Assembly (NCBI GenBank): GCA_017480325.1
Contig: JAFVAY010000012.1
Coordinates: forward strand, 62,001-126,000
DNA: 64,000 nucleotides
Direction of reading: 5' to 3'
Origin: Clostridiales bacterium
Lineage (GTDB): Bacteria > Bacillota > Clostridia > Saccharofermentanales > Saccharofermentanaceae
Positions 1 through 64,000 of the stretch are shown here, one piece after another. Position 1 is the first letter of the stretch; each line of letters begins with the position of its first letter. Both the position numbers and the translations under genes were made by a program. Below the pieces are notes generated by a model. It worked only from the letters and a program-made list of their open reading frames with translations, searched no databases and was not told the origin of the DNA.

Positions 1-252
1 GATATCATAGGCCGTTACTGTGGCACTTGTCTTCGTAAGACCGACTGTAGTAATGACAACATCAGCGCCGTCACAAAGGCCTGACAAGCTGTCCTTATTT
101 GTCATGTCGATCTTAACGGGAGTGAAGCCAGTAAGCCCCTCTATCTCTCTTGTTACCATATCTGCAGCAACTACATCATGTCCTGCCTTAACGAGAGACT
201 TCAGGATATCAGATCCCAAGTGTCCGAAGGCTCCAGCTAAAACTACTTTCAT
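1..252 (-). CDS. NAD(P)-binding Rossmann-fold protein (partial)
   Basis: Reads leftward out of the window, so only the first 84 codons are present. A dinucleotide-binding loop GAFGHLG lies at residues 6-12, followed by an acidic segment (VAADM) after beta-2 and a TTVG turn, as in NmrA/epimerase-type NAD(P)-binding proteins. The ATG at 252-250 is preceded by GGGAGG at good spacing. It starts 23 nt after the flavin reductase-like gene, so the TetR gene, that gene and this one probably form one leftward operon. Substrate unknown because the C-terminal part is missing. Confidence 0.8.
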   Translation of the reverse strand, partial: MKVVLAGAFGHLGSDILKSLVKAGHDVVAADMVTREIEGLTGFTPVKIDMTNKDSLSGLCDGADVVITTVGLTKTSATVTAYDI

Positions 253-275
253 TTTCGATTCCTCCCTGCTATATT

Positions 276-1190
276 TTATTTATTTTTTTCCTTAGAACGC
301 TTATCGTTGATGATGTCCATGTGCTCTGCCGTGATCAGCTCCACGCCGTTCTCCCTGGCCCATGCGACACAGCCCTTTAAAGCCGTGGGAAGGAAGATTC
401 TGGGGACGTTAACAAGCTTCGCGCAGGCTTCGTCGGTAAACTTGATCTTATCGTCTATCCTGTCGGCGGCGTACTTAACGCTTGATACGGTGGTAGCTCT
501 TACCGGGAGAAGCTCCGGGATAGCTTTGCTGAAGCGTGCATACCAGAAGTTCTTGCTGTCTCTGTAGCCGTAATCCACCGGCACCTTAGGGAAATCCTTA
601 GCTCTTACACCGTTGATGATCGCGTTATAGTATTTCTCCTTCATCAGGATCTTATCTATCTTCAGGATAAAGGTCGCACCGAACTTCGAGGTGATTCCGT
701 TAAAGTCGTGATACGGAGGCTCGTAGCCGTCTAGCATACCAGGGACATCCCTGTCGGCGCCGTCAAGCTCACGCATCCATGTGCACTCTATGACCTGGAA
801 TGCCTCCTTTACTACCAGGGGTCTGTCCTCGCCCTCTGCAAGTCCCTTCTCGAAGGTGAACCTGCAGTCCTTCATCTTCTCTTCCGGCGTATCCCCCGGC
901 CATCCTAATCTGACGACCTCCTTAAAGGTCTTCCTGTCGTCCCCGACAAAGTTGATGGCGCACTTCCCTGTCCTTAGAAGATTCTGTGCGGTATTCGAGG
1001 AATTACGGGCATTAAGAAGCATGGCGTAGTAATCCTTGCCCGCCACATAGTACGGTTGTACCAGGCTGTAGGGCCCCACAGTCGTTGAGCCGTCCTCCGC
1101 TATTGTACTGATTAGCACTGTAGGCATCGGAAAGAAAAGCGATGTCTGGTAGAAGTTATCTACTATCCTTAAGTCCTTAAAGCTGCTCAT
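276..1190 (-). CDS. Flavin reductase-like (FMN split-barrel) protein with C-terminal PCP_red-like segment
   Basis: 304 residues. The first ~170 residues resemble the flavin-reductase-like/flavoredoxin domain that binds FMN (FPMPTVLIST followed by GPYSLVQP and a NTAQNLLRTGKCAINFV core). The last 56 residues (from about 249) look like the small helical PCP_red-type domain: FTDEACAKLVNVPRIF, then an Ala-Arg-Glu-Asn-Gly-Val turn and an ITAEHMD helix. Known single-domain flavoredoxins are near 190 residues, so the extra length is real. It sits 13 nt downstream of a TetR gene and is probably controlled by it. Likely a cytosolic redox protein; substrate not inferable. Confidence 0.75.
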   Translation of the reverse strand: MSSFKDLRIVDNFYQTSLFFPMPTVLISTIAEDGSTTVGPYSLVQPYYVAGKDYYAMLLNARNSSNTAQNLLRTGKCAINFVGDDRKTFKEVVRLGWPGDTPEEKMKDCRFTFEKGLAEGEDRPLVVKEAFQVIECTWMRELDGADRDVPGMLDGYEPPYHDFNGITSKFGATFILKIDKILMKEKYYNAIINGVRAKDFPKVPVDYGYRDSKNFWYARFSKAIPELLPVRATTVSSVKYAADRIDDKIKFTDEACAKLVNVPRIFLPTALKGCVAWARENGVELITAEHMDIINDKRSKEKNK

Positions 1191-1203
1191 ATATACCTCC
1201 GGG

Positions 1204-1728
1204 TCAGTAAATTAATTTGTTTATCATAGGCTTGATCTGTTTATATTCCGTGTAGCCGTTCGAAGCGAGATTAATAAGTATCTCGGCTAGGAAGGTTATC
1301 AGATACGGATCGTCGGGCTTATCTATTACGATCTTTATAAGATCCTCTATCTCCCTTACTATCATGCCGTGGTAATCTCCTGATACGACAGCGGGCTTCT
1401 TCGTAACGGTATTGCTTTGCTTCCACACAATCTCATAGATGGAGCTGAATTGTCGTATCATGTTAAATATCTTATGGATACCCTCTTCCGGGCCTGAGTC
1501 CTTAAGTGATTTACGGGTATCTTCCGTGAGCTTATTCCAGTCATCGAGCATCACGTAGGCGGCGAGCTTTTCCTTAGATGAGAAATAATTATAGAAAGTG
1601 CCCACCGCGATCCCGCAGGATTTGGCAACGCTTCTTATAGTCATGGAATCATAGCCGCCTTCTGACAGCATCTGAAGCTTGGCTTCAGTTAAGATCTTAT
1701 CCTCTATATTGTCTATGATCTTAGGCAT
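1204..1728 (-). CDS. TetR/AcrR family transcriptional regulator
   Basis: 174 residues. The N-terminal helix-turn-helix is clear at about residues 28-50 (MTIRSVAKSCGIAVGTFYNYF), the TetR signature with Y-x-Y-F closing the recognition helix. The C-terminal ligand domain is variable and unassigned. It is first in a leftward operon with the flavin reductase-like gene and the NAD-binding gene, and a near-perfect palindrome lies 10 nt before its start codon, so autoregulation and control of the two oxidoreductases is the simplest reading. Confidence 0.9.
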   Translation of the reverse strand: MPKIIDNIEDKILTEAKLQMLSEGGYDSMTIRSVAKSCGIAVGTFYNYFSSKEKLAAYVMLDDWNKLTEDTRKSLKDSGPEEGIHKIFNMIRQFSSIYEIVWKQSNTVTKKPAVVSGDYHGMIVREIEDLIKIVIDKPDDPYLITFLAEILINLASNGYTEYKQIKPMINKLIY

Positions 1729-1738
1729 CTGATACCTC

Positions 1739-1758
1739 TATATGAACGTGTTCATATA
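1739..1758. promoter_or_regulatory. Probable operator of the adjacent TetR gene
   Basis: TATATGAACGTGTTCATATA: 9-bp inverted arms around a 2-bp centre. It lies 11-30 bp upstream of the tetR start at 1728. Size and symmetry fit a TetR dimer site. Binding is inferred from position, not shown. Confidence 0.7.
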
Positions 1759-1810
1759 AATGATATTAATTGCCTGAGGTAAAGTCAAGAGACTCGCAGG
1801 TTAATGGATA

Positions 1811-2665
1811 TTAATTGAAAACCTCGTCGTAATTACTGAACCATTCCCCGTAATTGACTCTGTCGTTTACAAGGAAATCGCAGATATAGAACTCTTTGCC
1901 GTCAGCCTCGAAAAAGTAAAACATTACCGGATCATCGGCGTTCTGAGGATAGTATTCATCATAGGATACGGAGACATAAAGCGGATCGACTCCGGTATCT
2001 GCGAAGGTTCCTTCCTCGCTTCTCACGAAGACTGCGTCAGGATTCTTCATCTGTGCCATCTCGAGATAGTAATCCTCTTTCTCCTTCGCTTCATCCCTGA
2101 AGGATACATCCGGCAATCTGACACTGCCTATATGGGTGTCGTCTTCATAATCAAGGTATATGGTCCAGCCGTCCATTCTGTTCTCAAGGTTATACTCCTG
2201 CATAGCCTCGGCTATCAGGACAAGCCCTTCTGCGGATTCATCTTCAGTCCTGTCAAGATCAGCGGTGACCCAGAAACAGTCCTCTAGGTTGCTGCTTCCC
2301 ATGGTAAGTCCATAATCATCGCATATATCGTTCATCTCGTCTTCGATCTCATCGAGAACAAAAGCGTGAAGTGCCCAGTCGAAGCTGTCCGCCGTGCTTG
2401 GAACGGAACCGAAGGACGCTCCGTCGATATTAATATCCGACATATAGCTTGAGACCTGATACTCGAAGCCTTGAAGCTGATCGCTTAATACGACTACACT
2501 GCCCTCATCATCTGTAGTCTGACTTACGACATCACAGGGACCGTGTTCGCGCCTGGCGTTACGTATAAGCTTATTGGCGCTCTTAGGATGCCCGCAGGCA
2601 GTAAGTCCGGTGCATATCGCTAAGGCTGTCGCCATTGATATTATTCTTTTATAATTACTTCTCAT
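1811..2665 (-). CDS. Putative lipoprotein, function unknown
   Basis: 284 residues. A basic start (MRSNYKR), a hydrophobic stretch and a lipobox LTAC with Cys at residue 24 predict export and lipid anchoring. The mature part is acidic (many D/E) with no family motif I recognise. It is divergent from the membrane gene at 2744, with a GTTAG-N6-CTAAC palindrome between them that could affect both promoters. Alternatives such as a substrate-binding protein are not supported by any motif. Confidence 0.75.
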   Translation of the reverse strand: MRSNYKRIISMATALAICTGLTACGHPKSANKLIRNARREHGPCDVVSQTTDDEGSVVVLSDQLQGFEYQVSSYMSDINIDGASFGSVPSTADSFDWALHAFVLDEIEDEMNDICDDYGLTMGSSNLEDCFWVTADLDRTEDESAEGLVLIAEAMQEYNLENRMDGWTIYLDYEDDTHIGSVRLPDVSFRDEAKEKEDYYLEMAQMKNPDAVFVRSEEGTFADTGVDPLYVSVSYDEYYPQNADDPVMFYFFEADGKEFYICDFLVNDRVNYGEWFSNYDEVFN

Positions 2666-2707
2666 AATATTTATAAGATATCATATTTTCTGAATAAATA
2701 ATAATCG

Positions 2708-2723
2708 GTTAGTTGGGACTAAC
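2708..2723. promoter_or_regulatory. GTTAG-N6-CTAAC operator, site 1
   Basis: GTTAGTTGGGACTAAC, arms GTTAGT/ACTAAC. On the plus strand it ends 7 bp before TATAAT (2731-2736), which lies only 7 nt before the ATG at 2744. Member of a ten-site set in this window. Confidence 0.7.
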
Positions 2724-2743
2724 AATATGATATAATCAGCCTT

Positions 2744-3436
2744 ATGAATACCACTAATAAATATAAGAAATATATGTATCTCGTGATCCCCGCGATGCTT
2801 CTTTGCATGATCGGCGATTACTGTATAGGGATCGAACCCGCGGGCAGCGAGGAGATCGGTCTTATCGCCAGCTCGGGTTGGGTAACTATATCGGATCTTC
2901 GGATCACCATATCCAATATCTGCGGTATGATCGGAACATTCTTTTATGCGGTCGGTGCAATATCGTATATCAAGCTTCTTCTGTCAGAGAATAAGGATAA
3001 CAATAATTTATGGGATCAGCGATTTCTTAAGCTGTTCTATATAAGTTTATTCACCGGCTGTCTGTCCTTTATATATTTCCATATTGCCTGCGGTGGCCTG
3101 ATCCAGCACTTTAATGTTCTTATGGATGCGACCGGGGATTTTACCAGAGCCGAGGAGCTGTTGCTTCGTACCTTCATGATCGAGGCGGTTCCTTTTGTTG
3201 TGCTGTTTGTGCTTTTCGATGTGTTCGCGACTGTTGCTTGGATTGCCTTGGTGGTGCGCGGCGTAATACCTGCTCCCAAGGTCTGGCTCATGGCTGCGCC
3301 TCTTCTTACCGCTCTCATAGGGCAAATAATAGAGCTCATCCCCCTACCCTTTAACGGCATCGGCTCGGGCTTCGAGTCCTTAGGCTGGATGCTGATGTTC
3401 GTAGCGGGTATCAGGTACGTAGGAAAGAGATCATAA
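2744..3436 (+). CDS. Multi-pass membrane protein, DUF6796-like paralog 1
   Basis: 230 residues with about six hydrophobic helices. A GDYCIG motif ends the first helix near residue 24, and a His-bearing helix (YFHIACGG) lies near the middle. These features recur in the proteins at 12139, 29371 and 56425, which I read as one paralogous family, probably that annotated DUF6796 (uncertain label). No catalytic motif is evident. The start lies 7 nt after a perfect TATAAT and has no Shine-Dalgarno sequence, so the mRNA may be leaderless. Its stop overlaps the convergent hydrolase gene by 6 bp. Confidence 0.75.
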   Translation: MNTTNKYKKYMYLVIPAMLLCMIGDYCIGIEPAGSEEIGLIASSGWVTISDLRITISNICGMIGTFFYAVGAISYIKLLLSENKDNNNLWDQRFLKLFYISLFTGCLSFIYFHIACGGLIQHFNVLMDATGDFTRAEELLLRTFMIEAVPFVVLFVLFDVFATVAWIALVVRGVIPAPKVWLMAAPLLTALIGQIIELIPLPFNGIGSGFESLGWMLMFVAGIRYVGKRS

Positions 3437-4195
3437 AGATCGTAGCTTCTCTATAAACAGCTCAGGCTTAAAGGGCGCCATACCGCCGTGCCCTACGTTC
3501 TCGATCTTCTCGAAGACAGTCCGAGGAAGCTTCTCCTTTACATAAGCGATATCTGCCTTACGCTCCTTTTCCTCTTTATCCGCGAACCAGTATCTTATGT
3601 TCCTGCAGCCTGTCTTAATGACTTCCGGCATCTTATAGTTGTTACACGAATCGAAGGTCCTCCAGATGGTCTTATAACTTACCATCTTAAGTACCTCGGC
3701 CTCATACCTGATGTCTTCCTCGGATAGCTCATCTGTGGCAAAAAACTTCTGCAGAAGCTTGATGCCTCCTAGCTTGCCCATGGATATAACAATAAAGTCC
3801 TTAAGGGCGATAAATCTCGTGATTATCCACGGTAGTCTGTAGGGCGTAATTCCTCCGTCGATAACGGCATTTCTGATCTGTATCCTTATGTCGGTGAGCA
3901 TCCTTATTACGATTGCACCGCCCATGGAGCAACCGTAGACGCAGAACACATCGTCGATGTAATTACGGACCAGATAATCTACTATCTCCTCGGCGATCCT
4001 CTCGACGGAAGTAAAATCACTTTTGTTATCTGGATCGTATCCCGGAAGCGCGGGTACGATGACGCGAAAATCCGTTGAAAGCTCGGGTACCACATACTCG
4101 AAGTAATCCCACATAACCAGGGACGGATGTATGAGTACAATAACGCGGTCGTTTTCCTTACCGAATTCGTGAAAGGTGATCATATTTTCTCGCAC
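3431..4195 (-). CDS. Alpha/beta hydrolase
   Basis: 254 residues. Nucleophile elbow GCSMGG with Ser near residue 90, an oxyanion-strand region written HPSLV instead of the usual HG-x, and a C-terminal GHGG histidine. Together these give a plausible Ser-Asp-His triad for an esterase/lipase-type cytosolic enzyme; substrate unknown. The gene begins 3 nt after the membrane gene at 4199-4684 ends, so the two are an operon behind palindrome site 2. The start could be GTG 4195 or the ATG four codons later. The same hydrolase-plus-membrane pairing recurs at 54293-55551. Confidence 0.85.
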   Translation of the reverse strand: MRENMITFHEFGKENDRVIVLIHPSLVMWDYFEYVVPELSTDFRVIVPALPGYDPDNKSDFTSVERIAEEIVDYLVRNYIDDVFCVYGCSMGGAIVIRMLTDIRIQIRNAVIDGGITPYRLPWIITRFIALKDFIVISMGKLGGIKLLQKFFATDELSEEDIRYEAEVLKMVSYKTIWRTFDSCNNYKMPEVIKTGCRNIRYWFADKEEKERKADIAYVKEKLPRTVFEKIENVGHGGMAPFKPELFIEKLRSL

Positions 4196-4198
4196 TTA

Positions 4199-4684
4199 TT
4201 ATCTTACAAATATGAACATTATCCCCGCGAGGGCCGCAGCGATTATAGGATTACCGACTATGACCAGAAGCCACTTCTTTATCACGGTCCTTCTCGGGAT
4301 ATAGGGCTTTAAGTCCTCTGTTCCGGGGATGGTCCATGCTTTGGTGTGTCCAACCCAGTAAGTGTCGATGAAGAACCTGTCGAAAAGCCCCTCTGCCATC
4401 GCCAGAATATAAATCTGCCAGAAAGGCTCCCAGAAGCCCCGCGCGCCGTTAACAACATAAACGGACCAGATAACAAAGGAAACCATTACTATTAATGTTG
4501 GGAACTTAAACAGCTTCAGGTTACGCTTAAGCTTCTCCTCAGTAATAAGTCCCATCTCCACCACTCTCTCCTGCACATCCTGTTCGAAAAGAAATGCGCC
4601 GTTATGCACACCGTTGGCAATTACCACAACGCAGGGCAGGAACAGTATGAAGCAGATACCGATACATTCAAGAATTAAAAGCAT
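4199..4684 (-). CDS. Small multi-pass membrane protein of the FD-x3-LD-x-W type
   Basis: 161 residues with about four membrane helices. A conserved-looking block LFDRFFIDTYW follows the third helix, then a polar PGTEDLKPYI loop. The protein at 55045-55551 has the matching block IFDAVVLDWW at the same place, so these are paralogs. Function unknown. It heads a two-gene operon with an alpha/beta hydrolase and lies 40 bp downstream of a perfect 20-bp palindrome. An acceptable GAGGTGA ribosome site precedes the ATG. Confidence 0.75.
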   Translation of the reverse strand: MLLILECIGICFILFLPCVVVIANGVHNGAFLFEQDVQERVVEMGLITEEKLKRNLKLFKFPTLIVMVSFVIWSVYVVNGARGFWEPFWQIYILAMAEGLFDRFFIDTYWVGHTKAWTIPGTEDLKPYIPRRTVIKKWLLVIVGNPIIAAALAGIMFIFVR

Positions 4685-4721
4685 TTTATGTCACCTCTAT
4701 ATCAAGGGATTATACTACAAT

Positions 4722-4741
4722 CAGTTAGCTTAAGCTAACTG
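4722..4741. promoter_or_regulatory. GTTAG-N6-CTAAC operator, site 2 (perfect palindrome)
   Basis: CAGTTAGCTTAAGCTAACTG is a perfect 20-bp palindrome. On the minus strand the 16-bp core ends 9 bp before TATAAT (4714-4709) of the 4684 gene, so a bound protein would cover the -35 and spacer. Confidence 0.75.
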
Positions 4742-4764
4742 TCTTAAGCACATAAGAATACTGT

Positions 4765-4885
4765 GTCTATGTTATTGTCTATGTAATTTAAAATAACAGA
4801 CATAAACATAGACTTAGAGAGCTTTTTACCTTTAAAGTCTATGATCCTGTCTATGTTTTTCTTTTACATAGACATAAACATAGAA
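4765..4885. repeat. Inverted-word array D (word GTCTATGT)
   Basis: Two 49-bp units, 4765-4813 and 4837-4885. Each is built as word, 4 nt, word, 9 nt, inverse word, 4 nt, inverse word. Words: GTCTATGT at 4765, 4777 and 4849; GTCTATGA at 4837; ACATAGAC at 4806 and 4866; ACATAGAA at 4878; a degenerate TAACAGAC at 4794. Each word lies 29 bp from its inverse partner. The array fills most of the intergenic space between the 4684 and 4948 genes. No ORF explains it. Confidence 0.75.
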
Positions 4886-4947
4886 ATCAAAATGTTTGTG
4901 TTCAGAAACTTCAGCAAATAATCGGCAATACATCTTAATAATTCTTT

Positions 4948-5490
4948 TCAAGCAGTTTTCTTCCATCTTTTACGAGCAGAAGGAGGAACGCTGTTTCTGC
5001 ACTCCTCTTCACTGTGATAAGAAACGCAGATAACAGTCCTCGAAGCCATATCAAGTCCGTAAAGCTTATAGTCTTTATCGGTCTTCGTTATAACGTATCG
5101 AACTATCTCGCGAAGCTCGTAGCCTCCGTCAGGAAGGTCTTTGGTCCTGATCTCGTCATAACGGTTCTTGTAAGAGGTAAAGGCTATAGGCTCCCCCTCA
5201 AGCCCCGATGGCGGAGCCCAGTTGATGTACCCCTTTATAAGTCCTATGATATCCGGTGCGATACAGATCAGAATATACACAGCTTCGATGGCGCCGATAA
5301 GTGCCAGCCATTTCCAGGGGGTGAGAAGAAATCCTACGATCACCAGTATTCCTCCTACTCCGGGGATGCCTGAGACGTGATGACCGCTCTTCTTGCTTGC
5401 CAGAGGCGCGAATATATAAGTAATAAGTATCGCCATGATCCCAAGAGCGACGATAATAATACCCGGAATAATTAAGGACGCGTTATTCAT
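4948..5490 (-). CDS. Membrane protein with cytosolic C-terminal domain, unknown function
   Basis: 180 residues: three hydrophobic helices in the first ~95 residues, with a GIPGVGG turn between the first and second, then an ~85-residue soluble tail ending in a basic RKRWKKTA. The tail contains LYGLDMASRT and SYHSEEECR but no motif I recognise. The start overlaps the stop of the DUF3990 gene by 8 bp, so translation is probably coupled and the product may act with the DUF3990 and P-loop proteins. Confidence 0.65.
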   Translation of the reverse strand: MNNASLIIPGIIIVALGIMAILITYIFAPLASKKSGHHVSGIPGVGGILVIVGFLLTPWKWLALIGAIEAVYILICIAPDIIGLIKGYINWAPPSGLEGEPIAFTSYKNRYDEIRTKDLPDGGYELREIVRYVITKTDKDYKLYGLDMASRTVICVSYHSEEECRNSVPPSARKRWKKTA

Positions 5491-6034
5491 TTAATATCTC
5501 GCCGAACTTCTCCTGAAAGTCCGCCTCTTCCCTCTCTACCGTCTCCCGGTAGGACATGATCTCAGCTTCCGTAAGCTTAACGGCATCTAAGAATTCCAGA
5601 GCATTGATGGCTTTCTGTGATTTAATGACGATCTGCTTGTACTCAGGTCCTATAAGAAGCACATCCAGCGCCTTCTGTCGATCCAGTAGTCCGCTTGTGA
5701 GAATGCCGTATGTATCGTACACGGTGTCATTCGCTATGGGTCCTATGATCATGTCGTGATCGGGGTACAGATCTTTCCTGCCTGAACGGTTCGTGTAGAT
5801 GTAGTCGAACCAGTCCAGTTCACGGCTAAAAGTCTTGATGTTCAAGTCATCGGTATGAAGCATATACTTATTGATATAAGTGTCTTTACCGTCTCGAATT
5901 CGAGCCCAGCGCTTAGAGAATTCCTCATCATCGGACAAGTAGAAGCCGGGTCCGAAGTCGGCGTTAGATCGTCCGTAATTGATCTGAGGTTCCCTTATAA
6001 TCTCGTAACCTGTGTGATATAACGTCAATGTCAT
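5483..6034 (-). CDS. DUF3990 domain protein (ADP-ribosyltransferase-like fold)
   Basis: 183 residues. The opening LYHTGYEIIREP, then GRSNADFGPGFYLSDD, is the DUF3990 signature: a His-Gly start and an F-G-x-G-F-Y turn resembling the nicotinamide-cleft of ADP-ribosyltransferases. A D-x-I-I-GPIAND segment follows, also typical. DUF3990 proteins are often found in toxin-like neighbourhoods. Here the gene is flanked with overlap on both sides: 4 bp with a P-loop protein and 8 bp with a membrane protein. No secretion signal. ADP-ribosylating activity is inference from the fold only. Confidence 0.8.
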   Translation of the reverse strand: MTLTLYHTGYEIIREPQINYGRSNADFGPGFYLSDDEEFSKRWARIRDGKDTYINKYMLHTDDLNIKTFSRELDWFDYIYTNRSGRKDLYPDHDMIIGPIANDTVYDTYGILTSGLLDRQKALDVLLIGPEYKQIVIKSQKAINALEFLDAVKLTEAEIMSYRETVEREEADFQEKFGEILNE

Positions 6035-7116
6035 GCTTTAAGCTCCGCGAGTGCACGCTTGCAGTCTTCGGTGATGATCGCCTTTTCGCGCGGATCCACG
6101 TCAGAACTGTCCTGAACGCTTCCGAGGATACGCCTTATACCGTCGCTGTCGTTATGGACGAAGCAGGCGTTGATGCTGATGATCTGCGCCATAATGCTGT
6201 CGCGCAGGACCTTGGCCTTTGTTTCCTCCTCCATGAGGATGGTGTCGGGCATCCCTTCGAAATGTCGACGCCACTTGTCTACGTTGCTGTCGTGTAGCAT
6301 GGAGTCAGTGGCGTAGATGCCGAATTCCAAGATCCTGTTAACGGTGCTCTCCATCTTGTTCGTAAGCTCTCTTCTCGCGCGCCTCAGCTTGGACTTCATA
6401 AGCGAAGTGCCCTTGATAAATACCGCATATTGCTCGAAGCGTGAGGGATCGCCGAAGAATAAATAGGTCCAGATCCCTTCAAGGATGAACTTAGTCTCAG
6501 GGTGAGAGCCTGCATACTCACAGGCAAAGTCGATGAAGTCAACGAATACGTCTCCGTGTGCTGCGAAGGAGTCTCGCTCCTGCCTCGAGATATAGTACTT
6601 GGCTCCCCTCCCTGCGAAAAACTCATACATCATCTGACTATTCCGCTTAAGCCCCTCGAGACTGTAGTGATCCTTGACGCATACGATATCGTCAAGCTCC
6701 ACCCGCTCGATATTGTCGCCGCTGTATTCCCGGGTCAGAACCGATTTACCGGAGCCTGAATAACCGATAACGAAGCAAAGATTGATCCTGCCCTCGTCGA
6801 AAGCCTTCTTGTTATAGTAAAGATCAGGCTCGGATACAAGAAGAGTCTCGTTTATCGTGAAGGGCGCGGAGCTTATTGCCTCGGCCTTGAATCGATCCCT
6901 GACGGCGAAGAACATGCTCGGTACAGTACAGCCATAAAGCTTCACGGAATAATAATCCGAGAATCTTCTGTCTCTGCCGGAGAGCTTCATGTACTTATGG
7001 AACGCGGCGTGAAGCTCTGCCGGGCTGTCGATGCTGTCACTTATTAAAGCGATGTCGGCGTTATTCGCGATATCCTCGGAATCTAAGGTTTTGTCATCTG
7101 AGATAAATTCGTTCAC
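6031..7116 (-). CDS. P-loop NTPase/kinase-like protein
   Basis: 361 residues. Walker A motif GYSGSGKS at residues 118-125, preceded by a beta-strand (LCFVI) and followed by an RVELDD strand like that of zeta-toxin or shikimate-kinase-type small-molecule kinases. A later ILEGIW strand could be Walker B. The first ~110 residues are unassigned. The last codons overlap the DUF3990 start by 4 bp (ATGA), so the two are coupled. It could phosphorylate a small substrate or guard the DUF3990 protein; neither is shown. Confidence 0.7.
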   Translation of the reverse strand: MNEFISDDKTLDSEDIANNADIALISDSIDSPAELHAAFHKYMKLSGRDRRFSDYYSVKLYGCTVPSMFFAVRDRFKAEAISSAPFTINETLLVSEPDLYYNKKAFDEGRINLCFVIGYSGSGKSVLTREYSGDNIERVELDDIVCVKDHYSLEGLKRNSQMMYEFFAGRGAKYYISRQERDSFAAHGDVFVDFIDFACEYAGSHPETKFILEGIWTYLFFGDPSRFEQYAVFIKGTSLMKSKLRRARRELTNKMESTVNRILEFGIYATDSMLHDSNVDKWRRHFEGMPDTILMEEETKAKVLRDSIMAQIISINACFVHNDSDGIRRILGSVQDSSDVDPREKAIITEDCKRALAELKA

Positions 7117-7139
7117 TTAAGATATACCTCTTACATCCG

Positions 7140-8069
7140 TTACGGCAGAGTATTGCCTGCGGACTGATAGATCTCATACCATTCCTTACGCGACAGTTTG
7201 ACATCGGTAGCAAGTGCCATCTCGCGTACTCTGTCTGCCTTGGTAGTGCCTATTACGGCTTGCATCTTGTGCGGATAACGAAGAACCCAGGCGATCGCAA
7301 CCGCGGAGGGACTTACGTTCTGCTCCTTGGCTATCCTGGTTAATACCTTATTAAGCTCAGGGTACTTGGAATTGCCGATAAATACGCCTTTGAAGTAGCC
7401 GTACTGAAGCACGGACCAGGTCTGTATAACGATATTATGAAGTCTGCAGTACTCCAGGATACTGCCGTCTCTCATAGTTCCCGCCTCAGTACTCATATTG
7501 AAGTGAAGCCCGGCATCGATGGCAGGTGTAAATGCTGCAGACATCTGGATCTGATTGATAGATATCTTCTCCTTAACGTTATCCTTAAGAAGGTCGATCA
7601 TCATGGGGTTCATGTTAGATACGCCGAAGTCTATGACCTTGCCGGCCTTAACCGCGGCGTCTATCGCCTCGTCTATCTCCTCCGGCTCCATCAGAGTATC
7701 GGGTCGGTGCAGAAGCAGTGAGTCGATATGATCGGTCTTAAGTCTCATCAGGATGCTGTCTATAGCCTCGGTTATGTGTTCCTTGGAGAAATCAAAATAC
7801 TTGATCCCGTCCTCGCGTCTGATACCGCACTTGGACTGGATCCACATCCTGTCGCGAAGGTCGGGCCTCGAGGTTAAGACCTCCCCTACGATCTTCTCGC
7901 ACAGGCCATCGGCATAGCAGTCAGCCAGGTCGAAAGCATTGATCCCCACATCCAGAGCCGAATCAATAAGCTGACTGACCTCTCTTACTGACATGGAGCT
8001 TATCCTCATCATGCCGAGGATAATGGTTGATAGCTGCACATTGTTCTTACCGAATTCGATGTAATTCAT
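7140..8069 (-). CDS. Aldo/keto reductase
   Basis: 309 residues. NAD(P)H-dependent oxidoreductase of the TIM-barrel aldo/keto reductase family. Visible catalytic set: Asp-Leu-Ala-Asp-Cys-Tyr near residue 50 (FDLADCYADG), a QSKCGI strand (Lys of the tetrad) and LLLHRPDTL with the His. The C-terminal AIAWVLRYPHKMQAVIGTT is the usual coenzyme strand. Its start overlaps the SDR gene by 4 bp (ATGA), giving an oxidoreductase pair in one operon. Substrate unknown. Confidence 0.9.
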   Translation of the reverse strand: MNYIEFGKNNVQLSTIILGMMRISSMSVREVSQLIDSALDVGINAFDLADCYADGLCEKIVGEVLTSRPDLRDRMWIQSKCGIRREDGIKYFDFSKEHITEAIDSILMRLKTDHIDSLLLHRPDTLMEPEEIDEAIDAAVKAGKVIDFGVSNMNPMMIDLLKDNVKEKISINQIQMSAAFTPAIDAGLHFNMSTEAGTMRDGSILEYCRLHNIVIQTWSVLQYGYFKGVFIGNSKYPELNKVLTRIAKEQNVSPSAVAIAWVLRYPHKMQAVIGTTKADRVREMALATDVKLSRKEWYEIYQSAGNTLP

Positions 8070-8803
8070 AATACCTCCGTCTCAGCCTTGATAACTGCTT
8101 CCTCAAGTGTCATTCCTGTGTATTCCTGTGCTCTTATTATCTTTCCGTTAAAGGTGTCATTCGTGAATGCACCGACAATAATGCCGGGGATCGCGCTCTC
8201 AGGTGAATTAGGTGCCTGTGATCCGCCGAGATCAGTTCTGCACCATCCGGGATCAGTCAGATTCATAGTGACTCCGGTTCCTTTAAGTCTTGATGCCATA
8301 TCCTTTGTGATCTTATCAAGAGCCGCCTTAGATGCAGAGTATCCGGCCTGTTCAGGATCCTTATCGATTCCACTGGTCGTATTGACTATACGGCCGAAGC
8401 CTCTCTTAAGCATTCCGGGGAGAAAATGATAGCAGATCGTTGCCGGGGCAATCGTATTAACATTAAAACTTACGGTAAAGTCCTCAGGAGGAGTCTTAAG
8501 ATAATCCTGACGGTATGCTATCTGAAGACCGGCGTTATTAAGGATTACATCAATATCCATCCCAAGAGCATCAATGCTTTGAAGCATGCTCTGAACAGAT
8601 CCGATATCATTAAGATCTGCTTCAACAGAACGGCACTGAACTCCGAGTGCTCTTATCTCTTTCTCCATTGAGGCCGTATGACTAATGCTTCTGCTTTGAA
8701 GGATGAGATTGGCGCCTTCGGAGGCCATCTTATATGCTGCGAGCTTCCCGAGTCCTCTTGAAGCTCCGGTAATAAGAACCCATCTGTCTTTAAGAATTAT
8801 CAT
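8066..8803 (-). CDS. Short-chain dehydrogenase/reductase
   Basis: 245 residues. Classical SDR: cofactor loop TGASRGLG at about residues 13-20, NNAG in the fourth strand, a serine-bearing NTTSGID strand and the YSASKAA catalytic Tyr-Lys pair. It heads a leftward run (SDR, aldo/keto reductase, P-loop, DUF3990, membrane) with gaps of at most 23 nt, which may be one transcript. A TATAAT box lies at 8834-8829 upstream. Substrate not inferable. Confidence 0.92.
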   Translation of the reverse strand: MIILKDRWVLITGASRGLGKLAAYKMASEGANLILQSRSISHTASMEKEIRALGVQCRSVEADLNDIGSVQSMLQSIDALGMDIDVILNNAGLQIAYRQDYLKTPPEDFTVSFNVNTIAPATICYHFLPGMLKRGFGRIVNTTSGIDKDPEQAGYSASKAALDKITKDMASRLKGTGVTMNLTDPGWCRTDLGGSQAPNSPESAIPGIIVGAFTNDTFNGKIIRAQEYTGMTLEEAVIKAETEVL

Positions 8804-8914
8804 GTTTTTTTTACTCCTCTTTTTGTTAATTATAGCATAGCCGCTTAAAGTGACATAAAGGTTATTAAATGCTATGCTTATTCTCGTAATATTTTTACAA
8901 TTAAGGAGTAAACG

Positions 8915-9889
8915 ATGTTATTTGCCCTGGCACTGATCCCTGTTATAGCGCTACTTATATTCATCTACGTTAACGACAAGAAGGAGAAGGAGCCTATCGG
9001 GCTGCTGTTAGGGCTTTTCTTCGCCGGAATGGGTACTGTTATAACCGCTGTTATCGCCGAGGCCATAGGACAGTTCGTACTGGATCTTATATTCCCATAT
9101 GAATCTGTGTTGAAGGTATCGCTTTTCGCGCTTATTATAGTGGGCCCTGCCGAGGAGCTTGGAAAGTACATGGTGCTTCGCCTTATCACATGGAATAATA
9201 AAAACTATAACTACAGCTACGACGCTATCGTGTATTCCGTCTTCGTATCCCTGGGATTCGCGTGCATCGAGAATGTTGGCTATGTCTTCTCCTACGGTAT
9301 CGGGACGGCGTTTCTTCGTATGTTTACGGCAGTTCCGGGACATGCCTGCTTCGCAGTGTTTATGGGCTTCTTCTACAGCAAGGCGAAATACGCTAAGCTG
9401 ACAAATAACAAGAAGGCTTACTCCAGATATAATACTCTTACTATACTCGTGCCTATCATCGGCCACGGGATCTATGATGCTATCGTATTTGCGGCAAGAC
9501 AGTCGGATGTTGCTTTACTGACAGGCCTGGGTGTTATCGTGTGGATCGGATATGTGATAGCCATGTTCGTAATATCTTTTATCCTGATTCTTCGGTCTGC
9601 AAAGAATGACTTCTGTATCGTGACTCTTACTGACAAGGTGCAGACAGTATATAAGCCCCGTGTGATAGGTAGTTGGACCTGCAGCTGCGGAACGGTCAAC
9701 AACTTTAACTTCTGCTCACAGTGCGGAAAGCAGCGACCGATGGTCAATAATTGGAATTGTCCCAAGTGCGGAACTCTCTCGACCTTCAATTTCTGCGGCA
9801 ACTGCGGCTGCCCCCGTCCGACGCGAAATAGTTCTGTTGCTGCTCCTACTGCCTCTTCTTCAGCTTCTTCCACAACGCAGCAGGTTTAA
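8915..9889 (+). CDS. PrsW-type intramembrane protease with C-terminal double zinc ribbon
   Basis: 324 residues. The hydrophobic core carries the PrsW/YdiL-like motifs: PAEELGK (Glu80-Glu81, Lys84), a FACIENVGY helix and HGIYDAI, which supply the Glu and His residues expected for this metallo-/glutamic-type membrane protease family. After the last helix (~residue 225) two Cys4 zinc ribbons follow: CSCG...CSQCG and CPKCG...CGNCG. The tail is Ser/Ala/Thr-rich. PrsW family members act in regulated proteolysis; the target here is unknown. AAGGAG precedes the ATG. Confidence 0.82.
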   Translation: MLFALALIPVIALLIFIYVNDKKEKEPIGLLLGLFFAGMGTVITAVIAEAIGQFVLDLIFPYESVLKVSLFALIIVGPAEELGKYMVLRLITWNNKNYNYSYDAIVYSVFVSLGFACIENVGYVFSYGIGTAFLRMFTAVPGHACFAVFMGFFYSKAKYAKLTNNKKAYSRYNTLTILVPIIGHGIYDAIVFAARQSDVALLTGLGVIVWIGYVIAMFVISFILILRSAKNDFCIVTLTDKVQTVYKPRVIGSWTCSCGTVNNFNFCSQCGKQRPMVNNWNCPKCGTLSTFNFCGNCGCPRPTRNSSVAAPTASSSASSTTQQV

Positions 9890-10523
9890 TCAAATAGAGC
9901 TCTTATATCAAGATTGGCATCGTGCTTCGACTCTTCGATGTATTCTTCAGTCATTATGTTCCTCTTGATCATGCTTTCTACAGCGACTTCTCTACAGCAG
10001 GAACACAGAGTCGATTCATAAACCCATTTCAGCAATGAATCCGGAAGGTCGGGGTTATCAGCGTCTTTATCCGGATATTCCGCGATCACTTTGTCATAAA
10101 CATCCTCGCCAAACTCCTCCCGGGCACAGGAATCAAACCAGAGAAAATCTTCTTTAAGATTCCGGGCTTAATCGCAGTGCGACTTAAACCAAAGCCCGAT
10201 ATCATTCATAATATTCGTGAGAACCTTTAAGCTGCTTCTTTGTATCAGCGATATCGCGAGGTATTCGAAGGACCTGCATAGCTCATTGATTTCTTCCTCC
10301 GAAGAGGCTTCTTTTATACGCCTCTCGAGAGCTTTGTACTTCTGGTCAGCCACGCCCTTGACCCCTCACACTGAATGTCAAAGGTATAGTCATGCCTGCA
10401 AATCTCCATGATCTGCTCACGATACTTCTTCGGCTCTTCTTTGGCGATAATATAAGCCCGACCGTGACCAGCCATAAGGTAGTGATTGAAGTCATAAATC
10501 ATCAGTTTGTATATTAATTCCAA
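9886..10523 (-). pseudogene. Decayed gene: one reading frame broken by a frameshift and a nonsense codon
   Basis: Three short ORFs read as one ancestral protein. The first (10523 down to about 10340) has GHGRAYIIAKEEPKKYREQI and QCEGSRAWLT. At that point the frame shifts into ADQKYKALERRIKE, which runs to a TAA at 10170-10168. The same frame then continues past the stop as ARNLKEDFLWFDSCARE to the stop at 9886. The GHGRA and Q-x-EGSRAW motifs belong to an unnamed conserved family I only partly recall. The 5' end overlaps the ParE gene, and the 3' end overlaps the PrsW gene by 4 bp. Confidence 0.7.
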
Positions 10524-10824
10524 ATAGGATTTTTATAAAATCACGTCGCGCATCAAGGATTCTAATGATTTTTACTGATTCATCTTCTACACGATAAAAC
10601 ACGTAGTTGTGATTGATATAAATATATCGATAATCAGATTCTATTCCGAGCCTCTCCCATATCCCCGTCCCTTGTAATGGGAACTGAGCGAGATTTCTGA
10701 TACTTTTCATAACTTTCTTTATATTATCAGTGGAAGTTTTCTCGCCAAATTCAGATATCAGATAAAGCTTTATTTCTTCAATATCATTAAGAGATTCAGG
10801 TGAAAAGTCAATTCTAAGGTTCAT
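10492..10824 (-). CDS. ParE/RelE superfamily toxin
   Basis: 110 residues. Opens with F-S-P-E-S-L-N-D-I-E-E-I-K-LYL, typical of ParE toxins, and closes with YRYIYINHNYVFYRVED, then IIRILDARRDF, the usual terminal strands. It overlaps the upstream antitoxin gene by 4 bp (ATGA), the common antitoxin-toxin order. Members inhibit gyrase (ParE) or cut mRNA (RelE); the sequence does not decide, though the long helical hairpin favours ParE. Confidence 0.85.
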   Translation of the reverse strand: MNLRIDFSPESLNDIEEIKLYLISEFGEKTSTDNIKKVMKSIRNLAQFPLQGTGIWERLGIESDYRYIYINHNYVFYRVEDESVKIIRILDARRDFIKILFGINIQTDDL

Positions 10825-11063
10825 AAACCTAATCTCTTCTCCACTTCTTCAATAGAAACCCATCCAGCCTTGGCGGATTCTTCTCCTCTGGCAAGTTCAT
10901 GTACAAGCGACTTCATTGCATTAAGCTCATCCAATTCCTTCATACTAACAATTGCATAGTCGCCCCGACCGTTCTTGGTAAGATAGACAGGAGATCCATA
11001 TGACACTTCATCCAAAACACATTTATAGTTTCTCAAATCCGATACAGGTCTAATATTCGGCAT
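10821..11063 (-). CDS. Phd/YefM family antitoxin
   Basis: 80 residues. MPNIRPVSDLRNYKCVLDEV, then G-S-P-V-Y-L-TKNGRGDYAIVSM, is the Phd/YefM fold that binds DNA at its N-terminus and neutralises the toxin with its C-terminus. Directly upstream of, and overlapping, the ParE-like toxin. Two direct copies of GTAATATT (11084 and 11096, 12 bp apart) lie 21-40 bp upstream and are a possible autoregulatory site. Confidence 0.88.
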   Translation of the reverse strand: MPNIRPVSDLRNYKCVLDEVSYGSPVYLTKNGRGDYAIVSMKELDELNAMKSLVHELARGEESAKAGWVSIEEVEKRLGL

Positions 11064-11135
11064 AACTTAACCTCCGATAAGTTGTAATATTTTTAGTAAT
11101 ATTATATATAAAATATTCAGCATAGTAAATGGATA

Positions 11136-11237
11136 TTACCCTAACACATACCCTTCTTCGACAGCAAGCTTACGGCAGTACTCGGTTCCTCTCCCCTGCT
11201 CGAAAAAGCAATTAATCTGCTTACCTACAATCGCCTC
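11136..11237 (-). pseudogene. C-terminal gene remnant
   Basis: 34 codons reading EAIVGKQINCFFEQGRGTEY and then CRKLAVEEGYVLG before a TAA. The frame follows, in phase, the TGA of the small Cys-rich gene at 11244, with no start codon. It looks like the tail of a lost protein. Family not recognised. Could be chance, hence low confidence. Confidence 0.35.
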
Positions 11238-11243
11238 TAGAAT

Positions 11244-11450
11244 TCAGCAGTTGACCCGATAATCTGCGGCAATCGTCTCGTAAGACTGCTCGCCCCTTAT
11301 GTAAGCTGCAAAAGCAACCTCTGCATCATGTCCTCGGAAAACCGTACAAAGACCACACATATCACAGTCTGCTATACAGGGATACTTATTCTTAATAAAC
11401 GCTCTGCGCTCCTCTTCGGTCGAATTGTCTATTGAAGGTACGATATCCAT
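11244..11450 (-). CDS. Small Cys-rich protein, copy 2
   Basis: 68 residues: MDIVPSIDNSTEEERRAFIK, then a Cys cluster C-x3-C-x2-C-x2-C, then YIRGEQSYETIAADY. The neighbour at 11465-11686 has the same order (TKEERE, Cys cluster, YIDGKKEIREIN), so these are tandem paralogs. The Cys cluster could bind zinc or an Fe-S cluster. Function unknown. Confidence 0.65.
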   Translation of the reverse strand: MDIVPSIDNSTEEERRAFIKNKYPCIADCDMCGLCTVFRGHDAEVAFAAYIRGEQSYETIAADYRVNC

Positions 11451-11464
11451 ATCACGATACTAAA

Positions 11465-11686
11465 CTACTGTATCTGCCGGTCCTGGCGATAGCGCTGCAT
11501 ATACTCCATATTGATTTCGCGAATCTCTTTCTTGCCGTCGATGTAGTCCTGATAGATATCCCACGGACTTCCGCCTCCAAGCCAGCAGGAAGAGCAATTC
11601 TCGCATCCGCCGCCACAATCAAGAGACGACTTTATTATCGCCTCTCGCTCTTCTTTTGTTGTGTCTTTAATCAATATAGAATCCAT
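11465..11686 (-). CDS. Small Cys-rich protein, copy 1
   Basis: 73 residues: MDSILIKDTTKEEREAIIK, then CGGGCENCSSC (C-x3-C-x2-C-x2-C), then YIDGKKEIREINMEYMQRYR. Same architecture as the gene at 11244. Probably a cytosolic metal-binding peptide; no known role. The two genes are 14 nt apart and likely cotranscribed. Its start overlaps the end of the small membrane ORF at 11671. Confidence 0.65.
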   Translation of the reverse strand: MDSILIKDTTKEEREAIIKSSLDCGGGCENCSSCWLGGGSPWDIYQDYIDGKKEIREINMEYMQRYRQDRQIQ

Positions 11687-11940
11687 AGCGATGCACTCCT
11701 ACTGCGATTATATAGTACTAAATAGGAATTACCTTTACCAACTTCATCTATATGTTCAGATATGATGCTATTATGTGGCTGAATTTCAACGCTATTATAT
11801 TCTTTCTGCTCAAAGTACGACTGTAAATACTTGTTTATTACATGATGGTTAAAGGCATAATTGATTAAGTTCAATAGTATTATCACTAATACTGCAATGG
11901 CAATTACTGTCTTAACTATATTTCTCTTATTGCCAGACAT
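11671..11940 (-). CDS. Small single-pass membrane protein, possibly truncated
   Basis: 89 residues: basic N-terminus (MSGNKRNIVK), one strong membrane helix (VIAIAVLVIILLNLINYAF), then a polar domain that stops abruptly after YNRSRSASLWILY. The end overlaps the next gene by 16 bp, which suggests the C-terminus has been lost. No family recognised. Confidence 0.5.
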   Translation of the reverse strand: MSGNKRNIVKTVIAIAVLVIILLNLINYAFNHHVINKYLQSYFEQKEYNSVEIQPHNSIISEHIDEVGKGNSYLVLYNRSRSASLWILY

Positions 11941-11994
11941 AAATACCTCTAATAATAGCGATTTTGCTTATCAATTATTATATATCACTTAACT

Positions 11995-12107
11995 CACTGA
12001 CAAAAACACTGACTATTCTTCAAAATTGTCAGTAATCTTGTCAATATAAGCCTCATACTGACAAAATCGGTGGCAAATCTTAAAAACTGTCAGTGAATCA
12101 CTCAGCG
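11995..12107. repeat. Inverted-word array F (word CACTGACA)
   Basis: Two 52-bp units, 11995-12046 and 12056-12107. Each is word, 4 nt, word, 12 nt, inverse word, 4 nt, inverse word. Unit 1: CACTGACA 11995, CACTGACT 12007, TGTCAGTA 12027, TGTCAATA 12039. Unit 2: TACTGACA 12056, degenerate CGGTGGCA 12068, TGTCAGTG 12088, degenerate ACTCAGCG 12100. Unit starts are 61 bp apart, as in array E. Same plan as D and E but with a loop 3 nt longer and a different word. Confidence 0.7.
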
Positions 12108-12138
12108 CAACTTTCCCCAAAGAATATCTATCTGTTCT

Positions 12139-12813
12139 TTATAGACCTTTCGTCCCTTCCTTCCGCCAGTAAAGAAGCGCCGGGATGAAGAACGTGGTCT
12201 CGAACAGGCTCTCGAGGGATCCCGTAAGACCCCACTCACCGGTAAGCTTTCCTATAAGCATAAACAGTGCAAAAAGAACCGCGTACCCTCCATACATATA
12301 AAGCAACACTCTTTTCTTAAGGCTTATCCTGCCGCTTAGTATTCCAACAACCAGCACCAGCTCCGTGAAGTATCCGAGAATCACAAGCACCCATGTAAGA
12401 GGGTCCATATAAGCATTCGCTCTTTGAATCATATCAATCGCAAGAGGTTCCGGCACTCCCGCTTTAACAGCGGACATAAAAGTCAAAGGAGCATAGACGC
12501 CCAACGTGTAATGCATATACAGAACTCCGCCAATACAAAGAAATGACGGGGTGATCAGAAGCTTAGCCAACCTTCCAAAAGATAACTGATATAGCCGATA
12601 CAGACTGATAAACCCGAGAATCATAAGAAGACTTCCTACGACGCCAATTGCCATGGATGTCATAAGGCGCCACTCCGGTACTCTCCACAAAGCCGTAACA
12701 TCCTCTGAGAACAGCACAGTTCCAACATAAAGGAAATTATCAGCTATCCCATACACTACTGCACCGCAGATACCGGCTAAAGCCAATTTATAATTCTTGT
12801 TACTTTTGCTCAT
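12139..12813 (-). CDS. Multi-pass membrane protein, DUF6796-like paralog 2
   Basis: 224 residues, about six or seven membrane helices. At the position where the relatives have GD it has GIADNFLY. A helix with MHYTLGVYAPL matches the His-bearing helix of the other copies. It overlaps the stop of the upstream hydrolase by 14 bp, so the pair is one operon behind palindrome site 3. Function unknown; the recurrent pairing with alpha/beta hydrolases suggests a shared membrane-associated task. Confidence 0.75.
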   Translation of the reverse strand: MSKSNKNYKLALAGICGAVVYGIADNFLYVGTVLFSEDVTALWRVPEWRLMTSMAIGVVGSLLMILGFISLYRLYQLSFGRLAKLLITPSFLCIGGVLYMHYTLGVYAPLTFMSAVKAGVPEPLAIDMIQRANAYMDPLTWVLVILGYFTELVLVVGILSGRISLKKRVLLYMYGGYAVLFALFMLIGKLTGEWGLTGSLESLFETTFFIPALLYWRKEGTKGL

Positions 12814-13720
12814 ACTTAATCCAATCTATTATCTCTTTCTCCGACTTCTCGAAATACCCGATATTCTCTTTCCTGTACTTCCCGAAGGTCTTGTACATCA
12901 AACCGATAAGAGGAATCATGCGGTAAAGCTTCTTCTCCCTCTCCCGATTCGGCATAAGACCGTTAAGATGACTTCCATGACGATAGATAACAACCTTAAC
13001 GTCTTTGGAATACCCGACTGATTCAAGATTATACTGAATCTTCTTAACGGAATACTCGGAAGGCCAGCACTCGTCCTCGTCACCTGCGATAAGAAGAATT
13101 CGTGCATTGGAATTCTCCGGATGAAGCATCGCCCGGGATACCATCGCCTCATCTTCATAAGCGCGTTGGTACGCTATCCACATACCGGTAACCTTATAAG
13201 AAAGACCGGGAACTTTGGAATAACGGGATGCCTTCACTGAAGAGAAATCAGCCTTAACAAAAGGGATGTCATCTCCCTTCCATGTAGCTATGCTTCTTCC
13301 GGTCATGGTCTTCTTATCCTTAAGCGTCCCCTCGAAAGGAACATGCGTGGGAGACACCATAATAAGATTCTCGAATCCGCCTATATACTGCGCCGCCAGC
13401 ACCGCGAAGATAGATCCCATGGACTGACCGTATATGCTTAAATGTTCTATCTTCTTCTCGTTTCTTAAGTAATCAACAGCGGGGATAAACATATCCAGAG
13501 GTACAACATTGGGAGAATCGGGAATCCCGTCGGCATCAAACAGCGATACGGAAAGTCCGGTAATCCCGTAATCTGCAAATCTTTCAGCAAATTTAATCCC
13601 GGGGAGTAAGCTCTGTTCCCCGCCCATCACAACGATAACCGCTCTGTCACTGCCGTTATCAGGCTCAGCCAGGTGTCCGACAAAGCCATGCTCACTCATA
13701 TTAAAGTCTTCGTATTTCAT
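12800..13720 (-). CDS. Alpha/beta hydrolase, acyl-CoA thioester hydrolase (BAAT_C)-like
   Basis: 306 residues. Features of the BAAT C-terminal-like hydrolases: an early VVVMGGEQSL oxyanion region, nucleophile elbow GQSMGS, an IAGDEDECWPS acid loop and YRHGSHLNG carrying the His. Relatives in this window are at 34291 and 55552. The ATG is only 8 nt after a perfect TATAAT (13734-13729), with no ribosome site, so a leaderless mRNA is likely. Probably cytosolic; acyl substrate not inferable. Confidence 0.82.
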   Translation of the reverse strand: MKYEDFNMSEHGFVGHLAEPDNGSDRAVIVVMGGEQSLLPGIKFAERFADYGITGLSVSLFDADGIPDSPNVVPLDMFIPAVDYLRNEKKIEHLSIYGQSMGSIFAVLAAQYIGGFENLIMVSPTHVPFEGTLKDKKTMTGRSIATWKGDDIPFVKADFSSVKASRYSKVPGLSYKVTGMWIAYQRAYEDEAMVSRAMLHPENSNARILLIAGDEDECWPSEYSVKKIQYNLESVGYSKDVKVVIYRHGSHLNGLMPNREREKKLYRMIPLIGLMYKTFGKYRKENIGYFEKSEKEIIDWIKYEQK

Positions 13721-13743
13721 AAGGCATAATTATACTACTCGAT

Positions 13744-13759
13744 GTTAGCCTTGGCTAAC
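13744..13759. promoter_or_regulatory. GTTAG-N6-CTAAC operator, site 3
   Basis: GTTAGCCTTGGCTAAC, arms GTTAGCC/GGCTAAC. On the minus strand it ends 9 bp before TATAAT (13734-13729) of the hydrolase/membrane operon. Confidence 0.75.
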
Positions 13760-13765
13760 TTTCTG

Positions 13766-13794
13766 TTGACACAACGCACTTTGTAGGAGATAAT
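13766..13794 (+). promoter_or_regulatory. SigA-type promoter of the DUF3793-flavodoxin pair
   Basis: TTGACA (13766-13771), 17 bp, GATAAT (13789-13794). The expected start of transcription falls near 13801, at the edge of palindrome site 4. Confidence 0.7.
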
Positions 13795-13802
13795 TTCATC
13801 GA

Positions 13803-13818
13803 GTTAGCCACGACTAAC
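13803..13818. promoter_or_regulatory. GTTAG-N6-CTAAC operator, site 4
   Basis: GTTAGCCACGACTAAC. Unlike the other sites it lies just downstream of a promoter (plus strand), over the probable transcription start, a position that also suits repression. Confidence 0.65.
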
Positions 13819-13850
13819 TTACCAGAACATGACGGATCGGAGACTTCATT

Positions 13851-14399
13851 TTGTCTGACGAGATATTTATAAGCCTTTGTTCCCCGACGCTTGCGGGAAT
13901 CAAGGTCGCTAATCTATTCAGCTGTGATTGTCCTTCACAGAAGAAGATGATAAGGGACATCAGCAGCCTTAACAGGAGACTTCATTCCAAAGGCATTATT
14001 GTCTTGCCTGTAAAACACATTGACGGCAGAGTTCTGGTTTATGTATATAGGCCCAAGCTTCTTAAGGCTTACTTATCTCGGGAAAACGTCAGAGCTATAC
14101 TCACCCACTTCGGGTATGACACAGATAACGTTAATTCCTGCATAAGGCGCATGATCTCTCGCCTCGAGGGCGATACCTTCCCTCACGAGATAGGACTCTT
14201 CTTAGGTTACCCTCCTGAAGATGTTCAGGGCTTTATCGATAACAACGGAAAGAACTTCAAGGTCTGCGGTATGTGGAAGGTCTATGGGGATGAATGTAAG
14301 TGCTGTAAGCTTTTCGCGCAGTATAACATGTGCACGAGAAGTTACCTTGAGGCATACAGATCAGGGAATACTATCGAACGACTCGCAGTAGCCGTTTGA
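13851..14399 (+). CDS. DUF3793 family protein
   Basis: 182 residues. Shows the DUF3793 hallmarks: CSPTLAGIKVANLF near the start, HEIGLFLGYPPEDVQGFI, and a Cys-rich end (VCGMWKVYG followed by C-x-C-C-KLF and a C-TRSYLEAY). The family is common in anaerobic Firmicutes and often sits beside flavodoxins, as here (32 nt upstream of one). Biochemical role not established; the Cys pairs suggest redox or metal binding. Start is TTG at 13851, supported by GGAG 9 nt upstream; no in-frame ATG is nearby. Confidence 0.88.
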   Translation: MSDEIFISLCSPTLAGIKVANLFSCDCPSQKKMIRDISSLNRRLHSKGIIVLPVKHIDGRVLVYVYRPKLLKAYLSRENVRAILTHFGYDTDNVNSCIRRMISRLEGDTFPHEIGLFLGYPPEDVQGFIDNNGKNFKVCGMWKVYGDECKCCKLFAQYNMCTRSYLEAYRSGNTIERLAVAV

Positions 14400-14431
14400 A
14401 GTAAATATAAACACACAGAAAGGATTTACAT

Positions 14432-14854
14432 ATGAGTAAAGTAGCAGTAGTTTTTTGGAGCGGTACAGGAAACACCGAGCAGATGGCTAACGCTGTAGTA
14501 GATGGAATCACGGCGGCAGGTGGAGAAGCTGAAGTAGTCGCTATCGCCGACTTCAATGCAGAAAAGATTGATGAGTACGATGCAATCGCATTCGGTTGCC
14601 CTTCCATGGGCGCAGAGCAGCTGGAGGATACGGAATTCGAGCCTATGTTCAATTCCATCGAGGGCAAGCTCTCCGGGAAGAAGATCGCTTTGTTCGGTTC
14701 TTACGGCTGGGGCGACGGAGAATGGATGCGTAACTGGAACGAGCAGTGCATCAACGACGGAGCCGTTATGGCTTGTGATTTCGTTATCTGCAACGAAGCT
14801 CCCGACGACGATGCAGTCACCGCCTGCAAGGCTTTGGGCGCCGCATTGGTTTAA
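14432..14854 (+). CDS. Flavodoxin
   Basis: 140 residues. Short-chain flavodoxin: FMN phosphate loop SGTGNTE at residues 10-16, a FGCPSMGAEQLE loop at about 50-60 and a GSYGWGDGEWM loop near 90, which hold the isoalloxazine ring. One-electron carrier replacing ferredoxin, in the cytosol. Follows the DUF3793 gene and ends before a strong terminator. AAAGGA precedes the ATG. Confidence 0.95.
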   Translation: MSKVAVVFWSGTGNTEQMANAVVDGITAAGGEAEVVAIADFNAEKIDEYDAIAFGCPSMGAEQLEDTEFEPMFNSIEGKLSGKKIALFGSYGWGDGEWMRNWNEQCINDGAVMACDFVICNEAPDDDAVTACKALGAALV

Positions 14855-14884
14855 GTGCTAACTTACTTTAAAAGCTATTTTAAG

Positions 14885-14917
14885 AGACACCCGTCGAATT
14901 GAACGGGTGTCTTTTTT
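14885..14917 (+). terminator. Intrinsic terminator after flavodoxin
   Basis: AGACACCCGT, 8-nt loop, ACGGGTGTCT, then a T-run. Perfect 10-bp stem 31 bp after the flavodoxin stop. Confidence 0.92.
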
Positions 14918-15821
14918 ATAATTTACGTCTAATAAAGTCTATTACCTGATCCTCTCCCCTTCTACCCTCCGGAGTAAAGGTGAAGACAGGATATGAATGA
15001 AAGGTATCGGGTTCTATATGAATCTCATAGTCTTTCAAATCGCAGCGTTTAAATGCTTCCTCATAGTCCGGAGCATCGCCAGACATCGACTCATCCCCTC
15101 CGAATCCAAGGAGCAAAGGCGGAAACTTAGAATAATCATCCTCTGCGGCACAGCCGGCTATATGCCTCGGAATTAAACTGTCAGGATCATAGAACTCCTT
15201 AAACTGCTTCTGTAAATCCCCTCCCATGACAACATCCTTGTCTTTAAGAGCACTCATTCTCTTAATACTTTCTTCCGACGTGTAAAGATTAAAAACAGAA
15301 AAGGCTACAATTACACCCGGCATAGGAAGCTCATAGCCTTCATGAGCGATATGTCGACCCAGCCCCATGACAAGAACTGCGCCTGCCGAATACCCGACCC
15401 AGGCGATGTTCTCAGACTTATACTTCTTAAGCATTTCCCGGTGAAGCTCATATCCGAATTTGACCCCATCGTACATATTGTACTGAGGATAAAGCGGATA
15501 CAAAGGGATCCAAAGGTCACAGCCGGTCTCGTCGATGTAACGGCGAATGCTTTTCTTGTTAGGAAACTGATATCTTATGTAGCCGCCGCCGGCGTAATAA
15601 ACCAGAGCTTTACTGTGATTGCTGTTTTCTTTTGAATAAACGATGCATCGGCAGCCTGAGACGCTTAGCTCTTTCTTCTTATACCCATTTATCTCAGGAA
15701 ATGTATATCGGCGTCTTTGTACCCTCTCCGCCTGTCTTACAAAATCCTCTCTTGTCATGGTAGCCTTCTTGGCTACTGTCCTGCGTAGTATAGGCTTAAG
15801 AAAACTATAGATAAAGCTCAT
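14916..15821 (-). CDS. Alpha/beta hydrolase (esterase/lipase, hydrolase_3-like)
   Basis: About 301 residues from the ATG at 15821, which has AGAAGG upstream. Oxyanion motif YAGGGYIRY in place of HGGG, nucleophile GYSAGAVL and a C-terminal HSYPVF with the His, matching the hormone-sensitive-lipase-like branch. A short N-terminal amphipathic/hydrophobic stretch is present (FIYSFLKPIL). The start follows the stop of an acyltransferase stump by 1 nt. Related in type to the gene at 51598. Substrate unknown. Confidence 0.85.
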   Translation of the reverse strand: MSFIYSFLKPILRRTVAKKATMTREDFVRQAERVQRRRYTFPEINGYKKKELSVSGCRCIVYSKENSNHSKALVYYAGGGYIRYQFPNKKSIRRYIDETGCDLWIPLYPLYPQYNMYDGVKFGYELHREMLKKYKSENIAWVGYSAGAVLVMGLGRHIAHEGYELPMPGVIVAFSVFNLYTSEESIKRMSALKDKDVVMGGDLQKQFKEFYDPDSLIPRHIAGCAAEDDYSKFPPLLLGFGGDESMSGDAPDYEEAFKRCDLKDYEIHIEPDTFHSYPVFTFTPEGRRGEDQVIDFIRRKL

Positions 15822-15822
15822 A

Positions 15823-16113
15823 TTATTCCTTCTGTTCATTAGGATCGAGCATCTTGATTACCTTCGCCGGGACACCGCCGACGACAGCATAATCAGGCAC
15901 ATCCTTTGTAACCACTGCACCTGCAGCAACAACGGCGTACTTACCGACAGTTACACCCGGACAGATCGTCGCATTCATGCCGATCCATGCATTCTTCTTT
16001 AATGTTACCTTACCATAAGTGTATGTCGTGTGTCTCTCATTTACATCGTGATTGATCGTGGAGATACGAACCCCTGGCGCACACATGACGCCGTCCTCGA
16101 ACTCGATTCCGCC
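15823..16113 (-). pseudogene. 5'-truncated hexapeptide-repeat acetyltransferase
   Basis: Only the C-terminal half of a maltose/galactoside O-acetyltransferase-type left-handed beta-helix remains: [15 protein letters not shown] followed by [20 protein letters not shown] and VPAKVIK. The catalytic-region motif INHDVN is kept, but about 90 N-terminal residues are gone. Its frame ([18 protein letters not shown]) begins directly after, and in phase with, the TAA of the flavodoxin-like gene at 16114, marking a deletion junction. The ATG at 16086 has no good ribosome site. Confidence 0.8.
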
Positions 16114-16635
16114 TTATACTAAGCCGTTAGCCTTGAGCCACTTGGTAACTGCCGCACCCGAATCTGCCGCTCTGCTTCCCGTTATCGACAGTCCGCTCTT
16201 CAAAGTTGCGCCCCTGGCGTATTTCTTAACGTCGCGCTCGGAAGATCCCATACTGCTTCCTTCGTTCGTGCAAAGGGGAAGTATGGTCTTCCCTGTAAAG
16301 TCGTATCTTTCCAGGAAAGTTGCAACTGCCATAGGGATCGTGCCCCAGTAATTAGGATATGCAAGAATTATGGTGTCGTAATCGTCGATACTGTCGATGT
16401 AATGTGTAAGCTCAGGTCTCGCATCAGCTCTTAAATCCTTCTTGGCCTCATCAATACACGTCATATATACAGGAGAATAGGGCTCTGCCATCTCGATCTT
16501 GAAACTGTCCGCGTCGATCTTCTCGCCTATAATATTACATACGATCTCGGTATTTCCGACCTTAACGTATCTCATTGCACCACCGAAGTAATTCTCGTCT
16601 GCTCTTGAGAAATATGCTATCAATGTCTTTGCCAT
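16114..16635 (-). CDS. Flavodoxin-like protein
   Basis: 173 residues. Opens with TLIAYFSRADENYFGG and has AYPNYWGTIPMAVATFLE, a flavodoxin_4-type layout with an FMN-loop insertion. CTNEGSSMGSSERDVKK is the last flavin loop. Probably an FMN oxidoreductase acting with other electron carriers. It lies 41 nt after the EcfA-like gene, so it could be the last gene of the long ABC/ECF operon. Its stop codon abuts an acyltransferase remnant. Confidence 0.88.
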   Translation of the reverse strand: MAKTLIAYFSRADENYFGGAMRYVKVGNTEIVCNIIGEKIDADSFKIEMAEPYSPVYMTCIDEAKKDLRADARPELTHYIDSIDDYDTIILAYPNYWGTIPMAVATFLERYDFTGKTILPLCTNEGSSMGSSERDVKKYARGATLKSGLSITGSRAADSGAAVTKWLKANGLV

Positions 16636-16676
16636 TTTTAAGTCCTCCGTTGCTTTGCTGAATTTGTTTTATATGT

Positions 16677-18095
16677 TTACATTCTCGCATCAGTCCTATA
16701 CATCTCATTGTCAAATTTAATAGTAACCGTACAAGCATTTCTGAGGAGTTCTATATCATGAGTAACTATAATTACCGTCTTCCCCTTCTCCTGCAGCTGC
16801 TTTAATAACCTCGACACCTGAAGCATATGTTCATAATCAAGTCCGCTTGTAGGTTCGTCGAACAAAATGATGCTTCTTCCTGATGCAATAGCAGATGCCA
16901 CAGCCACACGTTGCTTCTGTCCGCCGGACAATGCCAAGGGGTGTTTATCAGCATATTCTCTAAGGTCCAATGCCTCGAGGATCTCAAGCGCTTCTTCCTT
17001 GTTCTCCTCGTCCTGGGATATCATTACCTCTTCGAGCACACTGTCCGTGAAAAGCTGATGATTCACATCTTGCATGACCATATAGATGTTTCTGCGCCTC
17101 ATTTTATTATTCCAGCGCTCGCTTCCTACTGTCAGCGTCGCTTTGCAGGTTCTCTCCATGCCGCACAAGCACCTTAGAAAAGTTGATTTTCCTGCACCGT
17201 TTGCTCCGACTATTCCTATGATTTCACCCGAGGGTATCTCTAGCCTCGGAATATCGAAGATAGGCTTCTCGCCCTTGTACGAGTATTTCATATCAGACAG
17301 AATTAACTTCTCCTGTCCCGTATGATCGCATACAGAAATCTTGATGTCAGACGGGTCTGTCATCTTCTCCGCTCTTAGCCCTAATTCATGAAGCTTATCT
17401 TCTGGCATAGAACTTATTTCTTTTGAAGTGTATTCCTTTACTATTCTGCCGTCGTTCATGAGCAAAGCCCTTGTGATATACGGGAAAAGATACGATATTC
17501 TGTGTTCTGCAATCAGAATGGTCTTGCCTTCCTCTTTCCATGATGCGATCATCTTCTGAAGCTCACATATTCCCTTGTAATCAAGATTTGCAGACGGCTC
17601 GTCCAGGACGATTATATCTACAGGCTCAACAGCGATGCTCGCACAGGCGATCTTCTGCTTCTCGCCGCCGGACAATTTGAAGATGCTCCTGTCCATCAGA
17701 TGACCCATGTCATGTTTGTTTACGACAGTGTTTATCCTCTGTTCTATCTCTTCCGGCGCTATTCCGAAGTTCTCACATCCGAAAGCCAGTTCACTTGTTG
17801 TATCGACATTGAAGAACTGGCTTCTCGGGTTCTGGAAAACTGTTCCGACATGCCGCGAGATCTTCCGAAGTGTGGTCGTTGAAACATCCTTGCCTCCAAC
17901 CGTGACCTGACCTGTTAATATCCCCTGGTAAAAATGCGGAATAAGACCGTTGACGCATCTTACCAACGTGGATTTACCGCATCCTGAGGGACCACATACC
18001 AGTACCACTTCTCCATCGTTTACAGTGAGATTTATTTCCTTTAAGCTCTCCTGCCTTTCAGTGTATTGATAAGATACATTATCAAAAAAGATCAT
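16677..18095 (-). CDS. ECF transporter energizing ATPase, two fused ABC domains (EcfA/CbiO-like)
   Basis: About 472 residues from the ATG at 18095, which overlaps the EcfT stop (ATGA); the longer ORF has no ribosome site. Two ABC domains in tandem: Walker A GPSGCGKS and signature LSGGEKQK in the first, GANGAGKS and LSGGQKQR in the second, each with a D-E-P Walker B. This fused A subunit powers an energy-coupling-factor transporter together with the T and S proteins encoded just upstream. Cytosolic face of the membrane. Confidence 0.92.
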   Translation of the reverse strand: MIFFDNVSYQYTERQESLKEINLTVNDGEVVLVCGPSGCGKSTLVRCVNGLIPHFYQGILTGQVTVGGKDVSTTTLRKISRHVGTVFQNPRSQFFNVDTTSELAFGCENFGIAPEEIEQRINTVVNKHDMGHLMDRSIFKLSGGEKQKIACASIAVEPVDIIVLDEPSANLDYKGICELQKMIASWKEEGKTILIAEHRISYLFPYITRALLMNDGRIVKEYTSKEISSMPEDKLHELGLRAEKMTDPSDIKISVCDHTGQEKLILSDMKYSYKGEKPIFDIPRLEIPSGEIIGIVGANGAGKSTFLRCLCGMERTCKATLTVGSERWNNKMRRRNIYMVMQDVNHQLFTDSVLEEVMISQDEENKEEALEILEALDLREYADKHPLALSGGQKQRVAVASAIASGRSIILFDEPTSGLDYEHMLQVSRLLKQLQEKGKTVIIVTHDIELLRNACTVTIKFDNEMYRTDARM

Positions 18096-18811
18096 ATGAA
18101 GAACCTCCCGATCCCCCACCAGATAAAACAGGTCACACAGAGTGTAATTATGATCCAATCAAATATTCCGAATCTGATCTTCCAGATACAGCTTCTTCTT
18201 TTCCCAACATCAAGTCCCCGTGTCATGGCAGCTGCAGATAATTCTTCGCCTATGATCGAACAGGAGGCGATGAGAGGAACCATCCTGTACTCAACCGCTT
18301 CAGTTGATTTCTTTGCTCCCATTTCGATTCCACGCATTCGCATGGCATTATTAATGGCTCTAGACTCTTCAGCAACAGTCGGGAAGAATCTGAATATAAC
18401 GCTTATGGGGATAGTCAGCTTATCAGTAACATGCATTCGATTCATGGCTGCCAGGAATTCTGACACCTTAGTGGTTTTCACGATATATCTGGCAAGAATG
18501 ACCGTCGGAAGTATCTTCGTGATGATATACAGCATCAGGGCAAGAACAGACTCTATTGCCGTCAAATCATTCTGTAATGCAGTCTGTGCGAAGTAACTTC
18601 CAACATATATCGCGATAGAGATCAGACCTGCCTTCCATTCCTTCTCGATAAATAACAGGAGAACCGGAAGATATACAAGTATCCAGTAGAAAACAAACAT
18701 CCATTTCTCGCCTGCATTGCCAACGACAAACACCGAGCTTGTAAAAAGAAGCAGCAGTTTTGTCCTTGGGTCCAAGAACGAATGAACGTCTCTGTTAAGC
18801 CTGTATTCCAT
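18092..18811 (-). CDS. ECF transporter transmembrane T component (EcfT/CbiQ family)
   Basis: 239 residues. DPRTKLLLLF near the start, several membrane helices, and the coupling-helix region with Ala-Met-R-M-RGIE (AMRMRGIEMG) and AAAMTRGLDVG, the A-R-G-type motifs that dock onto the ATPases. Sits between the S-component gene (2-nt gap) and the fused A gene (4-bp overlap), the standard layout of a dedicated ECF system. Confidence 0.92.
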   Translation of the reverse strand: MEYRLNRDVHSFLDPRTKLLLLFTSSVFVVGNAGEKWMFVFYWILVYLPVLLLFIEKEWKAGLISIAIYVGSYFAQTALQNDLTAIESVLALMLYIITKILPTVILARYIVKTTKVSEFLAAMNRMHVTDKLTIPISVIFRFFPTVAEESRAINNAMRMRGIEMGAKKSTEAVEYRMVPLIASCSIIGEELSAAAMTRGLDVGKRRSCIWKIRFGIFDWIIITLCVTCFIWWGIGRFFI

Positions 18812-18813
18812 TT

Positions 18814-19398
18814 TTAAGCGATCCCGGCTTTTACGAAATGCTTCTTCAATATCTTAGTACCGATCCAACCGCCGATTATACCGCATGCAATATCAACCAC
18901 AAGCAATACAGGACACATCCATACCGGAAGCAGGCCGGTAACTGCATCAATGTATTCCTGACCGAAGTTCTGTCTTGTAGAGAAATACGCCTCCGCATTA
19001 AAGAAGATACCAAAGTAATTTGCCCAGCAATAGATGCCTGAGATCGCATATGCGATGATACCATTCCATTTACGGCTATAGTTTCCGGCACGATATATCA
19101 ATTCTGCAATAAGTCCCGAGACTGTTCCTACAGCCAGTGCATACCAGCTCATTCCTGTAACCCACATCAAGGCACCCATAAGGGTATTAAGGATCAGTAT
19201 CATTCCGAATTTCTTAACCTTAGTTAAGAACATCATATAAGGAATACCGGTAAATATCGGTACAAACACTACCAATAACAACATCATGACCGGTATTACA
19301 CCTGTCATGGCGACAGCACAGCAGATCACGGCACATATAGCCGTATAGATCCCTACATTGATCAGGTCTTTTGCGTTTAAGCGATTGTTCTTTTCCAT
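18814..19398 (-). CDS. ECF transporter substrate-binding (S) component, MptD/Trep_Strep type
   Basis: About 194 residues from the ATG at 19398, which has GGAGAGAG upstream. LNAKDLINVGIYTAICAVI at the start and about six membrane helices match the Trep_Strep/MptD family found with their own T and A genes. A basic end (KILKKHF) is also typical. Substrate of the family is not firmly known. Downstream of two ABC half-exporters, an arrangement I recall from other Firmicutes. Confidence 0.85.
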   Translation of the reverse strand: MEKNNRLNAKDLINVGIYTAICAVICCAVAMTGVIPVMMLLLVVFVPIFTGIPYMMFLTKVKKFGMILILNTLMGALMWVTGMSWYALAVGTVSGLIAELIYRAGNYSRKWNGIIAYAISGIYCWANYFGIFFNAEAYFSTRQNFGQEYIDAVTGLLPVWMCPVLLVVDIACGIIGGWIGTKILKKHFVKAGIA

Positions 19399-19434
19399 TT
19401 GTACTCTCTCCAATCTTTATAATTGATTTGTTAA

Positions 19435-21174
19435 TTACATCTTCCAGTTCTGTGATATAAGCTGCTGCTTGGTCATACGGCTGTATATACTGTCATAGCC
19501 GGCAAGCTCTTCAGGACTTCCCTGCTCCGCTACAACACCGTCCTTCAACACAACGATATGATCCGCATTGGCGATAGTCCTCATACGGTGAGCAATGATC
19601 ATTACAGTCTTATTCTTAATTAGTCTCGAGAGTGCTTCCTGGATTACGGTCTCGTTCTCTGCATCTAGAGAGGCCGTTGCCTCGTCGAGAAGTATTACCG
19701 GAGCATCCTTGAGGAAGGCTCTCGCGATAGATATTCTCTGCCTCTCACCACCAGAGAGCTCGCTTCCGTTCTCTCCGATATTTGTGTTGTACTTATCAGG
19801 AAGAAGATTCACAAACTCATCGCAGTTGGCAAGTCTTGCAGCCTCCATAACCTCTTCATCAGTGGCTCCGCTCTTGCCGATACGGATATTCTCCATAACC
19901 GAATTATTGAACAAGGTTACATCCTGGAATACGATGGAATACTTCGAGAGCAGGGTCTCCGGGTCCACTCTCGAGATATCCTCTCCTCCTAATGTGATCT
20001 TGCCGCTGTTTACATCCCAGAATCTTGCAGCAAGTCTGGATATGGTGGTCTTGCCTCCGCCGGAAGGTCCGATAAGTGCCGTCACCTGTCCCTGCTTGGC
20101 GGTAAAGCTTACATCCTTTAACACATCCGTATCGTCAGCATACTTGAAGCCCACGTGGTCGAAAACTATATCATATCCGTCGCAGCTTAAGTCTTCTGAT
20201 CCTGTCTGTATCTCATGCGACAACACTTCATCCAGTCGCTCACACTGTATCCCTGTAGCTATGATTGCAGCAAAATTCTGCAGGGATATCTCCATTGGTG
20301 CATAGAGTCTTGACACAAGCATCAGGAACATGAAGAAGGTCAGAATATCGATATCCCCTTTCGCGAAAAGCATTCCTCCCACAACCGCAGTAGTTCCGAT
20401 ACCAAGCTTCAGTATAATGGCTGCGGAATTCACATAAACTGCCATCTTAAGCTCGGTAAACAAGGCGAACTTCTCGACCTTTCTGATCTTGCCGTCAAGT
20501 TCATCCATATATCTGTCCTGAGCATTGTTAGCTCGCAGGTCTCTAATCGATTCCAGACATTCCTGTATGCCGTCAGCCATATCGAGCTTTACAGCCTGAT
20601 TCTTACGTACCGCTCTCTTCTCAGCACCCGAACATGTGGTAACAATTATGAATGCAACCGGGATTACCCAGAAGCTTGCAAGAACCATTCTCCAGTCAAA
20701 GAAGAAAAACATGCTGATTCCTACAAGACTTACGGAAGCTACTGCACCGATAAGCTCGGGAATCCAGTGGCTGGATGCAGTCTCAATCTGGGCACAGTCC
20801 CCCATTATATTCGTTGTCAAATCAGCAATGTTCTTCTTGCCAAAGTATGAGAGAGGCAGTTTTCTTAATTTCTCGGCGATTGCCGTTCTTCTGACGCCGC
20901 TCTCGCGATATGTTGTAAGGAATGTGGCGTTATATTGAATAAAGTTTGTGACAAAGACCAGAACTATTATGATGGCAGAACCAATGGCGTAGAAAGGTAT
21001 TCTGTCTTGGGTGAGGTTGTTCTCGAGGAGGTCTTTTATCAGTGTGTAAAGAATACCCGCTGTCATCATGAGAACAATATTCGTGACGGCTACGCTGATG
21101 CACGCCTTGATCATATCCACAGCGCCCTGTCTCGAGAGCGCGTATTTGTGCTGCAACTTCTCTACCATCTTCAT
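19435..21174 (-). CDS. ABC transporter half-exporter (membrane domain + ATPase), second of pair
   Basis: About 579 residues from the ATG at 21174, which overlaps the previous stop (ATGA). Six-helix membrane domain (residues ~25-310), then Walker A GPSGGGKT, signature LSGGERQR, Walker B ILLDEATASLD and H-loop IIAHRM. With the upstream gene it should form a heterodimeric type IV exporter. The linkage to an ECF importer resembles the YbtPQ/IrtAB-like pairs, which import rather than export, but direction cannot be read from sequence. Confidence 0.9.
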   Translation of the reverse strand: MKMVEKLQHKYALSRQGAVDMIKACISVAVTNIVLMMTAGILYTLIKDLLENNLTQDRIPFYAIGSAIIIVLVFVTNFIQYNATFLTTYRESGVRRTAIAEKLRKLPLSYFGKKNIADLTTNIMGDCAQIETASSHWIPELIGAVASVSLVGISMFFFFDWRMVLASFWVIPVAFIIVTTCSGAEKRAVRKNQAVKLDMADGIQECLESIRDLRANNAQDRYMDELDGKIRKVEKFALFTELKMAVYVNSAAIILKLGIGTTAVVGGMLFAKGDIDILTFFMFLMLVSRLYAPMEISLQNFAAIIATGIQCERLDEVLSHEIQTGSEDLSCDGYDIVFDHVGFKYADDTDVLKDVSFTAKQGQVTALIGPSGGGKTTISRLAARFWDVNSGKITLGGEDISRVDPETLLSKYSIVFQDVTLFNNSVMENIRIGKSGATDEEVMEAARLANCDEFVNLLPDKYNTNIGENGSELSGGERQRISIARAFLKDAPVILLDEATASLDAENETVIQEALSRLIKNKTVMIIAHRMRTIANADHIVVLKDGVVAEQGSPEELAGYDSIYSRMTKQQLISQNWKM

Positions 21175-22934
21175 GCACCTACCTTCCACTCTATTGACCT
21201 TGTGTATTCATCAAACATCTTCTTATACAAGCCGCCTTTATCCATGAGCTCTTTGTGTGTTCCGGATTCCGTCAATCTTCCGTTATCCATGACGAAGATC
21301 TTGTCAGCATTCATTACCGTACTTAGTCTGTGAGCTATCATGATGAGAGTCTTATCCTTCGCAAGCTCTTCAAATGCCTCCTGCACTTTGGTCTCGTTGT
21401 CCGGATCTGCGAAGGCGGTGGCTTCATCGAGGATCAGGATCGGAGCATCTTTAAGAACCGCTCTTGCGATGGTAATTCTTTGTTGTTCACCGCCGGACAG
21501 ATAGGTTCCCTTCTCGCCTATTACTGTGTTGATCCCTTTCGGAAGCTTCTCGATGATATCCATGCATTGAGCCTTCCTCAATGCCTCCAGAACTTCTTCC
21601 TCGCTTGCATCCGGTCTTGCCATCCGGACATTCTCGAGAATGGATTTCTTGATTAGTTTACTATCCTGGAAAACAAATGAGACCTGCTTCATCAGCGTGC
21701 TCTGAGAAATATCCTTAACGTTTACTCCGCCTATCAGAATCTCGCCGGAGGAGACATCAAAGAATCTGACCATAAGCTCAGCTAACGTGGTCTTTCCGGA
21801 ACCTGAAGGACCGACAAGCGCCACATGTTCACCGGGCTTAATCGCAAGGCTCACATCATTTACCGCATCCCTCGTTGCATCCTTATATCTGTAAGTGACA
21901 TTCTTAAGCTCCAGTCCGAAGTCTTCCGGCATCTTGTCAGATTTGCCGTCTTCCAAAGGAATAATCTCCATGATCTTCTCGACACGCTTTAAGGCATCAA
22001 TCAAGGTCATTTCCGCCTCACCGGAATACGCGATTTTGGTAAGGGCTATGGTAACAAGAGGCGTGATGATGATGTAATACATTATGTTCAGAACGGATGC
22101 ATTATCTACACCGTTTTTTGTAACCACGAAGGCTGCGATCACTATGAAGGCGAATATGGCATTGATGCAGGTCATAAAACCTGTCATCGGGAACCTGAGC
22201 AGAAGTGTGTAATCTGTTGCCCACTTACCGAATCCGTCTATGCAACTTTTGAATCTTTTGAAGGAATGCACTGTCTGCCCGAAGGTCTTTACTACCGGAA
22301 CACCCCTGACATATTCAGTTGCTTCGCTGCTCATGGTCTCGAGAGCATCCTGATATTCCTTCATCTTCTCCTGCATGCCTTTGCCCATCATGGACATCAT
22401 GCACACAAAACCGATCAGAGCAGGAATCATGCAAATAAGACCGATCTTCCAATCAAAAGCAAACACCAGTACAAGCAGCCCTATCGGGGTAATTGCTGCG
22501 ACGGTCTTATCGGGAATGTTATGCGCTATATAAGTTTCCGTAGCGGCAGTTGAATCGTTTACGATCCTTCTTATCCTTCCTGTACCGTCCTCATCAAAGA
22601 CACCCAAGGGCAATGTGATTATCCTTCTCATAAGAGAACTTCTCATATTCGCCTGCACTCTGAATGCCGCTATATGCGTGCAAAAGAGCGCCATTATATA
22701 TACAAGTAATGCTCCGACGATCAAGGCTACTGCCGCCCAGGCATATCCCTTAATGTTCTCCGGATCTTCACCGTTTACCGCCGTCCTTATGACTTTCCAA
22801 AGCTCATAATACGGAATAAGCGTCATGACAGCGCTTATGGCTGCGAAAATTCTTCCGAGCGTAATCAGGTTTTTATGTCCGCCGGCATATTCCCTGATCA
22901 GCTTCATGTGATCAAACTTTTCTGTTTTACCCAA
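21171..22934 (-). CDS. ABC transporter half-exporter (membrane domain + ATPase), first of pair
   Basis: About 587 residues from a TTG at 22934, placed 9 nt after GGAGG; the ORF extends to 22973 but without a better start. Membrane domain, then Walker A GPSGSGKT, signature LSGGEQQR, Walker B ILILDEATAFAD and H-loop IAHRL. First gene of a five- to six-gene operon (ABC, ABC, S, T, A, flavodoxin). The promoter region holds palindrome site 5. Confidence 0.9.
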   Translation of the reverse strand: MGKTEKFDHMKLIREYAGGHKNLITLGRIFAAISAVMTLIPYYELWKVIRTAVNGEDPENIKGYAWAAVALIVGALLVYIMALFCTHIAAFRVQANMRSSLMRRIITLPLGVFDEDGTGRIRRIVNDSTAATETYIAHNIPDKTVAAITPIGLLVLVFAFDWKIGLICMIPALIGFVCMMSMMGKGMQEKMKEYQDALETMSSEATEYVRGVPVVKTFGQTVHSFKRFKSCIDGFGKWATDYTLLLRFPMTGFMTCINAIFAFIVIAAFVVTKNGVDNASVLNIMYYIIITPLVTIALTKIAYSGEAEMTLIDALKRVEKIMEIIPLEDGKSDKMPEDFGLELKNVTYRYKDATRDAVNDVSLAIKPGEHVALVGPSGSGKTTLAELMVRFFDVSSGEILIGGVNVKDISQSTLMKQVSFVFQDSKLIKKSILENVRMARPDASEEEVLEALRKAQCMDIIEKLPKGINTVIGEKGTYLSGGEQQRITIARAVLKDAPILILDEATAFADPDNETKVQEAFEELAKDKTLIMIAHRLSTVMNADKIFVMDNGRLTESGTHKELMDKGGLYKKMFDEYTRSIEWKVGA

Positions 22935-22985
22935 CTTCTTTGTCCTCCGTTTTATATAATCTTTTGTTATCAATTATTACTTTCA

Positions 22986-23001
22986 GTTAGCTAACGCTAA
23001 C
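22986..23001. promoter_or_regulatory. GTTAG-N6-CTAAC operator, site 5, with flanking half-sites
   Basis: GTTAGCTAACGCTAAC contains both the N6 spacing and a perfect 10-bp palindrome, GTTAGCTAAC. A further CGATAGCTAAC lies at 23009-23019 and recurs inverted upstream of the neighbouring TetR gene. The -10 is less clear here (AATAAT 7 bp downstream on the minus strand). Confidence 0.65.
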
Positions 23002-23025
23002 TCGAAAACGATAGCTAACGAGATT

Positions 23026-23047
23026 AAAAAAGAGCCTTGCGGCTCTT
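23026..23047 (-). terminator. Intrinsic terminator of the TetR gene
   Basis: On the minus strand AAGAGCC, loop GCAA, GGCTCTT, then T-run. The TetR stop codon lies inside the stem. It separates the regulator from the ABC/ECF operon, which therefore needs its own promoter. Confidence 0.85.
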
Positions 23048-23666
23048 ACTGACTGATTCCCATTATTCTTAACCACCCCGGCATGAAGAATTTTTGTACC
23101 GTATCCAGGTATTTTATGACTTTTGCATCGTCGTAATCGTGTATGATCGGCTCAAAGCACGCCGTCAGATATGCTGACAACAGCATATGAAGCTCCTGCT
23201 CGCTTATGTCTACTACGGGATACCCTTTATCCTTTAAGTATTCTATCGCCTCTAAGAATTCCTTCTGGTTATCTTCAACATAATCGTGAATAAAGTGCTC
23301 GTATCTGGTTCCGCTTGAACGGGACATAAGAAGAATAAACTCGTCTCTTCTGGGAAGGATTATCTCCTTTACCATATCAACGAAGTTCTCTCCGAATAGA
23401 TCCTTATCGGGAACACCATCCTCAAGAAGACTGTATTTCTTGCTTGTATGCTTCTCGGTCCAGCTTCTGATACTCTCAACAAGAGGCTTCACCATAGCAT
23501 CAAACATGGCATCCTTATCCGCATAATGTCTGTATAGTCCGGCTGAAGTCATACCGGCGCGAGCTCCAATGCTTCTTATGGAAGCACCCTCGAAGCCCTT
23601 CTCCAGAAACTCTTCTTTAATGGCTCTGTTTACTCTATCGTGGCTTAATGACTTATCTCTTGGCAT
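23046..23666 (-). CDS. TetR/AcrR family regulator upstream of the ABC/ECF operon
   Basis: About 206 residues from the ATG at 23666. HTH at about residues 26-50 (ASIRSIGARAGMTSAGLYRHY), followed by a DKDAMFDAMV helix. Position suggests control of the ABC/ECF operon. Its own promoter holds a different palindrome (23691-23712), but an 11-bp sequence CGATAGCTAAC is shared by both promoters, so it is a candidate reader of GTTAGC-type sites. TATAAT lies 1-2 nt before this ATG, so the true start may differ or the mRNA may have another promoter. Confidence 0.85.
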   Translation of the reverse strand: MPRDKSLSHDRVNRAIKEEFLEKGFEGASIRSIGARAGMTSAGLYRHYADKDAMFDAMVKPLVESIRSWTEKHTSKKYSLLEDGVPDKDLFGENFVDMVKEIILPRRDEFILLMSRSSGTRYEHFIHDYVEDNQKEFLEAIEYLKDKGYPVVDISEQELHMLLSAYLTACFEPIIHDYDDAKVIKYLDTVQKFFMPGWLRIMGISQ

Positions 23667-23690
23667 ATTATATCTCGATTGCGTCAACAG

Positions 23691-23712
23691 CGATTGTTAT
23701 CGCTGTTAGCTA
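23691..23712. promoter_or_regulatory. Probable TetR autoregulatory operator
   Basis: AACAGCGAT-TGTT-ATCGCTGTT: 9-bp perfect arms, 4-bp centre, directly upstream of the TetR start at 23666. It is followed at once by AGCTATCG, which completes an inverted copy of the CGATAGCTAAC element found before the ABC operon. Confidence 0.7.
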
Positions 23713-23741
23713 TCGTAGATTACTTTAAGTCCATAGATTTG

Positions 23742-24341
23742 TCAAACTTCATTTTCTTTAAGCGATGATCTAATCCTGCTTAAAGACTCAGGCGTTATTC
23801 CAAGATATGTGGCTATATATCGCAGAGGAACACGCTTTGAAAGCATGGGATATGTTTTCCTGAATGCAAGATACCTTTCCGTGGCGTTCTCGACCAGAAA
23901 GCCGTTCTCCCTATATACCTTGTAGCGTATCCCGCTTTCCAAGATAGATATCCACGCCTTCTTCAGATTCTCATCACCATAGATCAGTTCCTTCATGTCC
24001 TTCACTTCGAAAAGCATTACCGTAGTATCCTCGAGAGCCTCCCAGTTGGACTGCATCTCGTTAAATTCGATCATTCCTGAATCGATGCACCAGCCTGCCT
24101 CTGCTGCGAAATACTGCGTTATGTCATTCCCGTCTTTATCGACATAGTAGCTTCTAATAACGCCGCTTATCACCAGCCCGGCAGTAGTAGTCTTATCGCC
24201 TGTTCTGGCGATGATCTCGCCCTTTGAATAGACCTTGAATCTCGAGAATCCGATAGCTTTAGAAATGGCCGCTTCAGAGATTTTTAAATCAAACCCGTCG
24301 GACAGTTCCTTAAGTTGCTTTATAAGATTTGCTTTATCCAT
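23742..24341 (-). CDS. Crp/Fnr family transcriptional regulator
   Basis: About 199 residues from the ATG at 24341; the longer ORF runs back into the GGDEF gene. Cyclic-nucleotide-binding beta-roll (FKVYSKGEIIARTGDKTT, then GLVISGVIRSYYVD) and a C-terminal winged HTH (LRYIATYLGITPESLSRIRSSL). No Cys set for an Fnr Fe-S cluster is seen in the N-terminus. Overlaps the diguanylate cyclase stop by 8 bp, so a shared signalling role is plausible. Ligand unknown. Confidence 0.88.
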   Translation of the reverse strand: MDKANLIKQLKELSDGFDLKISEAAISKAIGFSRFKVYSKGEIIARTGDKTTTAGLVISGVIRSYYVDKDGNDITQYFAAEAGWCIDSGMIEFNEMQSNWEALEDTTVMLFEVKDMKELIYGDENLKKAWISILESGIRYKVYRENGFLVENATERYLAFRKTYPMLSKRVPLRYIATYLGITPESLSRIRSSLKENEV

Positions 24342-25506
24342 GGTTAATTGCCTTAAGTGCCTGTTTCTGCTCGTACATGAATCTATCTGCGCGCTTAAAC
24401 ACATCATTATAGCCGGTATCAGTTGATGCGTCATAAACTGCAAGACCGCTCGCTACGATTACGGCCCCTTGTCGCAGATTCTCTTCTATCGCCTTCCTGA
24501 AGGATTCTAAAAGAGCTTCCCTGTTTACATAATCATCGCCCTTAAGGATCGCCACAAATTCATCACCGCCTACACGGAACACAGGACTATGAGCGAAAAT
24601 CTGACATATTATGTTGCATCCGCTCTTAATATATTCATCTCCGGCTTCGTGACCTAACGTATCATTGATGGTTTTGAGTCCGTTCAGATCAAATACTATG
24701 ACACCATATTCTGATAATTCGCCATTCTCGTGCTCAGTTTCCAGTTCTACCAGAGCCTCAAGATAAGCCATTCTGTTATTTACCCCGGTCAGACCATCCT
24801 TGTATGCCTTCTGCTTTGCAAGCCTGATCGACATGTTATAATCGATTTCTTTGTCTTTATAAATGAAAGTATGAATCAGGCAGGTACCAAACAGGCAACC
24901 CATTGAATAGAAAGGCATCAACGGGTAAAACATCTGAATGGTTATAAAGAACAACATAATTAATCCGGAGATACTTATCGTTCTATAATGCGACCGGTCC
25001 ATTCCTTCTGAACGCACCGCTATAACCATAGAATAAACTGCCGTCACAAGGAAAAGGATCATCTGCAAGGCCAATCCGATATACCTCGCAGGCAACGGAA
25101 CATACTCTTTGTCTTCTCTGAAAGTAAAAACGATCGGAACAAACAGATTAACTATAAGAACTACCATCTCAAACAAGAAGATAATCCACCCGCTTAATTC
25201 CAGGATCTTGCCGCTTTTCCCTTTATTTCCCGAGAAGGCAACGACGCCTCTTGTCCAGCAAAGAACGGATAACACCATCGAAGCGAAGAACATTAATGTA
25301 TTTACATACGTAGGTATCAGCCATCTTCTCTCATAGAAGAATCCCCACAATATATCAGCAACGAAGAAAAGAATCAGCGCTAACAGATACTGACGGTATT
25401 TAAAGTGCGCATCATTCTCAGGTGTTTTCTCAACCTTTCTAAGCGCCTCTATATTAATGATGACCATAACGATCAGTGACATAATGCCTACACTGGCATA
25501 ATACAT
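24334..25506 (-). CDS. Membrane-bound diguanylate cyclase (GGDEF)
   Basis: 390 residues. About seven membrane helices over the first ~220 residues, then a GGDEF domain with KDGLTGVNNRMAYLEAL and the intact active-site loop RVGGDEFV. Expected to make cyclic di-GMP at the inner membrane face. No RxxD inhibitory site is obvious before the loop. The helical sensor is unassigned. First gene of a pair with the Crp/Fnr regulator. Confidence 0.92.
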   Translation of the reverse strand: MYYASVGIMSLIVMVIINIEALRKVEKTPENDAHFKYRQYLLALILFFVADILWGFFYERRWLIPTYVNTLMFFASMVLSVLCWTRGVVAFSGNKGKSGKILELSGWIIFLFEMVVLIVNLFVPIVFTFREDKEYVPLPARYIGLALQMILFLVTAVYSMVIAVRSEGMDRSHYRTISISGLIMLFFITIQMFYPLMPFYSMGCLFGTCLIHTFIYKDKEIDYNMSIRLAKQKAYKDGLTGVNNRMAYLEALVELETEHENGELSEYGVIVFDLNGLKTINDTLGHEAGDEYIKSGCNIICQIFAHSPVFRVGGDEFVAILKGDDYVNREALLESFRKAIEENLRQGAVIVASGLAVYDASTDTGYNDVFKRADRFMYEQKQALKAINHG

Positions 25507-25667
25507 GGCTTAGAAATCAATTCCTTTCTTGATTGTCTTTCTTTATTTTAAAATACTACAGCGTTTTATGCACCTATAACTCTTAGGAACTTCTACTTAT
25601 GTTCGAGTCTGTTTTTGATTATACTATTCTATCGGACACGATGTTCGATTTTACTTGAGGGGGACAA

Positions 25668-26537
25668 ATGAGAAAGAAAGCGATATTCTTCGCCATACTT
25701 GCCGCAGCGCTTTACGCATTAAGCTCACCTCTTTCGAAAATGCTGATGAACACCATTCCGCCGTCCTTTATGGCAGGGCTTCTGTATCTTGGAGCAGGGA
25801 TCGGGATGCTGTGCGTGCTTCCTTTTCGAGGAGGAGAAGAAACGAGCGAACGCTTTACCAAGAAAGATATTCCGTACCTTATCGGCATGGTGATCTTAGA
25901 CATAATCGCGCCGGTATCACTGATGTTTGCTCTGACAGGCTCCCCCGCTGCCAACATCTCGCTTATCAATAACTTCGAGATCGTAACGACGTCTATTATT
26001 GCCCTGGTTTTGTTCAAGGAGAAGATATCGGCTAAGCTCTGGTCAGGGATAACGCTTATAACGATCGCAAGCATCCTTCTGTCCTTCGAAGGAAGCGAAT
26101 CACTCACATTCTCGCGCTACTCGTTATTCGCGCTTATCGCCTGTCTGGCGTGGGGATTCGAGAATAACTGCACACGAACGCTCTCATCCAAGGATCCTGC
26201 CAAAATCGTTGTCGTTAAAGGCATAGGTTCAGGAACCGGAGCGGTAATCGTCGCTTTGCTTACAGGCGAGAGTTTATCCTTATCACCTCATATCATCTAC
26301 GCACTTTTGCTGGGCTTTGCCGCATACGGGTTAAGCGTTTTTTTCTACATAAGAGCCCAAAGATATCTGGGCGCCGCGAAGACCAGCGCGTATTATGCAG
26401 TCTCGCCTTTTATCGGCGCGCTGTTGTCCCTGATAATTTATAAAGAACTCCCGACACTCCTATTGATAATCGCATTCCTGATAATGGCTGTCGGCGCAGT
26501 AGTTGTCACGAAGGAACAGAACGATAGCCTTACTTAA
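25668..26537 (+). CDS. DMT superfamily transporter (EamA family)
   Basis: 289 residues, ten hydrophobic helices in two EamA repeats. LAAALYALSSPLSKML begins the first, and LIACLAWGFENNCTR the second. Inner-membrane metabolite exporter class; substrate not predictable. GAGGGGG precedes the ATG. It converges on the hydrolase at 26540 with a 2-nt gap and stands alone on the plus strand. Confidence 0.9.
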   Translation: MRKKAIFFAILAAALYALSSPLSKMLMNTIPPSFMAGLLYLGAGIGMLCVLPFRGGEETSERFTKKDIPYLIGMVILDIIAPVSLMFALTGSPAANISLINNFEIVTTSIIALVLFKEKISAKLWSGITLITIASILLSFEGSESLTFSRYSLFALIACLAWGFENNCTRTLSSKDPAKIVVVKGIGSGTGAVIVALLTGESLSLSPHIIYALLLGFAAYGLSVFFYIRAQRYLGAAKTSAYYAVSPFIGALLSLIIYKELPTLLLIIAFLIMAVGAVVVTKEQNDSLT

Positions 26538-26539
26538 CC

Positions 26540-27439
26540 TTACTTCTGCTCACTCATAAAACGATCTATAACATCGATAAAATTATCCGTGTCAAACATC
26601 ATTGCAAGATGTCCCCCGCTTATTTCCCTGTTTACAACCGGATCCGGCATATCGTTAATAAGACCTTCCTTAACATCTGCCGTAAAGGTATCGTCATCCT
26701 CCGGCTCTATAACAAGAATGCGCCCCCTCAAGTATTCAAAATCCTCTTTACGATGCGTCCCAAGGTGGTTTCTAAGATCACAAAGAAGCCTTGTCATATG
26801 TATAAAATACTCTCTCGTAAGATCCGGCTTCAGATAATCGATAAAGTCCTTTACCACCCTCTGCCCTGCGGGGTTATCTTTCATCTTTACTTTGAAAGCA
26901 AGATTAAGAAGGACCGGAAGCAAAGACATCGGCAGCTTCTTGTATGTCTTGATATCCTTCTTCTCCTTTTCTTCGCTGAACATGTTTACAAGACATTTCA
27001 TTCCTTCATATCTTAAGTTACCCGTCATTGATGCAGTGGAAGTAAGTATGAGTCCTTTAACAACCTCCGGATGTTTCTTTGCAATTATCTGAGCCAGAGC
27101 CCCGCCGTACGACTGTCCCCACAGATATACGTTCGTGGCGCCAATATTCTTAATAAGCTCTGCAATTGCATCCGCCATGGCTTCATTATCTGTAAAGCCC
27201 AACGGATAGTTAAAGTTAATAAGCGAATACTTCTCCGTAAATGCTCTTGCCATTCCTGCAAATGCATCACCAAGTCCCGAACCGCCTGCCAACATCAGCA
27301 TCGTCGCATCAACCTTTGGATCAGGGTTTTTGTAATACCTGTAAGTAAAATCTTTCCCGAGGATTTTTATCGTCTTTCTCGGTGCGACCGAGTCAAAATA
27401 TTCAAATTCCTTCTTTACATCAATAGATTCAAAATTCAT
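26540..27439 (-). CDS. Alpha/beta hydrolase
   Basis: 299 residues. Oxyanion region MLAGGSGLGDAF, nucleophile GQSYGGAL and C-terminal GGHLAMMF with the His. Close in layout to the protein at 44373 (shared YLKGRVL/YLRGRIL, DDDTF/DDGTF and SGGHLA segments), so these are paralogs. Overlaps the upstream TetR stop by 4 bp (ATGA) and is its likely target. Substrate unknown. Confidence 0.85.
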   Translation of the reverse strand: MNFESIDVKKEFEYFDSVAPRKTIKILGKDFTYRYYKNPDPKVDATMLMLAGGSGLGDAFAGMARAFTEKYSLINFNYPLGFTDNEAMADAIAELIKNIGATNVYLWGQSYGGALAQIIAKKHPEVVKGLILTSTASMTGNLRYEGMKCLVNMFSEEKEKKDIKTYKKLPMSLLPVLLNLAFKVKMKDNPAGQRVVKDFIDYLKPDLTREYFIHMTRLLCDLRNHLGTHRKEDFEYLRGRILVIEPEDDDTFTADVKEGLINDMPDPVVNREISGGHLAMMFDTDNFIDVIDRFMSEQK

Positions 27440-28008
27440 ACATTATCTCCATTAACAATATATTCAGCAAGAGCCTTACAATACTGCTTCATAGAAGCTT
27501 TGTAGCCTCTTTCACCCTTTATGCTATTATCAGAGGAAGCCAGAGCCAGTATATGGAACATCGACACTATTACCTCTGGCTTCCCATTGTACTTTTCCAG
27601 CTTTCCGAAGAGCTCCTGTGCAAAGCTCTCACTATCGTTCCCAACATCACCGTCCGGAAGTTTTCTTACGATCTGCTTTATCTCTTCTGTTGTGAAATAC
27701 TCATACACAGTTTTCACATGCGTATATCTGTAATAAAGGCACTCTGTTATCTCGTCAATGGAAGCTCGGGGTGAAAGCTTCTTCAGAGGCTCCCTGTTCT
27801 TTTCCTTAATCCGTTGCATTATCTCGTAAAAGAACGCTTCCTTAGAGTCAAAGAAGTTATAGAAGGTTCCCTTTGCAACTCCTACCTCTAACGCGACTTC
27901 CTCGACAGATATGTACTTATACCTCTTGCTCTCGAGCAACTTCAAGCCCGTGTCTAACATCTTCTCACGTAGAACATCTCTGTCTTCCTGCGTAAAAATC
28001 TTAGGCAT
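27436..28008 (-). CDS. TetR/AcrR family regulator
   Basis: 190 residues from the ATG at 28008, which has AAGGAGAG at good spacing. HTH ISVEEVALEVGVAKGTFYNFF at about residues 26-47. Cotranscribed and coupled with the hydrolase at 26540. A perfect sigA promoter and an inverted repeat overlapping its -10 box (28021-28074) indicate autorepression. Confidence 0.9.
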   Translation of the reverse strand: MPKIFTQEDRDVLREKMLDTGLKLLESKRYKYISVEEVALEVGVAKGTFYNFFDSKEAFFYEIMQRIKEKNREPLKKLSPRASIDEITECLYYRYTHVKTVYEYFTTEEIKQIVRKLPDGDVGNDSESFAQELFGKLEKYNGKPEVIVSMFHILALASSDNSIKGERGYKASMKQYCKALAEYIVNGDNV

Positions 28009-28020
28009 TCTCACTCTCCT

Positions 28021-28049
28021 TAATGACTCGTTTTGTTTTGTAGTCATTA
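28021..28049. promoter_or_regulatory. Probable TetR operator
   Basis: TAATGACT, 13 nt, AGTCATTA. Perfect 8-bp arms; the promoter-proximal arm overlaps the -10 box of the TetR-hydrolase operon. Confidence 0.65.
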
Positions 28050-28074
28050 TAAGAATATATTTACCTCTTGTCAA
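28046..28074 (-). promoter_or_regulatory. Consensus sigA promoter of the TetR-hydrolase operon
   Basis: TTGACA (28074-28069), 17 bp, TATAAT (28051-28046): a full consensus match on the minus strand, 38 nt upstream of the TetR start. Confidence 0.85.
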
Positions 28075-28088
28075 TTATATTAAGTCAC

Positions 28089-29285
28089 TTACAACCCTAT
28101 ACTTCTGAACGCCTGATCCAGATCCGAGATAATATCCTCCGGCTCCTCCAGCCCTACAGAGAAACGTATAAACCCTTTTCGGAATTTCTCGGGATATAGA
28201 TTGATTCGCTCGTCATAGCTCGGCTGCGGAAAGATCAGGCTCTCGTCGTGCCCCAGAGACACTGCGAAAGTAACCACCTTCAAAGCAGCGCAGAACCGCT
28301 CTACAGCTTTGTCGTCTGCATTGATTCCGAAGGAGATCACTCCGCCGTAACCGTTCTTCATCTGACGCTTTGCAAGTTCATGTCCCGGATTACTCGGAAG
28401 TCCCGGATACGATACGAAAGTCACATTCTCACGCTGCTCCAGCCACTCGGCAATCTTCTGTGAAGAATCGTTGATCCTTTGCATACGAAGAGGAAACGTA
28501 ACGGATCCTCTGAAAATCTGCCATGCATTGAAGGGACTTATAACTGCACCGACATTTACCTGAGCTTCGTATCTTATCCTGTCCATCGTCTCGAGGTCAT
28601 TCGATATGATTGCTCCTCCCTGGGCATCACCGTGTCCGTTGATGAATTTCGTCAACGCTTCAACAACAAAATCTGCACCGTATTCCAAAGGTTTCTGATT
28701 CAATGGCGATGCGAAAGTATTATCAACAGACACGAGAGCGCCGTTCTCATGAGCAATCTTTACTATTGCTTCTATGTCAGTAACTCCGTTAGTCGGATTG
28801 TCGGGTGTCTCGATGTGAACGAGTCTTGTTCCGGGGGTTATCGCAGCTTTAACTTCTTCCAAATCAGTCATATCGACCATAACCGTCTCAACTCCGAACT
28901 TATTATTGAACAGTTCATGGAACATACGGTAAACCGCCATGTAACTGACCTTCGGATATACGACGCGGTCTCCGGTTTTTAGAAGCGTCCAGAAAAGCGC
29001 ATGCAATGCTCCGACTCCGCTTGCCAGAACTATCGCATCGTCGGCTTCATGTAAAGCTGCAATCTTCTCTTCCAGCCAATGCTGATTGGCATTACCGTTA
29101 CGGGAATACATCAGAAGATCTGTCGATGAATAATTCACCTTAGACAGATCGTCCGGAAGCTTATAGCTGTTTGCCATATGAAGAGGGCGTCTTACTGCAC
29201 CCGTCTCGGCATCGTAATCCGTACCGGTGTGAATCGCCTGTGTTGCAATTCCATATTCGCTGTATTTATTCTCTTTCTTTGCCAT
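28089..29285 (-). CDS. PLP-dependent trans-sulfuration enzyme (Cys/Met metabolism family)
   Basis: 398 residues from the ATG at 29285 (AGGAG upstream); the ORF extends further 5' without support. Family signatures: YSRNGNANQHWLEEKIAALH, a DNTFASPLNQKPLEYGAD strand and the PLP lysine in EALTKFINGHGD. Cystathionine gamma-synthase/beta-lyase or methionine gamma-lyase; the exact reaction is not decided by these motifs. Homotetramer in the cytosol, in sulfur amino acid metabolism like metE at 39 kb, but not adjacent to it. Confidence 0.9.
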   Translation of the reverse strand: MAKKENKYSEYGIATQAIHTGTDYDAETGAVRRPLHMANSYKLPDDLSKVNYSSTDLLMYSRNGNANQHWLEEKIAALHEADDAIVLASGVGALHALFWTLLKTGDRVVYPKVSYMAVYRMFHELFNNKFGVETVMVDMTDLEEVKAAITPGTRLVHIETPDNPTNGVTDIEAIVKIAHENGALVSVDNTFASPLNQKPLEYGADFVVEALTKFINGHGDAQGGAIISNDLETMDRIRYEAQVNVGAVISPFNAWQIFRGSVTFPLRMQRINDSSQKIAEWLEQRENVTFVSYPGLPSNPGHELAKRQMKNGYGGVISFGINADDKAVERFCAALKVVTFAVSLGHDESLIFPQPSYDERINLYPEKFRKGFIRFSVGLEEPEDIISDLDQAFRSIGL

Positions 29286-29370
29286 ATAAAATAATCTCCT
29301 GTAGAAGTTCTGGCTGTTACGCCTATCATCTTGGTAGGTTATTATTTTATCATAGTATTTTCGAGAGAGT

Positions 29371-30051
29371 TCAGGAGTGTATTTCTCCTCCCCTACTTGT
29401 AGCAAACAAAGCCATAAACACTGTAAACAAACCGATGCTTTGTTGTCCCATGCTGAATATTCCGTTTACAAACGGGGTCTGCGGAAGGATCTTTGACAAT
29501 ACAACACAGAAAAGCATGCAAACTAATGGATTTACAAGGCACATCCAGCGCTTCGAAAAGATATTTCCCTTAAGACAGGAAAAGAAAAACACCACTGTCA
29601 TGCACGCATATCCTATTGCCGCAGGTATACTTACGAGAATAAAGGTATTGAAGATATCCATGGAAAAATCCTGTGCCTGATCAAATCCGCAGGACATAAG
29701 TTTATTGTAAGTATATGCTGTGATAGAAAATACATTATGGTAAAGCGTACCCACTGATACAAATACAAACGCCGATATCAAAAACAATTTGGATAGTCCG
29801 TCGTTATTTCTCTTCATTCGAAGATAAATCCCGTAGAATCCAGAGAACATGAGAAGCAACGCCACAACACCCAAGAATCCGGCAATTGCAAATCTTACAG
29901 GATCAACATCCGCCCATCTATAAGAGAAACTGATCCCGACGATTCTATTTCCGAAGCCGGGCATCGGAGTAAAATACCCCAGAAGAATATCTCCTATAAA
30001 GCAAATGACCGCTCCGATCATCGCGATAATATATAATCTCTTTTCCTTCAT
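29371..30051 (-). CDS. Multi-pass membrane protein, DUF6796-like paralog 3
   Basis: 226 residues, about seven helices. GDILLGYF ends the first helix (compare GDYCIG at 2744 and GDLSLS at 56425), and a middle helix begins with YHNVFSITAY. Same family as the other three copies. Unlike them it lacks a GTTAG-N6-CTAAC site; instead inverted-word array A begins 64 bp upstream. No hydrolase partner is adjacent. Confidence 0.72.
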   Translation of the reverse strand: MKEKRLYIIAMIGAVICFIGDILLGYFTPMPGFGNRIVGISFSYRWADVDPVRFAIAGFLGVVALLLMFSGFYGIYLRMKRNNDGLSKLFLISAFVFVSVGTLYHNVFSITAYTYNKLMSCGFDQAQDFSMDIFNTFILVSIPAAIGYACMTVVFFFSCLKGNIFSKRWMCLVNPLVCMLFCVVLSKILPQTPFVNGIFSMGQQSIGLFTVFMALFATSRGGEIHS

Positions 30052-30114
30052 TTATTGTTCATTCGTAGCTTTTGACTTCACGGAATCCGTGGTAATAATG
30101 CAATTGGATTATCT

Positions 30115-30309
30115 CTATACCAAGTCATAAAGCTATGCCAGTTTGGTATAGAAACAAATCACTTTGACTATACCATACTGATATTAGAAAGTTTATTGGT
30201 ATAGAATTTTCTGAAAACTCTATACCAAAAATCGGCTGTACATCATGATGGTATAGAAATGTTGTTATTTTTCTATACCAACCATTAAACGATAACAAAA
30301 ATGGTATAG
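30115..30309. repeat. Inverted-word array A (word CTATACCA, four units)
   Basis: Eight 8-bp words alternate in orientation. CTATACCA occurs at 30115, 30168, 30220 and 30273; TGGTATAG at 30144, 30197, 30249 and 30302. All eight are exact. Gaps are 21, 16, 21, 15, 21, 16 and 21 nt; the 21-nt and 15-16-nt gap sequences are not conserved. Period 52-53 bp. Words are usually flanked by TTT and AAA. Lies between a membrane gene and a decayed gene. Not CRISPR-like in repeat length or orientation. Confidence 0.88.
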
Positions 30310-30352
30310 GGAACTATATTCGCTTCTTCATTTACTCGAGCTACACTTTCAA

Positions 30353-30590
30353 TCAGTTATCAGGAATATACTTCAAAAGTGCGTTCCAAGAAGGCATAGC
30401 CTTACTGGGGTGAGATCCTCTATATTCATTGAACTTCTCGAGGATATAGATATTCTCTTTGACTCCATTCTTCGCATGATCCGAGACACAAAGGTTGCCA
30501 AGATAAACACATCATTAAATCTTCAAATGTCTTCACATCCTTAAAAGAGGACCAGACATTCTCGGTCTCCGAGAGCATAAGATCAATGCT
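30353..30590 (-). pseudogene. Decayed gene fragment after the GNAT gene
   Basis: Reads in phase directly after the GNAT stop: SIDLMLSETENVWSSFKDVK, then TFEDLMM. A frameshift follows, then GNLCVSDHAKNGVKENIYIL and a C-terminal KAMPSWNALLKYIPDN before TGA at 30355-30353. The two frames together make a sensible C-terminal domain, but neither has a start codon. Family not recognised. Confidence 0.6.
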
Positions 30591-31205
30591 TTATTCTCTT
30601 ATCAGATCATACATATGGAAGTGTTCGCCGCAACTTCTCACACGGTCAAGCTTCATGCCGAGATGCTGATATCTGAGGCTCTTATCTTTGTCGTCAGTAT
30701 CAAGAATTACCGGAAGACTTGACTTATCAGCCAGATCATATACATATTCCATTATTTGCCTCATGTACCCCTGCTTCTGGTATTCCGGGCGTACTACGAG
30801 AACTTCAATCCTTATGAATTTACGCTTTGCCTTCATCATCCTCGTCTCGATGGTATTGCCGTCAGCAAAGCATGCCGAGATAAATGCCTTCATATTTTTA
30901 AATCCTCCAAGGGCTTTCTTCTCGGCTGATATCATTCTCAATCCGTCGATTACACCTATCTTGCCGACACCTTCTCCCGAGAGTATCAGATATCCCTCCT
31001 GTTTCGGTGACGTGGCATATAGAAGACCGCTCCTGTAAGAAGCCAGAACAATGGCATTGATATAAGTATGCATATCCTCACGGCTTCTTATGTATTTGAT
31101 AAGCCCGAGATCATCTTCATTGTATTTATAGTCATAGAATGCATCCGCGATTCTGCCGGATATCACCGATATCTCTTCCTGTGAAAGCCCCTGAAGCTTA
31201 ATCAT
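30591..31205 (-). CDS. GNAT family N-acetyltransferase
   Basis: 204 residues. Acetyl-CoA binding motif A is VVRPEYQKQGYMRQIM near residue 140, followed by LPVILDTDDKDKSLRYQHLGMKL, the usual beta-5/alpha-4 end of GNAT proteins such as small-molecule acetyltransferases. Substrate unknown. The promoter has palindrome site 6 nine bp before TATAAT, placing this gene in the shared regulon. Confidence 0.87.
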   Translation of the reverse strand: MIKLQGLSQEEISVISGRIADAFYDYKYNEDDLGLIKYIRSREDMHTYINAIVLASYRSGLLYATSPKQEGYLILSGEGVGKIGVIDGLRMISAEKKALGGFKNMKAFISACFADGNTIETRMMKAKRKFIRIEVLVVRPEYQKQGYMRQIMEYVYDLADKSSLPVILDTDDKDKSLRYQHLGMKLDRVRSCGEHFHMYDLIRE

Positions 31206-31261
31206 ATGTTCTTCTCCTCTGCGATCGAATACGATTAATCGAGAGGATTATACCCTAACAA

Positions 31262-31277
31262 GTTAGTCAACGCTAAC
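31262..31277. promoter_or_regulatory. GTTAG-N6-CTAAC operator, site 6
   Basis: GTTAGTCAACGCTAAC. On the minus strand it ends 9 bp before TATAAT (31252-31247) of the GNAT gene. Confidence 0.75.
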
Positions 31278-31291
31278 TATAATTTTAAGAA

Positions 31292-32266
31292 TTACAGATG
31301 AGTAAGCGACTCGATAAACTCTCTCATATCCGCGCTAATTCTCTCACTTTCAAAGTCATGAACATAATGTCCGCAGTTAAGCTCTACTATCTCGACATTA
31401 TCCCTGCTCTCGGCAAAGTCATATGTGCATCCGCGCCAGGTCTCGGTATCAAGACCAGTACCACCGGTGCCGTCAGATATGAAGAGGATTATCGGGATGT
31501 CAGGAATCGTATTGCTTCTTATCTCATCGCATACCTCATCCGTCCATTCACCCTCATTAATTACATTCTCGTTCAGTATTCTGGCATATACAATCTGACG
31601 ATATATTCTGATCTCGTCCTCCGTCAGATGTTCAGCACAAGGAATAATAAAATCATCTCCCAATAGTCTTAATAATCCGCTGCCACGTAGCATATCGACA
31701 AGCATATTTAAACCGGTACCCGAACCGCTTGAACCATCAATAATGTCATAGTGTTCAGGAACCGCCATATCAAGGCCTGCGATTGCTTCGACTTCATCAG
31801 GGAACTTTTGTGCCCATAAAAGCGCCTCTACACCCGACATAGAATGCGGACAAAGAATAAACGGACCTTCTATCCCGAGAATGGAAAGAGCCTCCCTATC
31901 CTGTCTTAAGATCGTATCAAAGTCACGATCACCATCCACCACATCAGAAAAACCGTAACCAAATTTCTCGATAACAACTATCCTGTAATCATCAGACAAT
32001 AAACTGTACAATGCCTTAAAATCAAGTATCGGGCATGCCGTTCCTGACCCGGAAAGAAACACAAGTGTATGCTCTCCTTCCCCCTCCACATAGACAGTCA
32101 TATTATGTCCGTCTACTTCAACATGCTGTCCGAGAGGATTATCGAAGACAGCTGCCTCCTTCTTAAGCATTACCTTATTATAGATTGTGAGCCCTATAAC
32201 AAATACAATTAATGCTGCAAAAATAACAAGTAATACTTTTACGATGTTTTTAAGTGCTTTCTTCAT
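31292..32266 (-). CDS. Membrane-anchored alpha/beta hydrolase
   Basis: 324 residues. An N-terminal hydrophobic helix (VLLVIFAALIVFVIGLTIY) anchors or exports the protein. Catalytic features: HTLVFLSGSGTACP, nucleophile region PHSMSGVEAL (Ser in H-S-M-S-G) and C-terminal NCGHYVHDFE. The smaller ORF upstream (32250-32633) is a copy of its C-terminal third, indicating tandem duplication. With the TetR at 32630 it forms a leftward operon. Confidence 0.82.
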   Translation of the reverse strand: MKKALKNIVKVLLVIFAALIVFVIGLTIYNKVMLKKEAAVFDNPLGQHVEVDGHNMTVYVEGEGEHTLVFLSGSGTACPILDFKALYSLLSDDYRIVVIEKFGYGFSDVVDGDRDFDTILRQDREALSILGIEGPFILCPHSMSGVEALLWAQKFPDEVEAIAGLDMAVPEHYDIIDGSSGSGTGLNMLVDMLRGSGLLRLLGDDFIIPCAEHLTEDEIRIYRQIVYARILNENVINEGEWTDEVCDEIRSNTIPDIPIILFISDGTGGTGLDTETWRGCTYDFAESRDNVEIVELNCGHYVHDFESERISADMREFIESLTHL

Positions 32267-32633
32267 TCTCTAAGCTCTCCAACTGTTTTCCCAGATTCTC
32301 AATAAACTCAGTCATATCTTCGCTTATTCGTTCGTACTCAAAGCTATGAACATTATGCCCGCAGTCAAGCTGTATAAGTGTTCCGTCAGAGGAAGCATCA
32401 GCCATAGTCTGCATGCTGTTAACCCACAGCTCATCGCCGCTGTTATCGACAGAAAGATACAGTATCATAGGCACATCAGGCAGAGGGGCAGAATTAAGTT
32501 CGTCATTTACTGCGAAAAGCACTTTTGCTTCCTGCTCTCTTGCCACAGTATCGTTGCAGATAATATGCATTGTTATCTCGGTAAGTATCTGTCTTTCTTC
32601 CGTTGACAGAGTACCTGAATAATCCAGACTCAC
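32250..32633 (-). pseudogene. N-terminally truncated alpha/beta hydrolase (tandem duplicate fragment)
   Basis: 127 residues aligning with the end of the 31292 protein: DVPMILYLSVDNSGDELW against DIPIILFISDGTGGTG, and LDCGHNVHSFEYERISEDM against LNCGHYVHDFESERISADM. The nucleophile Ser half is absent, so it cannot be an active hydrolase. Its GTG start overlaps the TetR stop, and it runs 17 bp into the next gene, so it may still be translated. Confidence 0.7.
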
Positions 32634-33298
32634 TTGCCGGTTCCTCCCAACATAATGATCAACGACTCGGCAAGGCAGGAGAACATGTCCTCCGGGTTGT
32701 ATCTGTTTTTATAATTCTCGGATCCGAAGCTCTCTGACAGAAGATAATCAGTCTGGATTCCTCGGGCGGAAGCACTCATGAATTGCATTATGTTATCAAG
32801 TGATAAAGTCGGCTGAAGTGATTCTTTCTCGATGATTTCCTTAAGATACTCATTCATTAAGGCTTCGAGCGATATAATCGGATTTATTGCTTTCTTGTTG
32901 AGCCTCTCGCTGATCTTAAGTACTCTCTCGGGATCACTGACAGCGAAAGTATCCGCGTAAGCTGCTATCTTGAGGGTATCGGTGCCAGCACTGACTATCA
33001 TATCCGATAACATCTTGCATGTTTGCCGTATTACAGCCTTCCATTCCTCTTCTTCATGAGTTAATCGGAGAAAACGTTCATTCAGATTATTACTTTGGTT
33101 AATTCTTAATAATATATCCAGCAGCACTTCATCCAGATTCTGATAGTATCTGTATATCACGCCATGCGAGAACCCGGTCTTCTCGATAATGTCTTTCATC
33201 TCAACAGATGTAAGAGGCTTAGACCTGCAGACCTCGTAAGCCGCATCAATTATCGCTTTTTTCTTATTCTCGATGTAATCTTCCGTAACTTTCGGCAT
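32630..33298 (-). CDS. TetR/AcrR family regulator
   Basis: 222 residues. HTH VEMKDIIEKTGFSHGVIYRYY at about residues 32-52. Leads the operon with the truncated and full hydrolases. A 35-bp inverted repeat upstream (33305-33339) is its probable operator. Divergent from a second TetR gene at 33693, with array C between them. Confidence 0.9.
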   Translation of the reverse strand: MPKVTEDYIENKKKAIIDAAYEVCRSKPLTSVEMKDIIEKTGFSHGVIYRYYQNLDEVLLDILLRINQSNNLNERFLRLTHEEEEWKAVIRQTCKMLSDMIVSAGTDTLKIAAYADTFAVSDPERVLKISERLNKKAINPIISLEALMNEYLKEIIEKESLQPTLSLDNIMQFMSASARGIQTDYLLSESFGSENYKNRYNPEDMFSCLAESLIIMLGGTGK

Positions 33299-33304
33299 AA
33301 ATCA

Positions 33305-33339
33305 CCTCTAACAAAATGACTCCGTGTCATTTTATTAGA
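33305..33339. promoter_or_regulatory. Long TetR operator candidate
   Basis: Arms CTCTAACAAAATGAC and GTCATTTTATTAGAG (15 bp, one mismatch) around TCCGT. It begins 7 bp upstream of the TetR start at 33298. Confidence 0.75.
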
Positions 33340-33384
33340 GTAAATATATCTTGTCAATAAAACCATTAGCAAGTCTGGGAACCA

Positions 33385-33576
33385 TATTACTCATTTCCTC
33401 GAAAACATTTTTTAATAATAAATTTTGATCAATATTATTATTTTATTTGTTGAGAATAAAAATTAGTAATACTTTTGCTCGATTTTTATTATTCAAAACA
33501 GTTTTCATGGAATTGAATAATATTTTCGACCTAAAAAGTATTATTTAAATAATCATAAACAGATTTTCGTAATATA
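33385..33576. repeat. Inverted-word array C (word TATTATTC, four units)
   Basis: Same plan as arrays A and B with another word. TATTACTC 33385, TAATAATA 33413, TATTATTT 33436, TAGTAATA 33464, TATTATTC 33487, GAATAATA 33515, TATTATTT 33539 and a weak GTAATATA 33569. Gaps are 20, 15, 20, 15, 20, 16 and 22 nt. The word is A+T-only apart from the end base and the region is AT-rich, so chance matches are a concern; the spacing agreement with A and B is what supports it. Confidence 0.5.
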
Positions 33577-33619
33577 CTTTATTTGCTTCACAGTGATTTA
33601 CGTATGCTAATTATGGTTA

Positions 33620-33648
33620 TTGACAACTAACTACGATAATTATATATT
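33620..33648 (+). promoter_or_regulatory. SigA-type promoter of the TetR-hydrolase-ABC operon
   Basis: TTGACA (33620-33625), 17 bp, TATATT (33643-33648). Just downstream lie inverted TTGTGA (33653) and TCACAA (33676), a possible site for the encoded TetR. Confidence 0.65.
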
Positions 33649-33692
33649 CTCTTTGTGAACATTTTCAAAGAATGGTCACAAGGAGACAATAA

Positions 33693-34286
33693 ATGCCAAA
33701 GCGAGTTTTCAAAGAGGACGAGAAAGAGCAGCTGAAGCTTACGATGCTTGAGGCGGGCTTTCCCCTTCTTAAGGAATACGGGATGACCCACACCACGATA
33801 TCCAAGATTACTGAAGCTGCCGGCATCGCCAAAGGAACATTCTACCACTTCTGGAAGAACAAGGAAGAATACATGGCGGATCTTATCCTTTACCACAGGC
33901 AGAAAATGATTCCCGTACTGATAAGTGAAGATGTCTTATCCGGTAAAAGAAAACTCGGTGAAGAGGATGCGCGTAAGTATCTTCACGCAGTTGTTGACGA
34001 GGAGATAAGCATCTATCCTCACCTGACACTCGAGGACGAGGCGAAGCTTCTTAAGAATACGGATACTTTCGAGCCGGATATCGAGAAAGAAAGTGCTATA
34101 ACCGGAGGACTTCTTTCTCACCTTAACAACGTGCGTAAGGACGTGAATCTGCCGCTTGTCGCCAACATGTCCAAGATTCTTGTCCTGACATCTGAGTCGC
34201 GGGCTGAACTTCACGAAGCTGTCTATAAAGAAACCATCGATACGCTGGTTGAAACGATATTAAATCTTATTTTCGAGAGAGGGTAA
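33693..34286 (+). CDS. TetR/AcrR family regulator
   Basis: 197 residues. HTH TTISKITEAAGIAKGTFYHFW at about residues 29-49. AAGGAG precedes the ATG. First gene of an operon with a BAAT-like hydrolase (4-nt gap), an ABC ATPase and an FtsX-type permease, so it likely senses a ligand handled by that transporter or enzyme. Confidence 0.9.
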   Translation: MPKRVFKEDEKEQLKLTMLEAGFPLLKEYGMTHTTISKITEAAGIAKGTFYHFWKNKEEYMADLILYHRQKMIPVLISEDVLSGKRKLGEEDARKYLHAVVDEEISIYPHLTLEDEAKLLKNTDTFEPDIEKESAITGGLLSHLNNVRKDVNLPLVANMSKILVLTSESRAELHEAVYKETIDTLVETILNLIFERG

Positions 34287-34290
34287 AATT

Positions 34291-35205
34291 ATGGTTAAAG
34301 AGAAGATTACCGAGGGCTTTTACGGCTGCTACTGGCCTTACGAGGGCGCGAAAGCCGCGATCATCGCGATGCTCGGAGACGACTGCGAGGATTATATGGC
34401 GAAGCGCGCCGTAAAGTGGATCCACAGAAGCTACGGCGTTAGCGTCATGACCCTGTCTCCTGCCCACAAGGATTACGGGCACCACAATATGCCGGTGGAG
34501 CGCATCGGCAACGCTATCGAGTACATGAAGCGCAAGGGCATCAATAAGTTTGGCATAGTCGGCGCATCCACGACCGGAATGCTGTCTTTGGTGGCGGCGT
34601 CATACTATCCGGAGATAACTCTTACAATGGCGATGTCGCCGAGCGATTTCATTATGGAGGGCTTCTACAGAGGCAAGAAGGACGGCTACACCGAGTGGCC
34701 CGGCAACAACGAATCCACTCTCTCATGGCAGGGCGAGCCTCTTCCCTATCTGCCCTATGCCTACCGTCACCCCGAGTACGGTATGAGGCTTAAAGAGGAG
34801 GCAAAAGAAGGCGGCGACATGGCAGCAGCGCGAAAAATGTTCGACGAATCCGAGCGTCTCCACCCTGTCCAGGAAGAGGAGAAAATAAAGGTAGAAAGAA
34901 TCAAAGGCAAGCTTCTTCTTATCGGCGCCGAGGACGATGTTCTGTGGGATACGGCAAAGTACATAAGGCGAATGGAGAAGCGCCTTCAGGAAAAACCTCA
35001 CGAATGCGAAGTTCAGTATCTGATTTATGAGCATGGCACTCATTTTGTATTTCCCGAGGGTTTTCTTAAGTCGGTGCTTCCCGTAGGAAGCGGACTTCTT
35101 ATACGTCTGTTCAAAGCTGGTAAAGAATTCCCCGCCGAGTGCAGAAAAACGCGCGAAGACATTGACCTTAAGATGTCTGCTGCAATTAACGAATGGAAGT
35201 CTTGA
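34291..35205 (+). CDS. Alpha/beta hydrolase, BAAT_C-like
   Basis: 304 residues. Nucleophile elbow GASTTGML, a later LIGAEDDVLWDT acid loop and YEHGTHFVFPEG with the His: the same late arrangement as the hydrolases at 12800 and 55552. Cytosolic; acyl-type substrate suspected only from family. Second gene of the TetR-hydrolase-ABC-FtsX operon. Locally higher G+C than the flanking non-coding DNA. Confidence 0.82.
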   Translation: MVKEKITEGFYGCYWPYEGAKAAIIAMLGDDCEDYMAKRAVKWIHRSYGVSVMTLSPAHKDYGHHNMPVERIGNAIEYMKRKGINKFGIVGASTTGMLSLVAASYYPEITLTMAMSPSDFIMEGFYRGKKDGYTEWPGNNESTLSWQGEPLPYLPYAYRHPEYGMRLKEEAKEGGDMAAARKMFDESERLHPVQEEEKIKVERIKGKLLLIGAEDDVLWDTAKYIRRMEKRLQEKPHECEVQYLIYEHGTHFVFPEGFLKSVLPVGSGLLIRLFKAGKEFPAECRKTREDIDLKMSAAINEWKS

Positions 35206-35228
35206 AGAAGTCATAAAGGAAATAAGCC

Positions 35229-35927
35229 GTGGAACACATATCGATAAGAAACATCTGTAAGCAATACGGTCAGGGAGAGTCTTCTGTCAAAGCACTGGAT
35301 AACGTGAGTCTGGAGATAACGAAGGGCGAAGTTTGCGTTATTTTAGGCCCCTCCGGGTCAGGCAAAAGCACTCTTCTTAATATGATCGGCGGACTCGACC
35401 GCGTTGACAGCGGAACGATAACGGTTGACGGGTTGGAAATTACTTCCCTTAACAAGAAGCAACTCACCGATTACCGCCGCGAGAAGCTGGGAATGGTCTT
35501 CCAGGCATATAATCTCATACCCGAGCTGAATGTTATCGAGAATGTAAAAGTCGTCAAGGATATAGCGAAGAATCCTATTGACGAGAATGAACTTCTTTCC
35601 GTGTTGGGGCTTGATAAACATAAGACCCACTTCCCTTCCGAGCTGTCGGGCGGACAGCAGCAGCGTTGTTCCATCGCGAGGGCACTTGTTAAGAATCCTG
35701 CCCTTCTTCTGTGCGACGAATTGACGGGAGCTCTGGACTCCGCATCCTCGAGAGACGTTCTTTCATTTCTGGAGAAGATCAATGAGCACTATGACACGAC
35801 GATTGTAATGATAACCCACGACGAGAGGATCGCCGGAATGGCTGACAGACTGATACGAATTAAAGATGGCAAGGTGGTAGAGAACACTTTGAAGAAGAGA
35901 CTTAAAGTCGGAGAGCTTGGAATATGA
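35229..35927 (+). CDS. ABC transporter ATP-binding protein (MacB/LolD-like)
   Basis: 232 residues. Walker A GPSGSGKS at about residues 40-47, signature LSGGQQQR, Walker B LLLCDELTGALD and H-loop MITHDE. This is the class that pairs with FtsX-type permeases and drives mechanotransmission-type export or lipoprotein release rather than pore transport. GTG start with GGAAA upstream. The last 4 bp overlap the permease gene. Confidence 0.93.
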   Translation: MEHISIRNICKQYGQGESSVKALDNVSLEITKGEVCVILGPSGSGKSTLLNMIGGLDRVDSGTITVDGLEITSLNKKQLTDYRREKLGMVFQAYNLIPELNVIENVKVVKDIAKNPIDENELLSVLGLDKHKTHFPSELSGGQQQRCSIARALVKNPALLLCDELTGALDSASSRDVLSFLEKINEHYDTTIVMITHDERIAGMADRLIRIKDGKVVENTLKKRLKVGELGI

Positions 35928-38188
35928 CGCTTAATCGTAAAGTTTATCGGTCGGCTCTTAAGAAGTTCTCTTTCTTCATGGTAACTTCTTTTCTCACTTT
36001 AATAGCTGTTACGATGCTTGCAGGGGCTCTTACTACTGCAAGAACCATGGAGATAAAGACGGAGGAGATATACGGTAATCTTAACGTCGAAGACGCCCAG
36101 TTCGTACCCGATCGTGAGATATCTGAAGAGGATCTCCTGCGATATGAATCTGAGTACGATATGATCATGGAGGCGCAGTACTATACCGATATCACAAGCG
36201 GCGATAATACGATCAGGATTTTCAAAGATAACGGGGAGGTAAATCTCACCTGGATATTCGAGAAAGATGGTGGCACTAATGAATATGCCACGCGATTTAC
36301 GCCTGACTACGGGAAAATCTATATCTGTCGTGACTATGCCCTGAACAACAATCTTAATATAGGGGACGAACTGATTGCAGGAGACGACCGCTTTATTATC
36401 GGCGGTTACGCGCTTCGTCCCGACTACCTTAATACGTTGAAGGATCTTACGGAATCGTTAGGCGATTATTATCACTTCACGACCGGTATAGTAAGTGCGG
36501 AATACTACGATGAGATCATATCCTCCGACACGAGTCTTACAAACAATCTGTACTACAGCGTCATATTCAACGACAGTTCTCTAAGCAACGATTTCCGTCA
36601 GGAGCTGTATAAAGATTACAGACCTGTAGAGTATATAAGTTCCTATTCGAATAACAGGATTGAACTTATGCGGTCAACCTCCGCCATGCTTAAAGGCGAA
36701 TTCTCGTCCTATAGCAGTATATTATTTGTTCTTGTAATGATAATCATCGCATTTATGTTGTCGCGTATCATAAATAGCGAATCCCGTAATATCGGAACTC
36801 TTAAAGCCCTCGGATATAAAGATCGTGAGCTTATCACTCACTATGTTCTGTATGCTTTGATACCGACATTCGCGGGAGGTCTTCTGGGCGTCATTGCCAC
36901 GATTCCTTTCGCGCAGGCATTCAGCACTTACTTCTTTAACGATATGGATTCCTTCCCCTATACCGTAAGTTACAATGTTGCTTTCCTGCTTGCGGCTGTT
37001 CTGATACCTCTTGTGTTTAACTGCCTTATCGCGGCTGTCGTTACCGCACGCTGTCTTCGTAAGGACGCTTATTCACTCATGAAGAATAACAAAGGCATCA
37101 GGAATACCCGCCTTTTATTCAGAACTTCTGCCTTAAGATTCAAAACTATCTACATGTTAAGAGTTCTGATCGGGAATCCCGTAAGAACCCTGGTCTTCAT
37201 TATCGGAATGACTGTCGCGAGCATAATAATTCTTCTCGGCGGCATGTGTCAGGATTCTCAGCGTAATGTACTGGAGAAGGTGCTTCCCGACATGATGGGT
37301 AATGCCAGGTATGAGACGGGACTAAAGACATTCCATACAGGAACCGTCGAGGACGGCGAAACACTTATCGATGTTATGTTCGAGGTGCCGGGAACCAATG
37401 TGGGCTTCAATCTTATAGGCTACGACGAGGACAATATTCTTCTTAAAAGGGAATCAGTATCGGGCGCTCCTCTTACATACGGTGAATACTATATGACAAG
37501 CGGCGCCGCAAGTTATTACGGTGTCACCGCAGGCAATGATTTTACTTTCATTCATCGCATCACAGGAGAAGAATGGACAGTTCACATAAGCGATATTATC
37601 GATAACAATGCTCTTCGCCTCATCATAACGAGCAAGGAAAACGCCGCCCGTATCGTAGGAATTTCTCCCGACGAATACAACAACATCTTAAGCGTCGAGC
37701 CGCTTAACGTCCCTTCAGATCAGATTCTGAAAGTAGCGGATTTTGATTCATATAAGGATTCCTTCTCGCAGATGCTTTCCGCCACGAAAGTCGTATATAA
37801 CGTACTCCTCACTGTCGGAATCATTGTCTGCATTCTTATCGTAAATCTTCTGTCGGGAATGATTATCGATGAGAACGGACGGAATATCTCGATGCTCAAA
37901 GTCCTCGGTTATCACGACAGAGAGATAAGAGACATTATCCTTCGTCCTAACCACATGCTTCTTCCCTGCTGTTACCTTCTGTCGATTCCGCTCACGGTCT
38001 TCATGACCAAACTAATGATGTCCAACTCTGTAGAGAATTCCGGCGTATTTATCGATGTTGTCGTAAAACCCTCCACGCTTATACTGTACTTTCTTATCGT
38101 CGCAGGTTCGTATCTTGTCTCCCTTTACTTCGGGAACCGTAAGCTTGATAAGGTCGATATGGCAGAGAGCCTGAAGCAGGAAGATTAA
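35924..38188 (+). CDS. ABC transporter permease, FtsX/MacB type with two FtsX domains
   Basis: 754 residues. One N-terminal membrane helix, a large extracytoplasmic domain (~40-260), a three-helix FtsX domain (~265-385), a second extracellular domain (~430-620) and a final FtsX domain (~625-745). Both FtsX domains contain a cytoplasmic K-x-LGY-x-D-R-E motif (TLKALGYKDRE and MLKVLGYHDRE). Typical of peptide-antibiotic export or sensing permeases in Firmicutes. Overlaps the ATPase gene (ATGA). Substrate unknown. Confidence 0.92.
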   Translation: MTLNRKVYRSALKKFSFFMVTSFLTLIAVTMLAGALTTARTMEIKTEEIYGNLNVEDAQFVPDREISEEDLLRYESEYDMIMEAQYYTDITSGDNTIRIFKDNGEVNLTWIFEKDGGTNEYATRFTPDYGKIYICRDYALNNNLNIGDELIAGDDRFIIGGYALRPDYLNTLKDLTESLGDYYHFTTGIVSAEYYDEIISSDTSLTNNLYYSVIFNDSSLSNDFRQELYKDYRPVEYISSYSNNRIELMRSTSAMLKGEFSSYSSILFVLVMIIIAFMLSRIINSESRNIGTLKALGYKDRELITHYVLYALIPTFAGGLLGVIATIPFAQAFSTYFFNDMDSFPYTVSYNVAFLLAAVLIPLVFNCLIAAVVTARCLRKDAYSLMKNNKGIRNTRLLFRTSALRFKTIYMLRVLIGNPVRTLVFIIGMTVASIIILLGGMCQDSQRNVLEKVLPDMMGNARYETGLKTFHTGTVEDGETLIDVMFEVPGTNVGFNLIGYDEDNILLKRESVSGAPLTYGEYYMTSGAASYYGVTAGNDFTFIHRITGEEWTVHISDIIDNNALRLIITSKENAARIVGISPDEYNNILSVEPLNVPSDQILKVADFDSYKDSFSQMLSATKVVYNVLLTVGIIVCILIVNLLSGMIIDENGRNISMLKVLGYHDREIRDIILRPNHMLLPCCYLLSIPLTVFMTKLMMSNSVENSGVFIDVVVKPSTLILYFLIVAGSYLVSLYFGNRKLDKVDMAESLKQED

Positions 38189-38213
38189 GCATCCTAATTC
38201 ATCCGCCTGCACG

Positions 38214-39113
38214 CTACACAAAAAATGCCCTTAAAATCCTAATGTATTCCTCAGTTAGGAACGACGGGTGAGTGCGCTCGGGAAGTATGTAGCCTATCTG
38301 CATGTAGTCATCGACTTTCAGGGGCTTGGCTATTATGTTCGGACCATTGAGTTCCTCGCTTATGACGCCACTGCAGATTGTGTATCCGTCAAGTCCGATA
38401 AGAAGATTGAAGAGTGTCGCACGGTCTCTGACTATCAATTCTTTATCCGCATCAACAGTACTCAGTATCTCTTCAGAAAAGTAGAATGAGTTGTGGCGTC
38501 CCTGCTCATATGCAAGCCTCGGATACGGCTTCAGGTCATCAAGCGTCAGCCATCTCTTCTTCGCAAGCGGCGAATGATTGCTGATAAACACATGAGGCTT
38601 TACCCTAAAAAGCGGTTCGAAAAACAATTCGTTATCCCTCAACGTCTTCATGATTACAGTCTCATTAAACGCATTGAGATAGAGCACTCCAATCTCGCTC
38701 CTAAGCTTTGCAACATCATCTATAATGTCATATGTCTGGGTTTCCCTCATGTGGAATTCATACTTGTTGCCACCATAGAGCTTGAGAAGTTCGACGAATG
38801 CCTCAACAGCAAAGGAATAGTGCTGAGAAGAAACACAGAAACGCATCTTGCCTTCTGTCTTGCCCGTGTACCTTTCTTCTATAAGATCGGACTGCTCGAG
38901 GATCTGCCTTGCATACCCCATGAATTCCTCTCCCTCCGCAGTGATTTCCACACCTCTATTGCTGCGTTCAAAAATAGTTATGCCGTATTCGTTCTCCAGT
39001 TCTCTTATCGCTGAAGTAAGACTCGGCTGCGCGATAAAAAGCTTGGCGGCGGCTTCGGTAATATTGCCGGTATCGGCAACTGTCACGATGTATCTCAACT
39101 GTTTAAGGGTCAT
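38214..39113 (-). CDS. LysR family transcriptional regulator, divergent from metE
   Basis: 299 residues. N-terminal HTH (GNITEAAAKLFIAQPSLTSAIRELE, residues ~15-39) and the LysR effector domain. Position divergent from metE suggests a methionine-biosynthesis regulator analogous to MetR, though the sequence does not prove it. Two palindromes of T-N11-A type lie between the genes. Ends 26 nt from the FtsX permease stop, converging on it. Confidence 0.9.
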   Translation of the reverse strand: MTLKQLRYIVTVADTGNITEAAAKLFIAQPSLTSAIRELENEYGITIFERSNRGVEITAEGEEFMGYARQILEQSDLIEERYTGKTEGKMRFCVSSQHYSFAVEAFVELLKLYGGNKYEFHMRETQTYDIIDDVAKLRSEIGVLYLNAFNETVIMKTLRDNELFFEPLFRVKPHVFISNHSPLAKKRWLTLDDLKPYPRLAYEQGRHNSFYFSEEILSTVDADKELIVRDRATLFNLLIGLDGYTICSGVISEELNGPNIIAKPLKVDDYMQIGYILPERTHPSFLTEEYIRILRAFFV

Positions 39114-39131
39114 GCCGTTCTCCTATTTTAC

Positions 39132-39177
39132 ATAGAGTATATCTATCAATATAACACGCGTCATAGATTAAATCTAT
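39132..39177. promoter_or_regulatory. Paired LysR-type boxes between lysR and metE
   Basis: ATAGAG-TAT-ATCTAT (39132-39146) and ATAGAT-TAA-ATCTAT (39163-39177). Both contain the LysR T-N11-A form and start 31 bp apart, about three helical turns, as expected for a tetrameric LysR protein. Confidence 0.75.
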
Positions 39178-39261
39178 CGTCCAGTCCCTGTTTTTTATAT
39201 TTCACCTATCAGAACAGTGGGTTTATACTCCAAACTGCAAATACCACCAGGAGGTATGACT

Positions 39262-41514
39262 ATGAGAACATCAGTTATCGGATTTCCGAGGATCGGAAAA
39301 GACAGAGAATTAAAGTTCGCCATCGAAAAGTATTTTACAGGCAAAATCAATGAAGTCGAGCTTCTGGAGTCCGGCCGAATGCAGCGTGAGTACAACCTCA
39401 AGACTCAGAAAGCTTACGGCATCGACCTCATTTCCTGTAATGATTTTTCTTTCTACGACAATATCCTTGACACAGCTTTCCTCTTCAATGCGATACCGCA
39501 ACGATACAAAAATCTGAAACTTTCAGTCCTTGACACATACTTTGCCGCTGCCCGCGGTTATCAAGGAGTTAACGGGAATGTAAAAGCCCTCGCAATGAAA
39601 AAATGGTTCAATACCAACTATCACTACATCGTTCCCGAGATTGAGGACGATACCGTAATCAGTCTCGCCGGCACCAAACCAATTGACGAACTCAAGGAAG
39701 CAAAGACGCTCGGCATAAATGCAAAAGTCGATATCATAGGACCTTTCACGTTCTTAAAGCTCGCCCGTTTTACGGGTTCCAAAAAAGCTTCAGATTTTGC
39801 ACCGGCACTTACGGATGCATATATCAAGCTGATTGAAAAACTGCAGTTGGAAAACGCGGACTGGATCCAGTTTGACGAGCCATACATCGTAAGAGACCTT
39901 AACGGCAGCGATATCACGCTTTTCGAAGAGATCTACAAGAAGATTCTTTCTTCAAAAGGCAATGTTAAAATCCTTCTTCAGACATATTTCGGTGATGTCA
40001 GGGATATTTATAACAACATAACTGCACTTGATTTTGACGCGATTGGAATCGACTTTGTCGAAGGCAGAAAAAGCCTTGATCTCGTTAAGACAAACGGTTT
40101 CCCTAAGTCTAAAACCCTTATCGCAGGAGTGGTAAACGGGAAAAACATATGGAGAAACAATTATGCTAAGACACAAGGAATCTTAAACGAGCTTAATGGC
40201 ATTGTTTCAGCAGAAAAACTCGTCATCGGAACGTCCTGCTCCCTTTTGCATGTCCCTTATACACTTGAGAATGAAAGTAAGCTTCCTGATTCTTACAGAG
40301 TGCACTTCGCATTTGCCGAGGAAAAGCTTTCGGAACTGATTGAGATTGCGACAGGGAAGGAAGACGCTTTCATTAAGAATGCCAAGCTCTTTGAGAGCAG
40401 GCCGGATGTGTTGGATAAAGAAGTTAAAGAACGTGTAAGTTCCATCAAGGAAGAAGATTACACAAGACTTCCAAGATTCGAAGAAAGAGAGAGAATTCAA
40501 AAGGAACGGCTTAGGCTCCCGCTCTTCCCTACCACCACTATCGGTTCGTTCCCTCAGACTGATGACGTAAGAAAAAACAGAAAAGATTTCAAGAACGGCA
40601 CTATTACAGAAGAGCAGTATATTGAATTCAACAAGAACAAAATTCGTGAATGCATTAAGCTTCAGGAAGACATAGGTCTTGACGTCATAGTTCATGGTGA
40701 ATTCGAGAGAAACGATATGGTCGAATATTTCGGTGAACACCTTGCAGGTTACGTATTCACGGAGAAAGCATGGGTGCTTTCTTATGGCACGCGATGCGTT
40801 AAACCGCCGATAATCTGGGGTGACGTATCACGTAAAGAACCTATTACGGTAAAGTGGTCAGTCTTCGCCCAAAGCTGCACAGATAAGCCGGTAAAGGGAA
40901 TGCTGACAGGTCCTGTTACGATACTCAACTGGTCTTTCCCGAGAGAAGATATCACTCTTCAGGAAAGCACTCTGCAGATTGCACTCGCTATCAGGGATGA
41001 AGTGCTTGATCTTGAGAAAAACGGCATCGGGCTCATTCAGATTGATGAAGCGGCACTTCGCGAGAAGCTCCCGTTAAGGAAATCAGACTGGTACTCAGAA
41101 TATCTGGATTGGGCTATTCCGGCGTTCCGTCTCGTACACAGCGGTGTGTCTTCGGAAACGCAGATTCACACTCATATGTGCTACAGCGAATTCACGGATA
41201 TTATTCCCGCGATTGATTCAATGGATGCAGATGTAATTACTTTCGAGGCGTCACGTTCTGATCTTCTTATCCTCGATGCGCTCAAGAAGAACAACTTCAA
41301 GACCGAAGTCGGTCCGGGCGTCTATGATATCCACAGCCCGCGCGTTCCTTCCGTAGAAGAGATAGTTTCCGCGCTGACAAAGATTCGTGCAAAGGTCGAA
41401 GATTCCAAACTCTGGGTCAATCCTGACTGCGGACTCAAGACAAGAGGCGTTTCAGAGACTGACGCGAGTCTGCGCAATCTCGTTGCGGCAGCCAAGATTA
41501 TCCGTAACACCTGA
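39262..41514 (+). CDS. metE: Cobalamin-independent methionine synthase
   Basis: 750 residues from the ATG at 39262, which has GGAGG 8 nt upstream; the ORF extends 15 codons 5'. Transfers a methyl group from 5-methyltetrahydrofolate-glutamates to homocysteine. Length matches the ~755-residue family. Zinc ligands are present: His638 and Cys640 in HTHMCYSEF and Cys723 in NPDCGLKTR. N-terminal VIGFPRIGKDRELK is the family opening. Divergent from a LysR regulator with paired boxes between. No SAM riboswitch or T-box is seen in the leader. Confidence 0.97.
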   Translation: MRTSVIGFPRIGKDRELKFAIEKYFTGKINEVELLESGRMQREYNLKTQKAYGIDLISCNDFSFYDNILDTAFLFNAIPQRYKNLKLSVLDTYFAAARGYQGVNGNVKALAMKKWFNTNYHYIVPEIEDDTVISLAGTKPIDELKEAKTLGINAKVDIIGPFTFLKLARFTGSKKASDFAPALTDAYIKLIEKLQLENADWIQFDEPYIVRDLNGSDITLFEEIYKKILSSKGNVKILLQTYFGDVRDIYNNITALDFDAIGIDFVEGRKSLDLVKTNGFPKSKTLIAGVVNGKNIWRNNYAKTQGILNELNGIVSAEKLVIGTSCSLLHVPYTLENESKLPDSYRVHFAFAEEKLSELIEIATGKEDAFIKNAKLFESRPDVLDKEVKERVSSIKEEDYTRLPRFEERERIQKERLRLPLFPTTTIGSFPQTDDVRKNRKDFKNGTITEEQYIEFNKNKIRECIKLQEDIGLDVIVHGEFERNDMVEYFGEHLAGYVFTEKAWVLSYGTRCVKPPIIWGDVSRKEPITVKWSVFAQSCTDKPVKGMLTGPVTILNWSFPREDITLQESTLQIALAIRDEVLDLEKNGIGLIQIDEAALREKLPLRKSDWYSEYLDWAIPAFRLVHSGVSSETQIHTHMCYSEFTDIIPAIDSMDADVITFEASRSDLLILDALKKNNFKTEVGPGVYDIHSPRVPSVEEIVSALTKIRAKVEDSKLWVNPDCGLKTRGVSETDASLRNLVAAAKIIRNT

Positions 41515-41542
41515 TTGCCTTATGAAGATACTGGCATGCATC

Positions 41543-42316
41543 CTACTTAAGAATGAATTTTCTTATCTCATCTGACATGATAGTCGGATGCGCAATTACT
41601 TCACCGTGTCCCATGCCTTCGAAGGGGTGGTCTTCCATATTAGGATAAATCTTTCTTATGGCAAGTACCGCCTTCTTCATATTGGGTTCTTTCTGACCGT
41701 GCCAGACTGATACTTTCGCATCAGGTCGCACGTCAAATTCTGACATGCTGTTATATAGCGATATTCCCTCTTCCGTACAATTCCTGAGCGTCTCATAGGA
41801 GATATTCCCGGGCATCTTCGCGAACATCCCGAGCATATTCTCATCGCTTGACCTGGTGAACAGCTTAAGCATCAGCGGAATCTTACCCTTCTTCTGCGCC
41901 TTATCCATCTTGCCCAAAAAGCGGTACTGATTCTTCGGGATAATTGAAGCTATTGGTCTTGTAAGAAAACCGAAGTCAAAATACTGTGGTCCGTTCATGA
42001 TAATCGATTTTACTTTAATCTCCTGCGAGTTAAAAATAACCGCTGTTGTGGCGGAGCCGAAGGACTCACCGAAAACAAGCTCGACTTCTTCGATACCCCT
42101 TTCGCGAAGCTCCTCTGCGAGTTTATGCGCCGAAGCCTCGGCGGTTGTAAAGGTTGAGTCGAGATTCCCGTCGAATCCGTCAGTGCTGACCGCGAGTATG
42201 TGGTAGTCGTTTTGAAGCAAAGGAATGACGTCGCTAAACTGCTTCCAGCACATCATGGTTCCCGGAATCAGAACGATTTTCTTATTCCTGCTATCACCGA
42301 ATTCTTCTATCTTCAT
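41543..42316 (-). CDS. Alpha/beta hydrolase
   Basis: 257 residues. IVLIPGTMMCWKQF oxyanion region, nucleophile GESFGSAT and terminal GMGHGEVIAHP with the His. Similar in design to the small hydrolases at 3431 and 54293 (HG-MAPF / HGQMLHEHP ends). 38 nt downstream of the MATE transporter gene and probably cotranscribed. Substrate unknown. Confidence 0.82.
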   Translation of the reverse strand: MKIEEFGDSRNKKIVLIPGTMMCWKQFSDVIPLLQNDYHILAVSTDGFDGNLDSTFTTAEASAHKLAEELRERGIEEVELVFGESFGSATTAVIFNSQEIKVKSIIMNGPQYFDFGFLTRPIASIIPKNQYRFLGKMDKAQKKGKIPLMLKLFTRSSDENMLGMFAKMPGNISYETLRNCTEEGISLYNSMSEFDVRPDAKVSVWHGQKEPNMKKAVLAIRKIYPNMEDHPFEGMGHGEVIAHPTIMSDEIRKFILK

Positions 42317-42354
42317 GCGTTACCTCTTTTTCTCTTATAAGTGGCACAGGCGTA

Positions 42355-43773
42355 TTACTTATTCTTTAATATATCATCTGATTTATTATAGACTGGAATA
42401 CTCTTAAGTGTATTCAGAAGAAATACTAATCCTATAACTGCAGATATCACATCTGATATCAATGCTGCCCACAGCATAGTAACGATACTATGGGACACCG
42501 AGGCAAGTATGACAGATGCCGGCACGAATATGATCACATCTCTTAACAGCGCCAATAACGTTGATTTAAGGCTGTTTCCCATCGACTGGAGCATTATCGC
42601 CGCAGACTTAATAAAACATGTGAGGATTATTCCGCCAAGGAAGATCCTGATGCAGAGTCTCGCATACTCCATATATTCCGGCGTGTTGTTCTTACCGAAC
42701 AGTATGATAACCGCATCAGGAAATATCTCGAAGATAAGGAACGCTATAAGTCCAACCGCCAGCACCAGCTTCGTTATAGTAAATACAGTTTCCTTCACTC
42801 TTCCGGTATTCCCCGCACCAAGATTAAACCCTATTATCGGCTGTCCTCCAAGACTGATACCTATTACGACAGAAACAACGATCCCGAACACCTTCATTAC
42901 GATTCCGACCACAGCAAGAGGAGTAACTGCCCCGAAAGCGACACCGGTACTTGCGATGGTCTCGTATCCGTATTTACCGAGAAGGTTGTTGTTAACAGCA
43001 ATGATTATCACTATCGACAGCTGAACTATCAGAGACGCCATACCGACTGTAACGATGCTTCTGACGGTCTTGAAGTCCGGCTTTATCGCTTCCCTATTAA
43101 TCTTAAACAGCTTTGATCTGAACAGATATACCACGCTCATGACAAAGGTCAGGATCTGTCCTATAACAGTAGCGATCGCGGCGCCTTTGACCCCCATACC
43201 ACAAGCAAATATGAACACAGGATCTAATATCAGATTTGATATTGCTCCGGCCAATGTGCATGCCATAGCATACCTGGGAGAGCCGTCAGCTCTTATGCTT
43301 CCGTTAAGCCCCTGCCCTATCATGTAGAAAGGAAGTCCTGCGCATATAATCATGTAATACTCGGTAGCATACCGATAACAGAGTTCCTCTTGGGGATCCG
43401 CACCGAAAAGCTTTAATACCTGCCCTCTTAATGCAAAACCTGCGACACAAAGGACGACTGCCAGGCCGATAAGCATAATGAGACCGTTACCGATATTACG
43501 GTTTGCCTTTTCCCTGTTGTCCATCCCGAGAGCAATACTGAAGGCTGCCGCCGCACCGTCTCCTATAAGGAGAGCGAGTCCCAGGGCAAGCACGGTAAAA
43601 GGATAGACAATGTTAGTAGCAGCATTACCATAAGCGCCTGCCTCGCTCCATCCGATGAATATCTGATCGACGATATTATAAAGCGCCGCCACTATCATGC
43701 TGATTACGCAAGGGATGGAAAACTTCGCGATCAGCTTCCCTATTCTTTCTTCTCCAAGATCTAATTCTTTCAC
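42355..43773 (-). CDS. MATE family efflux transporter
   Basis: About 472 residues from a GTG at 43773 with GGAG 9 nt upstream. Twelve membrane helices in two MATE repeats; IGKLIAKFSIPCVISMIVAA and YNIVDQIFIGW open the first bundle, and GFNLGAGN marks the second. Multidrug or organic-cation efflux driven by Na+ or H+. The leader contains a terminator-like hairpin overlapping a 22-codon ORF, so attenuation control is possible. Confidence 0.92.
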   Translation of the reverse strand: MKELDLGEERIGKLIAKFSIPCVISMIVAALYNIVDQIFIGWSEAGAYGNAATNIVYPFTVLALGLALLIGDGAAAAFSIALGMDNREKANRNIGNGLIMLIGLAVVLCVAGFALRGQVLKLFGADPQEELCYRYATEYYMIICAGLPFYMIGQGLNGSIRADGSPRYAMACTLAGAISNLILDPVFIFACGMGVKGAAIATVIGQILTFVMSVVYLFRSKLFKINREAIKPDFKTVRSIVTVGMASLIVQLSIVIIIAVNNNLLGKYGYETIASTGVAFGAVTPLAVVGIVMKVFGIVVSVVIGISLGGQPIIGFNLGAGNTGRVKETVFTITKLVLAVGLIAFLIFEIFPDAVIILFGKNNTPEYMEYARLCIRIFLGGIILTCFIKSAAIMLQSMGNSLKSTLLALLRDVIIFVPASVILASVSHSIVTMLWAALISDVISAVIGLVFLLNTLKSIPVYNKSDDILKNK

Positions 43774-43789
43774 TAAGATACACTCCGTT

Positions 43790-43869
43790 TCACAAAATAA
43801 AAGAGCAACAAAAAAGCGCAAGTCCCGTAATCGGACTTACGCTTCGTTTGCTGCTCATTACCATGGTAA
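43790..43869 (-). promoter_or_regulatory. Leader of the MATE gene: short ORF, terminator-like hairpin and palindrome
   Basis: On the minus strand an ATG at 43858 opens a 22-codon peptide (MSSKRSVSPITG, then LALFCCSFIL) whose TGA (43792-43790) is just before the MATE ribosome site. The peptide spans a 54-nt hairpin (43856-43803) whose inner stem AAGCG-AAGTCC ends in six T residues, as in an intrinsic terminator. TTACCATGGTAA (43858-43869) is a perfect palindrome over the probable transcription start; TATACT lies just upstream. The layout resembles drug-responsive attenuators. Confidence 0.5.
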
Positions 43870-43941
43870 GTATATCATTTTCGATTCGAAAGCGTAAGTG
43901 TTATTTGCTCAACAAACAGTAGAGCAGACTGAAGAAGTTTC

Positions 43942-44376
43942 TTAATCCTTCAGAAGCTTAAGCCATTTACGCTGCCTGTGGGCATAGAAAGCATTCGCCC
44001 ACAGCCAGACAAATACAGTCTTCCAACCCGCTTCGATATCTACCTCATCGGTATATTCGGTATTGCCGTCAACATCCTTAAGGTAGATCTTGTGATTCCA
44101 TGTGGGCACGAACTTATTACCCTCGCGGCTTCGAACTTCGTCTATATCAAACCTCTCGATATTTATCGTGTGAATTCCGAAAGGGATTATCCCCCACATT
44201 TTGAAACGGTACGAAGAGCTGGCACCTACCTTCCACACCATCGGATCGTCTGGATTGACAGGTGTGAACGTCGCATAGGGCGACGCTATATACTGAAGCG
44301 TCTGAAGCTGCTGCAGCTTCTCGAAAACCTTTTCGCGAGGTGCAGGAAATATAGATGTCTTTCTTACTGTTCTCAT
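43942..44376 (-). CDS. SRPBCC superfamily (START-like) protein
   Basis: 144 residues. A single START/polyketide-cyclase-like domain: FPAPREKVFEKLQQLQTLQYIA at the start, WKVGASSSYRFKMWG and an IYLKDVDGNTEYTDEVDIEAG beta-grip, then a C-terminal helix. Such proteins bind small hydrophobic ligands. It overlaps the upstream hydrolase stop by 4 bp, so the pair is coupled and falls under palindrome site 7. Confidence 0.8.
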   Translation of the reverse strand: MRTVRKTSIFPAPREKVFEKLQQLQTLQYIASPYATFTPVNPDDPMVWKVGASSSYRFKMWGIIPFGIHTINIERFDIDEVRSREGNKFVPTWNHKIYLKDVDGNTEYTDEVDIEAGWKTVFVWLWANAFYAHRQRKWLKLLKD

Positions 44377-45227
44377 AAGCTAGCGGTGAACTCCTTTATT
44401 GCTGCAACATATTTATCCGTCTGCATAATTGGTGCCAGATGTCCCCCGGAGACGCTATCCACAACATAAGGTTCTTCGAAGAGGTCAATCAGGTCCTTTT
44501 GCATCTTTGAATCAAAGGTTCCGTCATCGACGGGCAGGATAAGTAAGACTCTGCCCTTAAGATAAGAGAACTCTTCCTTATTACAGGGTCTTTGGTTCAT
44601 GATATCCACCAGAAGCGATGTCATATGAACATCGTATTGACCGGTATAATCCTTAAACGCCCACGTGAAGAAATCTTTCATATACTGATACTCTTCGTCC
44701 GTGACACCTTTGATCTTCTTAAGGCTCGCCTTTATAAGCATCGGTTTAAGAAGATTGTAAGGAACATGCCCCAGAACCCAGATAAGAGGCCTTGCAAGTT
44801 TGGAATACTGTTTTCTTAACGATTCTATAGTTTCTTCATTAAGCCCCGCCGTAGAGAAAAGGCACAAGCCGTCAGTGATATCAGGATATTTACGGGCAAT
44901 CATCTGAGCGAGGTATCCGCCGAAGGATTCACCCATAAATATCGTCTTATTTATGCCAAGTCTTTCAATCAGCGAATGTATTGCATCCACCAGGTCTTCG
45001 TTCGTATCTGCTCCCATAGGATAATCGAACGCAAGCACGCGATACGAGGATTCCAGATTCTCTATAAAGGAGAAATTCAGCTCGGCAAGTCCCATGCCGC
45101 CTGTGAGTATTGTTATGGTTTGAGACCCTGCACCACACAGGATATATCGGAACTGACTTTCTCCTATATCTGTAGTCTTAAATTCATGGTTGCTTTGAAA
45201 TACGTTAATATCAGAATAGAAATCCAT
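44373..45227 (-). CDS. Alpha/beta hydrolase
   Basis: 284 residues from the ATG at 45227 (AAGGA upstream, 33 nt after TATAAT); the longer ORF would read through the promoter and operator and is rejected. TILTGGMGLAEL oxyanion region, nucleophile GESFGGYL, acid PVDDGTF and C-terminal SGGHLAP. Paralog of the 26540 protein. First gene of an operon with the SRPBCC protein. Substrate unknown. Confidence 0.85.
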   Translation of the reverse strand: MDFYSDINVFQSNHEFKTTDIGESQFRYILCGAGSQTITILTGGMGLAELNFSFIENLESSYRVLAFDYPMGADTNEDLVDAIHSLIERLGINKTIFMGESFGGYLAQMIARKYPDITDGLCLFSTAGLNEETIESLRKQYSKLARPLIWVLGHVPYNLLKPMLIKASLKKIKGVTDEEYQYMKDFFTWAFKDYTGQYDVHMTSLLVDIMNQRPCNKEEFSYLKGRVLLILPVDDGTFDSKMQKDLIDLFEEPYVVDSVSGGHLAPIMQTDKYVAAIKEFTASL

Positions 45228-45272
45228 GAGCCATATCCTTGTTGTTTTTTTACGAATTGGATTATAACTCAA

Positions 45273-45294
45273 TTGGTTAGCAGAGGCTAACCAA
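45273..45294. promoter_or_regulatory. GTTAG-N6-CTAAC operator, site 7
   Basis: Arms TTGGTTAGC and GCTAACCAA around AGAG: a 22-bp near-perfect palindrome, the most symmetric after site 2. On the minus strand the core ends 9 bp before TATAAT (45266-45261). Confidence 0.78.
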
Positions 45295-45324
45295 TCATTT
45301 GTAATGGCTATAATCATTTGTCTC

Positions 45325-45483
45325 GTAGAAGCATCTTACGCCAACATAATTGCAGTAAGAGCAGAGGATGCTAACAATCCCGCTGTACAGGCTCTAGTTG
45401 AAGTACTTCTTTCAGAAGAGACACAGCAGTGGATACTGGATAACTACAATGGTGCCGTTATCCCCGTAATCGATCTTGGCTGA
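45325..45483 (+). pseudogene. 3' remnant of a methionine-binding lipoprotein gene (metQ/NlpA family)
   Basis: 52 codons without a start: ANIIAVRAEDANNPAVQALV, then EVLLSEETQQWILDNYNGAV and IPVIDLG before TGA. This is the standard C-terminus of MetQ-type substrate-binding proteins of the D-methionine ABC importer. A TAG lies just before it, and no metN or metI is nearby, so the importer operon has been lost here. Confidence 0.82.
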
Positions 45484-46243
45484 TCAGTTGTCTAACATCG
45501 TCAAGACTAAGTATGGTGATCTGATCCCGTGCAGCGGTGCTTCCGATTACAGAAAGAAGTATCGCTGCCCGGTCGATCATTATGACAACGGTAATGTAAA
45601 AAGTGTGTATCTCGAGGAACCTCAGAACATCGATCTTCCGGAAGGCACATTCCAAGCGGAGCTAATTACTTTCTATGAAGATGGTAATGTAAAGCGAATA
45701 TTCCCATTGTACGGTCAATTAAGCGCCTTCTGGAGTTTGGAAGAAGAGCTTGAATTTGCCCCCTATTATGATTTCTGTCTAGATGGGAGCAGCGTGAGGA
45801 TAAGACCTCAGTGTCTTTACTTCTATCCTTCGGGAAAGATCAGAAGCATTACCTTATGGCCTACAGACAAACTTGAGATCAAGACCCCTATAGGCACCGT
45901 TATCACCACACTGGGTATCGAGCTTCACGAGAACGGATCAATAAGAAGCATAGAGCCTATACCCGGCACTGTTATTACAACGCCATTCGGAGAAGTAAGA
46001 CCGTTTATCTATAAAGAACTTATGCTCCATGCGGAGGATTCATCTTTGACATTCGATGATAAAGGTGAACTTACAGGTCTAAGCACTATATGCTCCTCAT
46101 TAGAACATAACGGAGTTGTGATAAAGCCCTCAGGGATCAACTCTCCCTTGAGTATAAAGATCCGTGACAAAGAGATTCTCGTGAGACTTAATGATTCGGA
46201 TATTCGGATCAACACCTCACTCGAGGAGGTGCGATTCCGTTAA
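45476..46243 (+). CDS. Conserved protein with repeated beta motifs, function unknown
   Basis: 255 residues. Repeats of the form FYEDGNVKRI / FYPSGKIRSITL / LHENGSIRSIEP, each followed by a P-x-G-T strand, give an all-beta, MORN-like pattern; I recall similar unnamed proteins in anaerobes but no function. The start is uncertain: the first in-frame codon is TTG 45476, overlapping the MetQ remnant by 8 bp, with no ribosome site, so the 5' end may have been replaced by recombination. Ends before a terminator. Confidence 0.65.
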   Translation: MADQLSNIVKTKYGDLIPCSGASDYRKKYRCPVDHYDNGNVKSVYLEEPQNIDLPEGTFQAELITFYEDGNVKRIFPLYGQLSAFWSLEEELEFAPYYDFCLDGSSVRIRPQCLYFYPSGKIRSITLWPTDKLEIKTPIGTVITTLGIELHENGSIRSIEPIPGTVITTPFGEVRPFIYKELMLHAEDSSLTFDDKGELTGLSTICSSLEHNGVVIKPSGINSPLSIKIRDKEILVRLNDSDIRINTSLEEVRFR

Positions 46244-46263
46244 TATCATGTTTCTCTTTTTGG

Positions 46264-46296
46264 CCCTCGTCTTCTTCGGAAGGCGGGGATTTTTTA
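46264..46296 (+). terminator. Intrinsic terminator
   Basis: CCCTCGTCTTC, short loop, GAAGGCGGGG, then ATTTTTT, 20 bp after the stop at 46243. The stem is imperfect. The DNA from here to 46461 holds nothing else I can identify. Confidence 0.7.
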
Positions 46297-46461
46297 TGTA
46301 AATCCATCAAAAAGGAACTGTGCTCAAAACTATACAAGTGCAATAACTGAGAAAATAACCGGAACCGCAGATTGTCTTTTTTCTTGTTGATTCACTAAAA
46401 TAATTCTCCAATTGCAGTTTAAATTTGTAGACCAAGGGAAATCAATTTATCGCATCCGTAA

Positions 46462-47169
46462 TCAAACCAATTTTGCTCCGCAGCTGCCGCAGAACTTCCC
46501 TGTTCCACCTGTAGGGGTTCCACAATTAGAGCAGAACTTCGGGACAGACATAACAGGTGTTCCTGCCTTCATAGCATTCATGGCTGCGACCTGAGCAGCA
46601 GCGTTAGCAACCGCTTCGTTCCCGGAAGATGCCTTCATAGCAAATTCGCGCGCTTTCCTCATCTGCTCTTCTGCCTGCTGAGCTTTAAGCTTATTTTCTG
46701 CTTCTATGCGTGCTTTTTCTTCAGGAGAGAGTGCATCCCATGCGCGCTGAGCTTCCGCCATCTTTTCCTGCTGCAACTTAGCAAGTTCTTCCGGAGTCAT
46801 CCTCGAAATGGCGTTCATCTGGTCCATTTGAGAGATTATTTTACTGCTGTTCTCATCCGGGACTATATTCGTCAATGAAAAAGACGTAAGGGTAATATTC
46901 TTTGAAGCGTACAACTCCCTGACTGCACTGGTGAATCTATCTTGATGAGTAATCAAATTTTTATAGGAGATATTCTCCTTGGACAGGGCGGAAAGAACAT
47001 CTGTTATAGCCTGGCTTGTTATATTTTTAACGATAGTCTGGCCTCGTTCAGACCCATCAAGATCATCGCAGGCGACTTCAGTCTCGCCTACTACCTTAAC
47101 ACCAATATATCTGTAATCCGGATCTTTGTATGTTGAATCAATACCGAACTTAACACTAAATGCTCCCAT
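46462..47169 (-). CDS. SPFH/YdjI-like protein with C-terminal zinc ribbon
   Basis: 235 residues. The first ~120 residues resemble the C-terminal part of an SPFH (band 7/virion-core-like) domain: FTSAVRELYASKNITLTSFSLTN with an ISQMDQM helix. Next comes a coiled-coil, charged ALSPEEKARIEAENKLKAQQ segment and a zinc ribbon, CSNCG...CGSCG, at the end. SPFH proteins scaffold membranes; the usual N-terminal membrane insertion part is short here, so it could be truncated. AAAGGAGA precedes the ATG. Confidence 0.72.
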   Translation of the reverse strand: MGAFSVKFGIDSTYKDPDYRYIGVKVVGETEVACDDLDGSERGQTIVKNITSQAITDVLSALSKENISYKNLITHQDRFTSAVRELYASKNITLTSFSLTNIVPDENSSKIISQMDQMNAISRMTPEELAKLQQEKMAEAQRAWDALSPEEKARIEAENKLKAQQAEEQMRKAREFAMKASSGNEAVANAAAQVAAMNAMKAGTPVMSVPKFCSNCGTPTGGTGKFCGSCGAKLV

Positions 47170-47255
47170 CTTTAGGTCTCCTTTGTATAACTTATTTTCT
47201 CGACAAAGAACCTTACTCTGCCCTATGCAATAATTATACCACTCGGATCTATTTA

Positions 47256-47686
47256 TTACCCACCTAACGGACGCTCACATTGAACCGCGGTTATAACGCC
47301 GCCCTTATCAAAGGTCATGCGGTAACAGGAGTAATCGTTAGCATCATACATGTTGTGCCCGACTATGGTCGAAGTCTTAATTACGGCATATCCAGAGCCG
47401 TCGTCATTACGGACTACTCGCTCGAACTCTCCATACTCTGTTCAACACGAGAAATATCTGTGCCGATAAAACTCCAGTCATTGATCTCCGGATAAGAACC
47501 GTGCGACATCCGCCACATAATCAGTGATCCTGTTATTAAAACAAGCGCAACAAGCGATGCGGCAACAGCGGTAACAGAATGATTTCTCTTCCTTCTGACA
47601 AACAGAGCAATAAGCAACCCTATCAGCCCAGCTATCAACGCGACCGTTATAGCAGTGATAATGATGTATATTCCTGCTATTTCCAT
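47256..47686 (-). pseudogene. Frameshifted small membrane protein gene
   Basis: The ORF from 47686 encodes two membrane helices (IYIIITAITVALIAGLIGLL and VAASLVALVLITG) and then runs to a stop at 47414 after DISRVEQ. Near 47443 a -1 shift joins it to EYGEFERVVRNDDGSGYAVI, KTSTIVGHNMYDANDYSCYR and a tail ending ERPLGG with TAA at 47258-47256. The two parts make a coherent exported or membrane-anchored domain, so this is one gene broken by a single-base change. Function unknown. Confidence 0.65.
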
Positions 47687-47753
47687 CTATATTCTTTCGT
47701 ACCCGAAGCTCTCTTCTGCTGCTTTCTATGTAAGTTTTCTTTTCGCAAGGGTC

Positions 47754-48380
47754 TTATCTTATAAAATTCGTAAACGTCTTCGGCTCATGCTCCGGCTTAG
47801 TGATGCCGCTGTCTTCCCCTGCCTTGATCGACTTAAGAAGCCACACAATATTTCTTCCCAGAGTCCTCATCGTCTGAAGACCTTCTTCGTCCTTCAGCAC
47901 GTCCTCCTTCGAGCTGCCGTGCACCTGATTCCAGTACTGAGAACTTACAACATGCATGTTCTCCATAAGAAAATACTGGTTAAGCCTCTCGAAAGCAGCA
48001 GTTGCACCGCCTCGTCTACAGGATACGATTGATGCGCCGAGTATGCCGTTGAACTTATCGTTAGGAATACTGAAGAACAGCCTGTCAAGGAAAGACGTCA
48101 GCCTGCCGTTAGGTCCGCCATAGTAAACAGGAGAACCGACAACGATACCGTCAATGTCATCGATCATGTCATGAATCTCATTAACCTGATCCGGGAAGAC
48201 GCATTTACCGATTTCCTGACACTTCATACACGCCATACAGTCCGGAACTGCCTTCTTGCCGAGCCAGATCTTCTGCGTCTCGACGCCGTTTTCTTCCAGG
48301 ACTTTTATCACTTCATCCATCGCTGTGCTTGTGCATCCGTCCTCGTTCGGACTTCCGTTAATAAATAAAACTTTTCCCAT
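47754..48380 (-). CDS. NADPH-dependent FMN reductase / iron-sulfur flavoprotein-like
   Basis: 208 residues from the ATG at 48380. FMN loop INGSPNEDGCTSTAMDE, a Cys cluster DCMACMKCQEIGKC and the GSPVYYGGPNGRLTSFLDR flavin loop. This combination is typical of the flavodoxin-fold NAD(P)H oxidoreductases with a C-x2-C-x2-C-x5-C cluster (isf-like). Follows the SDR gene by 21 nt; a redox pair. Electron acceptor unknown. Confidence 0.88.
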   Translation of the reverse strand: MGKVLFINGSPNEDGCTSTAMDEVIKVLEENGVETQKIWLGKKAVPDCMACMKCQEIGKCVFPDQVNEIHDMIDDIDGIVVGSPVYYGGPNGRLTSFLDRLFFSIPNDKFNGILGASIVSCRRGGATAAFERLNQYFLMENMHVVSSQYWNQVHGSSKEDVLKDEEGLQTMRTLGRNIVWLLKSIKAGEDSGITKPEHEPKTFTNFIR

Positions 48381-48401
48381 AACACAATGCCTCCTTAACA
48401 A

Positions 48402-49121
48402 TCAGAACGGATAGTCTTCGTCGTAGTTTGTGATAAACCTGTGCCCGTCAAAATCGTGCCTCTTCTTCTCGAAAAGCTCCCGTAAAATTTCCGCAGCTTC
48501 ATAGGAAGACAAAGGAGCAGGATTATCCTCGCGTCCGTCTGTCCTGATCCAGCCCGGATGCACGCAGAATATGTTAATGCTCTTGTCATCCTTGAACGTA
48601 TTTACAAGATTCATTGTGCCCATATTAAGAGCTGCCTTAGCCATGCCATAGTCGATCATATTAGTTCTGAAACACTTGGATATACTTCCTGCCTCAGACG
48701 AGATATTCATGATAAGTCCCACGTCTTCACTCTTCTTAAGAAGCGGGTAGAACGCTTTAATAACGCGAAGAGCGCCGACCGCAGTAATATCCACGGTTCG
48801 TGCTATGTAATCGAGGTCGGCCTCGAAGAATCCCTTATCGCAGTCAGGTGAGACAGAGACGGCATTATTGATAAGGATATCAAGATGATCTAATACTTTG
48901 GAAAGCTCCTCAGCGGCTTTGTTTACAGACTCTGTGCTTCCGACATCCATTGTCAGAATAATTAGCTTATCTTCGTACTTCTGATTAAGCTCATCGAGTT
49001 CGGCGCAGGGCTTTCTTACTGTAGCAACCACAGTATCCCCTGCCTCAAGGTATCTTAATACGAGATTGAAACCTAATCCTACAGCCTTTCCGGCACCTGT
49101 AACCATGACGTTATTGGACAT
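48402..49121 (-). CDS. Short-chain dehydrogenase/reductase
   Basis: 239 residues. Cofactor loop VTGAGKAVGLG, NNAV in place of NNAG, MNISSEAGS with the Ser and YGMAKAAL with the catalytic Tyr-Lys. HPGWIRTDG closes the substrate loop. First of a pair with the FMN reductase. Substrate unknown. AGGTGATAT precedes the ATG. Confidence 0.9.
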   Translation of the reverse strand: MSNNVMVTGAGKAVGLGFNLVLRYLEAGDTVVATVRKPCAELDELNQKYEDKLIILTMDVGSTESVNKAAEELSKVLDHLDILINNAVSVSPDCDKGFFEADLDYIARTVDITAVGALRVIKAFYPLLKKSEDVGLIMNISSEAGSISKCFRTNMIDYGMAKAALNMGTMNLVNTFKDDKSINIFCVHPGWIRTDGREDNPAPLSSYEAAEILRELFEKKRHDFDGHRFITNYDEDYPF

Positions 49122-49167
49122 ATATCACCTCAAGTTTTGTAATGTTTTTATTATATCACTGCATATC

Positions 49168-49201
49168 AAAACAGGTCTCAAGAACGTTCGAGACCTGTTT
49201 T
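49168..49201. terminator. Intrinsic terminator, likely bidirectional
   Basis: AAAACAGGTCTC, 10-nt loop, GAGACCTGTTTT: a perfect 12-bp stem 34 bp beyond the stop of the leftward hydrolase at 49235, with T-runs on both strands. Confidence 0.88.
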
Positions 49202-49234
49202 ATCGTCAAAGAATAGCCATAACTATGATTGGAT

Positions 49235-50227
49235 TCAGATGTATTTTCTTATGAATTCTTCTATTTTATCGAAAGGTATGATGTCCTTCTGATCGTATAG
49301 ATCCGTATGGCTCGCGCCCGGGATTATCAGAAGTTCCTTGTTATCAGTGTATTTGCTGTCTTTAACCATGTCGGCATAAGCATCCCTGCTTAAATAGCAT
49401 GAATGAGCCTTCTCGCCATGAATCATGAGAACTGCGCTTCTGATCTCGTTCGAGTACGTGAACAGTCTCGTATTCATAAGTGATGTTCCCGTCGTAAAGC
49501 TCCAGCCGTTGTTGGAGTTAAGGCTTCTCGGGTGATAACCGCGAGGAGTCTTGTAGTATGCGTGATAGTCCTTAACGAAATAAGGGGCGTCCTCAGGGAG
49601 CGGATCAATGACTCCGCCTGCCTTCTTATAATCTCCTTTTCTGAAATCTATTGTCCTCTGACTGTTAATTGCGACCCTTGCGTTATAACGCGCTTCTTCA
49701 CTGTCCTCGGAATCAAAGTATCCGTTACCTGCAACCCTGGACATATCGTACATAGTTGATGTAATTGTCGCTTTAATACGTGTATCGATACAGGCAGTCT
49801 GCAAAGCCATGCCGCCCCATCCGCATATTCCGATTATAGCGATCTTCTCGGGGTCAACATTATCCTGAACGGACAGGAAATCAACAGCAGCCTGGAAGTC
49901 TTCTACATCAATATCAGGGCTGTGCATGTCTCTCGGGAATCCGCCGGACTCACCTGTAAAAGAAGGATCGAAAGCAATAGTCAGAAAACCTCTTTCTGCC
50001 ATCTCCTGCGCATATAATCCGGAGGACTGTTCTTTACATGCGCCGAAAGGACCAGATACAGCTATCGCAGGAAGCCTGCCTTCCGCATTTTTCGGCGAAT
50101 ACATATCGGCAGCCAATGTGATGCCGAAGTGGTTAACAAAGGTCACCTTCTTGTGATCGACCTTCTCACTTCTCGGGAAAACCTTATCCCATTCACTCGT
50201 CAAATTAAGTTCTGCTGTCTTCATCAT
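49235..50227 (-). CDS. Alpha/beta hydrolase (dienelactone hydrolase/xylan-esterase-like)
   Basis: 330 residues. HFGITLAADMYSPKNAEGRLPA, then AVSGPFGACKEQSS, is the opening of large DLH/X-Pro-peptidase-type hydrolases. Nucleophile region GICGWGGMAL: the central residue is Cys-Gly-Trp-Gly-Gly, a Cys in place of the usual Ser, as in dienelactone hydrolases. C-terminal IPGASHTDLYDQ holds the His. Divergent from a LysR gene, its likely regulator. Substrate unknown. Confidence 0.83.
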   Translation of the reverse strand: MMKTAELNLTSEWDKVFPRSEKVDHKKVTFVNHFGITLAADMYSPKNAEGRLPAIAVSGPFGACKEQSSGLYAQEMAERGFLTIAFDPSFTGESGGFPRDMHSPDIDVEDFQAAVDFLSVQDNVDPEKIAIIGICGWGGMALQTACIDTRIKATITSTMYDMSRVAGNGYFDSEDSEEARYNARVAINSQRTIDFRKGDYKKAGGVIDPLPEDAPYFVKDYHAYYKTPRGYHPRSLNSNNGWSFTTGTSLMNTRLFTYSNEIRSAVLMIHGEKAHSCYLSRDAYADMVKDSKYTDNKELLIIPGASHTDLYDQKDIIPFDKIEEFIRKYI

Positions 50228-50291
50228 AGGCTTATACCTCCCATTACAATAATTATAATGTTTGATCGTTTCTATCTCTAATTGCTATAAT

Positions 50292-50307
50292 GAATATCAT
50301 GATATTC
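50292..50307. promoter_or_regulatory. LysR-type box between hydrolase and lysR
   Basis: GAATATCATGATATTC is a perfect 16-bp palindrome with the T-N11-A form, 33 bp before the LysR start and 65 bp before the divergent hydrolase start. Confidence 0.75.
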
Positions 50308-50339
50308 CGTTTTGGCATATCAGAAAGTGAGATTATAAT

Positions 50340-51209
50340 ATGGAAATCAGAACCCTCAGATACTTTCTGGCAGTTGCCAGAGAAGAGAATATGACTCGCG
50401 CTGCACAGTTACTTCATGTAACACAGCCTACACTGTCGAAGCAGCTTAAATCGTTAGAGGACGAACTTGGAAAGAAACTTTTCACAAGACACTCTTTCAG
50501 CATTAAACTTACGGACGAAGGCATGCTTCTTCGGGATCGAGCGGAAGATCTCGTAGAAATGGCCGACCGGATCGAGAAGGAATTCTTCTCTCTCGACGAT
50601 ATTACGGGCGGGGAACTCTACCTTGGTCTCGCAGAATCCTATCAGATAAGATTGATAGCAAAACAGATTCACAGCCTGAAACTTAGATTTCCTGATCTTA
50701 AATACCACATAACCAGCGGCGATACCGAACAGGTAATCGATAAGCTCGACAAAGGACTTTTGGATTTTGTTGTACTGGCTGAAGAACCCGATAAATCAAA
50801 ATACGAATTCATTCCTTTCCCGGAAGAAGATATCTGGGGTGTGGTAATGCCGTCAGACTCGCCTCTCGTCAAGAAGAAAGCGGTCAAAGTAAATGACCTT
50901 ATCGGGCTTCCGCTGTTCTGTTCAGGACAATCATGGGAGAAGGATATCCCACTGTGGGCAAAGGATAAGATGGACAAGCTTCACCTTGAAGGATCATTCA
51001 AGCTATCGTATAACGCTTCACTTTTCGCCAAGGAGCATCTCGGGTATTTACTGACCTTTGACAAGCTTATAGACACATCTCCTGAGAGCGGTCTCGCGTT
51101 CCGCCCCTTATCGCCGAAGCTTACGACAAGGCTGTATCTTGTTTGGAAGAAAGATCCGACATTCTCTCCGATAGCAGACAGATTTCTGGAGCAAATCCGG
51201 CAGTGGTGA
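50340..51209 (+). CDS. LysR family transcriptional regulator
   Basis: 289 residues. HTH at residues 16-40 (ENMTRAAQLLHVTQPTLSKQLKSLE) and effector domain with FCSGQSW and SYNASLFAKEHLGYLL. Divergent from the Cys-nucleophile hydrolase at 49235, a classic LysR-target layout, with a perfect palindrome between. Effector unknown. Confidence 0.92.
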   Translation: MEIRTLRYFLAVAREENMTRAAQLLHVTQPTLSKQLKSLEDELGKKLFTRHSFSIKLTDEGMLLRDRAEDLVEMADRIEKEFFSLDDITGGELYLGLAESYQIRLIAKQIHSLKLRFPDLKYHITSGDTEQVIDKLDKGLLDFVVLAEEPDKSKYEFIPFPEEDIWGVVMPSDSPLVKKKAVKVNDLIGLPLFCSGQSWEKDIPLWAKDKMDKLHLEGSFKLSYNASLFAKEHLGYLLTFDKLIDTSPESGLAFRPLSPKLTTRLYLVWKKDPTFSPIADRFLEQIRQW

Positions 51210-51353
51210 TTATTTATAAAACCCTTCCCTTACTTAAAGGGTCCGGAATAGCATCGCGTCAGCGTCACCTTTTAACAACATTATGTTTCTCATAAGTCAC
51301 TAAATTCAGGAAAAACACTGTCAGATACAAATCCGATCATGGCAAACAAGGAT

Positions 51354-51463
51354 GTATGCATTTGAGTATGTATTTTCAAAAAATCCATACACAACGCCAT
51401 AAAAATGCCCATATGTATGACCTTATGTATGTATTTTATGATTACGAATACCAAAACACATAC
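51354..51463. repeat. Inverted-word array E (word GTATGTAT)
   Basis: Two 49-bp units, 51354-51402 and 51415-51463, with the same plan as array D: word, 4, word, 9, inverse, 4, inverse. GTATGCAT 51354, GTATGTAT 51366, ATCCATAC 51383, degenerate CGCCATAA 51395; GTATGACC 51415, GTATGTAT 51427, ACGAATAC 51444, ACACATAC 51456. Unit starts are 61 bp apart, as in F. The convergent gap 51210-51597 holds no gene. Confidence 0.6.
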
Positions 51464-51597
51464 ACACATATCCCAAAATCTTGAAATTGCTTCATTATAT
51501 GTAAATATCATTCGCGTAATCCTCGGTAGTTTTAATTATTTACCGATATTGGCGTTTTTTAAACTGTGCAATGCTTTTTGGAAAATGCGTATAACAA

Positions 51598-52512
51598 CTA
51601 TAAAACAGATTTAATGAAGTTCATGTTTTCTTTAAGTATCTGCATAGTCTCCGGAGTACCGGTACCGATGGTCGCGAATGCGTGGAAAGTGCCTTTCATA
51701 ACGACCATATGAACTTCAACCCCAGACGCCTCACACTTATTGTACAAAGCTTTGGCATCAGCATATAAAGTCTCGTTGTAATCACAGGTGATAAAAGTCG
51801 GCGGGAAATCTTTGTAATCACCAAACAAAGGCGATATCAGAGGATCCTTCGGATCTGCCTCTCCTACATAAATCGCTTTAAGCGGCGTGAGGCAGCCCTC
51901 TTTCACCGTGAAATCATCAACTTCATGTTCGCTCCTGTCCAGACTTCCCGTAAAATCCACAAAAGGGCTGTGAACGATAACAGCGGATATCGAGGACTTG
52001 TCTTCAACCTTCAGCGCAAGGGCAAGGCAGAGATTTCCGCCGGCACTCTCGCCCACCAAAGAGATTTTAGCATTCGGGTATCTGTTCCTTATCTCCTGAT
52101 ATTCGGCATAACAGTCGTTCACCGCATCCGGATATTTGTGTTCCGGCGAGAGTGAATAATCCAATGAAAAAACTCTCTGCCCTGAATACTTTGCAAGCAT
52201 GGAACTGTAACCTTTCGAAGAAAGAGCAGCGCCTGATACAAAGCCTCCACCGTGGATATATATAATAATGTTCCTGTCATCGGGCACACCGGATTCGGAC
52301 AGAAGGACTTTGTGCCCACAAAGCTCAACTTTACTGAATTTCACTCCCTTCTCCTTCGGCATAAAACGATACCCTATGGAAGATATCCTTCTAACCATCT
52401 TCCAGTTAACGGAACCCATATTCTCGTCGAACCCCATACCGCCGGTCATCTTCCTGACCGTGCGGATGTTCTTCTTCATTTCTTCACTTGTTGCTTCTCT
52501 TATTATTTCCAT
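51598..52512 (-). CDS. Alpha/beta hydrolase (hormone-sensitive-lipase-like esterase)
   Basis: 304 residues. Oxyanion motif HGGGFVSG, nucleophile GESAGGNL (the GDSAG-type elbow), acid region YADAKALY and TFHAFATIG with the His: a complete hydrolase_3/HSL triad. Expected to hydrolyse short acyl esters in the cytosol. Monocistronic by spacing. The most canonical of the window's hydrolases. Confidence 0.92.
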   Translation of the reverse strand: MEIIREATSEEMKKNIRTVRKMTGGMGFDENMGSVNWKMVRRISSIGYRFMPKEKGVKFSKVELCGHKVLLSESGVPDDRNIIIYIHGGGFVSGAALSSKGYSSMLAKYSGQRVFSLDYSLSPEHKYPDAVNDCYAEYQEIRNRYPNAKISLVGESAGGNLCLALALKVEDKSSISAVIVHSPFVDFTGSLDRSEHEVDDFTVKEGCLTPLKAIYVGEADPKDPLISPLFGDYKDFPPTFITCDYNETLYADAKALYNKCEASGVEVHMVVMKGTFHAFATIGTGTPETMQILKENMNFIKSVL

Positions 52513-52551
52513 ATAATTATCATCTTATTGTGACTCAGCATTATAGGTGAT

Positions 52552-53214
52552 TTAAACTATTTCCGATTCAATATTCACGGCTCCTGCATACGTTTCAAAA
52601 GCTTTTCGAGAAGTATCAAGGAGCGAATTAAGGTCAACATCATCCTCGAAGCAGTAGATCACAACGAGGATCTTGTGCGCGTCTTCAGTTACCATTGCTC
52701 GGGTCGAATCCGACATGGAAGATCCGAAGACCCCCTTGGCATCAGCGAGAACAAGCATGTTCTCCATGTCGAGGAATTCCTTACCTATTCCTTCGTACCC
52801 CTCGCCCTGCTCAGCCTTACGTAGAATTACATCACCCTCGATCTTCGAGATGTCGTAAGAACCTACGGAAAGACCGCTCGTGACAGACACAAGATTATTT
52901 ACATCCACCACTGAATTGATGTGATAAAGTTCGTCCTCGCGTCTCACTCTTCTAAGAAGGCTCTCCGACGATACACGATAACGGCCGGGATTTCTACCGA
53001 AAGCCTTATATGCGAGTCTGCTTCCGCGAACGCCCGGAATCTCATTCCACTCCTTGCCTTCGATGTCCTCCCGAACCTTAGGGAGCACCTCTTCGTTCAT
53101 GTATTTCCAGAAAAAATCGTCGCTCGGCTTCACATCGCAGTCGAAAGTCAGGCACCCGAGTCGAATTGAAGAATACGTTTCCTTAAGCTTACTGTCTATA
53201 GTGATGTTAATCAT
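52552..53214 (-). CDS. B3/B4 tRNA-binding domain protein
   Basis: 220 residues. Single B3/B4 domain as in the editing region of phenylalanyl-tRNA synthetase beta: GVRGSRLAYKAFGRNPGRYR, SSESLLRRVRRED and SVVDVNNLVSVTSGLSVGSYD are the family blocks. Free-standing members may edit or deacylate mischarged tRNA, which is not proven. Next to array B and divergent from the ATC hydrolase. Confidence 0.85.
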   Translation of the reverse strand: MINITIDSKLKETYSSIRLGCLTFDCDVKPSDDFFWKYMNEEVLPKVREDIEGKEWNEIPGVRGSRLAYKAFGRNPGRYRVSSESLLRRVRREDELYHINSVVDVNNLVSVTSGLSVGSYDISKIEGDVILRKAEQGEGYEGIGKEFLDMENMLVLADAKGVFGSSMSDSTRAMVTEDAHKILVVIYCFEDDVDLNSLLDTSRKAFETYAGAVNIESEIV

Positions 53215-53381
53215 AGTTTTCCCCTTTGTACTATTATAGTCAGTTTTGTTATTCGCAACCTCTGCGTCTCCAGCAACATAATCATAACTATTTAAAGTTA
53301 CACTATTTTTACACTATATTTCACTAACTCAAGTCGAATGTTGAATAACACCTAACCGGAATTATTTTGTATTTACACATA

Positions 53382-53575
53382 CTATACCATTCCTGTTTTT
53401 TTACGTGAATGGTATAGAAAAACAACAACTTTTCTATACCAACATGATGAATGTCATTAATTTGGTATAGGTTTTTCAGATATTTCTATACCAACAAACT
53501 TTCAAATTACATTATGGTATAGGAATAACGGCTTGTTTCTATACCAAATATGGAAACTCCTATGATTTGGTATAA
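53382..53575. repeat. Inverted-word array B (word CTATACCA, four units)
   Basis: Same words and layout as array A, 23 kb away. CTATACCA at 53382, 53434, 53486 and 53539; TGGTATAG at 53410, 53463 and 53515, and TGGTATAA at 53568. Gaps are 20, 16, 21, 15, 21, 16 and 21 nt against 21, 16, 21, 15, 21, 16 and 21 in A. Gap sequences are unrelated to those of A. It occupies the middle of the 486-bp divergent gap 53215-53700. Confidence 0.88.
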
Positions 53576-53649
53576 ACCATACCCGACGCTGATGAATCAA
53601 CGGATTCCATTTCACAAGGCATGCCAAAGTAATGTCATCAGAGTTGCGT

Positions 53650-53665
53650 GTTAGCTTCAACTAAC
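53650..53665. promoter_or_regulatory. GTTAG-N6-CTAAC operator, site 8
   Basis: GTTAGCTTCAACTAAC. On the plus strand it ends 10 bp before TATAAT (53676-53681) of the ATC hydrolase gene. Confidence 0.72.
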
Positions 53666-53700
53666 CTTCAAGGTGTATAATAAAAGCACAGGAGAAAACA

Positions 53701-54300
53701 ATGAGAAATTCAGTTAACAAAAGCACTTACGCCAGAGAGTTCATCACAATGATTAAAGAGAACTTCTCTAATAAAGAAGCGGAAGATATAATCAGACTCG
53801 CGAATTCTTATTCTGACGAATATATAAATGCTCATCCTGACGCTTACAGTTCTGCAGTAATAGTCTCCTACCCCTTCGCCGGCGTTTATAAAGCACTACA
53901 GAAATACACTTCCAAAGAGAACGCTCTTCAAATGATGAAAGATTATGCTCCAATTATTGGAGAGAAAATGAGGAAGAAATACTGGCGATTCACCTCCATC
54001 CCGGGAATCCCCTCTCTTATTTGGGCTAATTTTGAGAAGATAATGAAAGTAGCTGGCAGTGAGAAAGCCGGATATAAAAGCGTTCTTCACGGCGTTAAAG
54101 GAAATCAGGCAGGTCTTGATATACTCTCCTGCCCTGTTGTTAATGCTTTAGTCGAGATTGAGATGTCCGAGGTCGCGCCTGTTATGTGTGCGATCGATCA
54201 GGTCTATAGCACAGGATACAGAGGAATTCAATTTAAGAGGACCAAGTCAGTCGCAGAAGGCGACGATTGCTGTGACTACAGATACGTTCGGGTTAAGTGA
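53701..54300 (+). CDS. L-2-amino-thiazoline-4-carboxylic acid (ATC) hydrolase family protein
   Basis: 199 residues. Features of the ATC hydrolase-like family: a long helical N-terminus (YAREFITMIKENFSNKEAEDI), then CPVVNALVEIEMSEVAPVMC, AIDQVYS and a C-terminal FKRTKSVAEGDDCCDYRY block with the paired cysteines. Named for ring opening of a thiazoline in L-cysteine formation, but most Clostridia members have unknown substrates. GGAG precedes the ATG; promoter holds site 8. Confidence 0.85.
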   Translation: MRNSVNKSTYAREFITMIKENFSNKEAEDIIRLANSYSDEYINAHPDAYSSAVIVSYPFAGVYKALQKYTSKENALQMMKDYAPIIGEKMRKKYWRFTSIPGIPSLIWANFEKIMKVAGSEKAGYKSVLHGVKGNQAGLDILSCPVVNALVEIEMSEVAPVMCAIDQVYSTGYRGIQFKRTKSVAEGDDCCDYRYVRVK

Positions 54301-55048
54301 TATTCATAAATGATTCCACTAATCTCGCATACTCCGCAGGATGCTCATGAAGCATCTGCCCGTGACCCATATCTGGAAAGACTTTAACCTCTAATTGAGG
54401 TAAATAATCAAATAAAAGCTCAGCACTCTTTATAGGATAAGGCTCATTCGACCCATGCCAGAAAGTTATGGGATTTGAATAATTTCTAATAGAATCCTTT
54501 ATCTCATACCTATATACGGACAAACATGCATTACTTATAGACCTTAAAGATACACCTCTATAAAGTGTATCCATAATTCCAACATTCCCTTTTCCCATTA
54601 CACTTTCCACTAGAGGCTTGGGAATTCTTATTCCCTTCTTAATACACAGAATCGAAGTCTGGAACAGCCATTTGAAAGGATAAGTCTTAATCCCCATTTT
54701 TACAGTAAATGCCGCATCAAGAATAGTTCTCCCAACCCTAATCTTCCCGCGGGATAAGAGTTCTACAGCAATAGTTCCGCCCAAAGAGAATCCCAGCAAT
54801 CCATCAAGAACACCGTTAAGTTCCTGAATCACATAGCGCTCTATCTTCTCACAAGAATCCTCGACAGATATAAACTCACTCTCATCTTTCTCGGAATGCC
54901 CGTCCAGCTCGCACACGATAACATAGAAATCTTCCAAAGCCCCAAGAAGCGGATCGAACAATGACGAAGTATTCACCATACCGTGTATGAGCATCAGCTT
55001 TCTTCTCGATATGTCACCGTGTGTTATAAACCTCATATCCGCCTTCAC
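54293..55048 (-). CDS. Alpha/beta hydrolase
   Basis: 251 residues. LMLIHGMVNTSS oxyanion strand, nucleophile LGFSLGGTI (G-F-S-L-G-G), acid FWHGSNEPYP loop and MGHGQMLHEHP with the His. Same small type as 3431 and 41543. Last of a four-gene operon; its start overlaps the membrane gene stop by 4 bp, and its end overlaps the ATC hydrolase end by 8 bp. The membrane/hydrolase pairing mirrors 4684-3431. Confidence 0.85.
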   Translation of the reverse strand: MKADMRFITHGDISRRKLMLIHGMVNTSSLFDPLLGALEDFYVIVCELDGHSEKDESEFISVEDSCEKIERYVIQELNGVLDGLLGFSLGGTIAVELLSRGKIRVGRTILDAAFTVKMGIKTYPFKWLFQTSILCIKKGIRIPKPLVESVMGKGNVGIMDTLYRGVSLRSISNACLSVYRYEIKDSIRNYSNPITFWHGSNEPYPIKSAELLFDYLPQLEVKVFPDMGHGQMLHEHPAEYARLVESFMNIT

Positions 55049-55551
55049 TTAAACCGCAGGAATATCCAAGCCAATATCACAGAACCTGCAAACTCGAGGA
55101 TAAGCTTAAGTACCTCTTTACCGTCCCACTGCGGATCTACACTCCACACCTCGGGTTCCCTTCCTGATAGCTTCTTAAGCCATACACCAAAGAGTTTCGT
55201 CTTCGTAAACATCCACCAGTCGAGCACGACTGCGTCGAAGATCGAGGTCATCCAGAATATGATCAGAAACCTTAAAGCAAGCCTCCATAAGCTCATGCTC
55301 GAAGCGACACCGCTTCTTCCTGCGAAGAGAATAACAAGAACAAACGTCGCCCCTGAGATAATAATCAGCGCCGCGACACAAAAAATATCTTTACGGCTCA
55401 TCTTCTTTCTTATCCCATAATCTTGCAGGATCTTAACCGCCATGGGAGTCATGAACCAGTACGCGACCGGAGGAACCAGAAATGCACCACCCAGGCAGAA
55501 TACAGTAAGAATAACTATCTCAATAAGACCATATAATACATCCGCTATCAT
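55045..55551 (-). CDS. Small multi-pass membrane protein of the FD-x3-LD-x-W type, paralog 2
   Basis: 168 residues, about four helices. IFDAVVLDWWMF matches LFDRFFIDTYW of the 4199 protein, each followed by a polar loop and a final helix. Starts directly after the BAAT-like hydrolase stop and overlaps the next hydrolase, so coupling in the operon is tight. Function unknown. Confidence 0.75.
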   Translation of the reverse strand: MIADVLYGLIEIVILTVFCLGGAFLVPPVAYWFMTPMAVKILQDYGIRKKMSRKDIFCVAALIIISGATFVLVILFAGRSGVASSMSLWRLALRFLIIFWMTSIFDAVVLDWWMFTKTKLFGVWLKKLSGREPEVWSVDPQWDGKEVLKLILEFAGSVILAWIFLRFK

Positions 55552-56409
55552 TTACTCTACTTCCCAAGCATCCAAAGTCTTCAGGATAATTTCCAAAGTT
55601 TCTTCCCTCGCCCTTTGGCAGTCCTCGGGGAACTTCTTCTCGCGAGGAAGCATATTGTTGTTCACGGGAAAACAACCCAGATTGTGGCTGCCCGTCTCCG
55701 AGTTTATATGTCTGTATTTGTGCTCAAACCCGCTGCGCTGAAGTCTCTTCACAAGAAGCTCGGCGTCCCGCTTAGCAGGAACGGATTCGTCGTGAGTTGA
55801 AGTAAGGAAAAGTATATCTCCGTTTATTTTATCCACCGGAATCTCATTCTCTTCAGTGCCCTTCTTGTCCCACTCGTCAAAGAAGTACAGAAGGCGGATA
55901 TTCTTCTCCCTGAAGCATCTTCTCACAAAATCCGACATTAGCCTTCCCTTGGGAACGTAAGGAAAATCCTGCCCCTCGAAAGACACCATCGCTTTGCACT
56001 TGTCTTCATTGGGTTTTCCGGTTCCCTGCATGATGTGTCCGAAAGAAGACGCGGCGATTACAAGACTTATATCCGGCACTACACTTGCAGCCAGAAGCGC
56101 GATCCCCGCGCCTTTGGAGTTGCCGTAAATACCGATTCTTCTGTAGCCACGTTCCTTCATTTTATCGCACGCGACCTGGAACTGCTCCAGCGGTATCGCC
56201 CTCATATTCTGCTTCTGCCCTTCGCCGCCATAGTAAGATACGGCAAGAGAAGAATACCCTCGCGACGCGAAAAGCTCAGCATACTTTCCCGGCAATTCAA
56301 GTCCTTTAAGCCCCTGAACCACCATAATAAGCCTGTCGTCGTTATTGCCTGCATCGTAAAGTACGCCCTCAAAACCATCCCGCAGATATCTGTATTCAGT
56401 CTTTTCCAT
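55552..56409 (-). CDS. Alpha/beta hydrolase, BAAT_C-like
   Basis: 285 residues. LIMVVQGLKGLELPGKYAEL oxyanion region, nucleophile GNSKGAGIAL (G-N-S-K-G), acid TSTHDESVPAK and terminal GSHNLGCFPVN with the His, as in acyl-CoA thioesterase/BAAT C-terminal-type proteins. Relative of 12800 and 34291. Second gene of the operon behind site 9, following a DUF6796-like gene by 15 nt; at 13.7 kb the same two families occur in reverse order. Confidence 0.85.
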   Translation of the reverse strand: MEKTEYRYLRDGFEGVLYDAGNNDDRLIMVVQGLKGLELPGKYAELFASRGYSSLAVSYYGGEGQKQNMRAIPLEQFQVACDKMKERGYRRIGIYGNSKGAGIALLAASVVPDISLVIAASSFGHIMQGTGKPNEDKCKAMVSFEGQDFPYVPKGRLMSDFVRRCFREKNIRLLYFFDEWDKKGTEENEIPVDKINGDILFLTSTHDESVPAKRDAELLVKRLQRSGFEHKYRHINSETGSHNLGCFPVNNNMLPREKKFPEDCQRAREETLEIILKTLDAWEVE

Positions 56410-56424
56410 TATTCTTTTTACCCG

Positions 56425-57135
56425 TCACTTTCTTAGCTTAAATCCGTCCGGTAGCACCAGGCACATGAGATAATAAATAAACGGCGCGGCATTGCCGGAA
56501 CACTGCGAACACACATAGTCAAAGGTCGTGATGTGGCACCCGAGATTCTGCCTTATATCAGGAATTAGTCCGAAGATACCCATCAGTATTACAGGAGCGA
56601 GAAGCGTCATTTTCCTTGAGTAAATCGTCTTACCTGTAATAAGCATAAACAGATGGATCATAAATATCGCTGCGATCGGAATATATAACGGATAAAAGCC
56701 TGTAAAAACATGGCTTAAGTAATCTTCCGCAAATCGTGTCGCCACATCCGTTCCGTATTCCCCCGCAAGAGAAGACGTAAGATACGCCCCGATTCCGACC
56801 CCGGCATGTATCGCAAGCCCCGAGAAACAAAAGAACATACTTACAAACTTAAAGCATCTACGGGTCTTGGTGTATTTCTCGTTAATGGAATCATGCATGG
56901 ACTTAAGACCGTACCAATAACCGAATATCCCGACTACGCCTGTGATAATCAGAAATACAAGCTTCCACGCCGGATATTCTCCATCAAAATAAGCCTGCCT
57001 AAGAAGAAGTCCCTGGTCTGAATCATTGGGAGTTATCAGGCTTAACGACAGATCCCCGAGCATCATAAAAAATGAGCCCATCAACCCAAGATACAGATCT
57101 TTCCTGTTTACAATTGTTTCCTTAACGGAATTCAT
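56425..57135 (-). CDS. Multi-pass membrane protein, DUF6796-like paralog 4
   Basis: About 236 residues from the ATG at 57135, which has GGAG 6 nt upstream (an ATG four codons earlier is the alternative). Six to seven helices. GDLSLSLI ends the first; a middle helix starts with HAGVGIGAYL. First gene of a four-gene operon with two hydrolases and the FD-LDW membrane protein. Unlike its paralogs it carries a Cys-rich late loop (GCHITTFDYVCSQCSG). Function unknown. Confidence 0.75.
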   Translation of the reverse strand: MNSVKETIVNRKDLYLGLMGSFFMMLGDLSLSLITPNDSDQGLLLRQAYFDGEYPAWKLVFLIITGVVGIFGYWYGLKSMHDSINEKYTKTRRCFKFVSMFFCFSGLAIHAGVGIGAYLTSSLAGEYGTDVATRFAEDYLSHVFTGFYPLYIPIAAIFMIHLFMLITGKTIYSRKMTLLAPVILMGIFGLIPDIRQNLGCHITTFDYVCSQCSGNAAPFIYYLMCLVLPDGFKLRK

Positions 57136-57184
57136 ACGCCGCTCCATGCTTTTAAATTAATTCGCGGCTATTATAACCCAGAAT

Positions 57185-57200
57185 GTTAGTTATAGCTAAC
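57185..57200. promoter_or_regulatory. GTTAG-N6-CTAAC operator, site 9
   Basis: GTTAGTTATAGCTAAC. On the minus strand it ends 9 bp before TATAAT (57175-57170) of the four-gene hydrolase/membrane operon. It overlaps the last codons of the upstream copper gene. Confidence 0.75.
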
Positions 57201-58488
57201 TAACATCTATGGTTCCGGTAATCATTCCCATCCAACATGAGTATGGTATCGTACCCTCTTCCATCGCAGGAAGGCTGACAACATTCTCCCCTTCATGAAG
57301 GTCTATCGTCACATCGTACTTTGGAATAATGATCTGCCCGTTACATCCGTTAAGCTTTCCTTCCGGTACCACAATAGTCCACTGTAACGGAATTCCCTCC
57401 TGAATCTCGAATGACTCGTACTCACCATAATCAACGTAGGTCGTGATATATTGAACATCACCTTTAACAACAGAGCTTCTGACATCCTCCGCCCTATTTA
57501 TCTCAGGCAACTTAAACCCTGATAACGCGAGCCCCGTCCCTGACATATGAATACCCATGGCGAAAATAAGCACCGCAGACACGGTAAGCATGATACTCGC
57601 ATACTTCCTGTTAAGCCTTCCCGACACAAGTCCGAAGCCCAGCATCAAAGGAACAGTCCCGAGCGCGAACAGGAGCATAGAAAGAGCTCCTTTAAATAAG
57701 CTCATTGTACTGATTGCATATATCTGCATCGCCTGCAAAGGGCCGCACGGCATAAGTCCGTTTATAAGTCCGATTCTGAAATTGCTTCCATAGCCTTTTC
57801 GAGAGGATTTATTAAGGACGGAATACAGTCCTCGCGGAAGATGCAGCGGCAGCCTCCTTAACGGCTTAAAAACACCAAGCATCGAGAGCGACATGATTAT
57901 CATAACAACTCCCGCGACCAGCGCTACCGCCCCGCGCATAAATTTGGTCGGCGTAAGCACCTGTCCGATAAGCCCCGCGAGACCTCCGACGAGAGTGTAC
58001 GAGACAACCCTCCCCGCATTGTATGAGAGATTAGACTTAAGATTGCTTACTTTCTTTGAAGCCGAATTCGTGCTCTGGGCAAGATTTATCCCGCCGCACA
58101 TCCCGATACAGTGAATGCTCGTAAGCACCCCCGTGACAAACAGCATTCCATACCCGAGGGAAGAATCAATGCTCGGAAAAATATTGAAAATCGAAGTAAA
58201 TCCCAGACGATCCGCTATCACATATAAAGCAACGATTATCACCAGAACCGAGACGATCTTTACGTAGCTTTCCCCTTGGGAAACCACCTCATATCCGAGG
58301 TTCTCGATAGTTTCGTTTATCTTATTAAGTCCGGTCAGCTCTTCGTCATAAAGTAGCGTTATTATGCCTTCTTCAAAGCTCGCCTTAATAACGTTAACTC
58401 CGGGAAGCGCTCCGACTGATTTACGAAGACGCTCCTCGCAGTTAACGCAGAACATTCCTTTTACACGAATGGTTTTTGTAACGGACAT
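57196..58488 (-). CDS. HMA domain - SafE/TauE-like membrane protein - cupredoxin-like fusion
   Basis: 430 residues. N-terminal heavy-metal domain with GMFCVNC (Cys14, Cys17); a six-helix sulfite-exporter/UreH-like membrane domain (~75-325: GVLTSIHCIGMCGGINL, GLINGLMPCGPLQAMQIYA); then a C-terminal extracytoplasmic domain like the EfeO-type cupredoxin, with GCNGQIIIPKYD and YSCWMGMITG as likely copper ligands. This fusion is typical of copper handling in Gram-positive anaerobes. Followed downstream by the GTTAG-regulated operon; 8 nt after the DUF2318 gene. Confidence 0.9.
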   Translation of the reverse strand: MSVTKTIRVKGMFCVNCEERLRKSVGALPGVNVIKASFEEGIITLLYDEELTGLNKINETIENLGYEVVSQGESYVKIVSVLVIIVALYVIADRLGFTSIFNIFPSIDSSLGYGMLFVTGVLTSIHCIGMCGGINLAQSTNSASKKVSNLKSNLSYNAGRVVSYTLVGGLAGLIGQVLTPTKFMRGAVALVAGVVMIIMSLSMLGVFKPLRRLPLHLPRGLYSVLNKSSRKGYGSNFRIGLINGLMPCGPLQAMQIYAISTMSLFKGALSMLLFALGTVPLMLGFGLVSGRLNRKYASIMLTVSAVLIFAMGIHMSGTGLALSGFKLPEINRAEDVRSSVVKGDVQYITTYVDYGEYESFEIQEGIPLQWTIVVPEGKLNGCNGQIIIPKYDVTIDLHEGENVVSLPAMEEGTIPYSCWMGMITGTIDVS

Positions 58489-58496
58489 CCCAATTC

Positions 58497-59051
58497 TCAG
58501 TGATTCGCTACATTCGAGAAGAGATATTCATACGTAGACAAAACCTGGGTATCTATCTGAACATCGTTGCCTTCGTAGCTTATCGCGCTCTCGTCTATCA
58601 TAATCGGATGACATCCGCCTCCGGGTTCATCGAGGACCGAGATTGGGAAAGTGAGCCCGCAGTTATTGCATCTTAACACTTCGCCTTCCTGAGTATAGAA
58701 AGCCCCGGGCGCACCGTTACAGGACTGACAGGTACCAAGTGCCACCTTGGCTTTGCCGTCGTCCCCAAGCCTTGCAACAAGCTCGATCCTGCTGTTCCCG
58801 GGGACATTAATAAAGCTTACCTGATCACTTGATAAGTCATCGGCATATATTGTTATGCTTCCGTCTGTTGCGATCTCGGTATTCGTATCAGAATTTGTAT
58901 TCTCCTGATATGTCGGTTCATTAGAAGACTCAATCTCAGGATTGCTTGCCTTCGGCACTGAAGTTATAACTACAACAGCCGCAATTACCAGTACTGCTGC
59001 AACTACGGGCAGAATGATCTGACCTATATTCATTCTTTTCTTTTTGCTCAT
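58497..59051 (-). CDS. DUF2318 (Fe-S membrane) protein
   Basis: 184 residues. One N-terminal membrane helix (ILPVVAAVLVIAAVVVITSV), an acidic linker, then the DUF2318 domain with ALGTCQSCNGAPGAFYTQEG, LRCNNCGLTFP and GGGCHP: a set of Cys residues plus His for metal. Members are exported and found beside FTR1/copper or iron transport proteins; here it precedes the HMA-SafE-cupredoxin protein, so a joint metal-delivery role is likely. Confidence 0.9.
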   Translation of the reverse strand: MSKKKRMNIGQIILPVVAAVLVIAAVVVITSVPKASNPEIESSNEPTYQENTNSDTNTEIATDGSITIYADDLSSDQVSFINVPGNSRIELVARLGDDGKAKVALGTCQSCNGAPGAFYTQEGEVLRCNNCGLTFPISVLDEPGGGCHPIMIDESAISYEGNDVQIDTQVLSTYEYLFSNVANH

Positions 59052-59126
59052 CTCCTATCCTCCTACTATTTTAATTGGTTTTTGCGTAAAAAATAATCAT
59101 TGTTTACCGAATAAACAGGTTATCTG

Positions 59127-59978
59127 TCAGAAGGGTCTTGTATCAGGGTCGGATGCTAATCCTACGCAGCCTGTCAGACCCGCAATTCTCTTAACATCCT
59201 CTTCTTCAAGTTCAAAGTCAAAGACCTCGAGATTCTCCTTTATCCTCGCCGGAGTAACCGACTTTGGCAAAGGCAGGAATCCATTCTGCAAACTCCATCG
59301 TATGCATATCTGAGCTATGCTTCTTTGGTACTTATCTGCCAACTCCTTCATTTCAGGAACGTCAAAGATCTTTCCTGTTCCAAGAGGACTATATGCTTCA
59401 AGGATCATTCCCTTGGATCTGCTGTAACTTACAACGTCTTCCTGAGTATCGCCGGGACACAATCTTATCTGGTTTACCATCGGCATGATCTTAGCTGTCT
59501 TAAGAAGCGCATCAATATGATGCTGTCTGAAGTTACTAATACCGATAGCACGGACTTTTCCTGCTTCATATAATTCTTCCATAGCCTTCCAGGTTTCCGC
59601 ATTAGCCTCTTCCCATCGGTCTCTAAAGGGAAGCGGATTCGGCCAGTGAATAAGCAGAAGATCTATATAATCGGTATTAAGCTTGGCAAGAGACTCCTCT
59701 ATGGAACTCATTACAAGATCGTAGCTGTGGTTGTTATTCCATACCTTGGTTGTTATAAAAAGGTCTTCCCTGTTTACATCGCATCTTCCGATAGCCTGAC
59801 CAACGCACTGTTCGTTCCCGTATGCCTGTGCGGTATCAATATGACGATACCCGGCTTCGATCGCGCTGATTACCGAATTCACGCCCACTTCGTCATCCGG
59901 TGTCTGCCACATACCGAATCCGATACAGGGGATTTTTACACCGTTATTAAGCTCGTATGTACTGTTAATATCCAACAT
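59127..59978 (-). CDS. Aldo/keto reductase
   Basis: 283 residues. Family signatures: GFGMWQTP, GYRHIDTAQAYGNEQCVGQAI (Asp, Tyr), TTKVWNNNHSYD (Lys), IDLLLIHWPNP (His) and a C-terminal LPKSVTPARIKENLEVFDFEL. Resembles 2,5-diketogluconate reductase-type enzymes that detoxify carbonyls with NADPH. Last of a leftward run (OhrR, nitroreductase, glutathione peroxidase, flavodoxin, this) with gaps of at most ~40 nt. Confidence 0.93.
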   Translation of the reverse strand: MLDINSTYELNNGVKIPCIGFGMWQTPDDEVGVNSVISAIEAGYRHIDTAQAYGNEQCVGQAIGRCDVNREDLFITTKVWNNNHSYDLVMSSIEESLAKLNTDYIDLLLIHWPNPLPFRDRWEEANAETWKAMEELYEAGKVRAIGISNFRQHHIDALLKTAKIMPMVNQIRLCPGDTQEDVVSYSRSKGMILEAYSPLGTGKIFDVPEMKELADKYQRSIAQICIRWSLQNGFLPLPKSVTPARIKENLEVFDFELEEEDVKRIAGLTGCVGLASDPDTRPF

Positions 59979-60015
59979 ATAATTGACCTCTTCAGCTTTC
60001 CTTCACATGGTGATA

Positions 60016-60438
60016 TTAGTTCTTCGCTTTTATGTTTCTGGTAAATTCAACGGCTGCCTTAAGGTCTTCCTCATTCGGTCTTCCCTTGTGAATGCCTTTG
60101 AACTCGCCTTTGCAGTGGAACTCCTTCTCGCTCATGGGGATACCGACTTTATCCGCTTCCGCTTTGATTTTCTTATAAGTTGAGTTAAGCATTGCAGCCG
60201 AGCCGAAGTTTACTATCTTCCCGACCTTGTCCTTACTAAGGGATGCCACAAAAGCTTTTACTTCCGGGTCTATATTGAATGCGTAATAGGAGTTGCCGAG
60301 GAAAAGAATATCAATCTTCTCAGTAATGGGTTCGCTTATCGGAAGCGCCTCGACTCCAAGCTCACCTGCAACCGCCTCAGCAAGCCTTCTTGTGTTACCT
60401 GTCTTTGTGTAATATCTTACTGCGTATGTCATGTTCAT
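60016..60438 (-). CDS. Flavodoxin-like protein
   Basis: 140 residues. MTYAVRYYTKTGNTRRLAEA holds the FMN phosphate loop T-K-T-G-N-T, then LFLGNSYYAFNIDPEV for the ring. Small FMN electron carrier. Lies between a glutathione peroxidase and an aldo/keto reductase under probable OhrR control, so it may supply electrons for peroxide or carbonyl reduction; inference. Confidence 0.88.
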   Translation of the reverse strand: MNMTYAVRYYTKTGNTRRLAEAVAGELGVEALPISEPITEKIDILFLGNSYYAFNIDPEVKAFVASLSKDKVGKIVNFGSAAMLNSTYKKIKAEADKVGIPMSEKEFHCKGEFKGIHKGRPNEEDLKAAVEFTRNIKAKN

Positions 60439-60450
60439 ATCTCCTTCACA

Positions 60451-60921
60451 TTAGCTCTTTTGTAATTGTTCTTTGATACTGTCCTCAAGCGTCTCCGGCT
60501 TCTGCATAGAGGCAAAACGCTCCACTACATTTCCGTCCCGATCGATAAGAAACTTCGCGAAATTCCACTCGATTCGTCCCGGCTTCTGCTCCTTAAGATA
60601 GGCGTATAACGGTGCCGTATCCTTCCCGTTTACCTTGATTTTATCGAACCTCGGAAACTTTGTGTTGTAGCGCAGCGTACAGAAGCTGTCTATATTCTCG
60701 ATGCTTCCGGGAGCCTGAAACGCGAACTGGTTACATGGGAAATCAAGTATCTCGAACCCCTGGTCACGGTATTTCTCATACAATGCCTCAAGCCCATCGT
60801 ACTGGGGCGTAAGACCGCATCTTGTCGCAGTGTTTACTATCAGCAGTACCTTCCCTTTGTATTCCGATAACGATACGTCATTTCCCTTGTTGTCCTTAAC
60901 GGTAAAATCATAAACGCTCAT
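60451..60921 (-). CDS. Glutathione peroxidase-family thiol peroxidase
   Basis: 156 residues. Catalytic triad in place: Cys35 in NTATRCGLTPQY, Gln65 in FPCNQF and Trp119 in EWNFAKFL. Uses Cys, not selenocysteine (TGT codon region, no in-frame TGA). Bacterial members usually take electrons from thioredoxin. Reduces H2O2 and organic peroxides in the cytosol. Third gene of the OhrR-led operon. Overlap and spacing (2 nt from the nitroreductase) indicate cotranscription. Confidence 0.95.
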   Translation of the reverse strand: MSVYDFTVKDNKGNDVSLSEYKGKVLLIVNTATRCGLTPQYDGLEALYEKYRDQGFEILDFPCNQFAFQAPGSIENIDSFCTLRYNTKFPRFDKIKVNGKDTAPLYAYLKEQKPGRIEWNFAKFLIDRDGNVVERFASMQKPETLEDSIKEQLQKS

Positions 60922-60923
60922 AC

Positions 60924-61736
60924 TTATACCTCCGCTTTAACACTTGCTATGTACTCTACGTTCTCCGGCACTTCAATCTTCGGATCACTTATAGTTACCT
61001 CTGCCTTCTTCCCGAGCTCTTCCACGCCCATAACGAAATGACACAGAGCGATGCCGATATCTATCTTCTGCATATCGCCCGTCACATCGCTTACATAACC
61101 CTTGTCCTTCTTCTCGTAGAAGTGATACATCCCATCCTTAAGAATTACCCGCCAGGGTTGCTTATTTACCGCCGAGGGTGCCCATCTTACAAGCTCGAGA
61201 ATATCCCCCGCCTCTCCTTCCAAAGCAAGGGGATTTCCCCAGGAATCCTTAAAGAAAAGCTTCTCAGAAGGAATTCTGGAATCAGCCCCGATACCCTTAC
61301 GCATCATGGTTTCCTTAAGTGATCTCTTGGAAGAGGGATACCCGAGAGGACTTATGCAAGGCATCATCTCGTTATCCTTAAGCTGCGCCGCCTTCTCGAA
61401 AACTTCACGCTTCATTGTGCCGCCGATACAAACAGTTCCTACACCTAATTTTTGTGCATGAAGAAACAGCTTCTCGAGAGAATACCCGAACGCAACATCT
61501 GCATACGGCTTCTTCTCGACTATGCCAACAACATAAAGCTTCTCTCCTGACAGGACCGGACTTGAAAGCCCATATTCTTCGGCATCAAGAAGCTTGAATC
61601 TTACCGGTATATCGAAGGGGTTGGGTATCTCCCTGATATACTCCTCGATACTGCTTCTGTGTTCCGGACTTAAATTCTTACCGTCAAATGTGCGTACACT
61701 TTTTCTTGCCTTTACAAGTTCTGATAGCTTCGTCAT
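60924..61736 (-). CDS. Nitroreductase family protein
   Basis: 270 residues. Two-lobed nitroreductase as in the TM1586-type proteins: ELVKARKSVRTFDGKNL at the start, and RWAPSAVNKQPWRVIL, with the S-x-x-N-x-QPW FMN motif, in the second half. IGIALCHFVMGVEELG closes it. FMN-dependent NAD(P)H oxidoreductase. Starts 10 nt after the OhrR stop, so directly in its operon. Confidence 0.9.
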   Translation of the reverse strand: MTKLSELVKARKSVRTFDGKNLSPEHRSSIEEYIREIPNPFDIPVRFKLLDAEEYGLSSPVLSGEKLYVVGIVEKKPYADVAFGYSLEKLFLHAQKLGVGTVCIGGTMKREVFEKAAQLKDNEMMPCISPLGYPSSKRSLKETMMRKGIGADSRIPSEKLFFKDSWGNPLALEGEAGDILELVRWAPSAVNKQPWRVILKDGMYHFYEKKDKGYVSDVTGDMQKIDIGIALCHFVMGVEELGKKAEVTISDPKIEVPENVEYIASVKAEV

Positions 61737-61746
61737 TATTTACCTC

Positions 61747-62181
61747 TCATTCTTCCTTAAGGAATACATATAACATTCTGTATAATTCCCCTGCTTCCTC
61801 CCTGGTAAGAGCAGAACTTCCGGCAGAAATCTTTGAAGGGATATCCTTGCACTGCTCTTTAAGTTGGTTACCTGCTTCGGTGATGCTTATGATCGTAATT
61901 CTCTCATCGTCCTTGGAACGCTCTCTTGTAACATATCCCGCTTTCTCAAGCCTCTTAAGAAGCGGTGTCAATGTCCCGGCATCAAGATAAAGAATATTTC
62001 CGAGCTGACCTACACTCATGCTCTCATGTTCCCATAGAACCATAAGAACAAGATACTGCGTATATGTAAGCCCCAGAGGTTTAAGGAAAGGAGTGTAGCT
62101 TCCGACTATCTTTCTGCTGCAAGCATATAAAGGAAAACAAAGCTGATTATTAAGAAGTAACTGAGGATATTCCTGTGCCAT
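61747..62181 (-). CDS. ohrR: OhrR-type MarR family organic-peroxide sensor
   Basis: 144 residues. LLLNNQLCFPLYACSRK places a Cys at residue 15, the reactive cysteine of OhrR proteins; LGLTYTQYLVLMVLWEHESM and LDAGTLTPLLKRLEKAG-VTRERS-DDER are the winged-HTH blocks. Represses peroxide-defence genes until Cys15 is oxidised. A second Cys in KEQCKD could make it a 2-Cys sensor. Its promoter has an 18-bp perfect palindrome between -35 and -10. No ohr gene follows; a glutathione peroxidase takes its place. Confidence 0.88.
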   Translation of the reverse strand: MAQEYPQLLLNNQLCFPLYACSRKIVGSYTPFLKPLGLTYTQYLVLMVLWEHESMSVGQLGNILYLDAGTLTPLLKRLEKAGYVTRERSKDDERITIISITEAGNQLKEQCKDIPSKISAGSSALTREEAGELYRMLYVFLKEE

Positions 62182-62221
62182 TTATCTTTTGCCTCATAAG
62201 AGTTGATTTATATTTTATTCA

Positions 62222-62251
62222 ATTATATTGCGCGCAATATATTTATGTCAA
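62222..62251 (-). promoter_or_regulatory. OhrR promoter with 18-bp perfect operator
   Basis: TTGACA (62251-62246), 18 bp, TATAAT (62227-62222). The palindrome TATATTGCGCGCAATATA (62224-62241) fills the spacer and overlaps the -10. Typical of an autorepressed MarR/OhrR gene. Confidence 0.85.
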
Positions 62252-62276
62252 CCATTATTATTAAGAGATAAAACTC

Positions 62277-62391
62277 GAGGGTCTTTTTGTGTGTTCACTT
62301 TTTAAAAAAGGACACACCTAAAGCCCATTTACCCCCTCTATGGTCTTTTACTGTGTCCTTTTTTTACTTAGGAACACACTAGAGGACCCTC
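62277..62391. repeat. 115-bp imperfect palindrome / long hairpin G
   Basis: Symmetric blocks: GAGGGTC 62277, GTGTGTTC 62289, GGACACAC 62310, then CTGTGTCC 62351, GAACACAC 62372, GACCCTC 62385. Gaps are 5, 13, 33, 13 and 5 nt, exactly mirrored. An inner AAAAAAGGACACA / TGTGTCCTTTTTT stem adds to it. Lies between ohrR and the broken methyltransferase, 5 bp from the latter's stop. It may act as a terminator, or be a relative of arrays A-F. Confidence 0.75.
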
Positions 62392-62395
62392 ATAA

Positions 62396-62822
62396 TCATT
62401 TAATCCCGATAACTGTGATCCATGGCTTGGAATCGTGATGGTCCGCCACTATCTTCGAGAATCCGGCAGCTTTAAGAGCCTCGCTGATCTGCTCAACTGT
62501 ATAACACTTCATACCATCTATCATCTTCTCGAACTTAAGACTTGTTTTATCAGTACCGTCGGATTCGTTAACTACCATAAAACTTCCGCCGGGTTTAAGG
62601 ATTCTTCCCACCTCTTTGAAACAGGTCTCCAGCCCCGGCCAGAAATAAATCGTCTCGAACGCTGTCGCGAGCTCGTTACTATTATCCGGAATATCCAGAA
62701 TAGCTACATTTCCCTGCTTAACGACAACTCTTCCATTCTTTATGAGATCTTCGTTATATTCACTTGCCAAGCTTCCCCTCAGGTTTTCTCGTCTGATTTA
62801 TATAGTCTTTGAATAACCCCAT
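62396..62822 (-). pseudogene. SAM-dependent methyltransferase gene with internal deletion
   Basis: The intact start MGLFKDYINQTRKPEGKLGK (ATG 62822) is the usual opening of a class of small Firmicutes methyltransferases. It meets a TGA at 62762, and in another frame the sequence resumes at ASEYNEDLIKNGRVVVKQGN, then ATAFETIYFWPGLETCFKEV, LKPGGSFMVVNESDGTD and KPWITVIGIK. The SAM-binding segment (usually ~60 residues, with E-x-G-x-G) between these points is gone. Promoter and palindrome site 10 remain. Confidence 0.85.
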
Positions 62823-62875
62823 AACTGTTCGAACGCCCTTCCGACTAATCTAATAAAAGAATTATATCTTACTTC

Positions 62876-62891
62876 GTTAGTCTTGGCTAAC
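62876..62891. promoter_or_regulatory. GTTAG-N6-CTAAC operator, site 10
   Basis: GTTAGTCTTGGCTAAC. On the minus strand it ends 9 bp before TATAAT (62866-62861) of the broken methyltransferase gene. The divergent lipoprotein gene starts 107 bp away. Confidence 0.75.
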
Positions 62892-62997
62892 TGCGCCGTT
62901 CGCCCCGTAAAACCAAACCGTTCGTCCGATTGTTCTTGCGTTCCTTCGGGGCGGTAAATAGAATCTCCCATGGAATTCAGACAAAGGGAGGAATCAT

Positions 62998-64000
62998 ATG
63001 AAAAAGACAATCTCAACACTTCTGACAATCTGTATGTTATTGACCGCAGCCTCTGCCTGTAACGGCAGGGACAGGGATGTATCAGTTGACGAGGAAGATA
63101 TTCTCGAGCAGACAGAACAGACTGAGCAGACAGAAGAAAACAGAATCACCGAGGCGGAAACGACAACTGCTCAGACCACTCAGCAGGAGGAAGAAAGCGG
63201 TTGGCAGATGCCGGCTCCGGCTTCGATAAGCGCTTCTGACAGCGAATATCTCGACTTCTATATCCTGCGTCACGACTGGGGAGAAGACCAAGATTCCATA
63301 GACGACTTCTTCTTTTTACCTTCGCTTCCTGCGGATCTTGCACAGCTTGACAGCATCTACTCTCTTTATCAGATAAGAAGAGCGGGCGAGCCCAGAGATT
63401 CTGCTGAATATGTTACTTTCGAGGAGGCGCTTGATGCCCTCGGCGATATCGAGGCGGGCGCTAATGCAAGGATTTATTTCGGACTTGAGAATGAGTCCCG
63501 GTATTACCCGCAGGGGGTCTGGATCACGAACTACGGAGAAGCGACTCTCACCGCCCGTGAGTGCGTCGAGAACAACTGGTGGGCGATGCGGGACGAGATC
63601 GACTCGGGGCTCGACACCCACTGTGAAGTTGTATGCGGAACCAATTACGAGTACCTCTACTCACTTACGGACGGTGCCTCCTACCCTCGAAAAGACGAGA
63701 GAACAATCAACTTCTGTATCGAGAGACTGGGGAAGCCGGATTACTTCATCGCTGACAGCATAGGAATGAATACCGGCAATTTGCGCAATGACAGGGATGG
63801 AGTTATCGGCTCCTTAAGAGGAGAGGGCAACTGGAGCTGCGCCTTCTGGTATAGCGCGGTATATGAGTACGACGACTATGTAGCTGTCGCATATATAAAA
63901 GAAGAGTATTTCCCCGATACGGGAGAGACAAGATTTACATCGCCCATCGAGCTTTACTACTACACGACGGAATGCTGGCAGATGGAACAGACACAGTGGG
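62998..64000 (+). CDS. Putative lipoprotein (partial, runs off the window)
   Basis: At least 334 codons, open to the window edge. ATG at 62998 with GGGAGG upstream. Signal peptide MKKTISTLLTICMLLTAASA ending in a lipobox with Cys at residue 21, then an acidic Glu/Gln/Thr linker (EQTEQTEQTEEN) typical of surface lipoproteins, and a folded domain from about residue 75 rich in Tyr/Asp/Trp. No recognised family. Monocistronic as far as seen. Confidence 0.85.
   Translation, partial: MKKTISTLLTICMLLTAASACNGRDRDVSVDEEDILEQTEQTEQTEENRITEAETTTAQTTQQEEESGWQMPAPASISASDSEYLDFYILRHDWGEDQDSIDDFFFLPSLPADLAQLDSIYSLYQIRRAGEPRDSAEYVTFEEALDALGDIEAGANARIYFGLENESRYYPQGVWITNYGEATLTARECVENNWWAMRDEIDSGLDTHCEVVCGTNYEYLYSLTDGASYPRKDERTINFCIERLGKPDYFIADSIGMNTGNLRNDRDGVIGSLRGEGNWSCAFWYSAVYEYDDYVAVAYIKEEYFPDTGETRFTSPIELYYYTTECWQMEQTQW

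Follow-up and report, generated by a model that had tools for sequence, protein, structure and literature searches.

A phased word array between divergent TetR genes as a possible gene-less member of a nuclease-linked repeat family in a clostridial genus

In the REP/RAYT system, as outlined in the accessible part of its description, there is one enzyme gene per word type, gene-less copies lie dispersed in intergenic regions, enzyme and repeat co-evolve, the enzyme evolves fast and the words are private to the species (PMC2817692); REPINs, whose account was likewise available only in part, belong to the same comparison (PMC3116915). TIGR arrays, according to the portion of the report at hand, have repeats that are constant within a locus and variable between loci, and they lie upstream or downstream of their gene (PMC12045711). 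Here we describe arrays of short words in the genomes of one clostridial genus, some gene-less and some adjoining a gene for a nuclease-like protein. Among them is array C, located between two TetR genes in the window, i.e. the whole stretch of 64,000 nucleotides that was analyzed.

The system closest in logic to these arrays is REP/BIME-RAYT, since the features named in the available text, a gene per word, dispersed copies without a gene and co-evolution (PMC2817692), recur here; co-evolution of enzyme and repeat was met in one orthologous pair of loci, L246 and L248. The REP enzyme is a Y1 tyrosine transposase, whereas the enzyme found here is PD-(D/E)XK-like, and REPs are hairpins, whereas the present arrays consist of 8-11-bp words at phased spacing and do not flank the gene on both sides. 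A hairpin-forming palindromic unit with a conserved head was not met: single words alternate with their complements, and complementarity of the gaps is at chance. The Y1 transposase family PF01797 had no match in the six genomes searched (the own genome, G000, and G017, G065, G030, G012 and G005), in a search that gave matches in 5 of 14 control genomes. Membership of REP/RAYT is ruled out by this absence from the six genomes tested.

In the look of the array TIGR-Tas is the closest, with alternating short repeats and variable spacers (PMC12045711). As far as the available part of that report goes, it differs by two distinct repeats, 9-nt spacers and a Nop-domain protein; the present arrays have one word and its reverse complement and mostly longer spacers, the gaps of single-word arrays being near 16 nt. 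Two distinct repeats with 9-nt spacers were thus not met, nor was a Nop domain, no Pfam family coming near cut-off in ten proteins. The short gene-less intergenic copies with inverted ends recall MITEs, as does the absence of one array (D, below) from the matching site of sister species. Here, however, words are found over the full length of a copy and are still conserved once the spacers have diverged, and no transposase family was identified; no target-site duplication was noted at the arrays by eye. The candidate defence protein PDC-S68 and T7 endonuclease I-like nucleases have a related C-terminal nuclease domain (the match to T7 endonuclease I being non-significant), but PDC-S68 profiles exceed 1200 positions and the present proteins are stand-alone. 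To our knowledge, a word array is not part of either family. In the searchable open-licence literature, which leaves most subscription papers outside and was represented by titles and the starts of abstracts, no description of an array-nuclease pairing was found. Since the literature was limited in this way, novelty is rated only against what could be searched.

Array C lies in the 394-bp gap (33299-33692) between the two divergent TetR genes, together with a palindrome and two TTGACA promoter-like sites. The features are:

32630-33298, minus strand: TetR-family regulator of 222 aa (PF00440 TetR_N above cut-off, E 5.7e-7)
33306-33340, no strand: 35-bp palindrome, 15 pairs counting G-T, 5-nt centre, overlapping a -10 box
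33329-33357, minus strand: promoter-like TTGACA-17-TAAAAT of the leftward TetR gene, 11/12 consensus bases
33385-33574, no strand: array C, eight TATTAYTCAA words in alternating orientation, steps 26,25,26,25,26,26,26 (about 26 bp), 71/80 to the consensus of its homologue C'
33620-33648, plus strand: promoter-like TTGACA-17-TATATT of the rightward TetR gene, 11/12 consensus bases
33693-34286, plus strand: TetR-family regulator of 197 aa (PF00440 TetR_N above cut-off, E 9.8e-11)

The original prediction, made from the sequence alone, had named a divergent TetR pair across 394 bp, a 15-bp-arm palindrome and a TTGACA promoter, and all were recovered, the promoter as two sites, one per strand. Promoter-like sites in the gap numbered 8, with 3.3 expected from shuffles. 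The further claim of two TetR-hydrolase operons is correct in outline only, because the hydrolase in the row of the leftward TetR gene falls below the Pfam cut-off (Abhydrolase_1, 22.8 against 25.8 bits) and a 127-aa ORF without Pfam match is interposed there; the row of the rightward TetR gene continues with a BAAT_C hydrolase, an ABC ATPase and an FtsX permease. The palindrome overlaps the -10 box of the minus-strand promoter-like site and is the probable operator of the leftward TetR gene, a role that is inferred.

The eight sites of array C (33385, 33411, 33436, 33462, 33487, 33513, 33539 and 33565) were placed with a spacing template taken from C', which is independent of it; their score is 68/80 against the consensus of the eight and 71/80 against TATTAYTCAA. 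The permutation test that had been suggested as a possible refutation was run as 1000 dinucleotide shuffles of the whole gap, where the maxima were 56 and 48, respectively, and as 1000 shuffles of the AT-rich core alone (33375-33584), where they were 56 and 47. No shuffle reached array C in either set, and array C is real by this test. The very high AT content of the segment, and the other registers that a free word search in it locks onto, would be expected of a chance pattern; the two sets of shuffles and the occurrence of the same steps in C' refute chance, which we regard as practically excluded.

The homologue C' (L131:10084-10273), located elsewhere in the genome and cleaner than array C, came to light through a match of 84% between 44 bp of the gap and G000:C17:15154-15197. 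It was needed to place array C, since a free word search there does not find the TATTAYTCAA register but locks onto AATAATAA-like words with irregular steps. Of the steps originally proposed for array C (28,23,28,23,28,24,30), the first six are those of a seven-site chain of an 8-base word in C' (28,23,28,23,28,24); that register was not recovered in array C by free search. Arrays C and C' have 63/80 word bases and 51/110 spacer bases in common. When C' DNA was used as a probe on 85 genomes of the genus, strong matches occurred only in its own genome; none of the five weak, short matches outside was an array by the detector, and one of them (L142) shares its locus with a cut nuclease gene.

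A tie between array C and the TetR genes, as expected of a TetR operator, is unsupported. Intergenic arrays occur in divergent, convergent and co-directional gaps, C' lies between convergent, unrelated genes, and three orthologues of the second TetR gene with their 5' region available (L285, L286 and L287) have no array there by eye, a fourth (L284) being cut too near its start to judge. A dyad TTGTGA...TCACAA (33655-33687) stands before the second TetR gene, with similar dyads by eye before L285-L287, and is a likely operator of this regulator. A different dyad, GTTAG[CT]N4[AG]CTAAC, has ten matches in the window (2708, 4724, 13744, 13803, 22986, 31262, 45276, 53650, 57185 and 62876), several of them near promoters; it also occurs before the TetR orthologues of L285 and L286 and looks like a common operator.

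Two further arrays in the window, both built on the word CTATACCA, were located by word search:

30115-30309, no strand: array A, eight exact words in alternating orientation, gene-less
53382-53575, no strand: array B, eight words (one mismatch), reversed relative to A, gene-less

The same word is found in arrays D (contig C16) and E (contig C17), and exact matches to the word pair occur in 12 places of the whole genome, all within A, B, D and E. Arrays A, B (reversed) and D align over their length, without visible likeness outside the outer words. Their words are 63-64/64 identical (64/64 for A-D), while identity in equal-length spacers is 66/110 for A-D, 72/110 for A-B and 94/130 for D-B; words and spacer lengths are conserved while spacer sequence drifts. 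Two sister species have the same tRNA and the same neighbours, which we take to be DUF4214-like, at the site of D, and no array; the flanks at this site, as at the rplL site described below, are too diverged to show ends or a target duplication. Array E lies 3 bp behind the gene L132:8165-8971 and is decayed (65/80), while the gene-less A, B and D are intact (72-74/80). With array A DNA as a probe on the 85 genomes, strong matches were again confined to its own genome, the single weak match elsewhere was not an array by the detector, and plasmids and phages gave no match. A scan of the collection for the A word pair gave at least 115 stretches, and in the 115 examined with the chain detector the sole chain was a run of N.

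The remaining arrays of the window are mostly of a doublet type:

4764-4886, no strand: doublet array ++--++--, word TGTCTATG, 59/64, second copy at L159
11996-12107, no strand: doublet array, word ACTGACAA, last doublet weak, 54/64, found by inverted self-similarity
51351-51466, no strand: doublet array ++--++--, word TATGTATG, 55/64, second copy in L130 (86% over 144 bp)
62277-62391, no strand: +-+- array with a TGTGTCCT-like word, single copy seen, inverted self-similarity 69.6% over 115 bp

Two of these doublet types have a second copy within 421 kb of the own genome, and no second copy of the array at 11996 was found among the own-genome loci examined (421 kb). The word of the array at 4764 is also that of the array beside the nuclease gene L159:65-760.

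The presence of arrays across the genus was analyzed with two detectors. A word-agnostic detector of alternating words, which does not target doublets, found the 12-word array F (L169:18686) in the congener G017; the G017 array word is GTKYRMACAA, with eight copies in G017 by BLAST and none in the 84 other genomes. Conservation among seven copies (L202 being excluded) is 87% for word bases and 55% for spacer bases, and 221/231 spacer pairs are of equal length. Matches made of N runs (L079, L170 and L171) were dropped. This detector had no match on local shuffles (1.08 Mb) and added nothing from 300 kb of the own genome or from 20 stretches of other genomes; a set of 20 from G065 and G030 gave only a chain in L282, judged by eye to be chance. 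The second detector, which looks for local inverted similarity, marked 17 regions within 90 loci (1.83 Mb), a lower count because it misses B, D, E, C' and 51351-51466. Shuffles of 110 loci (2.23 Mb) gave no region, nor did 400 kb of three genomes from another family of the order; 60 kb more of these three genomes gave one match (L228), which is probably not an array. The idea in the original prediction that such arrays form a family tolerating a complete change of word is supported, as array C is real and the same layout occurs with CTATACCA in the same genome and with GTKYRMACAA in a congener.

Some copies of the G017 array are partly alike in the left or right flank (L198 with L199, L198 with L200), and the shared left flank resembles the 5' region of the nuclease gene L166 and a comEA-like promoter. 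A reverse transcriptase gene (PF00078, L183:17579-18826) lies beside a G017 array, next to a gene that by eye is RsfS-like.

One protein family, absent from the original prediction, recurs among the neighbours of the arrays, with 10 members in 3661 ORFs by profile search. Residues S163, E166, D196-F197, E211 and G214 are invariant in 10/10 members, so that the conserved acidic motif residues expected of a PD-(D/E)XK enzyme are present. A significant match to a known nuclease family was also obtained: the C-terminus of PDC-S68 matches 10/10 proteins (E 6.9e-6 to 1.9e-28), and the best match to a phage resolvase family is that of the C-terminal part of the L159 protein to PHROG 9019 (E 4.7e-7). 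Pfam (E limits up to 1 for six proteins and up to 0.01 for four) and NCBIfam gave no match near cut-off for the ten proteins. Profiles of solved structures gave no significant match, T7 endonuclease I (E 0.33-0.51) ranking behind the coiled-coil PACSIN1 (0.035). The proteins, stand-alone and of about 250-300 aa, appear to form an undescribed PD-(D/E)XK nuclease-like family with a variable N-terminal half and a nuclease-type C-terminal domain, fold and activity being inferred from residue conservation and profile matches.

The family is present in 84/85 genomes of the genus (E up to 1e-5), with 1 to 15 matches each: 11 in this genome, 4 in G017 and none in G077. G077 is the only genome without a match, and the 60 kb examined from it showed no array. 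Two further family genes (L246 and L248) were met by chance in rplL loci, and a thirteenth (L142) is cut, its readable side having no array. Three scans of viral contigs showed no nuclease relative. By tblastn, one member matched 11 plasmid records in the C-terminal domain only; the plasmid proteins mostly bear AAA or helicase annotations. It also matched three gut phage records without annotation, the top one with 61% coverage at 32.7%.

TTGTCG words spaced every 10 bp were seen at L183:16677-16711, L279:14428-14452, L167:7383-7417, L273:8086-8110 and L281:485-519, upstream of a comEA-like gene (SLBB, HHH), a ComEC-like gene (PF03772), a DUF5702 gene and two nuclease-family genes. They also stand before an ORF that by eye is ParA-like in the order-level relative L227. 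These repeats are possibly a competence box.

The linkage between arrays and nuclease genes was evaluated for 12 family genes, i.e. the 10 from the ORF search and the two met by chance. A clear word array adjoins 9 of them (L132, L163, L169, L176, L273, L159, L281, L246 and L248); L219 has a weaker +-+- arrangement and L166 no clear array. Beside L160 (L160:15101-16244) there is a long hairpin and four direct TTGTACCACTTGG-like words, two on each side of the gene, possibly a further array type. A flank score of at least 29 was reached by 9/12 family genes and by 15/700 other genes sampled from 1028 (counts only, without a p-value), the nine including L160 instead of L132. The arrays and the family genes are thus physically linked. 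Arrays adjoin their gene on a single side, and for this reason paired transposon ends are not seen.

Judged from sequence, array layout follows the protein group, the groups being drawn by identity only. L160, L163 and L169 are 34-52% identical to L132, and in 3/4 of this group single alternating words form pairs 25-27 bp apart. E and L169 have a period of 51-53 bp; that of L163 (eight words, 77/80) is 73-74 bp, longer by about 21 bp or two helical turns. In the other group, 18-20% identical to L132, doublet words lie 11-12 bp apart with periods near 50, 61-64 or 72; in L273 the two half-words, 12 bp apart, differ from each other, and the doublet pattern is missing from L166 and L219. Lengths fixed by the helix combined with free spacer sequence point to a protein on double-stranded DNA.

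The rplL locus allowed array and gene to be compared between orthologous sites. The interval from rplL to the tRNA gene is 1093 bp in G098 (L246) and 1104 bp in G071 (L248), both with an array and a nuclease gene, and 115-217 bp in the eight other loci measured, from other species, where both are absent; five more rplL loci were left out, as the script did not recognize the end of rplL. Both arrays are ++--++-- with steps 11,16-17,11,11-12,11,16-17,11, and their words are GTCGCTGAAAA in L246 and GTAGATAAAA in L248. These differ at position 3 (C in 7/8 sites of L246, A in 8/8 of L248), position 5 (C in 8/8, A in 8/8) and position 7 (G in 6/8, A in 7/8). The two proteins are identical in 173/251 positions, 70/120 in the first 120 columns and 103/131 after, the N-terminal half being the more diverged part. 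Array and gene occur jointly in an interval that is short elsewhere, and word and protein both differ, which indicates that the two behave as one unit and changed together. The covariation of word and protein rests on this one locus pair. The tolerance of word change is further borne out here, three word positions differing between two species while layout and neighbouring gene are kept.

Neither the window nor the sampled parts of its contig contain a member of the nuclease family. When up to three mismatches are allowed, the C word pair has eight places in the whole genome, three in C, four in C' and one at C4:63319-63354. This only further place lies about 150 bp before a nuclease match (C4:63512-64279), in a genome of which about 0.8% is within 400 bp of the 11 nuclease-family genes. 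It carries three mismatches, and since the reversed control pattern also has one place, it is supportive and not proof. No partner gene could be assigned to the G017 word.

The best explanation, to which we give a probability of roughly 0.55, is that array C is a gene-less representative of elements with two parts, a phased word array and a nuclease-like protein that reads its own word. Such an array would usually comprise eight short words spaced in phase with the helix, and the nuclease-like protein would be stand-alone. The protein would read its private word as dimers through the variable N-terminal half, in one protein group on words paired at a distance of about 26 bp (2.5 turns) and in the other on 11-12 bp doublets, and would stack cooperatively along the array. 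Its nuclease domain may cut or nick at the array, by which arrays would be copied, moved or maintained in trans, and the arrays of the window would be non-autonomous copies or remnants that lost the gene. Binding, cutting, spread by cutting, mobility of the arrays and any host benefit are inferred. Against this reading stand the decay of E beside its gene while the gene-less A, B and D are intact, and the one-sided position of the arrays. The same holds for the family genes without a clear array (L166), with a weak one (L219), with a hairpin (L160) or with none on the readable side (L142). The missing partner of the G017 word, the three mismatches and control match of the C4 place, and the lack of a significant solved-structure match also count against it.

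Three other readings of the arrays have to be weighed. Helical phasing is typical of cooperative regulators, and some arrays lie just upstream of genes (63 bp for A, 79 bp for the array at 4764, 23 bp for L163), so that they could be multi-site operators through which the nuclease-like protein or another regulator controls its own gene and its neighbours, e.g. the TetR pair, the nuclease domain being secondary. This is unlikely, given that C', E, L169:18686 and the array at 51351 with its copy lie between convergent genes, that some directly follow a stop codon (3 bp for E, 5 bp for L176) and that three TetR orthologues have no array before them by eye. The layout also recalls TIGR arrays, whose repeats, in the part of the report available, are constant within and variable between loci and lie on either side of the gene (PMC12045711). 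The arrays could then be transcribed and act as RNA, folded or processed, either as guides or as an antitoxin-like RNA working with the nuclease in a TIGR-Tas or ToxIN-like manner.

Neighbouring words are slightly more alike across one gap type (p 0.04), which counts for an RNA, but the other neighbour-word test gave p 0.28 and self-complementarity of the gaps is at chance (p 0.66 and 0.24); with one of four p-values at 0.04, these tests lend no clear support to a hairpin or RNA. Rfam had no match at gathering score in the window, Pfam no Nop domain in ten proteins, and helix-length spacing is a property of double strands, all of which makes a role as RNA quite improbable. The resolvase-like similarity, the free variation of words between arrays and the long hairpin beside L160 would agree with recognition of structure, in which inverted words extrude cruciforms that a T7-endonuclease-I-like enzyme resolves, any self-complementary word sufficing. 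Direct doublets 11-12 bp apart and constant spacing would then be unnecessary, word variants in G017 are not matched between neighbours, and the words track the protein in L246/L248; we consider this reading more doubtful still. For the two-part element at the scale of the genus, we think it rather probable that these are undescribed selfish or domesticated elements. In them the helically phased array, in most cases of eight private words, would co-evolve with a stand-alone PD-(D/E)XK-type nuclease, with concerted replacement of the word at nearly all sites, persistence of gene-less arrays in trans and several word-protein pairs per genome.

Should the protein read the word, every genome would contain several natural pairs of a DNA-reading protein and an eight-fold target, with different pairs in other species. 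The family would then be a dataset for DNA recognition and for the joint change of a multi-site target and its reader, of which L246/L248, with three changed positions, is one worked example. The TTGTCG element common to two family genes and to the comEA-like and ComEC-like genes makes a link to DNA uptake testable. If true, the arrays would represent a nuclease-linked kind of dispersed bacterial repeat, beside REP/RAYT, and a natural experiment in the turnover of DNA recognition.
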